This document shows, piece after piece, positions 1-64,000 of a DNA stretch of 64,000 nucleotides (positions are counted from its first letter, which is position 1; every line of letters begins with the position of its first letter). The notes below the pieces were generated by a model that was not told the DNA's origin, ran no database searches, and saw only the letters and a list, made by a program, of their open reading frames with translations. The position numbers and the translations under genes are program-made. This DNA is from Rhodamnia argentea (lineage: Eukaryota; Streptophyta; Magnoliopsida; Myrtales; Myrtaceae). The stretch lies in the NCBI RefSeq assembly GCF_020921035.1, contig NC_063151.1:34106934-34170933 (forward strand). The letters run 5' to 3'.

Positions 1-1230
1 TCTTAATGAGGATAGACCGATAGCTCTCACCGAGGCTAGTACGGATGCCTAGAAATCACAATTTTCTACTTGGGAAAAGAGCAATAGAATATACTTACTG
101 TCAATGAAGCGATCCATACGGGAATATCTTAGAAGTAATTTTATCATTGATATCACCGCTAGGCAGATGATGGAGGCCTTGGTGGTAAGAAATCATGACT
201 CTCCTAATGCTGAAGTTGTGAGACATATGTCGGGGTTACTCAGTTTGAAATACGATGGTTCTACTAGTGTTAAAGATCATGTCCTAAGGATGGTAGATCC
301 GTAATCAAAGCTCAAGGCGATTGATGCTAATATCCCCGATACTTGTATTGTGCATCTTGCACTCAACTCTCTTCCACCTAAATTTGGTATTATCCAAACA
401 CAGTATAATACCGTTGATCATACATGAACAAATAATGACTTGATTGCAAGGGTGGTGTCGGAGGAGATGAAGCTAAAGAAAGTAAAGCGTATATTGCTAT
501 GTATGTTGCTTCTAATTCTGGTGTTAAGTAAAGTAATGTGCACAAAAATTGTGCTCATAAGGAAACTCATTCATCGATTGGCCCGTTTGACAACTTGGGT
601 CCAAAGAAATCGACCTTTAAAAAGGACGGCAATTATGGCAAGGATAATCTCTATTTCTTTCGTAATAAGGGAGGACACGTAAAGAAAGATTGCGTTAAAT
701 ATAAAAATTAGTTGTCTAAGTGCGAGCCTAAAGGTAATGATTCTTTGGCATTGGTTTGGGAATCAAATCTATCAGAAGTTCCATTTTATTCATGGTGGCT
801 AGATAGTGGTGCAACTAATCATGTTGCGTTTACCATACAATGATTCATAAACTGGAGGAAGCTAAATAAGGAAGAATCAAAACTCACCGTAAAAAATAAC
901 AATAAAGCCGACATCGAGTTCGTGGGAGATGTCATTTTAATTCTAGATTTTAGTTTTAATTTGATGTTAAGGAATGCATTTTATGTACCTTCTTTTAGAT
1001 GAAATTTAATTTCCATATCAAGTTTGAACATGTATGGTTACTCTTTTGAGATTTCAAACAATGCAATTTCTATTTCTTTTAATTAAAATAAAGTTAGACA
1101 TTGTACTGTGTCTAATGGATTGTACAGATTATGTTTACCTCCCAACGAAATATACGTCACTTATACAACTGAAAAAGTTATTTCCAAAAGACCTCAACCT
1201 AAGGAATAGTCTTACGTATTATGGCATAAC

Positions 1231-4200
1231 TGTCGGGACCCAACCCTCGGAAGGAAGGAGGTCGATACGTTGGGCTAATGGATTCCTAGTTCGACCCTCT
1301 TTTGGAAGTGGCGACGAGACTTTTTTTAGAGAATTTTATTTGGCTGATCATCGATCGGGTTTGACCTTAGTGGGGTCGAGTGACATGTGCAACATGTGCA
1401 TGCAAAAAGAAATCGCCACCGGCCATTTTGGGAATGTTGGCCGGATACCTCATCAAATGATTAAGAGAAATCATTCGATTTTATGAAACCATAGATTTTG
1501 GGTTCGGAGATTTGGTTACATTAGTATTTCTATCAACGCCCTTTCGGTACATAATGTCGAGTGATTATCTTAACTAAGATTTCATGCAGACACAACTTTC
1601 GAGTGAGGCAAGTCTAAATCTAAGTTTCATGTAGGTCGGAAAAACTAATCCTATCAATCACAATCAATAAAGTAAGTGCGCAATCAAGAATGCAGATAAA
1701 ACACATCGAGATAAGTCATGGCATCCCTAATAAAGCCCTAAAGCCTTAGAGAAAGTGTGGTTAAAGATTAGCACAATTTTGGGACAATTTGTCCAAAAGG
1801 CAAAACCATCATTTTCAGGGGTTCTAAAGTCAAAACTATGAAAATAACGTCAATCGCCATTCCCTATTGTTTTGGGATTTTCTGAAATTTTTCTGAATTT
1901 TTTTATTTTTGATTTATTTAACTCTTGAAAGTGATTAGGACCCGGCCAGCAGACCCGGCCCGCGAGATAGGCGCACGATCCAGGCCTTAAGGGCCCAAGT
2001 CTGTCTTTGTATTTTCTAATGGCTCTTAAAGAGGCCCAAATTGGAAGCCCAAAGTGATCAGATTTTAGACGAAGCCCACACACCAGCCCAAGAACAAACC
2101 AGATCTGATTCACAAAACAATCTCACGCACACCCCATCGGATCATCCACGTTTTTTTTTCCCTCTTTTTCTTTTTTAAGTTTTCTTCTTTCTTTTAATTA
2201 TTTTTATTATTGTTCTTTATTTTCTTTTCGCTTTCCTTTTCCATTTTATTTCCCGCCTGGATCAACTTCTTCGTGGGTCTTCTTACGAACCCCTACTGCA
2301 AATACTCCAACGACGCCGCAAGCCACCGACTCCGACCACCGAAACTGACGAAACACTGCCGGTGATCGCCTCGTACCCCCGAGAACTCTTCAACTCCAAC
2401 GCCTACTGACAGAGGCACTCAACGGCCACCATCCTCAACCCTCGTCGACCGTCCTCACCGCCTACGTCCGCCTCCCATCTCACCACCAAAAACCGACATG
2501 GACCATCATCGGCTACCGCCGGCACCGACGCCCGACGCCGACGTCGAAGCTGACCAGGCCCGACCCGAAAGCCTTGAACGAACTCGCACGAGCCTCCACG
2601 GAGCTCTTCATTTCTGCTCCTCTTTTTGTTTTTTTTTTTTTGTTTTTTTTTCAGCCGAGAGATCCTCGGATGAACCTCAACGACCCGGCGAACTCAAAGG
2701 GACCGCACTCTCACCCTCACGCGACCAAACGAACATGGACTCAGAACCAAGGAAAACTAAACGGGCGCCACTCCGGCGTAGTATGGCGCAGGATCATATA
2801 ACGACACAGAACAAAAGGAAAGAGAGAAGAACGCACAAGTTCCGCACCATAGCGAGGGAATACAAGTCACAAATTTATCAAAGGAACTCAGCACTGCACG
2901 GGGGCTGTGGGGGCACAAGGCCTTGTGCGGCAGTATGACTGCCGCAAAGGGTTTCCTTTTTTTTTTTTTTAACTTCTTTTTCTTTTTTTTAACCATTTTT
3001 TTGTTATTCAAAATAGGTCTAAAAAATATAGGAAATGGAAATGGAGTTAGGTTTGGTAATCACGAATTATATCAAAATCTACATCGAAGGCTAACATCAC
3101 AATCTCGTAATGCTCTGCCCCGTGAAGGTTGGCACCGGAGGCAAGATTTCAATTGAGCTTGAAATCTCGGGCAGCGTAAGGTAATGGAGAACGACCGCGT
3201 CGAATGGAATTCAATGGCGAATGTGCGGCATTAAGATTGCCAAGCGGGGTGTCAAATCTGTAAATTAAAAAAAAAAAAACTTATTTTGGTAAAAAAAATT
3301 TGTCTGTGTGTCTGCGCGCGTGTGAGAACTTCCTCTCAACCTCTCGGTCTCTCTGGGTAAAAAGACGCTCAGGAGGCCATCACCATTTTTGGAGTTCTCC
3401 CTGTTTTCCTCTCGCTGGAGCCACCCCATCAAGAGCAGACCTCACCTTTTCTCTGCTCTCAAAATCGAGAGCCCTCTTGTGCGTTCCTTTGCTCTTTTCA
3501 ATGAAGCCTCTCACGGTCTCTGCTCAAAAACCTCTACATGACTCACCTCCCCTCTCTGTGTTCTCTCCCGGAACTGCTCTCTTTCTTTTTCTCTTTCATC
3601 GCCGAGGGCCCCCCGGCCTCAGTCCCTCTTTTTCGTTTTATTTTTGAAAGAACCCCCCTCGAAGCTCCGATTTTTCTACGTCCGTTGCCTAGAAGATCGG
3701 CAGGAGCAGGCAAGATCTTCTAACGTAGCGCCTCGGGAGGAAGGGGAGCAGGTTGGACTTAGCTTGCTTGGTGATCCTCTTCCTTTTGGGTTTTTGTGCA
3801 CGCGGGAAAGAGGGGAAGCAGTGTGCCGTTTTTGGCTTCTGCTTCGTCTGCTTCTGCCTCTGTTCAGCGTGGGAAGCTGTGAGTTGACTGGGTTGACCGG
3901 GTCGGGTTTGACCCGCCCGATCCGGCTTAAAAACGTCCCTATTCGATGCCAATTTGGCCCGTTTCTCGAGAATTTCGTTCGACCAGAACGTAATCACAGT
4001 TATCTAGACCAAATGTCATAACTAGCAAAAGGTGAAAAGTCTAAAAAGGACTCAATTTGTGGTTTTTGCTCGAGCGGGGTCCCAAATGCAAAATTTTCGA
4101 AAATGAGGTTCCTGATCAAATTTTTGAGATTTAAAACGACCAAAATGCAATTAGGATTAAAAGAAGACTAACAAATTTTTCTTATATATTTTTCTAGTAA

Positions 4201-4385
4201 TTTCTAGGTATTTTCTAATATGAAAAATATTGAAAAATGCAGAAAATACTAAAAAAAAATTGTTTAAAAATGGTTCCTCGGGCTTGGCCAAGGGTTCCGG
4301 AATTGATTTTTGATTTTTTTTTATTGATTTTTTAGTATTTTTAATTAATTTTACAAAATAAAAGATAAAAAAACAGGTGTCAACA
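1231..4385. mobile_element. 3.16-kb LTR-like insertion (solo LTR or LARD-like) nested in the copia relic
   Basis: The sequence begins TGTCGGGACC and ends GGTGTCAACA, a TG...CA terminus typical of LTRs. The flanks are near-identical 5-bp direct repeats: ATAAC at 1226-1230 and ATAAG at 4386-4390. The insert interrupts the pre-integrase region of the surrounding copia element and holds no recognisable polyprotein. The simplest reading is a long solo LTR of a Ty3/gypsy-like family. A large non-autonomous LTR element (LARD) is the alternative. It is younger than its host element, but one target-repeat mismatch shows it is not recent. The interior contains poly-T/poly-A runs and a GC-richer stretch at about 2260-2780. 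Confidence 0.7.
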
Positions 4386-7300
4386 ATAAGCGTCTTGGTC
4401 ACAACTCTAAAGAAAGAGTGGAAAGACCGATAAAGACAAGACATTCTACCAACTCTTAAAAGTGACCCGAACACATACATAGACTGCTGTAGAAGTAAGA
4501 TGACTAAAATAAAAAAGAAAATTGCAGTCCATGGTTATCATTCGTTAGAGATCATCCATACAAATATAAGTGAGCCCTATACAATAGCGTCGTGTGAAAA
4601 TTTTATTTCATCACATTTATAGATGATTATTCCCAATATGGTTATCTGTACTTAATTAAGGAAAAATCTGCATCTCTTGATAAGTTCGGGATTTTTCGGA
4701 CTGAAGTCGAGAAATAGTTGGGAAAATCACAAAAGTTATTAGATCCGATTGTGGCGGTGAGTATTATGATCGACATGGCGATGCTGGACGACTTAGAGGG
4801 CCATTTGCTAAGTACTTAGAGGATTCTGGGATTGTGACTCGGTTTACTATGCTTGATAGTCCTGAACGTAATGATGTAACCGAAAGGCGTAATCGTACCC
4901 TTATGGATATGGTGAAGAGCATGATTAGCGGAACTAATTTACTTGATTTTTTGTGGGTTAAGGCTTTGAAAACGGCGATTTATATTATGAATCGTGCTTC
5001 TACAAAATCTGTGCCGCTTACTCCTTTTGAGTTGTGGACTTGATGGAAACCTAAATTAAATTATTTGAAGATTTGGGGATGCGTTGTAGAAGTAAAATTT
5101 TATAATCCAACTTTGAGAAAGTTGGACTCCAAAATCACTCGGTGATATTTTGTGTCTTATACAAATTATTTAAAGGGATATCGGTTTTATAATCTCAATG
5201 GAGGAACAAGAATTGTGGAATCACAGGCAGCGAAGTTTCTAGAGCTTGATGTGGCCAAAAAAGGTGATTGCTCGCAGACTAATGAAGATAACGATACGAT
5301 GAGTACTTCTATGTCGTTTTCTATACTTATAGAGACAATCGTGGGAGTTCCTACTCCACAAACCGAACTTGTTGAGGTTTAGGAATCATTCTTTGAAGCA
5401 GTTCATGATGAAGTTCCTCAAGCCTCTCGGGAACAGAATGAGGTTGAAGATGCTCCTCTAAGAATATCCGTTAGGCAGGGACGATCAGCTATACCACTAG
5501 ACTATATAGTCCATCTAGGAATGCGGGAGTACTATATCGGTTGTGTTATTGATCCAAGAACTTATACAGAAGTTGTTTCTTGTCCTTAGTCTAATTTTAT
5601 GGCTAGATGCGATGAAAAATGAGATGTTGTCTATGAAGCATAATGATGTTTGGGAGCTTGTTGAATTACTTGAATGTTATAAACCTGTCTGTTGTAAGTG
5701 GGTGTTTAAGGACAAAAGAGACTCCACATGAAAGATTGAAAAATTTAAAACTAGACTGGCAGCTAAGGGATTCACTCAGAAATAAGGAGTAGACTACAAG
5801 ACAACCTTTTCTCCAGTCTCTTTGAAAGACTCTTTTAGAGTAATCATGGCTTTAGTAGCTCATTTTGACATAGAGTTTCACCATATGGATGTTAAAACTG
5901 TTTTTTTGAATAGAGACCTTGATGAACAGGTTTTTATGGCATAACTTGAAGGTTACGTGGCGGATGATACGGGTAATCTAGTTTGTAGATTGAAAAAGTC
6001 TATCTATAGTTTGAAACAAGCTTCTAGACAGTGGTACTTAAAGTTTCATAGTGTTGTTACTTCTTTTGGGTTTATTGAGAACAAGTTAGATCGGTGTATG
6101 TGCTGCAAGATCGGTGGGGGGAAATTTATTTTTCTTGTTCTTTATGTTGATGACCTCTTGCTTGCTAGCAGCGATATTGAATTACTGCATGAGATAAAGA
6201 GAATGTTGTCACGTAACTTTGATGTGAAGGATCTTGGTGAGACGTCTTTTGTCTTTAGGATTGAGATTCATAGGGATCATTCTCGTCGCATATTGGGCTT
6301 ATCTTCGAGGGCACATATTGATCATATTTTTTAGAGATTCAATATGCAACAATGCAAACTAGGAATTGTTTCTGTTTGCAAAGGTGATAAATTGAATCTT
6401 TCACAATATCCTCATTCAAATGTTGAGAGAGTACAGATGAAGCATATACCTTATGCTAGTGCACTTGGTAGTATCATGTATACATAAGTTTGTACTAGGC
6501 CGGACATTATCTTTGCAATAGGACTTCTAGGCAAATCTCAGTCAAATCTAGGACACGATCATTGGATTGTTGCCAATAAGGTTTTGAGGTACTTAAAAAG
6601 GACTAGAGACTTCATGCTGATTTATAGATATGTTCAAAACATACAGCTAGTAGCGTATTCTGATTCGGACTATGCTGGTTGTCAAGATGACAAGAAGTCA
6701 ACAACATGGTACATCTTTATGTTAGTAAGTGGTGCAGTATCATGAAAAAGTAAGAAATAGAAAACAGTATAATCCTCTACCATGCAAACGGAGTTTATAG
6801 CATACTTTTTAGCTACTACTCGGGCTATTTGGCTCGGGAATCTCATTAGAGAGTTGACCGTATTTAATTTTATTGATAGATCTATACGGTTGTATTGTGA
6901 CAGGAACTCTGCATTGTTGTTCATTAACAACAACGGATGTCTTAAGGGATCTAAGCATGTGGAGGTCAAGTTTTTGACTATAATGGATTCCATACATAAT
7001 GGTGACGTTGCAATAGAGCATATTTCTACGGATGTTGTGATTGTTGATCCACCGACTAAATGCCTATGCCCTTGTGTATTTAAACGACATATCATTAACA
7101 TGGGATTAGAAGCATCGTGGAATGCTATTGTTTAGTAGAAGCTCTTTAGTTTTTGCTCTAATAAAGTTTACATTTGTATTAAGTTACTTTTAGTAACAGT
7201 TTTGATATGTATTGACTATTTTACATTCAATGAAGTGTTTATGGATGTGTTATTAAATACATATTTGTTGAAAATCTCAAGGTATTATGTAAACCTTAAG

Positions 7301-7718
7301 TAATGACTGGAGCATTTATTTTTGGCCATATGCATATGTCTTGTTATACATAAAGTATAGTTAACTATAAAGATAAGATATATGTGGGTTCGTTGGAACC
7401 ATAAGGATATTCTCTAGTGGCACATCAAGTTTCGTGACACTTAAAGTAAGAGAATTGTGAATGACAAGGAGGATAGCATATAGTGTTTCTCTATTATTTG
7501 AGGTGTTATCTGTTTGCCATACTACCATATCAAATCAATATCAGTAAAGTTAAGAGCATTTGTAACCATGGATGGCTCTGTGTCTTTTGATGCGGTTCTT
7601 GCCATGATTCAATGTTTAAGACTTTATGGGATAGGATTGACTATTATGATTATCTCTAGACCAATATAAAGATACGCATACACAATACAATTTCAATTAA
7701 TATAGCAAAGTGGGAGAC

Positions 7719-8190
7719 TGTTAGAACATAATCGCGTGGGCTTTATTAATTATTATTGTAATTAATAATTGGTTTAACAAAGAAAGATAAAAGATTTGCT
7801 AATTCTAATTGGATATGGGGTTGGATAGTATGGGCTGAGATAAGTCTTATCTATAACGACGAGATATGTTACAATCTCTATAAATAGAGCTTAAGTCCAT
7901 TTTCTAAATCTTAATGTTCACATAAACTCACATAAAAAGTCGTTAGAACCGATACGTGATGGGCCTTCTCATTGAAGCCGGTGATAAAAAGGGTCATAGA
8001 GGAGAAGCTCTTGAGTATCGGATCGTTGTAATTCCGCATTAAGAATGATAGATCCGAAATAAGATGCGTCAATTTTTTTATTGTATGAATCTGTGATTTG
8101 CGTATCTAAACGTGATTATCTTAGATCGCTGCATAAAATAATTAATTGCAGCTTAGAGAATTTTCTTCTCACATGTCGAGGGTCAAACAC
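7719..8190 (+). repeat. 3' LTR of the copia relic
   Basis: The LTR starts with TGTTAGAACA directly after a purine-rich tract (7707-7718), the usual polypurine primer position. A TATA-like TCTATAAATAGAG lies at about 7874. The right end is placed at ...GTCAAACA (8190), but this is uncertain by tens of bases because the 5' LTR is not available for comparison. Between the end of the coding relic (about 7133) and the LTR lies about 580 bp of AT-rich non-coding element sequence. Confidence 0.65.
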
Positions 8191-8537
8191 TGATGCATGA
8201 CTTAAGTATCGCCCGATGTGCACATATTTCAGACGGGTGCGGTCCATATAAGATGTCAAAGCAAGGGGCCACTGATCATCGGACGCGATAGCATGTTATC
8301 GTGTCGGTCTTTGGCGGGGCCATGGAGAGGTCGGATGCATGCGGTCCGAAATCATCAAAAAGACACGTAGCCCACGTGGCAAGTATGTCAAACCGTCCGA
8401 GATTAACCAACGGTCTTGGATGGTGGCATGCGACAACCCCCGTTCTCGGACAGAAGCCCGCGAACAAGTGGAAGTGGCCACCGATATCCCGATCAAGTTC
8501 TCGTGCGAATCCGAGCGAAAGATCCCGCAGTTTCTGC

Positions 8538-8545
8538 TATATAAA
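8538..8545 (+). promoter_or_regulatory. TATA box of the GSTF gene
   Basis: TATATAAA lies 113 bp before the GSTF start codon at 8658. This predicts a transcription start near 8570 and a 5' UTR of about 85 nt. Confidence 0.7.
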
Positions 8546-8657
8546 CCGACGCCTTTCCATGCTGGAACGCCAACGATTTGCAGAGATATTTCCAGAGGAG
8601 AGCTTCGTACTGCAAATCAGCACCGCGCACGTTCGAGGAGGCGGGAGAGATAGAGAA

Positions 8658-9492
8658 ATGGTGGTCAAGGTGTATGGCTCGACCAGAGCGGCTTGCCCGC
8701 AGAGGGTGATGGCGTGCCTCTTGGAGAAGGAGGTGGAGTTCGAACTCGTGCACGTCGATCTCGATGCTGGGGAGCAAAAGAAGCCCGAGTTCCTCCAACG
8801 ACAGGTACATTGGCTAGTAGCTCCCGTCTGCGAGTAAAACACGGCGTCTTTTGGAGATTCTTACGTATGTTTTGGCTGACATGTGCAAGCATTTGTACTT
8901 TTTTCATCAGCCGTTTGGTCAAGTTCCGGCCGTGGAGGACGGCGATTTCAGGCTTTTCGGTAAGATCGTGTGTCAACAGCTTGTGCTTCCATACTTCTCG
9001 AGCTGCAATGAGTATAGACAGTAATTATTTCATATCCGCTGTCATGCAGAGTCAAGGGCGATAATAAGGTACTATGCAACCAAGTACGCCAACCGGGGGG
9101 CCAACCTGCTGGGCACGACGCCGGAGGAGCGGGCCGTGGTGGACCAGTGGCTCGAGGTGGAGGCACACAACTTCAATGACCTGGCCTTCAACCTCGTGTT
9201 CCATCTGGTGATATCGCCGCGCCTGGGCCTGCGCAGCGACCTGGCGTTGGTCCACAGCTGTGAGCAGAAGCTGGAGATGGTGATGGACGCGTACGAGCAG
9301 AGGCTGTCCAAAAGCAGTTACTTGGCCGGCGACTTCTTCTCGCTGGCAGACCTCAGCCACTTGCCGGCGATCCGGTGCCTCACGGAGGACGCCGGGCTCG
9401 GCCACTTGGTCAAAGAGAGGAAGTGCGTGAACGCTTGGTGGGAGGACATATCGAGCCGGCCCTCGTGGAAGAAGCTGTTGACCCTTCTCTGA
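8658..9492 (+). CDS. GSTF: Phi-class glutathione S-transferase, GSTF11/12-like
   Basis: Three exons, 8658-8804, 8911-8959 and 9050-9492, give a 212-aa protein, the normal length and intron layout of plant phi-class GSTs. Exon 1 encodes the N-terminal thioredoxin-fold glutathione site. Exon 2 holds the PFGQVPAVEDGDFRLF segment, and exon 3 begins with the glutathione-binding ESRAI turn and carries the helical domain (LAGDFFSLADLSHLP). The family is cytosolic and conjugates glutathione to, or carries, hydrophobic compounds. At the position of the phi-class catalytic serine the protein reads GSTRAACPQRV, with alanine (about residue 11). This is the signature I recall for Arabidopsis GSTF11/GSTF12 (TT19), a ligandin-type carrier clade linked to flavonoid or anthocyanin transport. 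All splice sites are GT-AG. The carrier role is inferred from this clade-like motif. Confidence 0.93.
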
Positions 9493-10031
9493 TTGCTTTG
9501 GGAAAAAGCTCTCTCGTGGACTTCATTTGGGAACTTTCTAAGCCATTTGCATTTTAGATGCTTTAAATAATTAAGGGCGTGTGAAAACTTCGTGATTACG
9601 AAATATAGTTTCTCAGAAATCCTTCTTTAGGAAAATATATTTACTTGTCAGGATGAAAATTTTATTTATCCAACTTTAAGCATGTGTATTTTCTCTAATC
9701 GTAAATAATTTTTCGGTGACCCATTAGCGGCAAACTGGAATACATATTTAAATGAGTGGATCAAATTTGACACTCAGTAAAAGTCTCCCGCATTGTCTAA
9801 TTTATCGATTTTACAAACCGATCTTAATTTATTTGATATTGTCTAATCCCACATCGAGCAATTTTGCACGTTGTCGGTAAAATCTGATCAACTTTCCTTT
9901 CTCTAACCAAAAGAAAATAGACGAATTATTTTCTAGAATAAAACGGTAACAAACAAATGTTGGCGCGTTCCATGCGGACTACAAAATTGACATACATCTC
10001 ATGTGGTCGACCACATAGATAACAAACTAAT
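9493..10031. other. AT-rich intergenic sequence downstream of GSTF
   Basis: There is no coding signal. From about 9868 the sequence resembles 16110 onward (shared GCACGTTGT, TTTCCTTTCTCT-like and GCGTTCCATG-type blocks). This marks the left end of the first copy of the segmental duplication that includes the PSY genes. Confidence 0.5.
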
Positions 10032-10766
10032 GCTCCATTTGTTTCGTGAAAAATTACTTATAAAAAATATTTTTAGGATTTTTCGGCGTTCAGTTCACGA
10101 AAAATAAATTTATCAAGAAAAATATTTTTCACCAATGAAAAAAATACCTTAAAAAGTAGGGAAATTGATAAAATGATTTCTTGTCTCTTTCTTTCACCCA
10201 GACCAAGCACGTGCTCCTCCGTGCACTCCTTTTAAGTATTTTTTTTTATTTTCTTTTTAAAATTGAATTCTTGATTATTTTTATTTTTTCTTCATTTTAT
10301 ATATTTTTTCTTTTTCCTTCGATAGGTTGAAGGCCAATGGCTGGCCATAGACGAGCAACGAGCTCGCCGATTTGGCCGATAGGGCAAGGCTTGAACTTGT
10401 TGACCTCGGGCGAGGTCAACCTCGCCGGATCTGGGAAGCTTGAGCCTCGCCGACCTTGGGCAGGCTTGTCGCTCGCTTGTGGCCGGTCGAAGAAGAAGGA
10501 AAAAGAAAAGAATAAAATAAAATAAAATTGATAAAAAATAAAAAATTTTGATTTAAAAAAAGACAAATTAAATATAGAAAATAATTAAATGAAGTGCACG
10601 AATTAAATCAAATCATATTTTCTATACCAAACGGCAAAAAATGCTTTTCTTAAGTTTATTATCGGGTTTCAGCCGAGCACCGAAAAATATTATCATTTTA
10701 CTAAAAAATGATTTTCTAGAAAATATTTTCCAGAACCATCACATTTTCCGCAAAATGAACGGAGCC
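10032..10766. mobile_element. MITE, PIF/Harbinger-like family, copy 1
   Basis: The terminal inverted repeats are GCTCCATTTGTTTCGTGAAA-like on the left and, on the reverse strand, GGCTCCGTTCATTTTGCGGA on the right. The same termini occur in the copy at 53353-53868. The arms are AT-rich (GAAAAATATTTT-type). A GC-rich core of about 190 bp at 10325-10500, rich in CTCGCCG/GGCCG motifs, gives only spurious ORFs. There is no transposase, so the element is non-autonomous. It is absent from the matching place in duplication unit 2, so it inserted after the duplication. Confidence 0.7.
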
Positions 10767-11369
10767 TTTGCGAGAAATGAGTGATTTGATAAATATTTTC
10801 ATAAAAAAATGAGCATTTATATTGCTTGAAATAATTAATCGATTAAAGATATTTTCATTATCAATAACAGTTTGTGTCCAAACGTTTGAGTAAATGACGA
10901 AAATACTTTTCTTTTATTCATTTCAATTATCGATATAAGCGATTATTTTTTTGAAAATATTTTTTCAGGCCATTCATTCTACTCTAAACCAATGGAGCCA
11001 ATACAACTAGCTATCTTGCACCAAAGCAGAACAAGAGGATAAGATCATAAAAACCTTTTGCTAAGAGTTTCTGGAATGACATGCCAATTACGAAAGTTTG
11101 GTACCCCAAATCTGGAAACCGGATTCCCCGTTGCTCAACTAGTAGAGAAGGCAGCATTGCACCATTGCCCGGACAAAGATCTTTAGAATTCATCATGATT
11201 CGTGCCTCCTCCGTGCCATCCGAAAGTTTGAAACTTTTTTTCTTTCGCTGGAGAGACCTTGGTTGGTTGGGACTTGGAAGGCCTCTTTAAATTTTTGGTT
11301 GTTGATGGCTTGAGAAGGGGCAGTCAGGCCTTCTAGTAGAAGATGTGGCATTTAGGTTTGCCGCCGGCG

Positions 11370-11905
11370 TGGACATTTTTACATTTGATCAAATGAGTCA
11401 ATCCGGTCAGTTTTTACAGAAAATCGCTCACGTAAATAACAGATATCCTTGCCAGCGTAGACATTTTTAATAGTATTTTAGTAGTTTTTTTTATACTTTT
11501 CGATTTTTTTTCTTTTTTTGGGACCGAGGCCTGGCAAAGGTCATTGGTCACATGCGAGGGTCGGGACACCCTTGTTGGATAGGGGCGGGGGAGTTGTGGC
11601 CCTTGCACGATCCGAGCGTCACGACCTCGCCCAAACCTGGCAAGGTAGGGCCCGGCAAGGGCCGCCATGCCCTCGCCCAATGTCGGCAAGGTTGTTGGCC
11701 CTCGGCCAACAAAAAATGTGAAGGAAAAAAAAAGAAAAAAACCAAAAAATTATAAAAACTCACAATTTTATTAAAATATTATTTAAACATGTCCACGTCA
11801 TGGACTTAATATGCAAAATATGAAAATATTTAAAATTGAGTTGACACAAGTGTATTAATTCTATAAATTTTTGGTAATTATCCTAGTATTCCAACGTAAG
11901 GATTC
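11370..11905. mobile_element. Probable second MITE with GC-rich core
   Basis: Imperfect inverted arms (about 11447-11490 against about 11760-11805; AGACATTTTTAATAGTATTT-like and its complement) flank a GC-rich core at about 11520-11705. The core repeats GGCAAGG/CTCGCC motifs like those of the MITE at 10032-10766. The ORFs in the core on both strands have no protein-like features. Outer termini are unclear, so the borders are approximate. The element is missing from unit 2 of the duplication. Confidence 0.45.
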
Positions 11906-12300
11906 TCTATAAACGAATGACAATCCTTCGATGGTGACTTGATAAAAAAAAAAAAAAAGGAGATGTCTAAAAAAGCCTACGATTCTACTTCTTCTGTTTA
12001 GAAAATACATGTTTGCTTCGACGCAGTTGCTTTTGTTGTTTGTTTACGGTTTGACCGTTTTAAATTTAGACAAAGCAGATATAATTTAAGTGTTTAAAAT
12101 CATGTGCAGTTGTCCAGGTCAATATCTTGATATTCTAAACCACCGTCTAGACTTTTGTTTTAAATAAAAGTCAAAACTGTTTGTTTTCTTCAATTTGTAG
12201 GGATTTAGAAAAGTAAAAGCAGGGAAGTCTCTAAATGAAGCAGTTCCCCTCTGGACGTTATTATAAGGTCTAACACCGGCTGTTGAACTTCGGCTTAAAG
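11906..12300. other. AT-rich intergenic sequence
   Basis: No gene or clear repeat is seen apart from a poly-A run near 11945-11957. Confidence 0.4.
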
Positions 12301-12309
12301 CTATACTTA

Positions 12310-12540
12310 CTATAATTACTTCGCACCACTCGCTGCACGATGATTGGAGGTTGGCAAGTCAATCGCGGCTGCTCCCACCAAGATGTTAGCGGTCACGAAG
12401 TCTTTTCACACGAGGTATGCCGCAATTATACAATGCGGCACGAGTTGTTTAGAGATTCACTCACAACGCGAATCGAATTCGTGATCTCGTGAAAGATAAG
12501 TGACTCATTTATCATTAGACTAACCACCTTAAAATTTTGA
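12310..12540 (-). repeat. Duplicated segment downstream of PSY copy A, SINE-like
   Basis: On the minus strand this contains GTGAGTGAATCTCTAAACAA and a downstream block that match 18430-18620, at the same distance (about 650 bp) from the PSY stop in each unit. Just upstream on the minus strand, TAGTCTAATGATAAATGAG and ATTCGATTCGCG resemble the A and B boxes of a tRNA-derived SINE. In one frame both copies give similar short peptides (starting AAYL), so a decayed last exon of an unknown gene is an alternative. Confidence 0.4.
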
Positions 12541-12994
12541 CCCACCGAATATATCTTCTTTTTTTTTTCCATTTCTACTCATGCACTCTTATGATATTAA
12601 CACACGCTAGTTTGTCTTCGCTTCCAATACAAATGTTTTTTTTTTTTCCTTAGAATTGTAGCTTGCTCGGAAACACTTTTGACACATAAACATTTGGAGG
12701 ATAATGATAGATTGAGATATTAGGTTGATTTATCGAGTGGATTTCATATATTACGATTCGATAGATAGCGGAAATTTTCTAAGTACAATAATGTTTCGTG
12801 CAACTGATTATTTACGGCTTTTGGATACAATGATAAAAATGAAATTGAAGATATCGTATTGCACTATAAATTGTATGACGACTTCGCAATCGCCGTGCCC
12901 GGCGAAAAGTCGTGCCGCTACGCCGTACGATAAAAAATAGCACGCCAATCACGTTCTTCGACGTCATTCAATGAACCAAATTAGAGTACCAAAA

Positions 12995-15386
12995 TTACTC
13001 CTTGATTAGAGGAGATGACGTCCGGGCCGGAGCGACGAGAGATTTCGTCAAAGCAATGGGCAGAGAAGCTAGTTTCTTGGCCTTGCTCACGGAGGCCTTC
13101 CTTGTGAAGTTGTCGTAGTCGTTGGCTTCGATCTCGTCCAGGATCTGGCGGTACATCAACAAGGATGCCCACACCTGCATTACCAAACGGGGAGACGGTA
13201 ACATCACCAGAACAGAACCGTCCGCACGAAATGAAAGAAAATCACTGCGCAGGGACACGCGACCAGCCCCCATTTGGTCTTTATTTCGATGAATGACAAG
13301 GTTTAGATGGCTGACCGGCCATCTACTGGCTGCGTTCAGCTCGGTCACTCCTCTCTCGGCCTCATCGTAGAACATCCTCGCCCTCCGGATCTGACCTTTC
13401 ATGAAGAACCTCCATTTATCCGTGACCTTCCCCGCGAATATGTCGTCGTCTGAAAGCCCCGCCTGGGCCAGCTCGTCTTGCGGCAGATAAATCCTTCCTC
13501 TTCTTGCACTGGGACATTAAAGGACATATGCTTAGGACTGACAATTGTTATTGCCTCTGGTAAAAAACCTAGTTCTAGTTCACAGCAAGAGGTCCTTGAA
13601 AACTTGAGCAAAACTTGCGATAAGGAAAGCATATGAAGTATGGTGGCTCTGAACCTACTCTTCGCCGACGTCCCTGAGAATGTTGGTCAGCTGATTAGCT
13701 GTTCCCAAGGCCAATGCAGCATTATAGACGCTCTCCGTCGTTGCCCGGGAGTCAGGTGCGATTCCGCAGACTTGAACGACCATGAAACCCGCGGTACCCG
13801 CAACATAATAGCAATAGAGATATAGCTCGTCAAAGTTCTCGTATCGCGACTTCCTGAGGTCCATCCTCATCCCTTCAATCATGTCTTTAAACGGCTGCAA
13901 CAACAAAAGCAAAATTGCACTGAGCCCTACAATAATGCTGAAAAATGCAATCTAAGGATGCCACATGAGCACTTTTTGAGTATTATTGTAGCAACTATAA
14001 GCATTGTCCATCGCAATGACTTGGTTGTTCCTTTGGACAAATGCTCAAGATTCAACTGAAATTAGGACTCAGTCGCATTCGGTGAACAAGGTTTCAGGAC
14101 TTCCTGTGCAAATTTCCGTTCTAGAGACACCCCGATGCGAAGCAAGTTATGATGCTTCATGAAATGCTTAGACATGATTCATCAAACAAAAGATCTCTTG
14201 AGGGACATCCGAGACCTGAATGTCGACCGGGAACTTGGCTACGGTGTCCGATAAAGCAGCATCAAACACATCAAATGGACGCCCTTCAAAGAGTTCTTCC
14301 AACCTCGATTCCCACCTATCTAGAGCGTGAGGCGTCAGCAGAGAAGCGTTAGGCCCGTCTACCAGTTCATCCGTCCTCCTGCCCCAAACTGGAATTGACA
14401 GTATTTAAGAACGAGGACTGCATCGTGTAGGGCCAAATCAAGAATGCTTTGACCATCCACTATTCGCATCGGATGTATATACTCTAAAGGAGAAGTCAAC
14501 ATCAATGGAAGACGACAGCATACTAGTTACATACACAAATACCAAACTTCGAACTGCCAGATATAAACAAAGGAAAAAGAAGATCACAAAATGAAGAAGA
14601 AACAGCCATGACAGGGATGACTACACCCCACAAGCTAAGAAAATCGCTCTGAAATAGGCCAAACCAGTAAAATCCTGCAAAGCTCTGGAGATTTTCAAGA
14701 GAGTACTTAAAGAAATGAGGCCACGACATCGAACCCACCGCTTATTGCCCACATAGCTCTTCGCTGTTCCGGAGTCATGAGCAATGTCCCTGCAAACCCC
14801 AAATAAGCAGAGAAGAAGTTCACCAGATCATACCGACTCGAAACCAAAAAAATTCCTCGAAGAAACACAGAGAAAAATCTGTAACATTAGGAAAGGAAAT
14901 AAACAACGAGTATGGAGAAAGCAGATAAAGAAGGATGGTTGGCTAACCCAAGTAAAAAGTCTTGGCATATTCAGCGCAGACTTCGCCGCATCTGTCATAA
15001 GCATCGTCCAATAAGCTCAAAGTCCCGGGAAGAACAATATCGGGTCTGACCTCCGGATTGGCCTTTGACCTCAGTCGCTCGCTCATCAGAGCCGCCTGCT
15101 TCAGCACCATCCTGTTCACCCTCTGCTCCGAGGACGCCGCCGCTGTGGCTTCTCCGTCCGCCGCCAAGCTCACAATTGAGCTTGAGGCCGAGCTCATGCT
15201 GCTTATCGAGCACCAACTTAGTTTCTGGCTTCTACCCTTCTTTGTCCTCCGGCTGAACGCTTGCCGCCTCTCTGCAAGCAGGAATCTTGACGAATGCCAG
15301 TAGCGAAACAAACGGTCAAAGCCGGGGCTTCTGGGGATAGTCTCCAGGTTGAGGGTGGTCGCAACCCATGATAATGTCATGGGCAT
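12995..15386 (-). CDS. PSY: Phytoene synthase, copy A (divergent paralogue)
   Basis: Six exons on the minus strand, 15386-14948, 14789-14739, 14388-14216, 13894-13659, 13508-13316 and 13174-12995, give 423 aa. Exon lengths 51, 173, 236 and 193 are those of canonical plant PSY genes. The enzyme condenses two geranylgeranyl diphosphates to phytoene in plastids. Exon 1 encodes a serine-rich plastid transit peptide and the start of the mature domain ([17 protein letters not shown]). Both Asp-rich metal/diphosphate motifs are intact: DELVD (residues 170-174) and DVGED (296-300). Usually fixed positions have changed, however: AIYVWCRR reads AISVWGRR, and [14 protein letters not shown] reads [14 protein letters not shown] (255-267). 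The start was chosen as MPMTLSWVA, matching copy B; an in-frame ATG lies upstream at 15509. The frame is open throughout, so this is a gene under relaxed or altered selection, not an obvious pseudogene. Confidence 0.92.
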
Positions 15387-15545
15387 GTTGCCAAACTCGA
15401 ATATGTTCACTTTCACTTCACCGCGCTCTGCGAGTGGAGGATCGAGAACAACGTAAACTTTTGAGCTGACCAAGTACGAGAATGAAGCTCTGGAGCAGCA
15501 AAAATCCAAAGCTCCGTCAAGAGAACTCAGCTATCTAAAATAAGA

Positions 15546-16109
15546 AGGGCCAAGAGAGGGAAAATTTCAAAAAAATTCCCAAAATGGGGCATTTTTTCAA
15601 GGAAGCCGCTAGTCTGACAATTTAACAGTACTGTCATTATTTTTTACCCTACGATTTTCGAATTAATGAGTGTTTTATGCAAAACATGCGATAATGATGT
15701 GTGAATCTATGATCATAAATAACTGACAATCTTGTAAGACTGTCGGCAAAGTATTTTCTTTTTTCCAAAGTTGCCAAGGTTTGTCTCAAAGTAAACGAAA
15801 TAGGTAATTTCATCTCTATTGACCTACCAATCTCACCACCGGCACAAGTGGTTTCACCGGACGGCGACCACATACATGTCACTTGCTGTATTTCGTGCTA
15901 CAGACGGGCATTTTTGTCCCAGAATGTCTGGCCAAATAGGATCGCAGCAACATCATCAAGCAAAGACAAACGTGTATGAGTTGCTCTATGTTCAAGACTA
16001 AAGAGCGTCGATGCAAGTCCATTACTTGAAAGCTCATGTTAGCATCTTGCGTGTCCCAAAACCGATTTAAGATCAGGCTTTTGACATGTACAGATGATCC
16101 TGACCAAGT
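15546..16109. other. Intergenic region upstream of PSY copy A
   Basis: This should hold the promoter and 5' UTR of PSY copy A (minus strand). No clear TATA box or other gene was recognised. The short ORFs here have no family resemblance. Confidence 0.4.
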
Positions 16110-17329
16110 GGTTTCGCACGTTGTTGGACAGGTGGGATTAACCTTTCTTTCTCTTTCCAAAAAAGTGATTCGAGAGAGGGGAGTCAAAATGGACAAATTG
16201 TTGTCTCGACTGAAATAGTAACAAAAGAAAGTTTGTGCGTTCCATGTGGATTATATTAGAATCGACAACATTTGTCACGTCCATAATCTAATCAATACAA
16301 CTAATTATCTTAAAATCATGGTACTTATCATTTCTTAATCACTCTCACCCAGTCACCCAAGATATTTTTCTGAATAACCTTTGGCTCAAGGAAAGGGAGT
16401 TGATAGATGACTCATCGATTACAAAAATTTGAAACTCGGGAAATCTGGAAACTGCCTCTCTGATGCTCAATTAGTTGAAAAGGCTTTACCCAAAAAAGGG
16501 ATTGTATCATTGCACGGACAAAGAAAGCATCGTGATTCATGCCTCCAGGGCCCTAATTCTCCGATGTTCGACTTTTCTATTTGTGTGCTTATAATGAGAT
16601 AGCGACGATAACGAGACATATCCAATGCATTCTTTTTCGAAAATGATGAGATATGCATGAACTTGGTAGTTGGGACTTGGAAGGTCTCTTTGGACACGGT
16701 GGCTGATGGCTTGAGAAGTGGCAGTTGGGCTTTTCTTCGTTGACAATTGACAATTACAGAGGTGGTAGTTGGGATTCCCTCAGCTCATGGTGCTCGAAGA
16801 TCAAGACAAATCTTAAGGGAGGAGAACTCCGGTGTTTCTAAGGAGTCTTGAGCAACGAATCTCAATATTTCGATGTCAGAAGGGAAAAAAAGAAGAAGAG
16901 TGAATCACGTCCGTTAGATCGCAAAAAATTTAGGTTCTTGTGTGTTACGACATACCATACAACGAGTTACGACCGGCCAACATTTAAGGATGTGTCTCCC
17001 AATGAGCTATAAAATTGACAGAAAATAAATGTGAGTTGTTGGCCATTTTTTTTTAATATATCTCGTGTTTGAGTCCGTGAATAAAACCTAATTCAAAATG
17101 AATTTGTAAGGAAATCTGGTCGCCTAAAGGAAAATTCGATTTGGAGTTGATATTCGAACCGGAATACTAAAGCAAAAACCCTAGCTTTCTCACTTGAAGT
17201 AGGGAGTCAAATTATTTAGTCGATCAAGATAAAGGAAAACAAGGAAAGTCCAAGACATGGGGTTGACCGATTTCCAGCGGTACGTGATTTCCTTTCTCTT
17301 TTCACGTTAGGGATGAGGATGATTTCTGC

Positions 17330-18260
17330 GTGAAATTGAGAGCTGGAGAAACGAATATATGGGAGCCGATCTAATTTCGGGTTCTAGGATATCATGGTAG
17401 GTTTCAAATTCCAAAAATTGATAAATCGCTCATATAGGAAGGTTCCAGATTCATTTTTCTATATCCTCGCGCATTCCTGCGAGATTTTATGGCGTCTAAT
17501 AATGAGTGTGTGATCTAGAATCATTAGTCCGAGCTTCTACTTTCGGTGATATTCATGATTGAGACTTTTACTTTGTTAATATTTCATATTTTGTGCGTGT
17601 CTAAATATGAATTGTAGCCTAATAAATATTGGTCATTAGAGTTGATGATTCATTGCGATCGTTCGATTAATAATACATATGGAACCCGAATAGATCTTGA
17701 AACATATGGCAAGGTAGGCTTTAGGTTCCAAATATTGAAGATCCGATTTTGACGAGTACGTTCTGGGTAGCACCGATCTTACCTCTATTAAAATTGGCCT
17801 TTGAACGTCTTTCTTGGCTATATACAATTATTCTTGGTCTTTGGTTCTCGTGCGATCGTTGAAGCGCGGTCCGAGTCTTGATAGTAGGTTTTGATCCTGG
17901 AATTACACTAAGAATTCAAAAAGATTGGTCAATTCATTTGTGACATAAAGAGATTATTTTTTGAGTAATTGCGAGCTAAACCTTGTGTGAGTTGTTGGGT
18001 GTAATTGAGGATTGAAAAATACCGAAAGTATTTGAGTGACTCGAGTTTAGTTGTAATCTTAGCTGTACCGCATAATCTATGATTGAATTCTTTGTTGCTC
18101 TTTCATGACCGTAGGACCTAGTAAATTTAGTGTTCGATTTATATTTTTATTCTATTTATTTAATTATTCCCTCGCTTGCTTTCGTGACAATTTTGACTTT
18201 ATATATGTATACCTTGTGCAAATAAAACATAGCAGCCGTAGCGGAAGAATTCACAAAAGT
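17330..18260 (+). mobile_element. LTR-retrotransposon fragment (copia LTR-like), copy 1 of a dispersed repeat
   Basis: About 17340-17700 matches 51490-51960 in the same orientation (shared blocks around GGTTCCA, AATGAGTGTGT, GTGTCTAAATAT and TTAGGTTCCAA). After a TATA-like GGCTATATACAA (about 17816) follows a stretch containing GTGTAATTGAGG, TTGTAATCTTAGCTGTACC and a CTTTCATGACCGTAGG block, which resembles the R-U5 part of SIRE-like copia LTRs. No coding parts are present. It is a decayed fragment. Confidence 0.5.
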
Positions 18261-18424
18261 AGAAGTGGAAGTCTACGGTGGTTAAAAAAGGGAGAAGTAT
18301 GTATGAATTGAGAATACGAAGCCCATTTTTTTAATTTAATTTTATTTATTTGTAAGAAGGGTGGGGAGGGCAACCAATGGATGTTAGCACATAGGTCATA
18401 CACCCTCTATTGAATATTCAGTTT

Positions 18425-18625
18425 GAAATATAACTACTCCGGAACGCCCGCCATCCGAAAGGTCCGAGATTGGCGAGCTCATCGCCGCAACTCCCGTCAA
18501 GATTCCGGCAGTCAAGAAATCTCTTAATGAGAGGTAGGCGGCAACTAGGTCGAAGGGATAGGCAGTTAACTAGGTAATACAACTTGAATTGTTCAGAGAT
18601 TCGTTCACGATAACTCCTCGGTTGA
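18425..18625 (-). repeat. Duplicated segment downstream of PSY copy B
   Basis: This is the paralogue of 12310-12480, sharing GTGA..GAATCTCT.AACAA and the following approximately 100 bp. It lies about 470-660 bp past the PSY stop, as in unit 1. The tRNA-like A/B boxes of the first copy are not evident here. Its identity (SINE body or decayed exon) is unresolved. Confidence 0.4.
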
Positions 18626-19089
18626 AGCTTGCCCTCTCTGACTATATTACTGCCTAATTTTTTTCCCACTTCTATGACGAATTTTGCAATCTTACACGGC
18701 AAAATGTCTTACGGCTCTAATGTACCATAATATACCGTAGACCGATTACATTTTGCGACATTATCTGGTGAAGAATTACTCCAATTCGAGTGTATTGAGC
18801 AAAGCAGTGAAATGGTTAATTGTCCGAACTCTTACCGATTTGTTATTCCTGCAAAGTAGCGAAACTCTTCAACGTGGTTTCAATATTTCTGCTACTCCAA
18901 TGAACAGAGGCAGTCTTTCCTACAGCGACACTGCCATGCCAATTTTATCGTAAGGATCACAACTTGACGGAGAGGAAGAAAATTCCACTCCTTTTTTTTT
19001 TTTACAGATTCAAAAGATAAATCAATACAAATTTATGACCACTTTTTGCAGTATATCAATTTCTAATGTACAACTGCATGCTGGGTTGA

Positions 19090-21812
19090 TCACCGTGTTT
19101 GATTTGGTCGTGCCTTGATAAGAGGAGATGATGCTGGGGCCGGAGCCGTGAGAGACTTAGTATAAGCAATTGGCAGAGAAGCTAGTTTCTTGACCTTGCT
19201 CACATAGGCCCGCCTTGTGAAGTTGTCGTAGCCGTTAGCTTCGATTTCGTCCAGAATCTGACGGTACAGCAACAAAGATGCCCATACCTGCATTTACCGA
19301 AACCAAGACTTATTATCACCAGATCCGTCCACCCGAAATGAAAGAAAATGGGCTTCTGGTTATTTCAATTGATGGAAAGGTTTAGATGGCTGACCGGCCA
19401 TCTACTGGCTGCATTCAGCTCGGTCACTCCTTTCTCTGCCTCATTGAAGAACATCCTGGCCCTCCTGATCTGATTCTTCATGAAGAACCTCCATCTATCT
19501 GTGACCTTCCCCGCGAATATGTCGTCATCTGAAAGTCCCGCCTGGGCCAACTCATCTTGTGGCAGATAAATCCTTCCTCTTCTTGCACTGGAAAAAGGAG
19601 ATACAAGATAATCCGTCATTTAAGGTGCGACAGTCATGTACTTACGATTGATAACTGTCAAAACCACTGAAGGGTTGCGAACATTGGAGAGAAAGAGAGC
19701 AACGATCACATGATTTTGTGCCTGAAAAAGTGACCAGACATATCCCATTCGTACTTGAACCATTCCTCAGAGTGCTCCTTTTTCATGGAATAAAATGCAA
19801 TTCTATTGTAGACAAATGCAGCAGGCTTAGATATGTACAAGGTTCTTAGGGGATTGAAGAAGTCACGAGTTTCCAGTTATCCATGATAGGCCCAAATACT
19901 CAAATCAACCAGGGGACTTTCTCTCAGCTGTCATCATCATGGGATGGTTAGTGCCTTTGGTAAAACCTACTTTCACTTCACAGCAAGACATTCTTGACAA
20001 TTTTAGCAAAACATGTAATACTTAAAGCATATGAGAAATAGGATGGGTCTGAACTTACTCTTCGCCAACATCCCTGAGAATGTTTGTCAGCTGATTAGCA
20101 ATTCCCAAGGCCAATGCAGCATTATAGACACTCTCCGTCGTAGCCTGGGAGTCGGGTGCTATTCCCATGACTGGAACGCTCATCAAACCGACAGTACCCG
20201 CCACATAATAGCAATAGAGATATAGCTCGTCGAAGTTCTTGTATCGTGACTTCTTGAGGTCCATCCTCATCCCTTCAATCATGTCTTTAAATGGCTGCAA
20301 CAACAAAAGCAAAACCATGCGTCAGAGTTTCAGAAATACAAAGGCCCCTATGGCATGCCTCCTTGACGCTAGTTTAAACAACCCAAATGAGTTCATATTC
20401 CTATGATGTTCCAGATATAACTGTACTTGCAACCGCTCCAAAGCCATATCCTAAATGACAGAACAGAGAGATGTATCCAAAGAGTTCCTTGGAGACTGGA
20501 GAGAATGAGCCACCCCCATATGCAGCAAATTATGATGTTTCATGAAATGCTCCGACATGATTCATCAACAAAAGATTTCTTGAGCAAGATCCAAGACCTG
20601 GATGTCAACTGGGAATTTTACAACAGTATCCGATAAAGCAGCATCGAACATATCGAATGGACGCCCTTGAAAAAGTTCTTCCAACCTCGATCCCCACCTA
20701 TCTAAAGCAGTAGGTGTTATGTGTGAAGCATTAGGCCCGTCTACAAGTTCATCAGTCCTCCTGCACCAAACTGCAATCGTATGTGAAAAGTCAACATCAA
20801 TGGATGATTACAGCATTCTAGTCCCATACACAAGCTTCAGCCAATTAAAGTGAAATTGACCCGAAGTACCAAACTTTCACATGCCAAATGCCAAATATAA
20901 ACAAAGAAATTGCAGATTACTAAATGAAGAAGAAACCACCAAATTCGCTTACTTTGACAGGGACCTGGGTCACTTAGCTTCAGGCACTGAAATTCCTTTT
21001 CTAGTTTTTGCTTTCTATGTGATCAGCCAATTTTTTCCTACCAGCTAGTAAGGAGAAAATTATCTTTGAAACAGGCCAAACCAGTAAAACCTGTAAAGCT
21101 ATGGAGACTTTCAATGGAGTACTTTCAAAAAATGAGGCCACAGCATCCAACCCACCATATATCGCCCATATAGCTCTGCGCCTTTCCGGAGTCATGAGCA
21201 ACGTCCCTGCAAACCCAAAAATAAGCAGATAAGATCAAATCACCGGATTATACCTACCCAAAACCAAATCAATTTCTGGAAGAAACAAAGAGAAAAGAAC
21301 CCATAAGAATATCAAAGGAGTTTGATAATACGTATGAGAAAAGCAGATAAAGAAGGCTGATTTGGCTAACCCAAGTAAAAAGTCTTCGCATATTCAGCGC
21401 AGACCTCGCCGCATCTGTCATAAGCATCGCTCAACAAGCTCAAAGTCCCCGGAAGAACAATATCGGGTTTGACCTCCAGATTGGCCTTTGACCTCAGGCG
21501 CTCGCTCACCAGAGCCGCCTGCTTCAGCACCACGCTGTTCACCCTCTGCTCCGACGACACTGCCGCCGCGGCTTTTTCTTCCCCAGCTGTCGGGCTCGTA
21601 ATCAAGCTCGAGGGCGTGCTCGTGCTGCTCATCGAGCAACAACTCAGTTTCTGGCTTTTACCCTTGTTAGTCCTGTGGCTGAACACCTGCCGCCTCTCTC
21701 CAAGGACGAAGCTTGACGAATCCGAGAAGCGAAACGATTCGACAAAACCGAGGCTCGCGGGGATAGTCTCCGGGTTGAGGGCAGTCGCAACCCATGATAA
21801 TGTCGTGGGCAT
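19090..21812 (-). CDS. PSY: Phytoene synthase, copy B (conventional)
   Basis: Six exons on the minus strand, 21812-21371, 21206-21156, 20770-20598, 20294-20059, 19587-19395 and 19287-19090, give 430 aa. Exons 2-5 are exactly the same length as in copy A (51, 173, 236, 193 nt). The function is the first committed step of carotenoid synthesis in plastids. The mature domain is conventional: [19 protein letters not shown] with the first Asp-rich motif at residues 171-175, [36 protein letters not shown] with the second motif at 297-301, then [20 protein letters not shown]. The N-terminal 60-70 residues are Ser-rich and poorly conserved, as expected of a transit peptide. Exon 4 ends in a consensus GTAAGT donor. 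The C-terminal tail ([11 protein letters not shown]) is six residues longer than in copy A. This copy is the better candidate for the active enzyme. Confidence 0.95.
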
Positions 21813-22019
21813 GTTGCCAAACTCGAATAAATTCAGTACACTTCACTGCACTCTGCGAGCGGAGGATCGAGAATTTCGTAAAATCGAGCTGACCCAGCAC
21901 AAGAGTGGAGCTCTGGAGCAGCAAAAAGACCAAGCTCCGTCAACAGAAGTCTGCGATCAAATCAGAAGGGCTAAGAAATGCCCAGGAGAGAAAAAGAGGA
22001 GAAAAAAAAAAAAGATCGT

Positions 22020-24860
22020 CAGAAACAAAAATGACACTCACGTGAACGGCAATCTCTCACATAATTATCGAGCCTAAATCTTCGAGGAGACGAGGTAGAA
22101 AACCACGGCTCGTGCTGGTTCAAAGGGACAAATGAAAAAGTTTTCTTTTTTCTCTTTCCCCACTTTCCTTCTCTGTCTGAATGAAAGAGCACTCACAGTC
22201 GTACCCTCTCTTGAACGCGTTTCAATCCCTCCCAACACAAGCGCAATAAAGATGGACAGAAAATAATGGTGATGACATCCTGTGCGGTGACAAGGTGAAG
22301 AAGAAGCCCCACATGTCCTCGCCACATACACCCCCCTTGAATCGAATCAGTGGCTCCACTCAATCCCACGAATCAATTAAAAAGCGTGGGGGACTTCCCA
22401 ATATCGACGTCGCAAACGAAGGAACAGTGGAAAGAATACAGAGGAAAGAACTAACAACTGCCACACTCTTAAAGAGTGTTCGAGACTATGGCGACGTTCT
22501 GTTGCCTCTTCGCTTCACTGCTTCTGCAGCTGCTTTGCTTTTGTTTTTCTCTTCTGTGCTTTGTGGAGGGCAGGGAATGGATCGCAGCAGTTACTGGTTC
22601 TCGTTTCCTCGCTCTCCCAACGGCGATTGGTTCAGCCTTTTCACTGGTCGTTTTCACCTGTGGTTAGGCCTGAGGCTCCCAGGTCGATGCTCCGTCAAAT
22701 GCCCGGGGGTATATTCACATTTGAAAACACGACACGAGACCCACACATCAATATATATTTTGGAAATTTCTTCTGCAATTTGCCAAAGTGATTTCGTAGC
22801 ATGTGGATTTAGACGTTGTAGCGAGCAAATTTAAAACAAGACACGAGGCTCATGCTCCCGATTAGGAGCACTGTAATCAAATAACAAGAAAGAAAGGCAA
22901 AGTCGCGACAGACTCAGACACAGTGTATCTGTCCAGGCACCGAAGCGAAGGACGCGTGGAAGAGTTGCCCAATGAGTTGGGGATAACGTTATCAAAGATG
23001 GAGATGGGCTTGTCCACGTTTCCTACCCTGATTGATGGTTTAACCAGGACAAGATCTCGGGGGTCGTGGTGGGCCCCCCACACCCCCCCTTCCGCGCGCT
23101 CAGTATCTACTCGAAACAGTAACCTCCTCTTGCGAAAATAGGAAAAAGACACAAGGGAATTTCTCCATTTCATACTAGGACTCGAGCACCTTTTTTTTTT
23201 TTTTTTAATCTTGGTAAATGATTTCTTATCAAGGTTTCCATTTCATGACTACTTGGATGTACTTTATATAGATCTTCAAATTATACCCCCTATTCGACCA
23301 AAAAAAAAAATTATACCCCCTAAATTATGTATATGTCAAATAGAGAGAGACTGTAACAATATATGAATTATTACGCATTTGTAGCACTGGACACAATCAA
23401 ATACACGCCGCTTTCAGCTAAAGGAATAAGCATAAGCCGAGGCGCCGGTAATGTGTAATCTGAGGAGAAGAAATCTGCATGTATTGTTGTGGACATTGTG
23501 ATTAAAGAAACGAGTATGTTTACCATGGAAGGATTAGGGAGAGTAATTGATGGAGCATTAGGAAGTGGGTCGTGTGGATATGACCGACCCTCTCTATTTG
23601 TCAGCAAGTGGGGGGAAATCTTTAGGAAAAAAGAGCAGAGCACGAACCCCCATTGCTCTGGTCTGCCTCTCGTCCTCGGCCACGTCCACGCATTTTGTAA
23701 GTGCGCTCAGGGTCAGCTCGTTGCCACGCAGCCCTTTGGCACTTTGTTTGACTTCTAACTTTGTTAAGACTTTTCACATTGATGCTGTTGTCCTCTCTCT
23801 CTCTGTCTCTCTCTCTCATCGTTGTCTTTACTTGGGTAATGGACATGAACGAGTCATCCAATTCGTGGCATAGGAAACGGAAGACCAGATCCATTCCTGT
23901 CCCAGAGCCGTATCAGCCATGTTCTTGGCTGCAGACAGGAAAATAAGACTACTGGGTGCGTGGATGTCGTAGCAATTGGTTCAACAGGGCCTCCACTTTT
24001 GTATTGGAGCTCTTGTTTTCCCTTTGGCTTAGCGGTAAATGTTGATCCGGAGCACCGGCCAGACGACAAAGAAGCACAGTAACATGCGCATTTGCTGATA
24101 AAAACACAGCAAGGTGCGAGTAGTAGTTGATGTTTTCCGACAAGACACGCACATATGTAAATGACATGGTGGCAGCTCCAAGTTCGAGTTATAGGCTTAG
24201 TCACATGACTACGCGCATCGCCTGCTTCTCCTTGCCGAGGCTGTCCATAGATTCCCTGAACTAGTGCCGGCTCATGGCAGGTGCAAATGTGAGACGACAG
24301 TGCATCATAAGAGGGGCCTAATTGTTGATAGAAGAAGAAGAAGAAGTAGATATGATAGAGTGATGCGGATTCCTATTGGATAGGAACAAGAAACTCTTCC
24401 CCAGTTTCTTGACTTGGGCCTTTTTCACAACCCATTTTGACATCTCTCAGGTTTGTCACCTACTTTTCTTGAGTATGCTAGGGTTCTTCTATAGCCCAAC
24501 TTGGTGTCCTTCGGCAGACTACTGGGAGAAAGTTACCCCAAGAGCCCCAAAGATCGCGACGGCGAAAAGGCCCACGACTCATTTTACTCCTCTTTCTCTG
24601 ACCTGCGTCTGGATACGTTCGAATCAACTGCCCAACTCCTCCATGAATACCCTAAATTTCATTACTTTCGTGCCCTTCTTTTTCCCTTTAGTTTTCGCAT
24701 TATCATCGTCTTATAACATATTTAACATTTAAAAAAAAACCAGACCTTTAGAATTCAACATTTCTTATAGTACAAACAGAAGAAAAGGAACCTAAAGACT
24801 CTTCCTTTGCATCGAGTACAAGCAACGCAAGGGGAGGGTTAGACTACAGGGTGAACCGGA
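22020..24860. other. Long intergenic region between PSY copy B and SDG40
   Basis: No gene with family support. A plus-strand ORF from ATG 22488 (frame open 22476-22667) encodes about 59 residues with a hydrophobic Leu/Cys/Phe-rich start, signal-peptide-like, but there is no downstream exon I can connect. The region also holds short CT runs near 23790-23815, a poly-T run at 23190-23207, and the presumed promoters of PSY copy B (left) and SDG40 (right). Confidence 0.4.
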
Positions 24861-24864
24861 CAAT

Positions 24865-27800
24865 ATGGAAGGAGACGGCGAGGAAGCCGAAGAGGGAGGA
24901 GTTGAAAGCTTGTTGAAATGGGGTTGCGAGCTTGGAGTGTCCGACTCTTTCCCTCCCAAAACGGCGGCGCAGCCTGGCACCGTGTCTTGTCTCGGCCACA
25001 CTGTCTCCGTATCCAACTTCCCCGAAGCAGGCGGGTATGTCGATGTTGCGTTGGTTTTCATCTCCTTTCAGTTGCTAACATGACTGCTTTCTTGAGTCTC
25101 CTTATTCCCACCAATTTTCATACTTGATGTGATAGGACGATGCTTTGTGTTTGCAGGAGAGGGTTGGGTGCAGTTCGTGATGTTAGGAAAGGTGAAATGG
25201 TGTTGAGGGTTCCTAAGTCATGCTTGTTGACCACAGAGAGGCTCTTGATGGATGATCAATGTCTGTCTGCTGCTGTCAAGAATCGTCCCTCTCTCTCCTC
25301 CGCTCAGGTGATCATGCTTGGAATTTGATAGCACCCTTTCATCAATAAAAGCCTATGGATTTCCGACACGAGACGAATATATTGAGAAACTCAAATAGGA
25401 ATATAACATGACAAGAAAATCAGAAACAGACCTGCATTTACATGTTTCGACCCATTTGATTATGAAAGCAACTTTTTATCGTAGTGGACCAAATTGATCA
25501 TGACAGTAGGTGATACAACTAGTCAAAACTAAAACAATGATGCGAAATGAACTGGCACCCTAGCGTAGCTTTTTTTTCTTTTCCCTCCCGATTCAAATTG
25601 TGTAGATGATTAAAGATCCAGAACCACAGTATCTGCTGAATATCTAGATTCATGTTTATATGATTGTTGCATTTGAATGCAGACTTTGACTGTTTGTTTG
25701 CTATATGAAGTGGGTAAAGGGAAGAAATCATGGTGGTACCCTTACTTAAAGAACCTTCCCAAATGTTACAGCACACTTCCGACTTTCAGGCAGTTTGAAG
25801 TGCAAGCTTTCCAGGTTCAACGTATATACTTGCACTCGGAGTTACAATTTCTTGCATCACTTGTGAGTAAATTTACTTTTGTCTTTATTTAGAAGTGGTT
25901 TTCCCAATGTTGATAGGAGGATGATGCAATTTGGGTGGCCAAGAAGGCCAAATGGAAGGCCGAGGCAGAATGGAAAGAAGCTCGTGTACTTATGGAGGAA
26001 CTTAAGTTTAAGCCTACACTTCTAACTTTCAAAAGTTGGCTTTGGGCTTCTTCAACTGTGAGGTTACTTATTCTTTTCTTGCACAGTTGATGTTCCATAA
26101 CTTGTTTGTTCATACATTGATGTGGTATGGTCTTCTCCTGCAACTTGTTCTATTAGATCTAATTTTTGGACAAACTGTTTAGGCCTTACGCTACTGCAAG
26201 TCAGGAACTGACACTTCCGTTATTTTTTTTACTGGCTCCGTGCTTGAAAATCATTTATCTGCAATGTCATGCCCCATAGGCCAATAGTTATTTTGGTTAC
26301 ATGTTTCTAGCTTCTTCGTTTCAACATTTAAACTTTGAAATCTTGATTGTATTCTAGATATCCTCAAGGACATTGCACGTTCCATGGGATGAAGCTGGAT
26401 GTTTATGTCCTGTGGGGGACTTGTTCAACTATGCTGCGCCTGGAGGGGATTTGGCAGAAGCAGACAATACAACTCTTCCAAGGTCCCTGCAAGTTGGTTC
26501 TGTGTGCTCTGAGGAAGCTGAATATAACATGAAATCAGAGCAGTTGGACACTCTTCCTCAGCGATTGACAGATGGGGGATTTGAAGAAAGTGTCAACGCA
26601 TATTGCTTCTATGCTAGACAGCATTACGTGAGAGGCGAACAGGTACTATAACATCTTTTGGATCATCTTAAAGTGGATGTTCTCATAAAGCAGCATTATT
26701 TTGTGATTGCTATAAGAGAATCAAAGTAATCGATGCCTTATTTTTTTCCCTCGTTTTGGCTTTTAGTTTCAGGATGCAGTAAATGCAAGTTCTGCTTAGC
26801 AAGCTTTCCAATTATCTGTTTCGAAATGTATGCTGTAGTTCCTGCATCTGTTCTTCCTCAGAAACATTCTTGCTTGTCATCCTTTTGTCTGGACTTAGTG
26901 TCGTACCACGTGGAAACTAATTATAGCGCTTGGGGGTGCCTATACTCTAGACTAAGCTTAGAAGTTTTGTGGGTGATCAATGAAGTGGAGGGTGAGATTG
27001 GTTCAAGAGAACTTTTCTGTGAATATTTTGTGGATAACTTTCATTGTTTGATCACCAAGGTCCAGGGCCTAGTTTCCAATGGTAATTTAGAGAAATGGGT
27101 CTTCTTTCTGTTATGATTTGTGATATATGGTGGCAAATATCTGGTTAGAGGTATGTCTATTGAGTTGTTACTTAGTTTGAAAGATTGTGTTTCTTTGACA
27201 TTGGTTGAACGGAATTCTTGCTGTATACTTTGTTAGTCAGAGGACAATTCATAGTTATTTCCATTTAGGCAGGGTTGGCTATATGGATTATCTTATTCTA
27301 CAGTTCACTTACTAAAAACATGTCTTATTTTCTGACCAAATGTAAAGAGTCTATATCATTTAAGATCCTTTGAAGTGTTCTTACAGGGGCTGGCTATCTG
27401 AGGGCACAACCTATCTCTATTTAAGTTCCAAAAAGCTCCATTGGTAACAGTGGTCTCTCTTCTAGTGGGCACTTTAGATGTTCTCTGTTTCAATCTTTTC
27501 CTGGATTTGTTTGAATGCACAAGCTTTCATGGTTTCCTATAGAAATTTAAGGTCCTTGATTTTACTTTCAGTAGTTTTCTTTGGATTTTGGTTCTCTTTC
27601 AGTTGCTCATTCAGAAAGCAGTTTCCCTTAGCAGACACTTGTTTGCAGTTCCCTTGCAAATTCCCCTTTCAAATATAGGGACTCCTTTCTGACCTCAAAA
27701 TTCGCAAATCTTCAAATAGGTTGCGTCTGTTTCACGGTAAATCAATGATTTAGAAATCATATTCGTAAAATTAATTGTTTGTACCTCCTACTTCTACTGC

Positions 27801-29452
27801 TGCTGGCCCATATCTTTTCTTTGGCTCTTGGTTGGTTTGAAAGAGGCTGGCGAGTTCAACTGACCTTCATTCACAAAAGAAACTTCTGTGCAATCCCAAG
27901 CCAGATCAAAGTAACTTAGAAGCCAGGTGTCTATACTTCTTAACATCCAGCAGTTTTGCAATTTCTGTTGAGCATCCACTATTGGAGCACAAGGATAAGG
28001 CCTCAAGCCCTATTTTTCTTGTAGGATTATTTTATTGGATATTCCTTCATCTGTCGCTGTGGGACAATCCTTGATTGTTTAATGTGTTGTCTCCTCCATG
28101 AAGCTGTACACTTGCATTACTGATTCACAGTTTCGCTGGAATATTTGCACTGGGCATATATGGATGTGGCCATTCAACCACTTAGTGCATGCATCTTACC
28201 TACTGCCGTTCATATTGTGGTGAAATTACTTAGGCTTCAGAGTTTCGGTTCTGCCAGTAATGTAAGTCAGTGAAGAAAGATTCAGCCTGAGTTACCTCTC
28301 GAACATGTATGCCTATCTATGGTACTTATGATACCCAATCTTTTGTAAGTTGGGGTTGCCATTTCCGGTTTTATTCTTCAATCTGGCTGTTGGATCTGAA
28401 GCCCACGCTTGCAGAGTATCTCGTTTCCATAAATTTGTTGTTTAATTCTCCCTATTAGGTTTGATGATGTTAAAATAACTGATGTCGTAACTTCCTTCAA
28501 ATTCTGTATGTATCTGAAAATGAAAAAGTTCAGTTTCAAGTGGAATGGCCGAGAACTGGCCCTATCATCATTTGTTTGTGACGTCTTTAGTAAATTGTCT
28601 ACCAAGATAAGCTATAACGTTTAATGTAAATACCTACCTAGTCTGGCCGTCTTTTGTCACCTTAATAGGTCGAAAATAGTCTCGGTGCACCTTTCAGCTG
28701 GACCATTCTGTTTGGTCGAATAATCAGTATGGTCGGCCATTCCATACTATGTTCTTCTGATAATGAGGACAAGACAATCTCTAACGGTGTCCTGTCATAT
28801 GCAGGTTCTCTTGAGCTATGGAATGTACACTAATTTGGAGCTGCTGGAGCATTATGGTTTTCTTCTTGACAACAATCCAAACGACAAGGTATACATTCCC
28901 CTCGAACCTGGGGTGTCTTCTTGCAGCTCATGGCCGACAGAATCTCTGTACATTAATCAAGGTGGCGAGCCTTCTTATGCACTGTTGTCCACATTGCGAC
29001 TATGGGCCACCCCTTCAAACCAGCGGAGGTCTGTGGGGCATCTGGCATATTCAGGGTCTCAACTCTCTCCAGAAAATGAGATGCGCGTTATGCACCTAAT
29101 GTTGAAGTGTTGCAGCACCATTCTGCACAACCTGCCCACTTCAATTGAAGATGACCAACTTCTCCTATGTACCCTCAACCAAGTGGATGGTACCGATACC
29201 CCTGTCCAGCTTTTTGACGTGCTTTCGAAACTTGGAGCTGAAAGCCATGCCTTTTTAGAAACCCTTGGCCTGCGAAGCAGAGCTAGTGTTGCAGTATCGA
29301 TGTCTTGGAAGATCCAAAGGCAATTGGAGAGGTGGAAATTAGCAGTTCAGTGGAGGCTGAGGTATAAGAGAACGCTTGTGGATTGCATCACTTATTGTTC
29401 AAATGTAATTGACCGCATTCACTCTCCGGTGCCTCGAAATGGAATGTGCTGA
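24865..29452 (+). CDS. SDG40: SET-domain protein, SDG40-like (Rubisco LSMT/SETD class)
   Basis: Six exons, 24865-25034, 25157-25307, 25683-25814, 25917-26057, 26358-26642 and 28805-29452, give 508 aa, close to Arabidopsis SDG40. The N-terminal SET part starts at GRGLGAVRDVRKGE (about 57-70) and is split by an inserted helical region, as in Rubisco LSMT/SETD3-type lysine methyltransferases. The SET core follows with ISSRTLHVPWDEAGC and GDLFNY (Asn222) and ends at GEQVLLSYGMYTNLELLEHYGFL, with the catalytic-type Tyr298. After it comes a C-terminal substrate-binding-like helical domain to the stop. The predicted reaction is S-adenosylmethionine-dependent lysine methylation of a non-histone substrate; the substrate is unknown. 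Intron 5 is 2.16 kb and holds no other gene I recognise. All junctions are GT-AG, with exons 2-5 ending in phase 0. Confidence 0.92.
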
Positions 29453-30264
29453 CTGACGTTTGAATCATCAGATGCGAGATTCCGTTTTACCAAGATGCTT
29501 CTAGAGAGCAATAGCAGAGCATATGCATATGCTTTTGCACGAGAAGTATCTTGCATTAGTGTAGCAAATGGCAGGTTATGATGAAGTCATCTTTGGCACT
29601 TAAAATTTTGTGTCAGTAGCATATCCGGTCTTGGGCTATGGATTTTTTTTTGCTGTCTTCGGAGCATTGAGTTCAAAATGGCTAGTTAACTGGAGTCTGT
29701 AACCCAGCACCCTCTGCAACGGTCTTTCTGGTTCAATTGCTCAAAGACCAATACCGGGATTTGAATGTGATGATACTTATGGTTTTCTGTGGTATACAAG
29801 CTGTGCAAGATTTTCCCTCTTCGAGCTTGATTTACCATGTGTCAAGGGATGTTGGGCAAAATGCTCAAAATGTTTCCTTTCATTCGGTTTCTCATTCGAT
29901 GTTTCATCCATCTTTGCTCACCTCCAAGATACCAACAAGGCAACAACTGCTAAGAAATGTGCAATTTGTGGGTTGTCATAGGCTAGGTCCTCTCAAGTTC
30001 TATTCGGCACAAACGGTCAAATTCTTTTTTGTCCCATAAAAAATCCAATTCTACCTGATTTTTCTTTTCATTTATGCAATGCTAAGATTTAATTTTTTAA
30101 AAAAATTAAAAATTAAATAAGACATTAAGATTCAACTCTCACTACGAATTTCACCAGAGATGTTGAGATTAATTGTCTCCTCAAATAGAGTTTATTACTT
30201 TCTTGATGTTATTAATCCCAATTAACAATTTGATCTTTTAGGGTTAAAGAAGGGGCTGAGAAAA
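29453..30264. other. SDG40 3' UTR and intergenic sequence
   Basis: The first few hundred bases are likely the 3' UTR of SDG40. A poly-A/T rich block lies at about 30090-30120. No further gene was recognised. Confidence 0.4.
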
Positions 30265-30361
30265 GATGGATCAGACACCTGGCTTGGATTTCTCAAACGA
30301 GAAAAAGTTCGCGCAGTTTAATCAGCGTCGATCATCTGGGGAAATAATCATCATCTCCACC
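30265..30361 (-). ncRNA. Candidate C/D-box snoRNA 2
   Basis: On the minus strand the segment runs GGTGGAG, C box ATGATGA, a guide-length spacer, D' box CTGA (GACGCTGATTA), a C'-like TTTGAGA, and D box CTGA followed by TCCATC. The ends GGTGGA and TCCATC can form a 6-bp terminal stem (one G-U), the standard C/D snoRNA closure. Its close relative lies 276 bp away at 30541-30643 with the boxes conserved and the linker diverged, as expected of duplicated snoRNA genes. The rRNA or snRNA target was not identified. Confidence 0.65.
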
Positions 30362-30540
30362 TTATCTCAAACAAGAGAAAACCCTAATCCAATGTTCTAA
30401 TCTGTCGTGCCGATGCAAAGTTCTTTCCTAAAATCAGATCAGCTAGAAACCCAATTCCTTGTCGACTTAAGGGAATCAGCGAGACAAAAAGGAAACTTCA
30501 ATCGCTGCAAGAAAATCAATTTTTTTCCATGGAAGAGTGA

Positions 30541-30643
30541 AATGGATCAGCAAGACTGGCTTGGTTCCTCAACAAAGAGGAACGCTAAAGTAGCACAGTA
30601 TAATCAGCGTCGATCATCTGGGGAAATAGTCATCACCTCCAAA
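30541..30643 (-). ncRNA. Candidate C/D-box snoRNA 1
   Basis: On the minus strand it has C box GTGATGA, then CTATTTCCCCAGATGATCG, D' box CTGA, a C'-like GTTGAGG, a second guide region and D box CTGA (TTGCTGATCC). The ends TTGGA and TCCAT can pair for 4-5 bp. The C-to-D' block is almost identical to that of the candidate at 30265-30361, and the second half shares CCAAGCCAG. The internal Pol II-type promoter signals at 31037-31249 lie upstream on the same strand, so the two may be made from one transcript. Confidence 0.65.
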
Positions 30644-31036
30644 CCCCCTCTTCCGCAAAAACATTTCAGCAAACACTCGAGATGCGTCACTTTAGAAAAA
30701 GCATTCTTTTTCTAACCGAATGTCTCCAATCTGCCCGACCGTAGAGCGAGAGAAGAGCGCACTACGAGGCAGAAGCGGAGGCAGACACGGACGAATCTAG
30801 CGTCAGCTCATACACAGCGCTCACGGGAAGTCACAGCGCAGGTAATCAGTATTTGACGCTTTCACGACTCGCTCTCTCAATCAGAAGCAGCAAAAACACA
30901 AGGAAAAAGGAAAAAGAAAAACAGAGAGGATGCAGGGAAGAAGCAATCGATTCCCCCTCTTCAGTCGCCGCAGCAGAAGCACGATCTTTCACAGCCCTGG
31001 ACTACAATTGTAATTGAATTTGCCCCGGAACCCTCG
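30644..31036 (-). other. Leader of the putative snoRNA transcript
   Basis: On the minus strand this is a CT-rich, ORF-poor stretch between the predicted start (about 31010) and the first snoRNA candidate. It could be a non-coding exon/intron or an unprocessed leader. No further clear C/D box set was seen. Confidence 0.35.
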
Positions 31037-31249
31037 TTTTATATAGAACAGAGGCAGACGAAGCACAACCGCAAACCCTAGAAGTTGTAGAACGACGGCT
31101 CGACTTTGGAAAGTATTATGGCTTAGAGCATTGCCGGCTTTGATTTGGACACGTGTACGGCGGATGTGCTGATGCTTCCAAGAGGGAAATGAGCCCTATC
31201 CGGCCCGTGATATGAATTTGGAGACCGGCCCAATGCTCTGGTAAGCCCA
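31037..31249 (-). promoter_or_regulatory. Minus-strand promoter with TATA box, telo-box and site II elements
   Basis: On the minus strand TATATAAAA lies at 31045-31037, a telo-box (AAACCCTAG read on the plus strand) at 31073-31081, and site II motifs TGGGCC at 31232-31227 and TGGGCT at 31249-31244. This combination is the known signature of plant snoRNA and ribosomal-protein gene promoters. It points at the two snoRNA candidates 370-750 bp downstream. No minus-strand ORF of coding size follows it. Confidence 0.6.
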
Positions 31250-31731
31250 CCTCAAAACAGATCCATGTCCATTCTTTAGTATCGTAACATAATGAGGAGA
31301 TGCTTGTCTGCGTCTCCAATTATTCCATGGAAGGGATAAGCTGAAGATAGTGATTGTCCAATGCTTAGTTACCAAGATAGCATCTCTCTGCTGAATTTCG
31401 TTTAGACAATTCGATCGGTTTTATGATCTTTCGACTTGCTTTCACCGCTAAGCAATTTCGTGCTTGCTCATACTGTTTATTCTGGATTGTTCGTCGACAA
31501 AGTGATTTTTGTGGGAGTACCAGCATCATGTACAGAAATGTCAAGGCTATTGAACATTGATTAGAAGCAATTACAAGATAACAATGCCCTCTTTCTAAAG
31601 CAACACCTCCGATCTCTTGAAAACTAGTCAAACTAAATATCATATTACATGAGTTCAAGAAAACTGATGACAACAGTACATATTTTGTTGTAAGAAAATC
31701 TATGATGTATTGAATCTGATCCCTCGAGGAA

Positions 31732-34700
31732 TCATGAGCAAGGTATGATACTTGGCTCCAGAGCTATCGAGGTATCCCTATCGCACATGTCGGGGGTTAT
31801 ATTTACGACGCTTTCTTCCTGCGTTTGAAACTCGCAAGTTAGTGCCAGTAGTCAAAGTGATCCATGGTTTCATCTATTTGAGAAGGGGGGAAGAAACAAT
31901 TCATCTAGTCCAACTCAGTGAAAGGCTCAATTTCAACAACCGATATTAGAATGTCTAGCACGTGCTACATACGTCATTGTCCTACTAATATCGCTTGTGA
32001 AAACTGTGTTTTGAACTTGCAGGGGACGGTATAAAATTCTTCGACAAAAAAAGTTGAGCAATTTACCTTGGCTAGATTCCTAAAGTAAACAGTAGTATAG
32101 TTCCCTGTTGGGAATAAAGCTTCCATAAGATCTGCAAGAACCAACTGAGGTTGAGAGACTGCTCCGTCGAACCAATCTTCGATTATACAAATCCCAAAGG
32201 AAGGAAAATTGTATTAGCACCTTCTCAGAAGGCAAGTACTATGTAGCACTCAAATAAATATGTCTAATAAATTAAACATATTGGTATGATCCTTGTTCTC
32301 TCTCCGCGCACCCCCCCTCTCTCTCTCTTTTGTTAACAGTCGGTTGTCCAGGAGTCTTCGAGTACCCAATGACTTATTGCATATAGTCAGTTCTTGATAA
32401 ATGTCAAAAGTCGAGCGAGCTTAGTCACGTTCTTTCTCAGTAGGAGTTTGTTGCAACCCTATCTAGATAAAAATTGGCTACTTTAGTACTTACCAAGAGT
32501 GTTGCTGGTGTTTTGCAATCTTTTATCATATCTCCACAGGCTTTGATTTGCAAGGAATGCAAAACAAGAGGTATCTGCAACTGCTACATTCTCAACAAAA
32601 GCTGACATTGTGTAGCCCGTGGGACTGGAAGTGTACGTTCCGTCAATGACCACATCGACAGTCTGATTAGGCCGGCAAAGGAATTGACCAATTAAGAAAA
32701 TAATCAGCGATGCAGTAAGTCTTCAAGCACAAACCAAGTTTCAGGTATTTCTTGGAATTATAATCTCAGATAACGCATGAAGCACAAAGGTGAGGGATCT
32801 AAAGTTATCTCTAGGCATGCACTTACGCATAAGATGGCATGCAGTTGCTCCAAATCATCAGGATTGGAGGTGTTGTAAGTGATCTTGCTGATCGATTTGT
32901 CCACATTCTCTCCTCCAGCATCCTCCACATACTGTTTTGACACATAATTCATACGAAATAAATTGATAACTTTAGCCAAAGTAAGTGAAGAAAAAGGGAA
33001 GGAAGCATTTTTAATTCGAAATTAAACTGACATCTCCGAAAGGGAAGGGGGATAAGAATTCAACACCTTCATCTTCTGTCCTTAATCTGTAGCTGTAATT
33101 GAAAATTTTGTTGGCTTTTGTAACCATTCTGGTAATGGCTAGACTAGCATTTGTGCATGTCTTAACTTAAAAAGATTCAAGGCTGCCTTTTGTAAGGCAC
33201 ACTTGTTTTAGGAAACCAATTGCTATAATGACGTACCTTCATTTTGAGTGTTTCCTTGGTAAAGGACCATATATTCTGCGAAAAAAGAGCAAATCCTTGT
33301 TAGGACATGTCAAGTTTGACATGACAGATATTTTTGTAGAAATCGTTGAAGGGGTGTTCGATCTGAACCATATTTAGTTAAGACTGATTCGTGCAGCTTG
33401 TCTTTTTAATAATGCAGGAGCAGATGCAAGATCATGAGAATTCAGAATTGGAAGTCCATTTTATTTGTGTTTTCTGGAAAGTTAAAAAGCCTTGGTAAGA
33501 GTAAACAAACATCATTGTACTCCATCCAGGCAACTGTTGGTTTGACTGATGAAGCTTTGCTTGCAGCAACCCTGGCCAGGCACAAATAATTTTCTTTAAC
33601 CTAGAAAGATATGCAGAAATGAGATGACACTTCATACAAAATCAGAATTTCGCAGCTAAATAATTCATGGAAGATGCATGTGAAAATTTTCTCTTTACTA
33701 CAGAATAATTGTACAGACGGAGTGTGAGTACTTACAGCTTTGTACACTTGATTGGCTTTATATTCCAGGTTAGCATAAACTCCAAGGTACTTGATCCATT
33801 CTGCTCTCTGTTAATGCCATCCATACAGAAAAAGTGGGAATTGGATTGTGCTAATTAATGGAGAAAGGAAGTATAAACATGAATCATCATTGATAAACTC
33901 TCTCACCTGCAGCGGAAGGCTTTCACTGGGAGGAACAAATGATGCAAAGTTACAAGCTTGTGCTTGATCAGTGTTGCCAATAAAATGTGCCGAGAATTGT
34001 TGAAATTGCTGATGATCGCTCTTGTTAATCATCTGAAGTTCTCCTCCTTCGCATAACTTTAGTACGCATTGAGAGGCAACGGAGTCTGCTGTAATGCCCT
34101 TTAAGCTCCCAAGTAAGCCTAAAAGCTGTACGTCAAGAAGGCCATATAAAATGCACATCATAATTCGTGTATACTCATTTTAGATCGTGAAGACACCAAC
34201 TTGGTTTGACTCTGGTTCCAGAGAACCGATTTGTGCTTACCTCGAAAAAGGAAACTGCAACAAACAGAGGAAAATGAAAAGAAAGAGATGGTTAGAGAAG
34301 ACTATTTGATGTACTAAATCTACATGACGTAACTGTGATGATGCAGCGCTAGTATCTTTCTTTCGTTTTGTCCCATCATGTTGTGTGATTGTTGCTGATG
34401 TATTCAGTTTCAGCAAAAGTGCAGATCAACATAGACCCAACTGCAACTTAAACATAAGATGGACAAGAGAGTTTAGGCTTACCTGGCAAAAGTTCGGCAT
34501 CCACCGAATAGTTCGATAAGGGAATGATGAATGATTTGATCCTGGGAGTGCAATATTTTGTTCTCGATGCCATCTTTGAGTCATTCTGTCATATAATGTA
34601 AAGGAGTGTCAGACTAATTTCTCAAGAGAAGTAATTGCCTACCTGGAGGAAATTTTTTTGCAGTATCTCTGTTGTTACCAGTTAGTGAACAAGATGAAAT

Positions 34701-35316
34701 GTTGATAAGCCAGCTCAATCTCATTGTGTATGATATTTAGCTTGATATTAAGAACTAGGATGCTCCTAAAACAGGGCATCTGTCACAAGTTAAACAAGCA
34801 AAATGATACAATAAACTTGGACCCTCCCTAAATCCTTTCTAGCAACTAGAAGTGCAGTTTAAGAGCCAAGCCTACACTGAAATTTTGCTCTAAAGCTTTT
34901 CAAAATAAAGTTGCCAAAACTTAAGCAAAAACTTGTATTTATGGTGACAATGTCCTACTGAGACAGACAGATTATGAATTTGAGTTGAGTATCCTTGCTT
35001 TCTCTTTTTATTCATCCAAACATAGTTGAAAAAAAGGAAGTTTTCAGAAAAAGAAAAGCTCTCTCTCAGCAAGGATGTCCAGAAAAACAGAGACCTGAAT
35101 GAGGAGGTAGCTCTCGGTGTCAATGGCATTCTTGATGACTTTGAAGGTCTGTCCATAGTAAATGTGGAAGTTCACTGCGTCCTCCACCTTGGAGATGTTG
35201 CTCACCTTCACTGTGGATGCCGCATTCAGGCCTGGAAGACATCCACAACCGAGGAACCAGGCTGCGACCAAAAACCTCTGTACCCAGGAAACTGAAGAGG
35301 AGGATGATGGAATCAT
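31732..35316 (-). CDS. Secreted protein of unknown function, 11 exons with a 14-nt microexon
   Basis: Eleven exons on the minus strand, 35316-35095, 34585-34483, 34254-34241, 34125-33907, 33807-33736, 33600-33511, 33275-33237, 32931-32827, 32662-32494, 32176-32067 and 31818-31732, give 409 aa. Every junction is GT-AG and the frame is open to TGA at 31734. Residues 1-32 form a signal peptide: a Ser-rich start, a hydrophobic core ([17 protein letters not shown]), and likely cleavage after NA before ASTVKV. The mature part has scattered cysteines ([40 protein letters not shown]) and several N-glycosylation sequons, fitting an extracellular or vacuolar route. No transmembrane segment follows. I believe it belongs to a plant-conserved family without an assigned role but cannot name it safely. 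Exon 3 (14 nt, encoding VSFFE with its neighbour) is unusually small. Confidence 0.85.
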
Positions 35317-37176
35317 GGTGGATATTGAAGAGGAAACACAGAAAAAGAACGAGACCCTTTTTCCAGGCAGGTATGAATGATGCAGCTTCTTTCTGATTAT
35401 GCCCTTTAGCAGAAGTGCTGATACCATCCACTTGAAGATAAAATTTGTCTATACCTGGCTCTGAATTCAAATCTCAAGCCGAAAACTTTTGCCTAGGCTT
35501 AGGCGTCCAAAATGGAGCTTGGTTGTTCAACCATGTCTATTAGGGACACCGACCGATGCTGACGTTATACATTAGTTTAAGTATCACAGTGAAAAGATAT
35601 GCAGGTTTAGGAAAGGGATGAACTTGTTGGCACTTGGCATGTGGGTGTGGCTATTTATTAATGGTGAAACAGTTTGTGACCCGTGAATGGTGTATTTGTC
35701 TCTTCTCTTCATCTGTTTTCTCCTTTGTTCTCCACTTCTCTTATCCCTTCACGCCTTTGCTTTTACCATCCTCTCTGCCCCTCTTAGATCCCACGTGCCG
35801 TGCACCTCCAACTCCACTTCTTAACATTGTCTAAATCTAAGTGGGACCATTGCCTTTCATAAACGGGTTAAATTAGTCTATGTGAATAGGATAATTTTAT
35901 GACCTTACCCACCTATTTGACAGATTTATAAGCAACTCAGCTCCTTAGATTTTGATTCTTGGCCCGACCCCACGACTGGGTTTAGCTAGTCCGGGGCCCT
36001 CCGCGTTGCAATTTCGATCTCTTTCCTTTAATGGGTTCGGAATCAGTCTTTTATGTACGAGTAGTGACAGAAAGACCTTACATATGGTTTTCCACATGGC
36101 TTTTCAACTTAATCACCCATTTTAGTATATAAGTGGGCCGACTCAGTGTTAATATACACAGATATTACTATTGGAAGCCACTCTATAAATACTGCGATTC
36201 TGCAAAAATTTAAATTAGAGGGACTAGAAACACATACTTAGTTTATGCTGTCCCAGGCATATCCTTAATTTTTTTTTTCCCAGCTAGCAAATCTACGATA
36301 TCATCAGAAGTAAAGGGGAAAAGGAAATACTAATTCACGGGTTCAGTCACATGCGGCTTCTTCCCCGTCACGATGTAGGACGATCACTCCCGTGACGGTG
36401 AAGACCTTTTGGCTTTATAATGATTGGCATTGATTGGTGACGTTGGATTGTGTCTGACCAACTGCTTAATGACTTGTGATAATTTCACACACACCGAGTA
36501 AATTGAATCAATCAAACCTATTGCGTGGTGAAAAAGAAAATCTAATGTGTAAAGTTGGACTAGTGCTTTTCACGGGTCTAAAGACCATATTTGTTACATT
36601 ATTTGTGAATTTTCGCAAGAGAAACGTAATATTATGTAGAAAATTATAACAAAAATGCAATTGTAGTATTTATTGAATGATCATATAAGTGCATGTTATA
36701 TTTCGAGTGCGTAAAATACCACAAATCAATAAGAAACACGAAAGTTTAAATTAACAATGTAACTTCCCCTCTCTTGATAGCTTTCGTCCATTTAGTCAAA
36801 ATTTTCACATTTGTGGTAATCGATTTTGTGTGAAATAGGTGAGCAAATTATTTGTGTAGAATTTTCAAGTAATTTTCTTTTTCTTTTTCGCTCTTCCGAT
36901 TGGATTTTTTTGAGATCATCCTTCAATTCCTTATATTTCACTTTGCTTTTCTACGAAATTGTCCCTTTCATGTTTGGTAAACGTTTAATGTCCACCTTTG
37001 TTTTGGCAAGAGTTGATGGATAAATCATTATCCATGACAATAAATCATAAAGATAATTGTTGGATAAATTGCGAAAATGTGCAATATTCCATCTGTAGCT
37101 GTTAGAAATTCACAATATTTGTTTCCCCAATAATGCATAATTATAATTTCCTTATTTTGTTTTTATATTTAGAATA
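35317..37176. other. Intergenic region
   Basis: The left part is the expected promoter of the minus-strand secreted-protein gene. The rest is AT-rich with no coding or repeat signal that I can name. Confidence 0.4.
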
Positions 37177-40100
37177 GGCTCGTGCTATTTTCACTATCTT
37201 ATTGACCCTTGACACCCTTTATCACATTGATTTATCCATTGAGGGTCCTACTCTTGATTTATGATCATTTCTTCCCCCCCTTTTTTTTTCTTAGTGTTCT
37301 TTTGTTTCAAATTTTCAATTTACCAAAAAACAAAACTGCCCACATCCCTTTTTTTGGGTCAAAACCCACGTCCCTTTCAAATAACTTTTTTTTCACCCTG
37401 CCCACTCCTCCTACACCAATAACATTTCAACACTTTCTTAGTTTTCTTCTGAACTTATTCTCCATTGCTGTGATCTGAGCAAGCACCAATCATATATCGG
37501 AGTAAAGAAAAGGTTTGTTTTATCTGCAAATAATTTACTTTATTTCCATAAACTATCCTCATAATTGTGAATTTTTCGATTTTGAGTTGCAATACAAATT
37601 TATGAGAATTTACTCAAAGATTGAATATTGTGGTTGATGTATACGTTATATACAATTTATCCATCTTTCATTGTATTGTTTTTTGTAGTGCAATCACTAT
37701 GAAAGACAATATTGAAGAGGACCTAAATTACTTAAATGTATCTATTGACGATGAAACTGCGAAAGAGAACAACAATCAATCATATCAACAAATTCATTTT
37801 TAGAAGAAAAACAATAAAACAAGTTCATTTGAAACTTTATCAGGTAATTTTCTAACAAGGAGGATCTTTTTGTAGTGTGCGGACGCTTTTTCTTGCTCAA
37901 GGTTATGTTGTCTCTATTAAAGCTCAAAGAGAAACAAATATGTTCTTCTTGGTTGCTATAGGGGAGATAATTATCTTGATCAATATAATGTTTCTATTGC
38001 CCGTCAAAAAAAAAAAAAGGGGGCTGGATCTCGTTTGATTGATTGCCCTTTTGAAGTTCATTGCTATAAAAAGATGAATTGATCAAAAAATTGAATGCAT
38101 CACACAATCATGATCCTTCGAGTGATATGTCCAAAAACCCTGCTTGTCGTCGCTTTTCTAAAGTTGAAGCTTTGCTTGTGAGAAAGTTGTCTAAAATTGG
38201 TATACCTCCTTGCCAAATTTTTTCTTCCTTCGGGCAAAGTAATCCCAAAGTTCAAGCTATTGATAAAATCATTTACAACAGGAAAGTAAAATTCTGTCGT
38301 GAATATTTGAATGGTCACACTATGGTCCAAGCATTATTGGAGGAGCTTAGTGCATATGGGTTCATCTACAACTTTAAAAATGATGCAAGGGTCACTTGAC
38401 GCATTTATTTTTCTCTCATCCTATCTCCATGGCACTAACAAAGAGCTTCCCAAGTGTCTTTGTAATGGATTGTGCTTATAAGACCAATATAGATACAATC
38501 CTTTGTTGGATATTATTCGAATTTTCAGCTTTAATACTTCTTTCTACTCATGCTTTGCATTTTTGAGAAAGGAAGAAGAGGAAGATTATATTTGGGTTTT
38601 GACGATGTTTAGCAACATATTCGGTGTTGATAGAGAATTAGCATTGATGAATGCAATTTAATTCATTTTTTCTAGAAGTGCGAACTTGTTGTGCATTTGG
38701 CACATTGAGAAGAACATTGTGGCATAATGTAAATCTCAATTTGAAGAAGGAATGGGTTGGGATTGTTTTACGTCTGATTGATCCAACGTTTTAAACTTTG
38801 AGAGTGAAGTGGAATATGGTGAAAATATTTGGCAATTTGGAGATCGCTATAAGGAAAAGCCATCCATTCTTAATTACATTAAAAATCATGGCTTCCCTTC
38901 AAAGAGCTTTTTGTGCGTGCTTGGACCTACACATGCATTTTGGGAACCATGTTACTTCACGAGCTATAGGGGCACATTCGACTTTGATAGCATATTTATA
39001 AGTTTTAATGGGGAATTTAGTTGAGGTGAAAAAGAAAATATTTCTTGTAGTTGAGAATCAGTTTAAAGAAATCAAAATCAAATTGTCAAGTGAAAAGGTA
39101 AGAGTTCATCATCATCTTCCCATTTTTTTTTCCAAGAACTTGATTACTCCAGTGTCAATATTTGCTTTAGATAAGCTCTACAAGCAATATGAGATTGCTA
39201 AAAGTAGAGTTGAGCTACATGCTGTGTATTTTATACAATCCATGGGTCTTCGAAGTGCACATGAAATAAAATTTAGATTTTTTTATGGTTTACGTCTTTA
39301 AATTAATCAACCATGGATAATGATATAAGGTCCTTTTTGGACCATGATATTATGAGAAATCATGAGGAAGATTCATTTCGGCAACTACGACATGAGTTAG
39401 AAAGGAGGTATCGAGAATGGCCACTTTTCACAAAGGAAGTTATTTGAAAGCAAATTGAGCAATTTGTATAAGCAAGTGATCCTTTCTTATATGAGGCCTT
39501 AGCTACATCTCATAAAGGTCATCCTTCCAGTTAAAAACTAAAGTAGAAGCAACTTTTATATGACGTGATACTTCTACATTTGAGATTATTGAAAAAGGGA
39601 ACATATGTGGTACTTGTAAGGTTTTTAGTCATAATAGCCAGACATGTAAATCGAAAGACAAAGATCTCGGATCAAACTCACATTCAATAACCATTGGAAT
39701 TCATGGCGGTGATATATAGTAGGCACAGAGGACTCGAGCATGCAACAATTCAACTTGAAAGATGTATTCTGAAGTTGGAGCTTCTCACATGATGACATTC
39801 AAAACTATTCTTTGATATATATATAATTACTTCTCCTTGATATGCTTGAAAACTTTTATTGTCTAATTCGAGTACATTATTTTTTTCAACAGAGTAGCCA
39901 TTTCAAGGGGAACCAAGCAGCTGAATAGACAATTCTTTCATTAACTTGCATATGCAACTTATTATTGCAATACATTTGTGCTTTGAGGATAATTTTATTT
40001 TCATGGATGGTTCTAGAAAATTCTGATGCATTTAGAGCTAACAAAAAAAATATGTACTTGCTCATGGTTTGAATGGATTGTCTTAGAATACGATTACAAT

Positions 40101-40631
40101 TGCCATAGTTTCTTATCAACAGTTAATTGTACTTGTAATCAAGTCAAAAATAGTATTCTATATAATAATTTTTAGGGAGCACTTTCTTATGCATTTGTAT
40201 GATAATAGTATTTTAGAATTTTTTATGTGCTTAACTTTGTCATATTTTTTTAATAATAGCTTCCTAGTACAAAAAGGAGAAATATCAACTCATTAACACA
40301 ATATTCCGTTAATTATCTACTAAATAAAATATTTCTATCTACTGATTTTGTTCCAAATGAAGAAGAAACGGAAAAAAATTAAAAAAAGAAGAAGAAGAAA
40401 AGAAGGCAAGAGATAATCTTAAATCAATAGTGGAACTCACATTTAACATTAACAAATGTTGTTTGAAAGAGCATGGGTAGCTTTGTCTTTTAGTAAATTG
40501 AAACAAAAGAAAACAAAAAAATAGGGAAGAAATAATCTTAAATTAAGAGTGAGACCCGCAAGGGATAATATAGTCAAAACAATGCGATAGGAGTGTTAGG
40601 AGCCAATAAAGGGGTGGAAATAGCATGAGCC
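37177..40631 (+). mobile_element. Decayed Mutator-like element (FAR1-type transposase) with long TIRs
   Basis: Inverted ends of roughly 200 bp match imperfectly: GGCTCGTGCTATTTTCAC at 37177, and on the reverse strand GGCTCATGCTATTTCCAC at 40631. Internal matching blocks around TTTCTTCCC and TTCTTTTGTTTCAA lie in the same order. Inside, the plus strand shows a FAR1-like DNA-binding start (CSVRTLFLAQGYVVSIKA near 37876), then ASHNHDPSSDMSKNPACRRF (38100) and MULE transposase-core blocks (NLLCIWHIEKNIVA near 38686; FESEVEYGENIWQFGDRY near 38800; ALDKLYKQYE near 39167). The reading frame is broken by several stops and frameshifts (for example after 38396), so the transposase is dead. Both ends touch a GAATA direct repeat (37172-37176, 40632-40636), shorter than the 9-10 bp usual for MULEs. 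Confidence 0.85.
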
Positions 40632-41389
40632 GAATAAAATATGCAACAATTGCTTGTTATATTAACAATGCTTCAAGTAAATTATATTTGCCAACTTTGT
40701 TAAATTTTATTTGGTTTTTTCATGATTATTGTCAAATATATTATTCGCATTACCATATCTTTTATTTGATCACTTTTTTCACCAAATTTTTTTTTTTGAT
40801 TACTTAGAAATTTATTATCAAATACGCATAAGAATTAGAGATGCAAAATTAGAGATTTGTTAGAGTGGTCGTGAAAAATAAACTACTACATGAAACTCGC
40901 GATGAACGGATCACATAGCCGAGACACACACATATATATAAATCGAATTTTTTAGGTGTAAATATCACTATTCCTTGAGACCCACTTAAAAAATGGTAAA
41001 TATGTTAACATGAATATGGTTAATAAATAGAGAGAATAACAAGGTAAACAATTTATACGTCATACCAACTATATTCCCGATGACATCAACATTAGTTCCA
41101 TCAAACGGACAGGTCGGGTCGGGTAAAAACTATCCTGTTCAAATTGGCTAATTTTTTGTACAATACAATTTAAGCAACTCATACCCGGCCCGGACTCAAC
41201 CTATACCTAATCCAACCCGGGCTCCATTTTGAGCAATTTTCTCCTTAAATTGTTATCTATGATGAATTGACTTGCCGAGTAGGCAAGGAAGCTTAGTAGC
41301 TAGGGTTGAGTCGTAGGCTAGGAGTTTATGTGGCACATTAGCAATGTGGAGGTGTGGGTGATCGCCATGCTAATGAACAAAAACAAGGA
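40632..41389. other. AT-rich intergenic sequence
   Basis: No gene seen. A short CCCGGCCCGGACTC-type GC patch near 41180 precedes the minisatellite. Confidence 0.4.
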
Positions 41390-43082
41390 GGCTTTAAAGC
41401 TGGGAACCGATTGTTTTTGGCTTATATGGACTTAGGCATGACCGCCAAGGTCTCGGCTCGACCTCAAGGGACTTAGGCCTAGCCACGATGGACTTGGGCC
41501 CAACGCCAATCACTTTGATGTAGAGCCGGGTACTCGAGCATGGTCGCTAGTGACTTGGGCCCGACCTCCAAAGACATGACTGTCGATGAGTCAAGCCTCG
41601 CCTCGTTGGATCTAAATTAGGTGCTATTGACTTGAGCTTAGGAGCTAGGTATTCGGCATGGCCATCGAGGACCCGAACACGGGCACCGGAACACGGGCAC
41701 CGATGTCCCGGTTTGGGCCTTGAGAAACCTAGGCCAAGCCTTCGTAGATCTAGGTATAGGCGTTGGGGTCTCTTACTCTGCCTCAAGGGAATTAAGCCCA
41801 GCCACTATGAACATAGGCCGGGTGAACGAGGAACTAAGCATGGCCATAATGGTATTGGGTTTGGCACTAGTGATTTTAGGCACAAAAGGCAAGAGCACGG
41901 GCATGGCCATTGGGCACTAGGCCCGAGACTTGGGCCCGGCCTTCATAGACCTAGATACAAGCATTGGATTCTCTTACCGGACTCAAGGAAATTGGGCTTA
42001 GCCACTATGGCCATGGACTAGGTAATAGAGGAACTAAGCTTGGCCATAATGGTATTGGCCTGGGCACAAAAGGTAAGAACCCGAGCATAGCCATTGAGTA
42101 CTAAGCATGAGGTCTCGAGTCCGCCCTCATGGAATTCGGGACTTGAGCTCGGTTGCTAGGTACCCGGCATGGACACCGAGGACCCGAACATAGGCATCGG
42201 GGTCCCGGGGTTGGGCCTCGATAAACCCGCACCAAGCCTTCGCGCACCTAGGTACATGCACTATGGTCTCTTACCCGACCTCAAAGGAATTAGGCTCGGC
42301 CACAATTGACATGGGTCGGGTGATAGAGGAACTAAGACTAGCCACAATAGTACTAGGCCGGGCACGAGTGACTTTGGGCGCAAGAACCTAGGCATAGACA
42401 CCAAGCACTAGACACGAGGTCTCGAGCCCGGTCTCAAGGGATTCGGGCTCGACTTTTTTAGACCCAAGATTGGTTGCAAGGAGCTAGGCCCAGCCTCATT
42501 AGACTTGGCCCCGTGCACTAGTGTTTAGGCAAGGGAATCGGGTAAACGAGCACAACCACTAAAGATCTTAGCAAGCATCAATGTTTTGATCCCAACCTTG
42601 ATGTGCCCAGGCTTATTTGAAGAATCAAGCCCGACTTTAATGGGCCCTAAGCAAACACTAGTGGTTTGGGCGCGTGAGCCAGGTACCTAGGCATGACCAC
42701 AAGGGACTTGGGCATAGGCATCAATGTCTTGAGCTTGGCCTCCATGGACCATCGGTGCTTAGGTAAGGGAATTAGGCAAACGGGCACAACCACTAAAGAT
42801 CTTAGTAAGCACCGAGGTTTTGAGCCCAATCTTGATGTGCCCGGGCTTCGCCAACGAACCAAGCCCGACTTTAATGGGCCTCGAGCAAACATTAGTGGTT
42901 TGAGTGCAAGAGCCAAGTACCTAGGCATGACCACAAGGGACTTAGGCATAGGCATCAATGTCTTGAGCTTGGCCTCCATGGACCCGAGCATGGGGCATCG
43001 AGGTCATTGGCACGGCCCTAAACCTAGACCCGGCCTAGATGGACTTAGGATGTGTGCTAGTGACTTTGGCAAGGGAACCGGG
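41390..43082. repeat. Degenerate minisatellite with higher-order repeats, left part
   Basis: The region is a GC-richer array of roughly 30-bp motifs (variants of GACTTGGGCCCGACC, CAAGGGACTTAGGC, CTAGGCATGGCC). Higher-order units are visible. Three related blocks start near 41706, 41931 and 42210 (each with TCTCTTACC, GGAATTAGGC and AGAGGAACTAAG-type landmarks). Two near-identical blocks of about 235-240 bp lie at about 42510-42749 and 42750-42984 (each with ACAACCACTAAAGATCTTAG and TCTTGAGCTTGGCCTCCATG). The long ORFs here on both strands come from the repeat and show no protein family. Confidence 0.75.
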
Positions 43083-43367
43083 TGTAACGACATGATTTTC
43101 CGACTAGTGCATTTATAAGCGGAATAATACTTATTGGGCTCGGAGTGTTAGATGGACAAGTTTTTGAGGGGGGAAGGGGGGTTATTATGTTCGGGCATGG
43201 TGGATAATTGAGCCGATGATATAGTTTAGACGCGACATTTCTAAACGGACCATTGGTTTTTGTTTTAGTGTTAGTTTCATAAAATCGGTCCCAATGTGAA
43301 TTAGTTTCACGGTTGAACCGTGAAGCCTTTTTATCAACCCTTCCACCGCCTCGGCCCTTTTTTAAGG

Positions 43368-43407
<40 letters not shown>

Positions 43408-44122
43408 CAATTCTCTCCCTTTTCTCTCATTTTCTCTTCTCTCACGATTTCTCTCGTTGAGCTCTCTCTCACAAACTCTTCCTCATGCTTTGACCGGTGA
43501 CGCCACTCCTCATCAAGACGGTGACGGTCTTTCGAGCTTCTTCTCCCTCTACTCAGCCCCCCCATCACCTCAACCCGCTCGATCTTCCCCTCCTCGGTGC
43601 TGCGTAACCCGCCAAGGAAGAATGCGGTTTGGGCTCGTTTTTGTTGTTGATTCGAGCTCCGTTTCTTCGTACGCAATCCTAAGCTAAGTAGCGGAATGGA
43701 GGCAAGATTGTCACTCATTGGATATAGCTGTGGGAGGCAAATCCTACGAGGAGCGATGGATGATGATGATGGTGGTTGTAGCTACTAGTATTCGGGAGTA
43801 GATATGAGCTTTTGAATCCTCCCAGTTGTTTAGCTTGTTTGTCTAAAAATGGATGTAGTACCTAAACTAATTAAGTTATATATGTTTATACATATAAAAT
43901 CAAATGTCTTTGGTTATGTGTGGCTTATATACTATTGTGGTATAGGTAGTAAACCCTAATAAGGCCATACCCTTTTAGGCATGCCTACCTTGTTTCTTGA
44001 TTGCACTTGTAAGACATGCCTCATTGTTTAATATCATATTTTGCAGATGCGCGCTATTATATGTAATAATAGATTAAAACATAGCGCAATTAGCAAGCAG
44101 ATGGCGAGATTGGGATGCCACA
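43083..44122. mobile_element. Solo LTR (Ty3/gypsy-like), about 1.04 kb, inside the minisatellite
   Basis: The sequence starts TGTAACGACATG and ends GGGATGCCACA, the TG...CA form of many gypsy LTRs. It interrupts the minisatellite, which resumes directly after it. The flanking 5-mers CCGGG and CCCAG are a plausible but diverged target repeat. A (CT)n microsatellite sits at 43369-43404. No internal retrotransposon domain is present, so this is most simply a solo LTR left by recombination. It is younger than the array. Confidence 0.65.
43369..43404. repeat. (CT)n microsatellite
   Basis: About 17-18 CT dinucleotide units in a row, within the solo LTR. It creates the spurious Leu-Ser and Arg-Glu ORFs of this area. 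Confidence 0.95.
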
Positions 44123-44450
44123 CCCAGTACCCAAACATGGTTATTAGGGACTTGAGCACGAGCATTTAAGTCTTGGGACTAGCTTCGATGTACCCGAAAT
44201 GGTCGCCGAGGAACCGAGCCCGACCTCATTGGACCCAAATCGAACGCCCGTAATTTGGGCACCGGAACCGAGGACCGAAGCATGACCATCGGGAACTTCG
44301 ACTCAAACACTAAGGTCTCCGGCCCAACGTCCATGGATTCGGGCTCAAGCACCGGGGTTTTGAGCCCAGTATCAAAGAACTTGGGCATAGTCTCTGTGGA
44401 CCTGGACCTCGCCATCGAAGAATTGGGCCGACCTCAATAGAACTATTTTA
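44123..44450. repeat. Minisatellite, right part
   Basis: The array of the left part continues after the solo LTR (motifs such as GGGACTTGAGCACGAGC, GAACCGAGCCCGACCTC and TTGGGCATAGTC). Confidence 0.7.
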
Positions 44451-44460
44451 GTCTATGGGT

Positions 44461-44927
44461 GGGTTTGGTTCAGCATTTGAAATGAGTTTTGGGGAAATGC
44501 AAATGCCTTCAACCTAAAGGGATTTAGGAAAATGCTAATTGCGTTTGGTAAAATCTCATTTGAAAATAGACTTTGGGTTGAATGGTTTTTGGTTAAAACA
44601 ACATTCCAAAGGGACTTTGAATGTAATTTTTTAATTTTTAATTAAAAAAATTACCCATTACCGGACCGGCAAAGAAGATAAATAGTAAAAAAAGGGAAAG
44701 CAAAATCGAAAATATAGAGAATTGATGAGGTAGTTTTGGAAGGAAAAAAATATCTTAGCATTTGACTAAATGCTAAAGCCTAATGCTGGTACGTACCAGC
44801 ATTCGGCTTTCATCTTTCTCAAGGCCAGAATTTGATCAACTACCGGCTTAAAGCTGCACCAAATACTTCAACATTCTCCCAATGAGCTTTAGAAGCTGAA
44901 AGCCCTTTGAGAATGTTGAACCAAATC
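44461..44927. mobile_element. MITE with GGTTTGGTTCA-type termini
   Basis: The left end GGGTTTGGTTCAGCATT matches the reverse complement of the right end (GATTTGGTTCAACATT). There is no coding content, and the length of about 470 bp fits a non-autonomous DNA element, possibly hAT-like. No convincing target duplication was found. Confidence 0.55.
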
Positions 44928-44949
44928 TATTCATATATATATCTTAAGT

Positions 44950-45250
44950 AATCCATATTACGCTCAACTTAATAAACGTAAGTTAACATGTACATTCATG
45001 GGCCCAATTTAGGTACCACCAGTCAACACAGCACCAACAGTCTTTTTCTCGGAGTAACACAAAAGGCAAAAGACTAATATCCTGGCTACTCAAACTTTCT
45101 CTCAATCTTAAGCACGCGTATCCTACGTGTTTAGCTTGTCACAACCCAACCACTCTGACTTTGCCCAATGACCCGGTGAATAAATCCGCTAACTGATAGC
45201 TCTACTACTTTCGCACATGAAGCGAAGCACGGACGATTTTCTCCTAATCC
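44950..45250 (-). mobile_element. Possible short copia remnant (RNase H end)
   Basis: On the minus strand near 45210-45170 the translation contains QLADLFTGSLGK, resembling the QLADIFTK block at the end of copia RNase H. Nothing else of the element is recognisable. It is a broken fossil fragment. Confidence 0.45.
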
Positions 45251-45642
45251 TTTTTACGTTCAAACCGAAAAATTCATTTTAATATTTCTGTCCTCGCCTG
45301 AAGAATAGGGTTTGATGCAATGTGAAGACTAAAGAGTCACTTGCTAATCTCAAATTAAGTGAACCAAAATTGGAGCCGAAGTTATGCATGGTGAGATCAA
45401 CTTGGAAACTCTCTGAAAGAACACCATCATTGAAAGAAAAGTAAAATGAGAATTCACTAATGTAAAATGTATATGACTGGGTTACAAGCTGTATCATCTT
45501 CAACATGTGTTTGATTGTAAATGAAAGAACAAATGCATTTGACCCCTAAGTAAACCCAAGGTTAATTTAAGCCTAATCCCAATTAGTTGACTTGACACCA
45601 ATAAAATTCCAAGAAAAAAGAACAGTAGAAGAACAGACATTA

Positions 45643-48600
45643 TCAGTATTCAAGAGTGAGTATGTTTCGGTTAGCCCAAACGCAAGAAAGAACCAAAGCA
45701 ATTGTGAGGCAGAACACTGTCTTCTTCCAGTGCAACCTGGTACTTCCACCTCCATCAATGGTGATGGATGTAGAATTCTCAGACTCGTCGTTCCATTTGA
45801 TGCTTGCTGTTTTCCTTATTCTCTTCATGTTGAAGTTGCACTCTTCGATATTCTCTGCATCGGTTGTTGCTGCGATGCTGTCATCTATGAATATTTCATA
45901 CTCCACATCCTCCCCAAGATAAATGAGATGTACCAAGAATAGTGCAAACATACAGACGATCGAGCTTCCAAATTTCATGCTCGGAATGATGGAATTCTTC
46001 ATGCCAACAAACTTTCCCCGCGCGAAGGACTTGAATTTTCTCACATTAGAATCTCGGACGAGTTCGTACCTCCGTTTTGGATAGGAGCTAGTGAAGGGCA
46101 AGTCATTTAGTATCATCCCTTGGTTGAGACTTTGAACCTTGACCACTTGTGATGGCACCATTTGGTGGAAGATCGTCTCTGCTGCCTGTCGAGTTGTGAC
46201 GAACATCCCGTGATTTACTTTTACTTCCTCGACGATCTCAAAGCTCAGAGAGTTTGAGTAATCGTCGACATGGCCGTCGTCCAGGAAGTCTCCACTCCGG
46301 TCCTCATTGATGAAGTCGAGCGGGAAATCCCCCGTCTCTTCATCTTCAAGTAGTTCCTTGTAGCTGCTACTGGGCAGCATTTCTCCTGCAACAAAAGGAT
46401 TTTATAGGGGAAGATTCAAATGAGAAAGCGCATTTCATATACTTAAAAATCGAAGGGGAAAAGATCGAGGGTACGCCATTGTACCTTGAGCTTCTTCCTC
46501 TCCATGTCTCTGAAAGTTTGAAATGTTTTCGACAGGAATTACTTTGTTTTCTTCTCCAAAAGTCTAGTTCATATTGAAAAAAGAAATTATCAATTGAGAT
46601 GATAAAAGAAATGACTATTGCAAGCTAGCATTAGAAGCTACTGCAAGTTACTATTTGATTTTAAGGGAAAAGGCTTTTTCTAGTCCTGACTCTACAATGG
46701 AGTGTTCTATAGAACTAACAATAATAACATTACCTTCTCCATATCTTTGTTTGACATTCCCACCCATCTCAAGTTCTCCGACGTTCCCTGATCCATTTTG
46801 AAGTCCTCCATCCAATCTCCAATCTCCACATTTCGAACATTCAGATCGCTGCACGGTTTGTTGTTGTATCTCGTGAAAGGAATGTCACTAATTAGGTGAC
46901 AATAAGCGGTCTCTTTCCCAGTGCCGAAGTTGAAATCTTCCATAGGAGTGTAATTTGCATCCCAAGAAAATAAAGGGGCGGACTGTTGTATCAGATCCTG
47001 AGATGCCTGCGCGACAGAGAGAATTTCTTGCAAAATATCACACTTAGTTGCGCTTTCTTGCGTCTGAGACGATTGCGGGATTTGGGAGTGAACGAATCCA
47101 TCTTGAACGAGGCTTTCCATTCCCAGTGACGGAGGCAAAAGCCGATGCTGCAACCTAGCACATTCTAGAGCTATATCAACCTGCAAAAGAGACTACTCAT
47201 TATACATAAAATTTCTACGAGAAAGCTTAGTGAAATAAGGAAGTTTACAACTAAGCCATTGTTTGCTAGTTTAGATAGTCACGATGATACTATTCCCCGT
47301 TGATAAAATTTGAAGTTCAATTGCTGTATTGAGTAGAAATTTGGCAGTTTGATTCGTGTACCAACGTTTGAATACTTCAATAAACTAAAATATGCAGTAT
47401 GGGAATTCACTAGAATAGCTCGTAAACCAAAAAATTAATAGGACAATGAGCATTACCTGAGATGGAGGATATGATAGGGTACCACGGTTTGAGAAAGATG
47501 GAGTAGGAAACTGAAACGGATCTTCATGCAAAGGCTGAACCCACTTGACTTCATGTGGTGGATACTCATCAAAAGTTGATGGCTCGTTCATGATGCTCGG
47601 TGAGTATGTATTCAACGAAACTGAGTAATTATCCGTGCTTTCCATGTCATCACATCTGCTCTCCAAATACAGGTCGTCTGATCTTTGGCTCATAGTCGAA
47701 TTCATTGTGCTGCAACGCTCTCCGATTTTCATGCACGTCGTACTCTTCTTGAAAACTCGACATAGCGCATACGCATCCTGGAAAAATACTTGAAAGGATA
47801 AAGCTTTGGAAAAGAAGATGAATAAGGTATATATCGTCAAGGGGTTTTCTTATTTCCCCCCCTTCAAGAAAGCAAGAATTAGGTGAAGATGCATAACGCA
47901 TGTAATGTGCGGTAATCGGCTTTTACCTGTATACCAGAAGCATTTTCGCATTCCCTCTCGTCAAGGCGATACTCATGCATGACCCAACCGGTCCGAGCGC
48001 CATGTGGAGCTCTTCCCCGATAATAGACCAATGTCTTCTTCATGCCCACCGCACGGTTCTGAGAATTCACTTTCCGATCCTTTCCTGTAGCCTTCCAGTA
48101 TCCCGCTTTGGTTGCACGATTGGTCCTTGACCCGTTCGGGTACTTGCGGTCTCGAGGGCTGAAGAAGTACCACTCGAGATCCTTGCTAGGTAGCAAAGAT
48201 TTACCTACAACATGTTTTGCAATCATGGAGTCAGATTTATCAGCGTGTAACAAGCTTAGCCAGTTCTTGCACAAATTTTCCTTACATGTACTTTTCTTTC
48301 TTCGTATCCAAATATGAAACATCTGTTTGGATGCTTAAATGCAGTAATTCCTACCTAGAAACGAGGGACCATATGTGCTCTAAAGTTGATCATGCAGGGA
48401 CTACATATCTAAAATTCCATGAGTAGTTTCCAAGGACTTTACATCTGATCAAAGCTAGAGAGATGAAAAAGAAGAAGAGAGATCGACACAGTTGAAAGTA
48501 AAATTCGAGAAAAGATGATATCCGACAAGTCACTCTCTCTTTTCCTCTCTCGGCTTTTTGACTTGGTCTCACACGCTTTGATCTTTATTTTTGCCATATA

Positions 48601-49291
48601 AACCCTAAAGATGAGGGACCATGCGCTTTAGTGCCACATAAGGACCTCTTTTCACACTTGAGGATGAATAAAAGCCCCATTAGATATTTCATAGTAAAGC
48701 TTTGGATATTTGACTGACCTAAATAAATCTAAAGCATGTTGCTCTCGGGTAACACTGTACAGTCCTACGCCTTGGCAAACTTATATGACAAGAAGAACAA
48801 GCATAACGAAGAGGGTTTTAAAAAGCAATTAATTTCATCGCAATTTTCTCCGAAGTAAAGCACGTAAGACTCGAAAAACTCGATCTTCCCTATTGAAATG
48901 AGTTCATGTCCGAGTGATTAGCAAAGGAAATAGGAAAAAGTAGAATCCATAACTTGGTAATTTGATCCAACCTTGTGGAAAAAGTAAGGCACCTTAAAGA
49001 CCGGTGGACACATTCAACTTTCGAAGCCGAAGATGACCAAGTAATGCATATATTTCTGCCTGTACCTTGGCTTATACGAGTAATGTTTTTGACATAAACC
49101 GTTGGCCGAATAAAAAAGCCTCGTATCTAAATACCTGGTAAGTCCCAAGGTTCACACTTGTAGAGGTCGACCTCCGGGATGACCTCTAGCTCGATCTTGC
49201 GGCCATTTATTTTCCTTTTCAGATAGTAGGCCACGAGCTCTTCGTCCGTGGGGTGGAACCGGAAGCCGGGAGGCAATGAAACAGGAGCCAT
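45643..49291 (-). CDS. NAC transcription factor, NAC028/045/086-like domain with hydrophobic C-terminal tail
   Basis: Six exons on the minus strand, 49291-49135, 48204-47927, 47777-47457, 47180-46734, 46563-46485 and 46385-45643, give 674 aa. Residues 6-160 are a complete NAC DNA-binding domain: [85 protein letters not shown] and [11 protein letters not shown]. The wording is closest to what I recall of the NAC028/045/086 group. The long acidic middle should be the regulatory region. The tail has two hydrophobic stretches, about 568-585 ([16 protein letters not shown]) and about 650-666 ([15 protein letters not shown]). It may therefore be a membrane-tethered NAC released by cleavage or splicing. 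The start was chosen at [10 protein letters not shown], the family start; an in-frame ATG lies 54 bp upstream. Confidence 0.9.
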
Positions 49292-49537
49292 CTCTCTCTG
49301 CTTCTCCCCTTGATCCTTTGAACGTTCTTCTCTCTGAATGATCAATCTCCCCTATGTAAAATCTATGGAAGAAGAAGACAAACAATGACCCAGCCTCGTA
49401 CCAAACAAAAAAGTGGAGAGACCGGTTAATGCTAATTGTGTATGTGATTAACAATTGTACTGCACAGCCTCTGCAAAAGAAAGATAGACCAAATTCACTT
49501 AGTTCAATGATTTGATGATAAGTAAATATGAGCTAAC

Positions 49538-49541
<4 letters not shown>

Positions 49542-49589
<48 letters not shown>

Positions 49590-49634
49590 TGGTCAAGAGG
49601 AGATGATCCAGGAAGAGAGAGAGAGAGAGAAGAG
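49542..49634. repeat. (GA)n microsatellites in the presumed NAC 5' UTR
   Basis: Two GA tracts (49542-49586 and about 49616-49634) lie 250-345 bp upstream of the NAC start codon. Read on the gene strand they are CT repeats, common in plant leaders and core promoters. Confidence 0.85.
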
Positions 49635-49830
49635 AGGGATTGATTGAGTTGAGGGGGTATATGATATATGAACTACTAAAAGGACAAAAAGAAAGAGAAA
49701 AAAGGGGGGAGGCTGCCACCCCCTGCTTTGCTTTTTCTTTTTCATTTGTTCTATTTTATTCTTATTTTATCATTACATCATTATACTATTGCCCTATATT
49801 CACTGATTCTCATTATCTTTCTTGTCAAGC

Positions 49831-49833
<3 letters not shown>

Positions 49834-49868
<35 letters not shown>
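49834..49868. repeat. (CT)n microsatellite
   Basis: About 17 CT units upstream of the NAC gene, opposite in phase to the GA tract at 49542-49586. The two could pair as a long hairpin in single strands. Confidence 0.9.
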
Positions 49869-49870
<2 letters not shown>

Positions 49871-50249
49871 AAACACTGCCCAATTATATGCCATACTTCA
49901 TTCTCGTCCTTTCTTGGATTCTGTGTCCTTCCACGTTGCCATAACCAAGGGCGACGTTGTAATATGACCTTTATTTCATGCAAAAGTTAGCTTGGAGACA
50001 ACCAACAAATGACTTGGACAAAGAACTCGAAACCCGGAAAGAGAGAATCAAACATTTTGACAGCACCGAGGTGAAGGAATTTGCGGCGGCGTTCCAATAG
50101 AAGAACTGTCCCCTTCCCCTCGCCCTTGCGCCCCACGATTCTCTTTACTCTCTAACTTTCAGTTTTGATCAATGCATAGAGCCTTCTGTTTTGTGCTGTT
50201 CCCATGTGAAAGCTTCACATGAATGTGGCAAGTTGGATTGTCATCTCTT

Positions 50250-50470
50250 CTCTGTTTGGCATTACTCTTGGGAGGATGTTCGCCAATAAGGAGCCCAAAT
50301 CCTAACCCATCAACATATCCAATTGGACCCACATTCACTAAAAAATTTAAGTCAATGAGTTATGGGCTAACAAGGATATACTAATTACTTAACGCTACGT
50401 CAATTTTTCGATATGATACTTCTTCAACACAATTCGCATGTGTATCCTAACAAAAACAATACGCAATATT
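50250..50470. repeat. Dispersed repeat, copy 1
   Basis: It matches about 54620-54835 in the same order and orientation (GGAGCCCAAATCC with GGAAGCTCAAGTCC; ATGGGCTAAC; GATATG..ACTT.TTC.AACACAA; ACACGCAT-like end). It is non-coding, of an unknown class, and looks like a SINE- or MITE-sized unit. Confidence 0.5.
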
Positions 50471-51485
50471 GAACTCAAAACAAAACCAAAATGGCTATGA
50501 TCCAATGGTAACCACCCTTTGTATTCCAATTTTGAAATATGACCCATTGTTTCGAACTTGAGAAGACTTGTAATGTTATTCATCAGTAAAGACTCATCCC
50601 TAAATTAAAAGATAGTCACTTTGTATGGTCATGTCTAAGTGTTCCTTTTAGAGCTTGACCTACGCAGATCAGGTCGAGTCATTACACTCTCTCCTTCCGT
50701 CGACAGGAGTGATTTGACAATTGTCCATCTTTGCAGCGAAGCTCTATAGATAGAGGAGAAAGAGGGCAACAACGGTGCTAAAGGGGGAACGTAAGGCGGT
50801 CCTTACTTCTATCATCGCCATTGGAGCTGTGTTTCACGGGCTTGTTCATGGAGACTGAGTTGTTATGTCTTAAACCGAATATTCTGCGGTGATGTGGGAC
50901 TCTTGATAATGAGTAGAGGTTATATAGCTGCTCTGATCATTTTCCTCATCCATATTCTTTTAAGAATGAAACCCTAGCTACTTTAGTACAAGATTTTGAA
51001 GCTCTTCCATGTTATACTGGTAAAATGCTCATAACGCCATAGACATTATGTGAGATTTAACCGTAACGTCACTTCTTATATCATATCTCGAAAAACCCAT
51101 AAAAGTGGTCGTATAAATAGACGAAATAAATAACGATCAATAAGTGTGGAACAAGTTTTCAAAAAAGTGAGCTTGGAAAGAAGTCTCGTCGACTGTAGAA
51201 CAGTCAATCCAACTTTCGAATGGGATGGTAGCAATTGTAATGACTTGTGTTAACTTTCGGAAGTCAAAAGCCCAAAGTTCGATGGCTCGTATCTGGCTCC
51301 TTCTTTATGAAAAAATATGATCGTTCTCCGATGAGAAATGTCGATTGATATTCGGAGAAATAATTCGGGGAACCATGCAACTCGCTAACATCATTCGATC
51401 GAATCACCTAACAACAATATTCGTCCAATATTCATTTCTGATTATCACGTTGGTCCGTACCATATTATCATAGGTGAGTATGGTT
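50471..51485. other. Intergenic sequence
   Basis: Nothing recognised on either strand. Confidence 0.4.
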
Positions 51486-52080
51486 TTAAAATAGAACTTG
51501 AAACATGGAACCGGACTAATGGGAACCGATCCAATTCTAGGTTCCATAATGCAAGTCGGGTTTCAGATTCCAAAAATTAGAAAATTTGTTCTAACGGATA
51601 GGTTTCAAGTTCTAGGTAGGTGAAACCTGTAACATGTAACAAGTTTTCATATTTTTCTTAGTACATGTTTTTGCACAATTTTGCGGTATTCTATGGCATT
51701 CGATGATGAGTGTGTAATATGGAACCATTAGTCTGAGTTTTAATTTCTGACAATATTTATGAGTGAATCATTTACTTCTTTAATGTTTCATATTTATTCG
51801 TGTGTCTAAATATAAGTTGTAATCAGTTGAATGTAACAGCAAATGATTATCATTTAAAGTGACTTTTCACTGCAATCATTAAATTATGAGTACATATAAA
51901 ACTTGCGTAGATGCTAAAACTTGTGACATGGTAGGTTATAGATTCTATTCTCATGGTAGGTTTTAAGTTCCAAAAAATAGAAAACCTATTTCGTCGATCA
52001 AGTTTTACTTGAAATCTATATGAAATCTGAAACCGTTCACGCTTAAATACAATCTTATATCATCCAAATTGTACTTTGCC
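51486..52080 (+). mobile_element. LTR-like dispersed repeat, copy 2 (related to 17330-17830)
   Basis: It shares ordered blocks with 17340-17830, including ATTCCAAAAATT, GATGAGTGTGT, ATTAGTCTGAG, GTGTCTAAATAT and ACATGGTAGG-type landmarks. The R-U5-like part found after the first copy is not evident here. It is a decayed fragment without coding parts. Confidence 0.5.
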
Positions 52081-53352
52081 TAGCCGCGTTAGCGGAAAAT
52101 TCGTTTTTTGCCGGAGGCAAATAAAGAAGAGAAAGGAAAGAACCTCAACTAGCAAAGTACAACCCTAATACATCGTGGTCCAACGAGATCGCATGTGGGA
52201 CCTGCTTTTGCCACATGAAGGGAGGGGATCCACGTGGCACGACAGGATTTCTTGCAGCTTCTCTCATCCTTTTCCCCTTTCTGACGCCCAACGGCCCAAG
52301 CCTAAGTGGGTCCCCCCCACCATCAACCTTTTCCTTTACATCAATCAATCTTTTGGTACCTTTCCCTTTTCTGAAGTTCATATGCCAAATGTCTTCACCG
52401 TTACAATCGCGGGGTTTCGGTCGTCATAATCACTCTCAAACCTCGGCTTAGGCACATTGTCAAACTACATATTAATTATTAATATGAACAATTGTTCCTT
52501 TTTCTTGCTGCGAAGGAAAGAAGTGACGTCCTCCAATGGAATTCCCACGTATAGATCACCTTATACGTTAGGACAAAGAATATGCTTGCCGTATTTGTAG
52601 CTAGACATAGACATTATCAAGCTTAATTCCTCTTCCCCTCATAGTGCAAGGAATCGCCCTATTTCTAAGTTTTTCATGATATATTCGACTTAATAATGAA
52701 GGGATTCTCGACTATTCAAAGGTTGACGTCGATTTTCATTCGAATTTGGAAAAATGACAGGCTGAAAAAACAATGCTTGTTTTTTCAAAGGAAATTCCAC
52801 GAAATTCTCATGAACTTTGGAGGTAATACATGTTTGATCGCAAATCTTTGATTGTTACACGGTATCCTGTTATTATTTATTTTGTTACAATTGCTAACCC
52901 TTTTGTTATTTAACGTTTGTATAGGCAATGAACACATATATAATATTTAAATATTAAATCATGTCTTCATCTATCAATTTTAACTTTTAGAATGGTTGAG
53001 GTCCTACAAAAACTCACATGTAAAAGTATATTTCCATCTCATATTTCAAAGAAATTCTACTTTGCCCTTAATTGCTGTAAAATATTTAAAAAAAAAGTAG
53101 GGGAAAATTACATTGAGTAAATTGCTAGTATTGGAAAAATAAGTTATAAATTCGATAACTATTGTCACTTTAAGAGAACTATATGAGATACGACCAAGAA
53201 AAATAACTAACAAAAATTAAATGAAAAGGGAAAAGGCCTCAACAATATAAAGGTCAAATGACGAATATTCAGAACGAAAAAAGACAGATCAACAAGGGAC
53301 CAATGGGGGCAGCCATGGGAGGCAATTATAGCTCTTGTGGAAACAAGAATTA
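52081..53352. other. Intergenic sequence
   Basis: Short ORFs at about 52145-52450 overlap on both strands with no family resemblance. Otherwise AT-rich with nothing identified. Confidence 0.4.
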
Positions 53353-53868
53353 GGTCCCGTTCGTTTTGCGCAAAACGAGTTGTTTTCGAAAAAAGTTTTC
53401 CAAAAAATCATTTTTAATATTTTTCGATATTTGGTTAAAACTTAAAAATAAACTGAAAAATATTTTCCTTCGTTCGGTACGGAAAATCAAATTTAATTTT
53501 CCTTCGTACGATCCTTTTAATACTTTATATTTTTATTTGTTTTTCATGTGCTTTTTTATTTTCTTTTCGCTGGCCATAACGACGGTTGGCAGCGGACAGA
53601 GAAAGAAAAAGAAAAGAAAATTAAAAAATATTAAAATTACTTTTAAAATAATTAAAAAGAAAAATAATGTGAAAGAGAAGAGGGAGGAAAGATGAGAGAA
53701 AATATTTTGCTCTATTTGAAAAGAGGAGAGTATTTTCCCCATTTTTGAATATGTTTTTTTTCAAAGGTGTAAATATTCTCCTTTATTCATTTATTTCCCA
53801 TGAAACGAACACTGAAAAATCCAAAAATTATTTTCTTGAAAGTTATTTTTCACAAAATGAATGGAACC
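53353..53868. mobile_element. MITE, PIF/Harbinger-like family, copy 2
   Basis: The termini GGTCCCGTTCGTTTTGCG and, on the reverse strand, GGTTCCATTCATTTTGTG are inverted repeats of the same type as the copy at 10032-10766. The flanks are TTA on both sides (53350-53352 and 53869-53871), a 3-bp target duplication typical of PIF/Harbinger elements. The interior is AT-rich and has no transposase. It lacks the GC-rich core of copy 1. Confidence 0.7.
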
Positions 53869-53871
53869 TTA

Positions 53872-55550
53872 TTTATGGAATGTTTTCCTATGGATGTGGT
53901 AGTAAATTACTAATACAAACTAACGCCTAAGGAAGTCCTAATTGTAACAAATTGGTTATGTACATGATTTGATTCTAAAGGGCCTCGTCCGACACATAAC
54001 TTCACTTTACCGACACTTGCCGATCAGTAATACATTCGATTCTCGATCTGCTATTAGGTTTTGCGATAAGCGAACATAGTTATATCGATGACTTTTCAAT
54101 TTGCTGTTGCTTCCACATGTGATGAACACATTAAAGTTGGAAGAATGACAGGCTTGTCTACGTTTTTATTGCACCATTGAGATATGTGTCCATGACCATT
54201 TCACAAAAGGGAAGGCCCAAAATCATCTTCAGCGCCTACGTTATTATGGTCGCATTTCCGAAAGCGTAGAGCGAGGAGCCAAAGAAATGATTAATAACTA
54301 ATTCCCCCACTAAAATATGCAGATTAAAGCAGATAAAGAACACTCTTGTTTTCTTGCTTCCACATTTACCAATGCTACGTACACCACCACAGGTTCATAC
54401 ACATTTTGGGGTCTAAAGAATGATTTAAATAACTGAGTGAGGCAAAAGCAAATCCTTGTGGCTAAGTAGCTTGATACGTTCTCTTTTCACACCAAAACCC
54501 AAACAGAAATTATCTTTGTGACCTAAAAGATCTCCATAGTAATGCATTAAATCCCTTTTCTTTGCTGTTGTTATTGAGTCCGAGTGTTCTGGAGGACCAT
54601 CTTGCTCGAGGGGTTCGGTACATTTATTAATACTTCACACAGGAAGATCGCCAAGAGGAAGCTCAAGTCCGAGCCCGTCAATATATCTAGTTGTACCCAT
54701 TGCATAAGCGAATGAATTATGGGCTAACTTGAAAAAATGAACTATCCACACCATATCGGTTCTTTGATATGGGACTTTTCTAACACAACTTACACACGCA
54801 TCTCAACAGATATAACCCATAAGCTTCCAATCCGAGCTCACTAATGTAGAGAGTTCTCTTTCATTTCTTTTTTTTTTTTTTCCCTCTCTTTTTCTATACC
54901 TGTTTCCTATTTTTGGTTGGCTGAGTAGCTGGAAAGCGGAGATTAGAGAAGGCAATGATGGGTTTAGTGTCTAGTGTTCCGGGATACAAAAGCTTACATG
55001 TCAGATTGTGCAGCCAAACTTAATTAATCATAGTCACATGCAGATCATGTTCATGTTAATGGAACGCCCTTAATTCACACTTCTTGCTCCTTAATTGCTC
55101 CCACTTTGATCACTTTTGTCTGAAAAAAGCATCAACAACACATGATGATGTCACCGACCAAAACCATGAGTCTTTAATCTTTGGCAGTGATCTGATCCAA
55201 GAAGGCCATTGGAGTTCACCATTTTATCTTTGTCATATGCTAATTTATTCACCAAAAAAGTGAGCAGTTGAATTGGCATATACCAGCTTGCTGTACTCGA
55301 TGGCAAACTTGCCTTTCTCATACTCTTTCCTAGTTGAAACGTTACAAGCAAACTTACTGGGAATACCACACACAATGACATGAAAAGCGACCCCTCATAT
55401 GTATGAACAAGGTGGGAAATCATAGATGCAGCAAATTTTTCCATATGAACTAGCTTACTTGATATAGTGCCAGTGGTTATGAATAGTGTCGGTCTAGTGA
55501 ACCAAGGGAGGATATATAAGGTTAAACGCTGATTAATGCCAGCAATCTGT
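53872..55550. other. Intergenic region downstream of the PRAF gene
   Basis: It holds the dispersed repeat at about 54620-54835 and a poly-T run near 54870. Its right part may include the PRAF 3' UTR (minus strand). No gene recognised. Confidence 0.4.
54620..54835. repeat. Dispersed repeat, copy 2
   Basis: Partner of 50250-50470, in the same orientation, 4.4 kb away. Diverged, non-coding, class unknown. Confidence 0.5.
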
Positions 55551-58500
55551 TCATTTGCGGCTCGACTTCGTGTATCCTTCCAGGTCGTATTTCTCATACA
55601 CTGCGACTTGGTGTTCATCCCACCATTGCTCTGCCTCCTTCTCCGAGAAGTGCTTCCGGCTACAAAAACAGTGTGCAGCATTTGCTCATGATGCATTTGA
55701 ACAGATGAAAGATAGTAAATATGAGTGCACATTTCAATAATCCAAGAGAAATAACACTTTGTTATGGTATGCATTGATTGGATATGTTCACCACATAAAC
55801 TCAGTAGATCTAGATGTGAATTACTGAACTCCTTCTACTTAACTTGGCCTGCTCTAATGCATAATCCCTAGAGCGAATTTGGACCACTCAAATAGAGATT
55901 GCAATTGATTAGGCTCGATTTGGTCAAGTATTGATGGATGGTGACAACGTTCGAGAACAAATATGTACTCTACATTTCCATGCTCATACACATGCACAAC
56001 GAAAACAGTAACAGATTGGATAGATCTGAAAATAAGTCTAGCCTTGCAGGCAGATAGTATGGTACCTAAACCTCACTCGTTTCAGCCCCTTTTGTCCGTT
56101 TGGCAAGATTGTGAAGGTAAGATATATACCAAGCTCATATTGCTCTATCCATTCAAGCCCCATATCTTTAGCAACATTTGGTCGTATCTCTTTTCTCGCA
56201 GGATGAGAATGGGCCATTTTCAAGTTTTCCCGCCACTCGTCTTTTTCATGCAGGGGTTTCGCTGCATCGGTTAATGCAGTAGGAGAGCCGCATGAACTAT
56301 CAGTCTGCTGGCCTTTCATAACGTTAAGTTCTCCCAGGAATGGTGCATTTTGAGGCGTTTGCTCATCAACACCGTCTTTTGTCCCACTCCCAACAGAGGC
56401 TTTGGTTGACAACCTATGGAGCTGCGTGGAAAGGAGCCACAAAAACTGCTACTTAGTTGGAAATGCACAATTGAAAAAAAAAATACTTATACTAGCAAAC
56501 AATCAAAAGACAGGTTTAGATAATAATCAACTGGGATGCTTGAACTTAGGTTTGTAGACACTAATAGATAATCAACCAGGAGGTTCCAAAACGTACATCA
56601 AAACTTAGTTTATCCTTTGAAAACCACAACATAAATATACTCTTAATCCAGGGCAGTTTATTTGACCAAAAAAATTCCAGGGCAGATTGTCAGAGCAGAT
56701 TTTAGCCAGATTAAGATGCTATTCCAGGCTCAGGACTGAGAGTGAATTATTCTAGGAAAAAATTATGAAGTCGACAAGGCTGGCTACCAACGTGGATGAT
56801 CCTCCTCATTTTATGAGCTTACCAAGAACCGCTTAAATCAAAGGTGATTGCCAATCACGATCTCCATCCAATGAGCTAGTTTGAGCAAGAGCCGAAATGG
56901 TATGTCCACAACTATAAGCAAATACACTAATATATAGATTTTCTCGCTCACAGTCTGCATGACGACAATCATTTGGATGCAGAAAAAAAGAAGTTACTGG
57001 TTAAATAATAGAAGGACAAAGAGGCCACTGTAGATGCCCCGTCAAACCTCCGGAGAAGATGAAAGTTAATGCAGGGTGGACACTCAAACTGTCAAAAAAT
57101 TTCAGCATTCTTGAATGGACTGAACACATTGAAGGAAAATTCCCAAAATATTTGATTTGGCACTAAAAGTCCCTACAGTGCGGTTGACTGACACAGACTG
57201 GAAGACAAAAGAATTCATCTGGTTGAGTTGAGTGACCAAAAGAAAGAGCTTGGAAGCATGTAGTCATTCATAATAAAAGTAGATAGTAATCACCTGCACT
57301 GCCAAGGCTTTGATAATCTCGTTTGCCACTTTACATTTAGCAGCTTCTTCCCTTGCCAGAGACCGTGTTTCCTCAAGTTCTCTTTGACATTCTTTAATCT
57401 TCTGGTTTCTGATTAAACATTGTTCTTCAAGAGTCCTTGCCTGCTAAAGAGAAACACTAGTATAATATTCGTCATGGTATCTGTTTGGATAGGTTTGGTT
57501 ACATACATAAGAGAGTGTTGAATACTGAAATTGCAGACGTTTAACTGCAATTTAAATTGCAAAGAGAAGAATGCTGGGGGATAGAAATTTGGGTCTTGTC
57601 AACAAGTATCTCTAAGGCGCTAACCCACTAAAATAGAAAAAGCACAAATTAATCCACCAAGATGACTGATCAAAACCATATCTGAAGTGAGTAACATCTT
57701 TTACATAAAAATGTATGTAACAAGTTCCCTTGGGGCACGCTTAAACATTTCCCTTTCGTTATTATAAGCAGGAAGCTATATATGAATACATGTAATTTTG
57801 TCTTTGCTTTTATTTACCAAAAGCAATCACTCACAACATTAATGCATGGAAACTGAAACTGATTTACGTTATGCTATTCTTCAGTGCATCTTATCTCTGC
57901 GAGCAGAGAAGACCATTTATCGACGTGTCATCTTTCAGTATTAACTCAGTAAGAGGAGCGAATGAAAAATTTACCGCATACATCTATCTTACTAGCATAT
58001 TAGTAACCCATGGAGCAAAGAAAGATGCCCAGTGACCAGCACCAAACCAGTAGAACTGAAAGCCTTTCCGAGGCATATTTATTTGGACATTATTCATGAA
58101 ATCGTCGATATCCTAGTGAAACCAAGTATTCTTGTGCACGTGGATGCGCATTCCAGGACATTAAACAGCCAGAGAAATGCCAGGAAGCCACTTGAAAACT
58201 TCAGAAGTGGGAATGAGAAACAAGTACCTGATTTTTCAATCTGTGCATTTCTTCAGTGAGCATTGTAGAGGATTCAGGCATGACTTCCTCAGTATCCATG
58301 GAAGTGTTAATAGAAAGCTTTGATTCCAGAGGTCTAGTTAGCGAATGAATTGGAGAAATGGTGAGAGCTTGAGTTTTGGAAAGAGGAGCAAGCTCCACAG
58401 GACATTCAAACCAAGTAGGCCGAGAAACTTGTCCCCACTGTGGCATCCTAGTCAACAAGGATGGAACAAAATCTGAACCCTTCTTTCCCACATTTTTATC

Positions 58501-61500
58501 AGGAAAACTCTTCATTTCACTGCCCTGTGATACTTCAGCACGTAGTCGCCTACATTGCAAAGTTAGGCCCAGTCTAGGACTAAGTTTTGTAGGGGCTTCT
58601 TTTTCATGTGAGAACCTATTGTGCGGGATCAACAACTGTTTTTGACTATCTTTCTCTGAATTAGAACAAGAATCTACTTGCAGTTTGACAAAGCATGGAT
58701 CGCAAACTCGTGAAGGCTTGTTTCTGTTCGGTGCCAGAGATGCATTCTTGACTTTATTGCTACTGCAAGTATGACAGATCAGTGAACCGCAGTTATAGCA
58801 GTTGTGCTTCCTCCTTGTGAATCCAAAAGGGACTCCGCATCTACTACAAGCTGTTTGGTCGCCAATTGAGACAAATTTGTGTATGCAAATAGCAGCTGCC
58901 GTGTTTGAACCACAAGATATACTTTCGACTGTTCTGTCACACAAGGCCTCAACCAAGGTTGGTGAGCCTCTATCTTCAGTATCACCTAATCCTAGCTGTC
59001 CATGTGCACCCTTTCCCCAAACATAAACGCTTCCTCGAGAAGTCAACACAGCCGTATGATATGACCCTGTTGCAATCTGCGTGACAAATTCATCTTTAAG
59101 CTTTCCTTCGACGACAATGATCGATTTGTCTGTGGCTCGTGGATTCCCCAATTGCCCGTGCATTCCACTACCTAATGTGTGTACCTTACCCAACTTGGTA
59201 AGTGCAACAGTAAATGTCCGTCCACAAGAGACTTGGACAAAATCATGATCCATGAGCTTCGCAACACAAGTCGGAAGAAGCCTTTTCTCTTGATCACCAT
59301 GCCCGAGCCTCCCTCTATCCCCATCACCCCAAGTAAATAGCTTCCCACTCACACCACTTGTTGACAAACGTTCCGACATAATTTCCACAATGGCAGCAGT
59401 GTGCCAATGTCCGCACGCAACAGATTTCACTCGAGAGCCTCTGAGAGATTCGACTTCTTTTGGCCGAGAGATACTCCGAAGATCCCCATGCCCAAGAACA
59501 CCAAAAGTCCCATCCCCCAATGTATACAACTGTCTTGAAGTGGTTATAACAGCAGTATGCCATATTCCACAAGAAACAGATGATACTTTAATACCATCAG
59601 GGGGACCTAAAATTTTACATGGCAACCATTGGTTTCTACTTCTCTCCTCAACAGCTGAGTCAGATCCCATGTTATAGTCGCCCCAAGCATATAAATCACC
59701 AGATAGAGTAACAGCACATGTTTGATGTTCACCAGAAATAACAGATTTTACATGGACTGTGGACAAGGACTCGACTAGTTTTGGACAGCTCTCGTCCATA
59801 TTAACCTTATGTCCCAGCTTTCCCTTGTTTGCCTCACCCCAGCAAAACACCTCACCCTGTTTAGTAACTAAGGCAGCATGTTTTCCCCCTAAAGATATTT
59901 GCTCCACATCTAACATCATTGCGGATTCTAACAGTCTGGGGAACAAGGAATCTCTTAGCATTCCCGTGTTGTCGACAGATTTATCAACCACTCCTCCGAG
60001 TGCCTCTCCAGCTCCTTCACCCCAGATGAAGATATCCTTCAGGTTTTCGTTTGGTTCAACATGAGTAGAGCAGTAATCAGGTGAAGCAAACTGTCTAGGC
60101 AATTCCTTTTGAATATCTCTGCCACCATAAGATGATTCTGACTTACTTAGATTCTTTGATTCAGCAGACAAGAACTCAGTATTTCCGTAATATGTGATAT
60201 CATGAACCTGCGACGTGCTTGACTCTGATGAATAAAAGCTATCGGAAGAATTGGAGGAGCCTTCGGAGAAATACCTTTTCGAAAGTGATAACGCAGGACT
60301 CCCACATAAGCTGCGCACCTTCAAGATAGCATATAGAAAGGATAAGATCAACCTTCAATGCTAGCAACAATGAGAATAACTAACTCTACATAGGTATGTT
60401 CAATGTAAAATAAAGCATTTCAAAGGAAAGAAAGCTCTCGAGTTCACTGTTTGGTAGTTGCAATTGCTGAATAGCCTCTCAATGACAACTTTGTTGGGAA
60501 AGAGAAGCCAAAGTGGAGCCATTGACTTGTATGATGAGTCCGCCTATCTAATTTATTGATGATTTGCATCAACAAGATGGTAGCGGTGAACTAATATGTA
60601 GATCATTACTTACAATCTGGCAACAGTGCTAAATTCGGAGTTATTTTCACTTCAAAGGACATTCAGAGGGCTTTTCAACAAATAAACAGATATAGGCTTA
60701 GTAACCGGTATTCCAAGTATATTTGCCCGTGCCTTTCTTTGTCCTGTTTATTGAAATCACAAGCATAAACTTTTTAGTAGTTATGACAAAGTGCTAGCAG
60801 AACGAGGATAATACCCAAGCAGAGCAAAAGGTAATCGTCTGCTATGTGGCTGTGCCATACATATGTAGAAATGAAACTTCACTGTGAAAGTAGAAACTAT
60901 TTTCTTAACAGAGGAAGGAACGGGGTGTGAACATGATTCAGCAACACTAACGACAAGGTAAAATTGGCTAAATATACAAGAATGTACACATATCACTTAG
61001 AACAGTATTTACACAATAATCTCAAGGAATAACTTTTTAACCTGGCAAAATCCTGCAGTATCTTCAAGAATTCCTAGGTTGTACTTTCTCCGCATAAAAC
61101 CTGCCGGACTGTTGACACAAGTTTGAACACCGCTCGGGCTCCTGAAACTCGCAAATGGTCTTGAATGGTGACACTTAGATACAATGGTTTTCAAGCCCAG
61201 ATACCAAGAATCGGCCTGTGCGTGATCCTTGCATATCTACACAACAGGGTAAGGAGAGAAGAATAATTGAAGCCATTCTCTTCCTCAAGAAATATTATTG
61301 CAAAACCAGAATTGCAAGATGAATAATAGAACTCCTTGAGTCTAGAAAAAAGTGAAAAGATAAGTACACTGCAGAAAGTTTGAGATGATTCCACATTGAA
61401 GGACATATGGAGTACACATTAAACTTTACCAGATCAATTGAGCGTTTACCATCAGCATAGATGAGAGAAAATGACTGTGCCTCCCTATCTGGTTGAAGTT

Positions 61501-63161
61501 GCTTCTGAAAATTTACCTTGTAAAGTGAAAACTCGTTTTAGAAAAACAGAAAGAGAACTGAAAGATTTTAACTTGAATCAAGAAAGCAATTTGCAGTCCG
61601 ATGCATGCTAATAGCACATACAGTCCTCTGTCCACGAATAAGTTCAGTAACTGAGCTTAGTCTCAATTGTTTTTCCTCTTGGCCTGAGTACCAAATCAAT
61701 AACTTCTCATCCTGAAACAGAACACTCGTTGTTAGTTTTCCTTAACAAGTCACAAGAGGGGAAATTTTTATCCACTTAACTGAAGAATAAGCAGAAGAGT
61801 GCTGCTTAAGAAAGCCAACCTACCTAGCAATGCTCAGAATGTATTACTTCTATGGAGAATAAATATCTAGCACTAAATAGAAGTAAAAGGGAAACTGGAG
61901 GCAACGTTCTAACATAAAAGCAGTCGTCAAGCACAACAATAAGCATGAAAGCACAGGAAGAAAAGATGAGGTGCCCCCCTTTTTTCAAAATAAGATGGAC
62001 TTGAAGTTGTGGAATGAATGGACTTTCCTTGATAATGATGTTACATAGATGTACAAAACAAGTGGAAGATTACTACCCTGTGAACATCCATTGGCAACTT
62101 GAGTCCACAGAGGAGTAAATAGTACAAGATTTAAGAGAAATAAGATTACATTGATCCAACAAAGAAGTGGATTATGTACAGTGGAATCCAATGCACGACG
62201 ACTAGAGATGGAAGGCTTCCAATGAGCCGATGACCATTGACCACCCTGGTGACTCTCACATGCTTCCATTCCAAGATCTATAAAGCCGACGACACTCCAA
62301 TCAGTTTCTGTTAAACGATTACAGATGCCTAGCCATAGAATTGCTTAACACTGTCATATAGCCTATCATATGAGTCATTCAGTTCTGCCTGGAGACATAA
62401 AGAATGAAGGCTACCAAGGTTTGGTGCTTCACATGACGAATATCTCTCCTTGGAAAATGACTTCTTAACGTATAAGAACAACTCCTTTCAACTAGGTTGG
62501 ACAGTATACAAAAGCAAATATCAATCTCCACAGTATTTCATAATTGGAAGATCCATCTTAGTAGCTGCTTTTCTACTGCTTGACCTACCACAGAAACCCT
62601 GAAAGGGCAGACTCTGGGCCTTCTCATTCCTTCGCACTTCAAAAGATACGCGCCCTTCTTTACGGCCATAATTGCCTGCATTGATTCAAGCGGATTCCCA
62701 TCATTGCAATTTTCAACGGCGTTCAAAACCAACTTTAAACATCTACTTTACCGCATGAAAAAGAAAGGTGCTTGCTGTATCCTGAACAGAAGCCATGCAT
62801 AGAGAGAGAAAGATGTCTAATTTCCTTGTAAATACAAATGCCATCAAAGCTGATACTGGAGACAAGTTAAGGAAAAAAGGAAAAACTCAACAACTAGTGG
62901 CCCATCACGCAAAACGAAACAGAGAAAACTACATCTTTCTCCGCAGTCTCAAACGCCTAAACAAGTGAAGAATTCAGCAATGTGGGACTGGAAACCATCA
63001 AAACGGAATGATTTGGAAATGGGGGCATGCAGTCGCACTCCAACAACGTATGCATCAGCAAGAAAGTGGGCAAAAACGAGAACAGACAAGAATCAGAGTT
63101 GAGAGACCTGTTCAACTGCTCTGTCGGTCGAAACTCTTTCCAAGAACTCTTCCCCCATCAT
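55551..63161 (-). CDS. PRAF: PRAF-type protein: PH domain, RCC1 repeats, FYVE finger, BRX domain
   Basis: Nine exons on the minus strand, 63161-63108, 62675-62589, 61711-61622, 61516-61430, 61236-61042, 60318-58228, 57440-57294, 56421-56066 and 55659-55551, give 1071 aa, the usual PRAF length. The order of domains is a PH domain (about 20-135: KKGAYLLKCEG, EKLLIWYSGQEEKQL, FSLIYADGKRSIDL), seven or so RCC1 repeats forming a propeller (about 260-650: VFCWGEANKGKLGH, LFTWGDGDRGRLGHGDQE, VYVWGKGAHGQLGLGDTED), and a FYVE zinc finger with its cysteine pairs (about 657-722: CSRCGVPFGFTRRKHNCYNCG). A coiled-coil exon follows (869-917), then a C-terminal BRX domain (EWIEQYELGIYLTFTILPNGQ...WWDEHQVAVYEKYDL). 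The family binds phosphoinositides and may act as an exchange factor at the plasma membrane or endosomes. Frame and splice sites are intact. Confidence 0.95.
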
Positions 63162-63322
63162 GGCTTTAGAGAGAGAGAGAGAGGTTTTTGTTGGTGTAGT
63201 CTTTGTTCCACTGCGCTGCAATAATGGCTGCCTAGAGTCCCAGTCAGCTGTGTGGGTGTTGAGTTGAGTGGAGCTGGAGGGGACTCAGTGGAGCTGGCGA
63301 AGAGACTCAGAGAAGACGAGGG

Positions 63323-63331
63323 CCTTTTATA
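63323..63331 (-). promoter_or_regulatory. TATA box of the PRAF gene
   Basis: TATAAAAGG on the minus strand lies about 165 bp before the start codon (63161). It predicts a start near 63298 and a leader of about 135 nt that includes a short GA/CT run at about 63169-63184. Confidence 0.55.
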
Positions 63332-63565
63332 CTTGGTAATATCTGGACAAAACACAATCAAACATGCACGTGCGCTCCACCCCCACATCTTTGTTTTCAT
63401 CTTCTTGTTAAATTGGCTTTCACATCCCTTCACCTTCATTATCTTTCTTATTTTTCTCATTTTCTTATGTTATATCATAATTAATAATTGACTAGACTAT
63501 GTATAATTTCGCTTTGGAATGTTTCTTGCACATGGACAGAAGAATACGCTATTATGAATATAACT

Positions 63566-63895
63566 GGAAAAATGACACAAATGATTCTTGAGATTTGAGT
63601 CAATGTACAATATGGTTTGTGAACTTTTAACTTATTCAATGTCAACTTTAGCCCAATATATAATATGGTATCTGAACTTTTAATTTATTCAATTTGGTCC
63701 ATATACTTGAACTAATGGAAGGACAACATTGGCCATTTTCATATAGTTCAAGGACTATATTGAACATGTACCAAAAATTCGGGGATCAAGTTAAACAAAT
63801 TAAAAGTTTAGGGACTACATTGCACATTGAGTTAAAATTCAAAAATTACATTGTTCATTACACGAAAGTTGAAGAACTATTTGTATCATTATCCC
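63566..63895. mobile_element. MITE with 9-bp target duplication, right edge
   Basis: The left end GGAAAAATGACACAAATGAT and the reverse-strand right end GGGATAATGATACAAATAGT are inverted repeats. The flanks AATATAACT (63557-63565) and AATATAATA (63896-63904) agree at 7 of 9 bases, which suggests a Mutator-type non-autonomous element. The interior repeats phrases such as TAGGGACTACATTG and TCAAGGACTATATTG and has no coding capacity. Confidence 0.6.
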
Positions 63896-64000
63896 AATAT
63901 AATAAGTACACCACAAAATCAAATGGGGATTCGAGTCTTAACCTCGAAATTTTGTTTTAAAATTAGCGTCTTGTTGCGTTTGATCCCGTGAGAATTTACA

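What the first reader, a model, noticed from the sequence alone, without database searches (positions are those of the whole stretch)
30265..31249. Undescribed-looking two-snoRNA locus with a ribosomal-type promoter
Seen: two minus-strand segments, each with C (RTGATGA), D' (CTGA) and D (CTGA) boxes and pairing ends. They are near-identical from C to D' but diverged in the linker. Upstream on the same strand are TATATAAAA, a telo-box and two TGGGCY site II motifs, with no ORF behind them. Established: site II plus telo-box promoters drive plant snoRNA clusters and ribosomal-protein genes. Inference: this is a non-coding dicistronic C/D snoRNA gene. I cannot match the shared guide before D' (CCCCAGATGATCGACG) to an rRNA target from memory, so it may be an orphan or lineage-specific guide.
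Basis: partly seen in the sequence, partly recalled or inferred. Interest (0 to 1): 0.72.

Follow-up and report, generated by a model that had tools for sequence, protein, structure and literature searches.

The report

Summary
In detail: two minus-strand C/D RNAs lie behind a TATA box, a telo-box and two site II motifs, with no ORF across them. They are not undescribed: both match Rfam RF00149 (snoZ103) at 87.3 and 87.0 bits, cut-off 44, the only matches listed in the genome. In this register the layout resembles SNORD12, and the guide UUUCCCC would put 25S G2395 (yeast numbering; Arabidopsis Gm2396) at D'+5. Three collinear segments of each copy pair 21 nt of that H73 region; 0 of 3525 held rRNA windows and 0 of 300 shuffles per copy reach this. 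The target letters are recalled; seven residues from print agree with them. Against: SNORD12 scores lie below cut-off and another family has a better E-value, the middle segment is not kept in the Rfam consensus, and Gm2396 is credited to SnoR28. Verdict: ordinary locus of a known family, with a plausible, testable function.

The parts
30542..30642 (-). snoZ103 copy A, C/D box snoRNA, 101 nt
   Evidence: RF00149, 87.3 bits, E 1.3e-16, full model 1-100
30266..30360 (-). snoZ103 copy B, C/D box snoRNA, 95 nt
   Evidence: RF00149, 87.0 bits, E 1.5e-16, full model 1-100
30620..30626 (-). copy A guide segment 1, UUUCCCC, upstream of the proposed D'
   Evidence: pairs 7 bp at the H73 site, recalled target; upper case in the Rfam consensus
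30338..30344 (-). copy B guide segment 1, UUUCCCC
   Evidence: as for copy A
30614..30617 (-). copy A proposed D' box AUGA (NNGA type)
   Evidence: 2 nt after CCCC and before UCGAC, the place of CAGA in the SNORD12 model consensus; inference
30332..30335 (-). copy B proposed D' box AUGA
   Evidence: as for copy A; inference
   Evidence: aligned to UGuUGA of the SNORD12 model; inference
30319..30324 (-). copy B proposed C' box UGAUUA
   Evidence: inference
30602..30609 (-). copy A antisense segment 2, CGCUGAUU
   Evidence: 8 Watson-Crick pairs just 5' of segment 1's partner, recalled target
30320..30327 (-). copy B antisense segment 2, CGCUGAUU
30558..30564 (-). copy A antisense segment 3, CCAAGCC
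   Evidence: 7 Watson-Crick pairs, most 5' part of the site, recalled target
30281..30287 (-). copy B antisense segment 3, CCAAGCC
30547..30550 (-). copy A D box CUGA
   Evidence: sequence and Rfam alignment
30271..30274 (-). copy B D box CUGA
   Evidence: sequence and Rfam alignment
31037..31045 (-). TATA box TATATAAAA
31073..31080 (-). telo-box (reverse orientation) TAGGGTTT
31227..31249 (-). two site II motifs TGGGCY (31249-31244, 31232-31227)

Best explanation
[not shown]
Confidence: 0.65

Rival explanations
1. [not shown]
For: SNORD12 similarity below cut-off and not unique; the family-wide conserved pairing is only segments 1 and 3; parts of 18S and 25S were not in hand.
Against: Same guide, D', GAUCGAC and C' order as the SNORD12 model, and three collinear segments at the same site. 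In ten usable snRNA copies the best adjacent pairing was 13 nt with 1 mismatch and 3 G-U, copy B only, in 2 of 3 U4 copies.
Confidence: 0.23
2. The D-box guide (CAAGCCAG) targets the 25S peptidyl-transferase loop.
For: 9 bp in copy A and 8 bp in copy B on held 25S letters of L022.
Against: Copies A and B would put neighbouring but different residues at D+5. The best-guide scores are reached by 15 of 100 (A) and 20 of 100 (B) shuffled guides. The seven Arabidopsis 25S sites printed as unassigned do not include this place as I recall its number.
Confidence: 0.06
3. The snoRNA bodies are domains of a longer stable non-coding RNA, as claimed for Arabidopsis lncCOBRA1, and the long RNA is what acts.
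For: Two C/D RNAs in one intergenic transcript is the lncCOBRA1 layout (PMC9175010, passages); about 390 nt lie between the TATA box and copy A.
Against: Only the snoRNA bodies are alike between the copies. Conservation of the flanks in other plants could not be tested. lncCOBRA1's snoRNAs are described as SNORD59-like.
Confidence: 0.05

Closest known systems
Rfam RF00149 snoZ103 (plant C/D snoRNA)
   Same: Full-length match of both copies at about twice the cut-off
   Different: Nothing structural seen; here two copies lie in one promoter unit
SNORD12/B/C (human), snR107 (S. pombe), snR190 (S. cerevisiae)
   Same: Guide core, spacing to GAUCGAC and C' position as in the SNORD12 model; stem-loop after C'; a further antisense element before D; same proposed 25S site; human copies also share a non-coding host, ZFAS1
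   Different: Below Rfam cut-off; primary duplex 7 bp; no domain I element established; D' of snR107 is printed as CCUA, not NNGA; no U14 match in the 64 kb window, unlike the two yeasts
Arabidopsis snoRNA genes with telo-box and site II promoters (PMC4660826)
   Same: Promoter motif pair and multi-RNA layout; 82 such Arabidopsis loci encode 184 known snoRNAs (section 5)
   Different: The Arabidopsis loci are other genes; I did not compare family by family
SnoR28 (RF00355)
   Same: Printed guide of Arabidopsis Gm2396, by a 7-bp main and 8-bp extra pair counted among four weak, less certain cases

Membership tests
RF00149 snoZ103 | Covariance score above the gathering cut-off of 44 bits | tested here: met
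   87.3 and 87.0 bits
RF00149 snoZ103 | Full-length match with C box, D box and terminal stem | tested here: met
   model 1-100 of 100 in both; one non-standard terminal pair in copy A
SNORD12/snR190/snR107 | RF00581 score above its cut-off of 43 bits | tested here: not met
   22.5 and 19.6 bits
SNORD12/snR190/snR107 | Antisense element upstream of D' that pairs H73 with yeast G2395 at D'+5 | tested here: inconclusive
   7 bp in that register, but target letters recalled, checked only by printed residue identities
SNORD12/snR190/snR107 | Conserved motif between D' and C' (k-loop) | tested here: inconclusive
   [not shown]
SNORD12/snR190/snR107 | Stem-loop after C' | tested here: met
   7 bp (A) and 6 bp (B) in the minimum-energy folds; printed only as predicted for snR107
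SNORD12/snR190/snR107 | Second antisense element to domain I (snR190 box B) | tested here: inconclusive
   only scattered matches in held 25S, such as 10 nt with 2 G-U in copy B alone; no own control run for it
Plant telo-box/site II snoRNA gene | Telo-box and site II within 1 kb, no coding ORF behind | tested here: met
Active snoRNA gene | Discrete nucleolar RNAs of 90-105 nt | not testable with these tools
   no RNA data

The most novel reading that the evidence does not exclude
Probability: 0.47. Interest if true: 0.5.

Novelty: new member of a known kind. Interest (0 to 1): 0.36.

Why it matters
The locus itself is a routine snoRNA gene. If the functional reading is right, it gives a little-described plant family a target, joins it to a snoRNA family that the papers I saw compare only in two yeasts and human, and makes the chaperone role of snR190-type RNAs testable in plants.

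Tried and rejected
H/ACA RNA in the leader (30715-30865): two hairpins fold, but z is -0.34 (longer stretch) and -1.42, the internal loops look too small for a pocket (by eye), and no H/ACA family is among the 8 Rfam matches listed at E up to 10. Rejected.

snRNAs: 13 copies scanned, 3 dropped because they had been taken on the wrong strand (L023, L033, L037); 10 usable, no convincing target. U2 copies L027 and L028 were fetched but not scanned, and most listed snRNA places were not fetched.

Extra genomic copies: a 37-nt match on C6 covers only part of the 3' half, and I saw no C box beside it; taken as a stray fragment.

Intronic origin: 3'-splice-like stretches follow both copies (about 30509 and 30256, by eye); no splice test was run.

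Odds: on checking I lowered the best explanation from 0.68 to 0.65, raised the orphan rival from 0.20 to 0.23 and lowered the novel case from 0.50 to 0.47, because sR39 has a better E-value than SNORD12 and because of the looser control.

Full report
What is there. No minus-strand ATG ORF of 40 aa or more lies between 29912 and 31364. Of eight nearby ORFs run against Pfam two matched: a Rubisco LSMT substrate-binding domain on the plus strand (28724-29452, E 8.6e-8), whose gene runs towards the locus, and a phytoene/squalene synthase on the minus strand about 9 kb further. I identified no coding host gene, but the minus-strand ORFs between 22 and 30 kb were not tested.

It is a known family. 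Rfam assigns both copies to RF00149, snoZ103, at 87.3 and 87.0 bits against a cut-off of 44, full length. They are the only two matches listed in the 346.7 Mb genome, where 52 of 28,738 first-look candidates were scored. The copies resemble each other only within the snoRNA bodies (80 of 101 columns).

Promoter. The TATA/telo-box/site II set occurs once in the window and 0 times in 100 Markov-resampled windows, both strands, by a rule set after seeing the locus. In Arabidopsis the telo-box plus site II pair marks 82 loci with 184 known snoRNAs (PMC4660826, section 5). A second TAGGGTTT lies between the copies (30386-30379); its meaning is unknown.

Target. snR107 methylates G2483 of 25S, equal to yeast G2395; human SNORD12 methylates G3878. 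Yeast snR190 pairs the H73 site around G2395 without methylating it and acts as a pre-60S chaperone that Dbp7 removes (PMC8536666, passages). I had no full 25S in hand: stretches of five of six rDNA copies checked read N, and the sixth, L022, has a deletion; no held locus contains the site. I therefore used a short piece of conserved 25S from memory. Checked against print it has the right base at yeast 2392, 2395, 2417, 2421 and Arabidopsis 2392, 2396, 2410, 2411, 2422 (taking Arabidopsis = yeast + 1): seven distinct residues, all right, a pattern found at 0 of 3509 held rRNA positions. Against it both copies form three collinear Watson-Crick segments, 7 + 8 + 7 with one shared nucleotide, 21 nt in all. 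None of 3525 held rRNA windows reaches this (maxima 14 and 13) and none of 300 Markov shuffles of either copy.

Other targets.

Verdict. Ordinary, well-formed snoRNA gene of a known family, with a likely function at the root of domain V that I did not find in print in this library.

Noticed in passing
30386-30379, minus strand: A second telo-box TAGGGTTT between the two snoRNAs, about 20 nt upstream of copy B.
   Followed up: no
L002 1501-1537 (C6:14600037-14600073): A 37-nt piece of the 3' half of copy A, 97% identical, with no C box seen nearby; looks like a stray fragment.
   Followed up: partly
20055-20321, minus strand: Squalene/phytoene synthase domain (PF00494, E 2.7e-26), part of a minus-strand gene around 20-22 kb.
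   Followed up: partly
28724-29452, plus strand: Rubisco LSMT substrate-binding domain (PF09273, E 8.6e-8); gene convergent with the snoRNA unit.
   Followed up: partly
L022 (C6:803500-810500): rDNA copy whose 25S matches the LSU model in two pieces with a large part missing; it looks like a decayed repeat.
   Followed up: no
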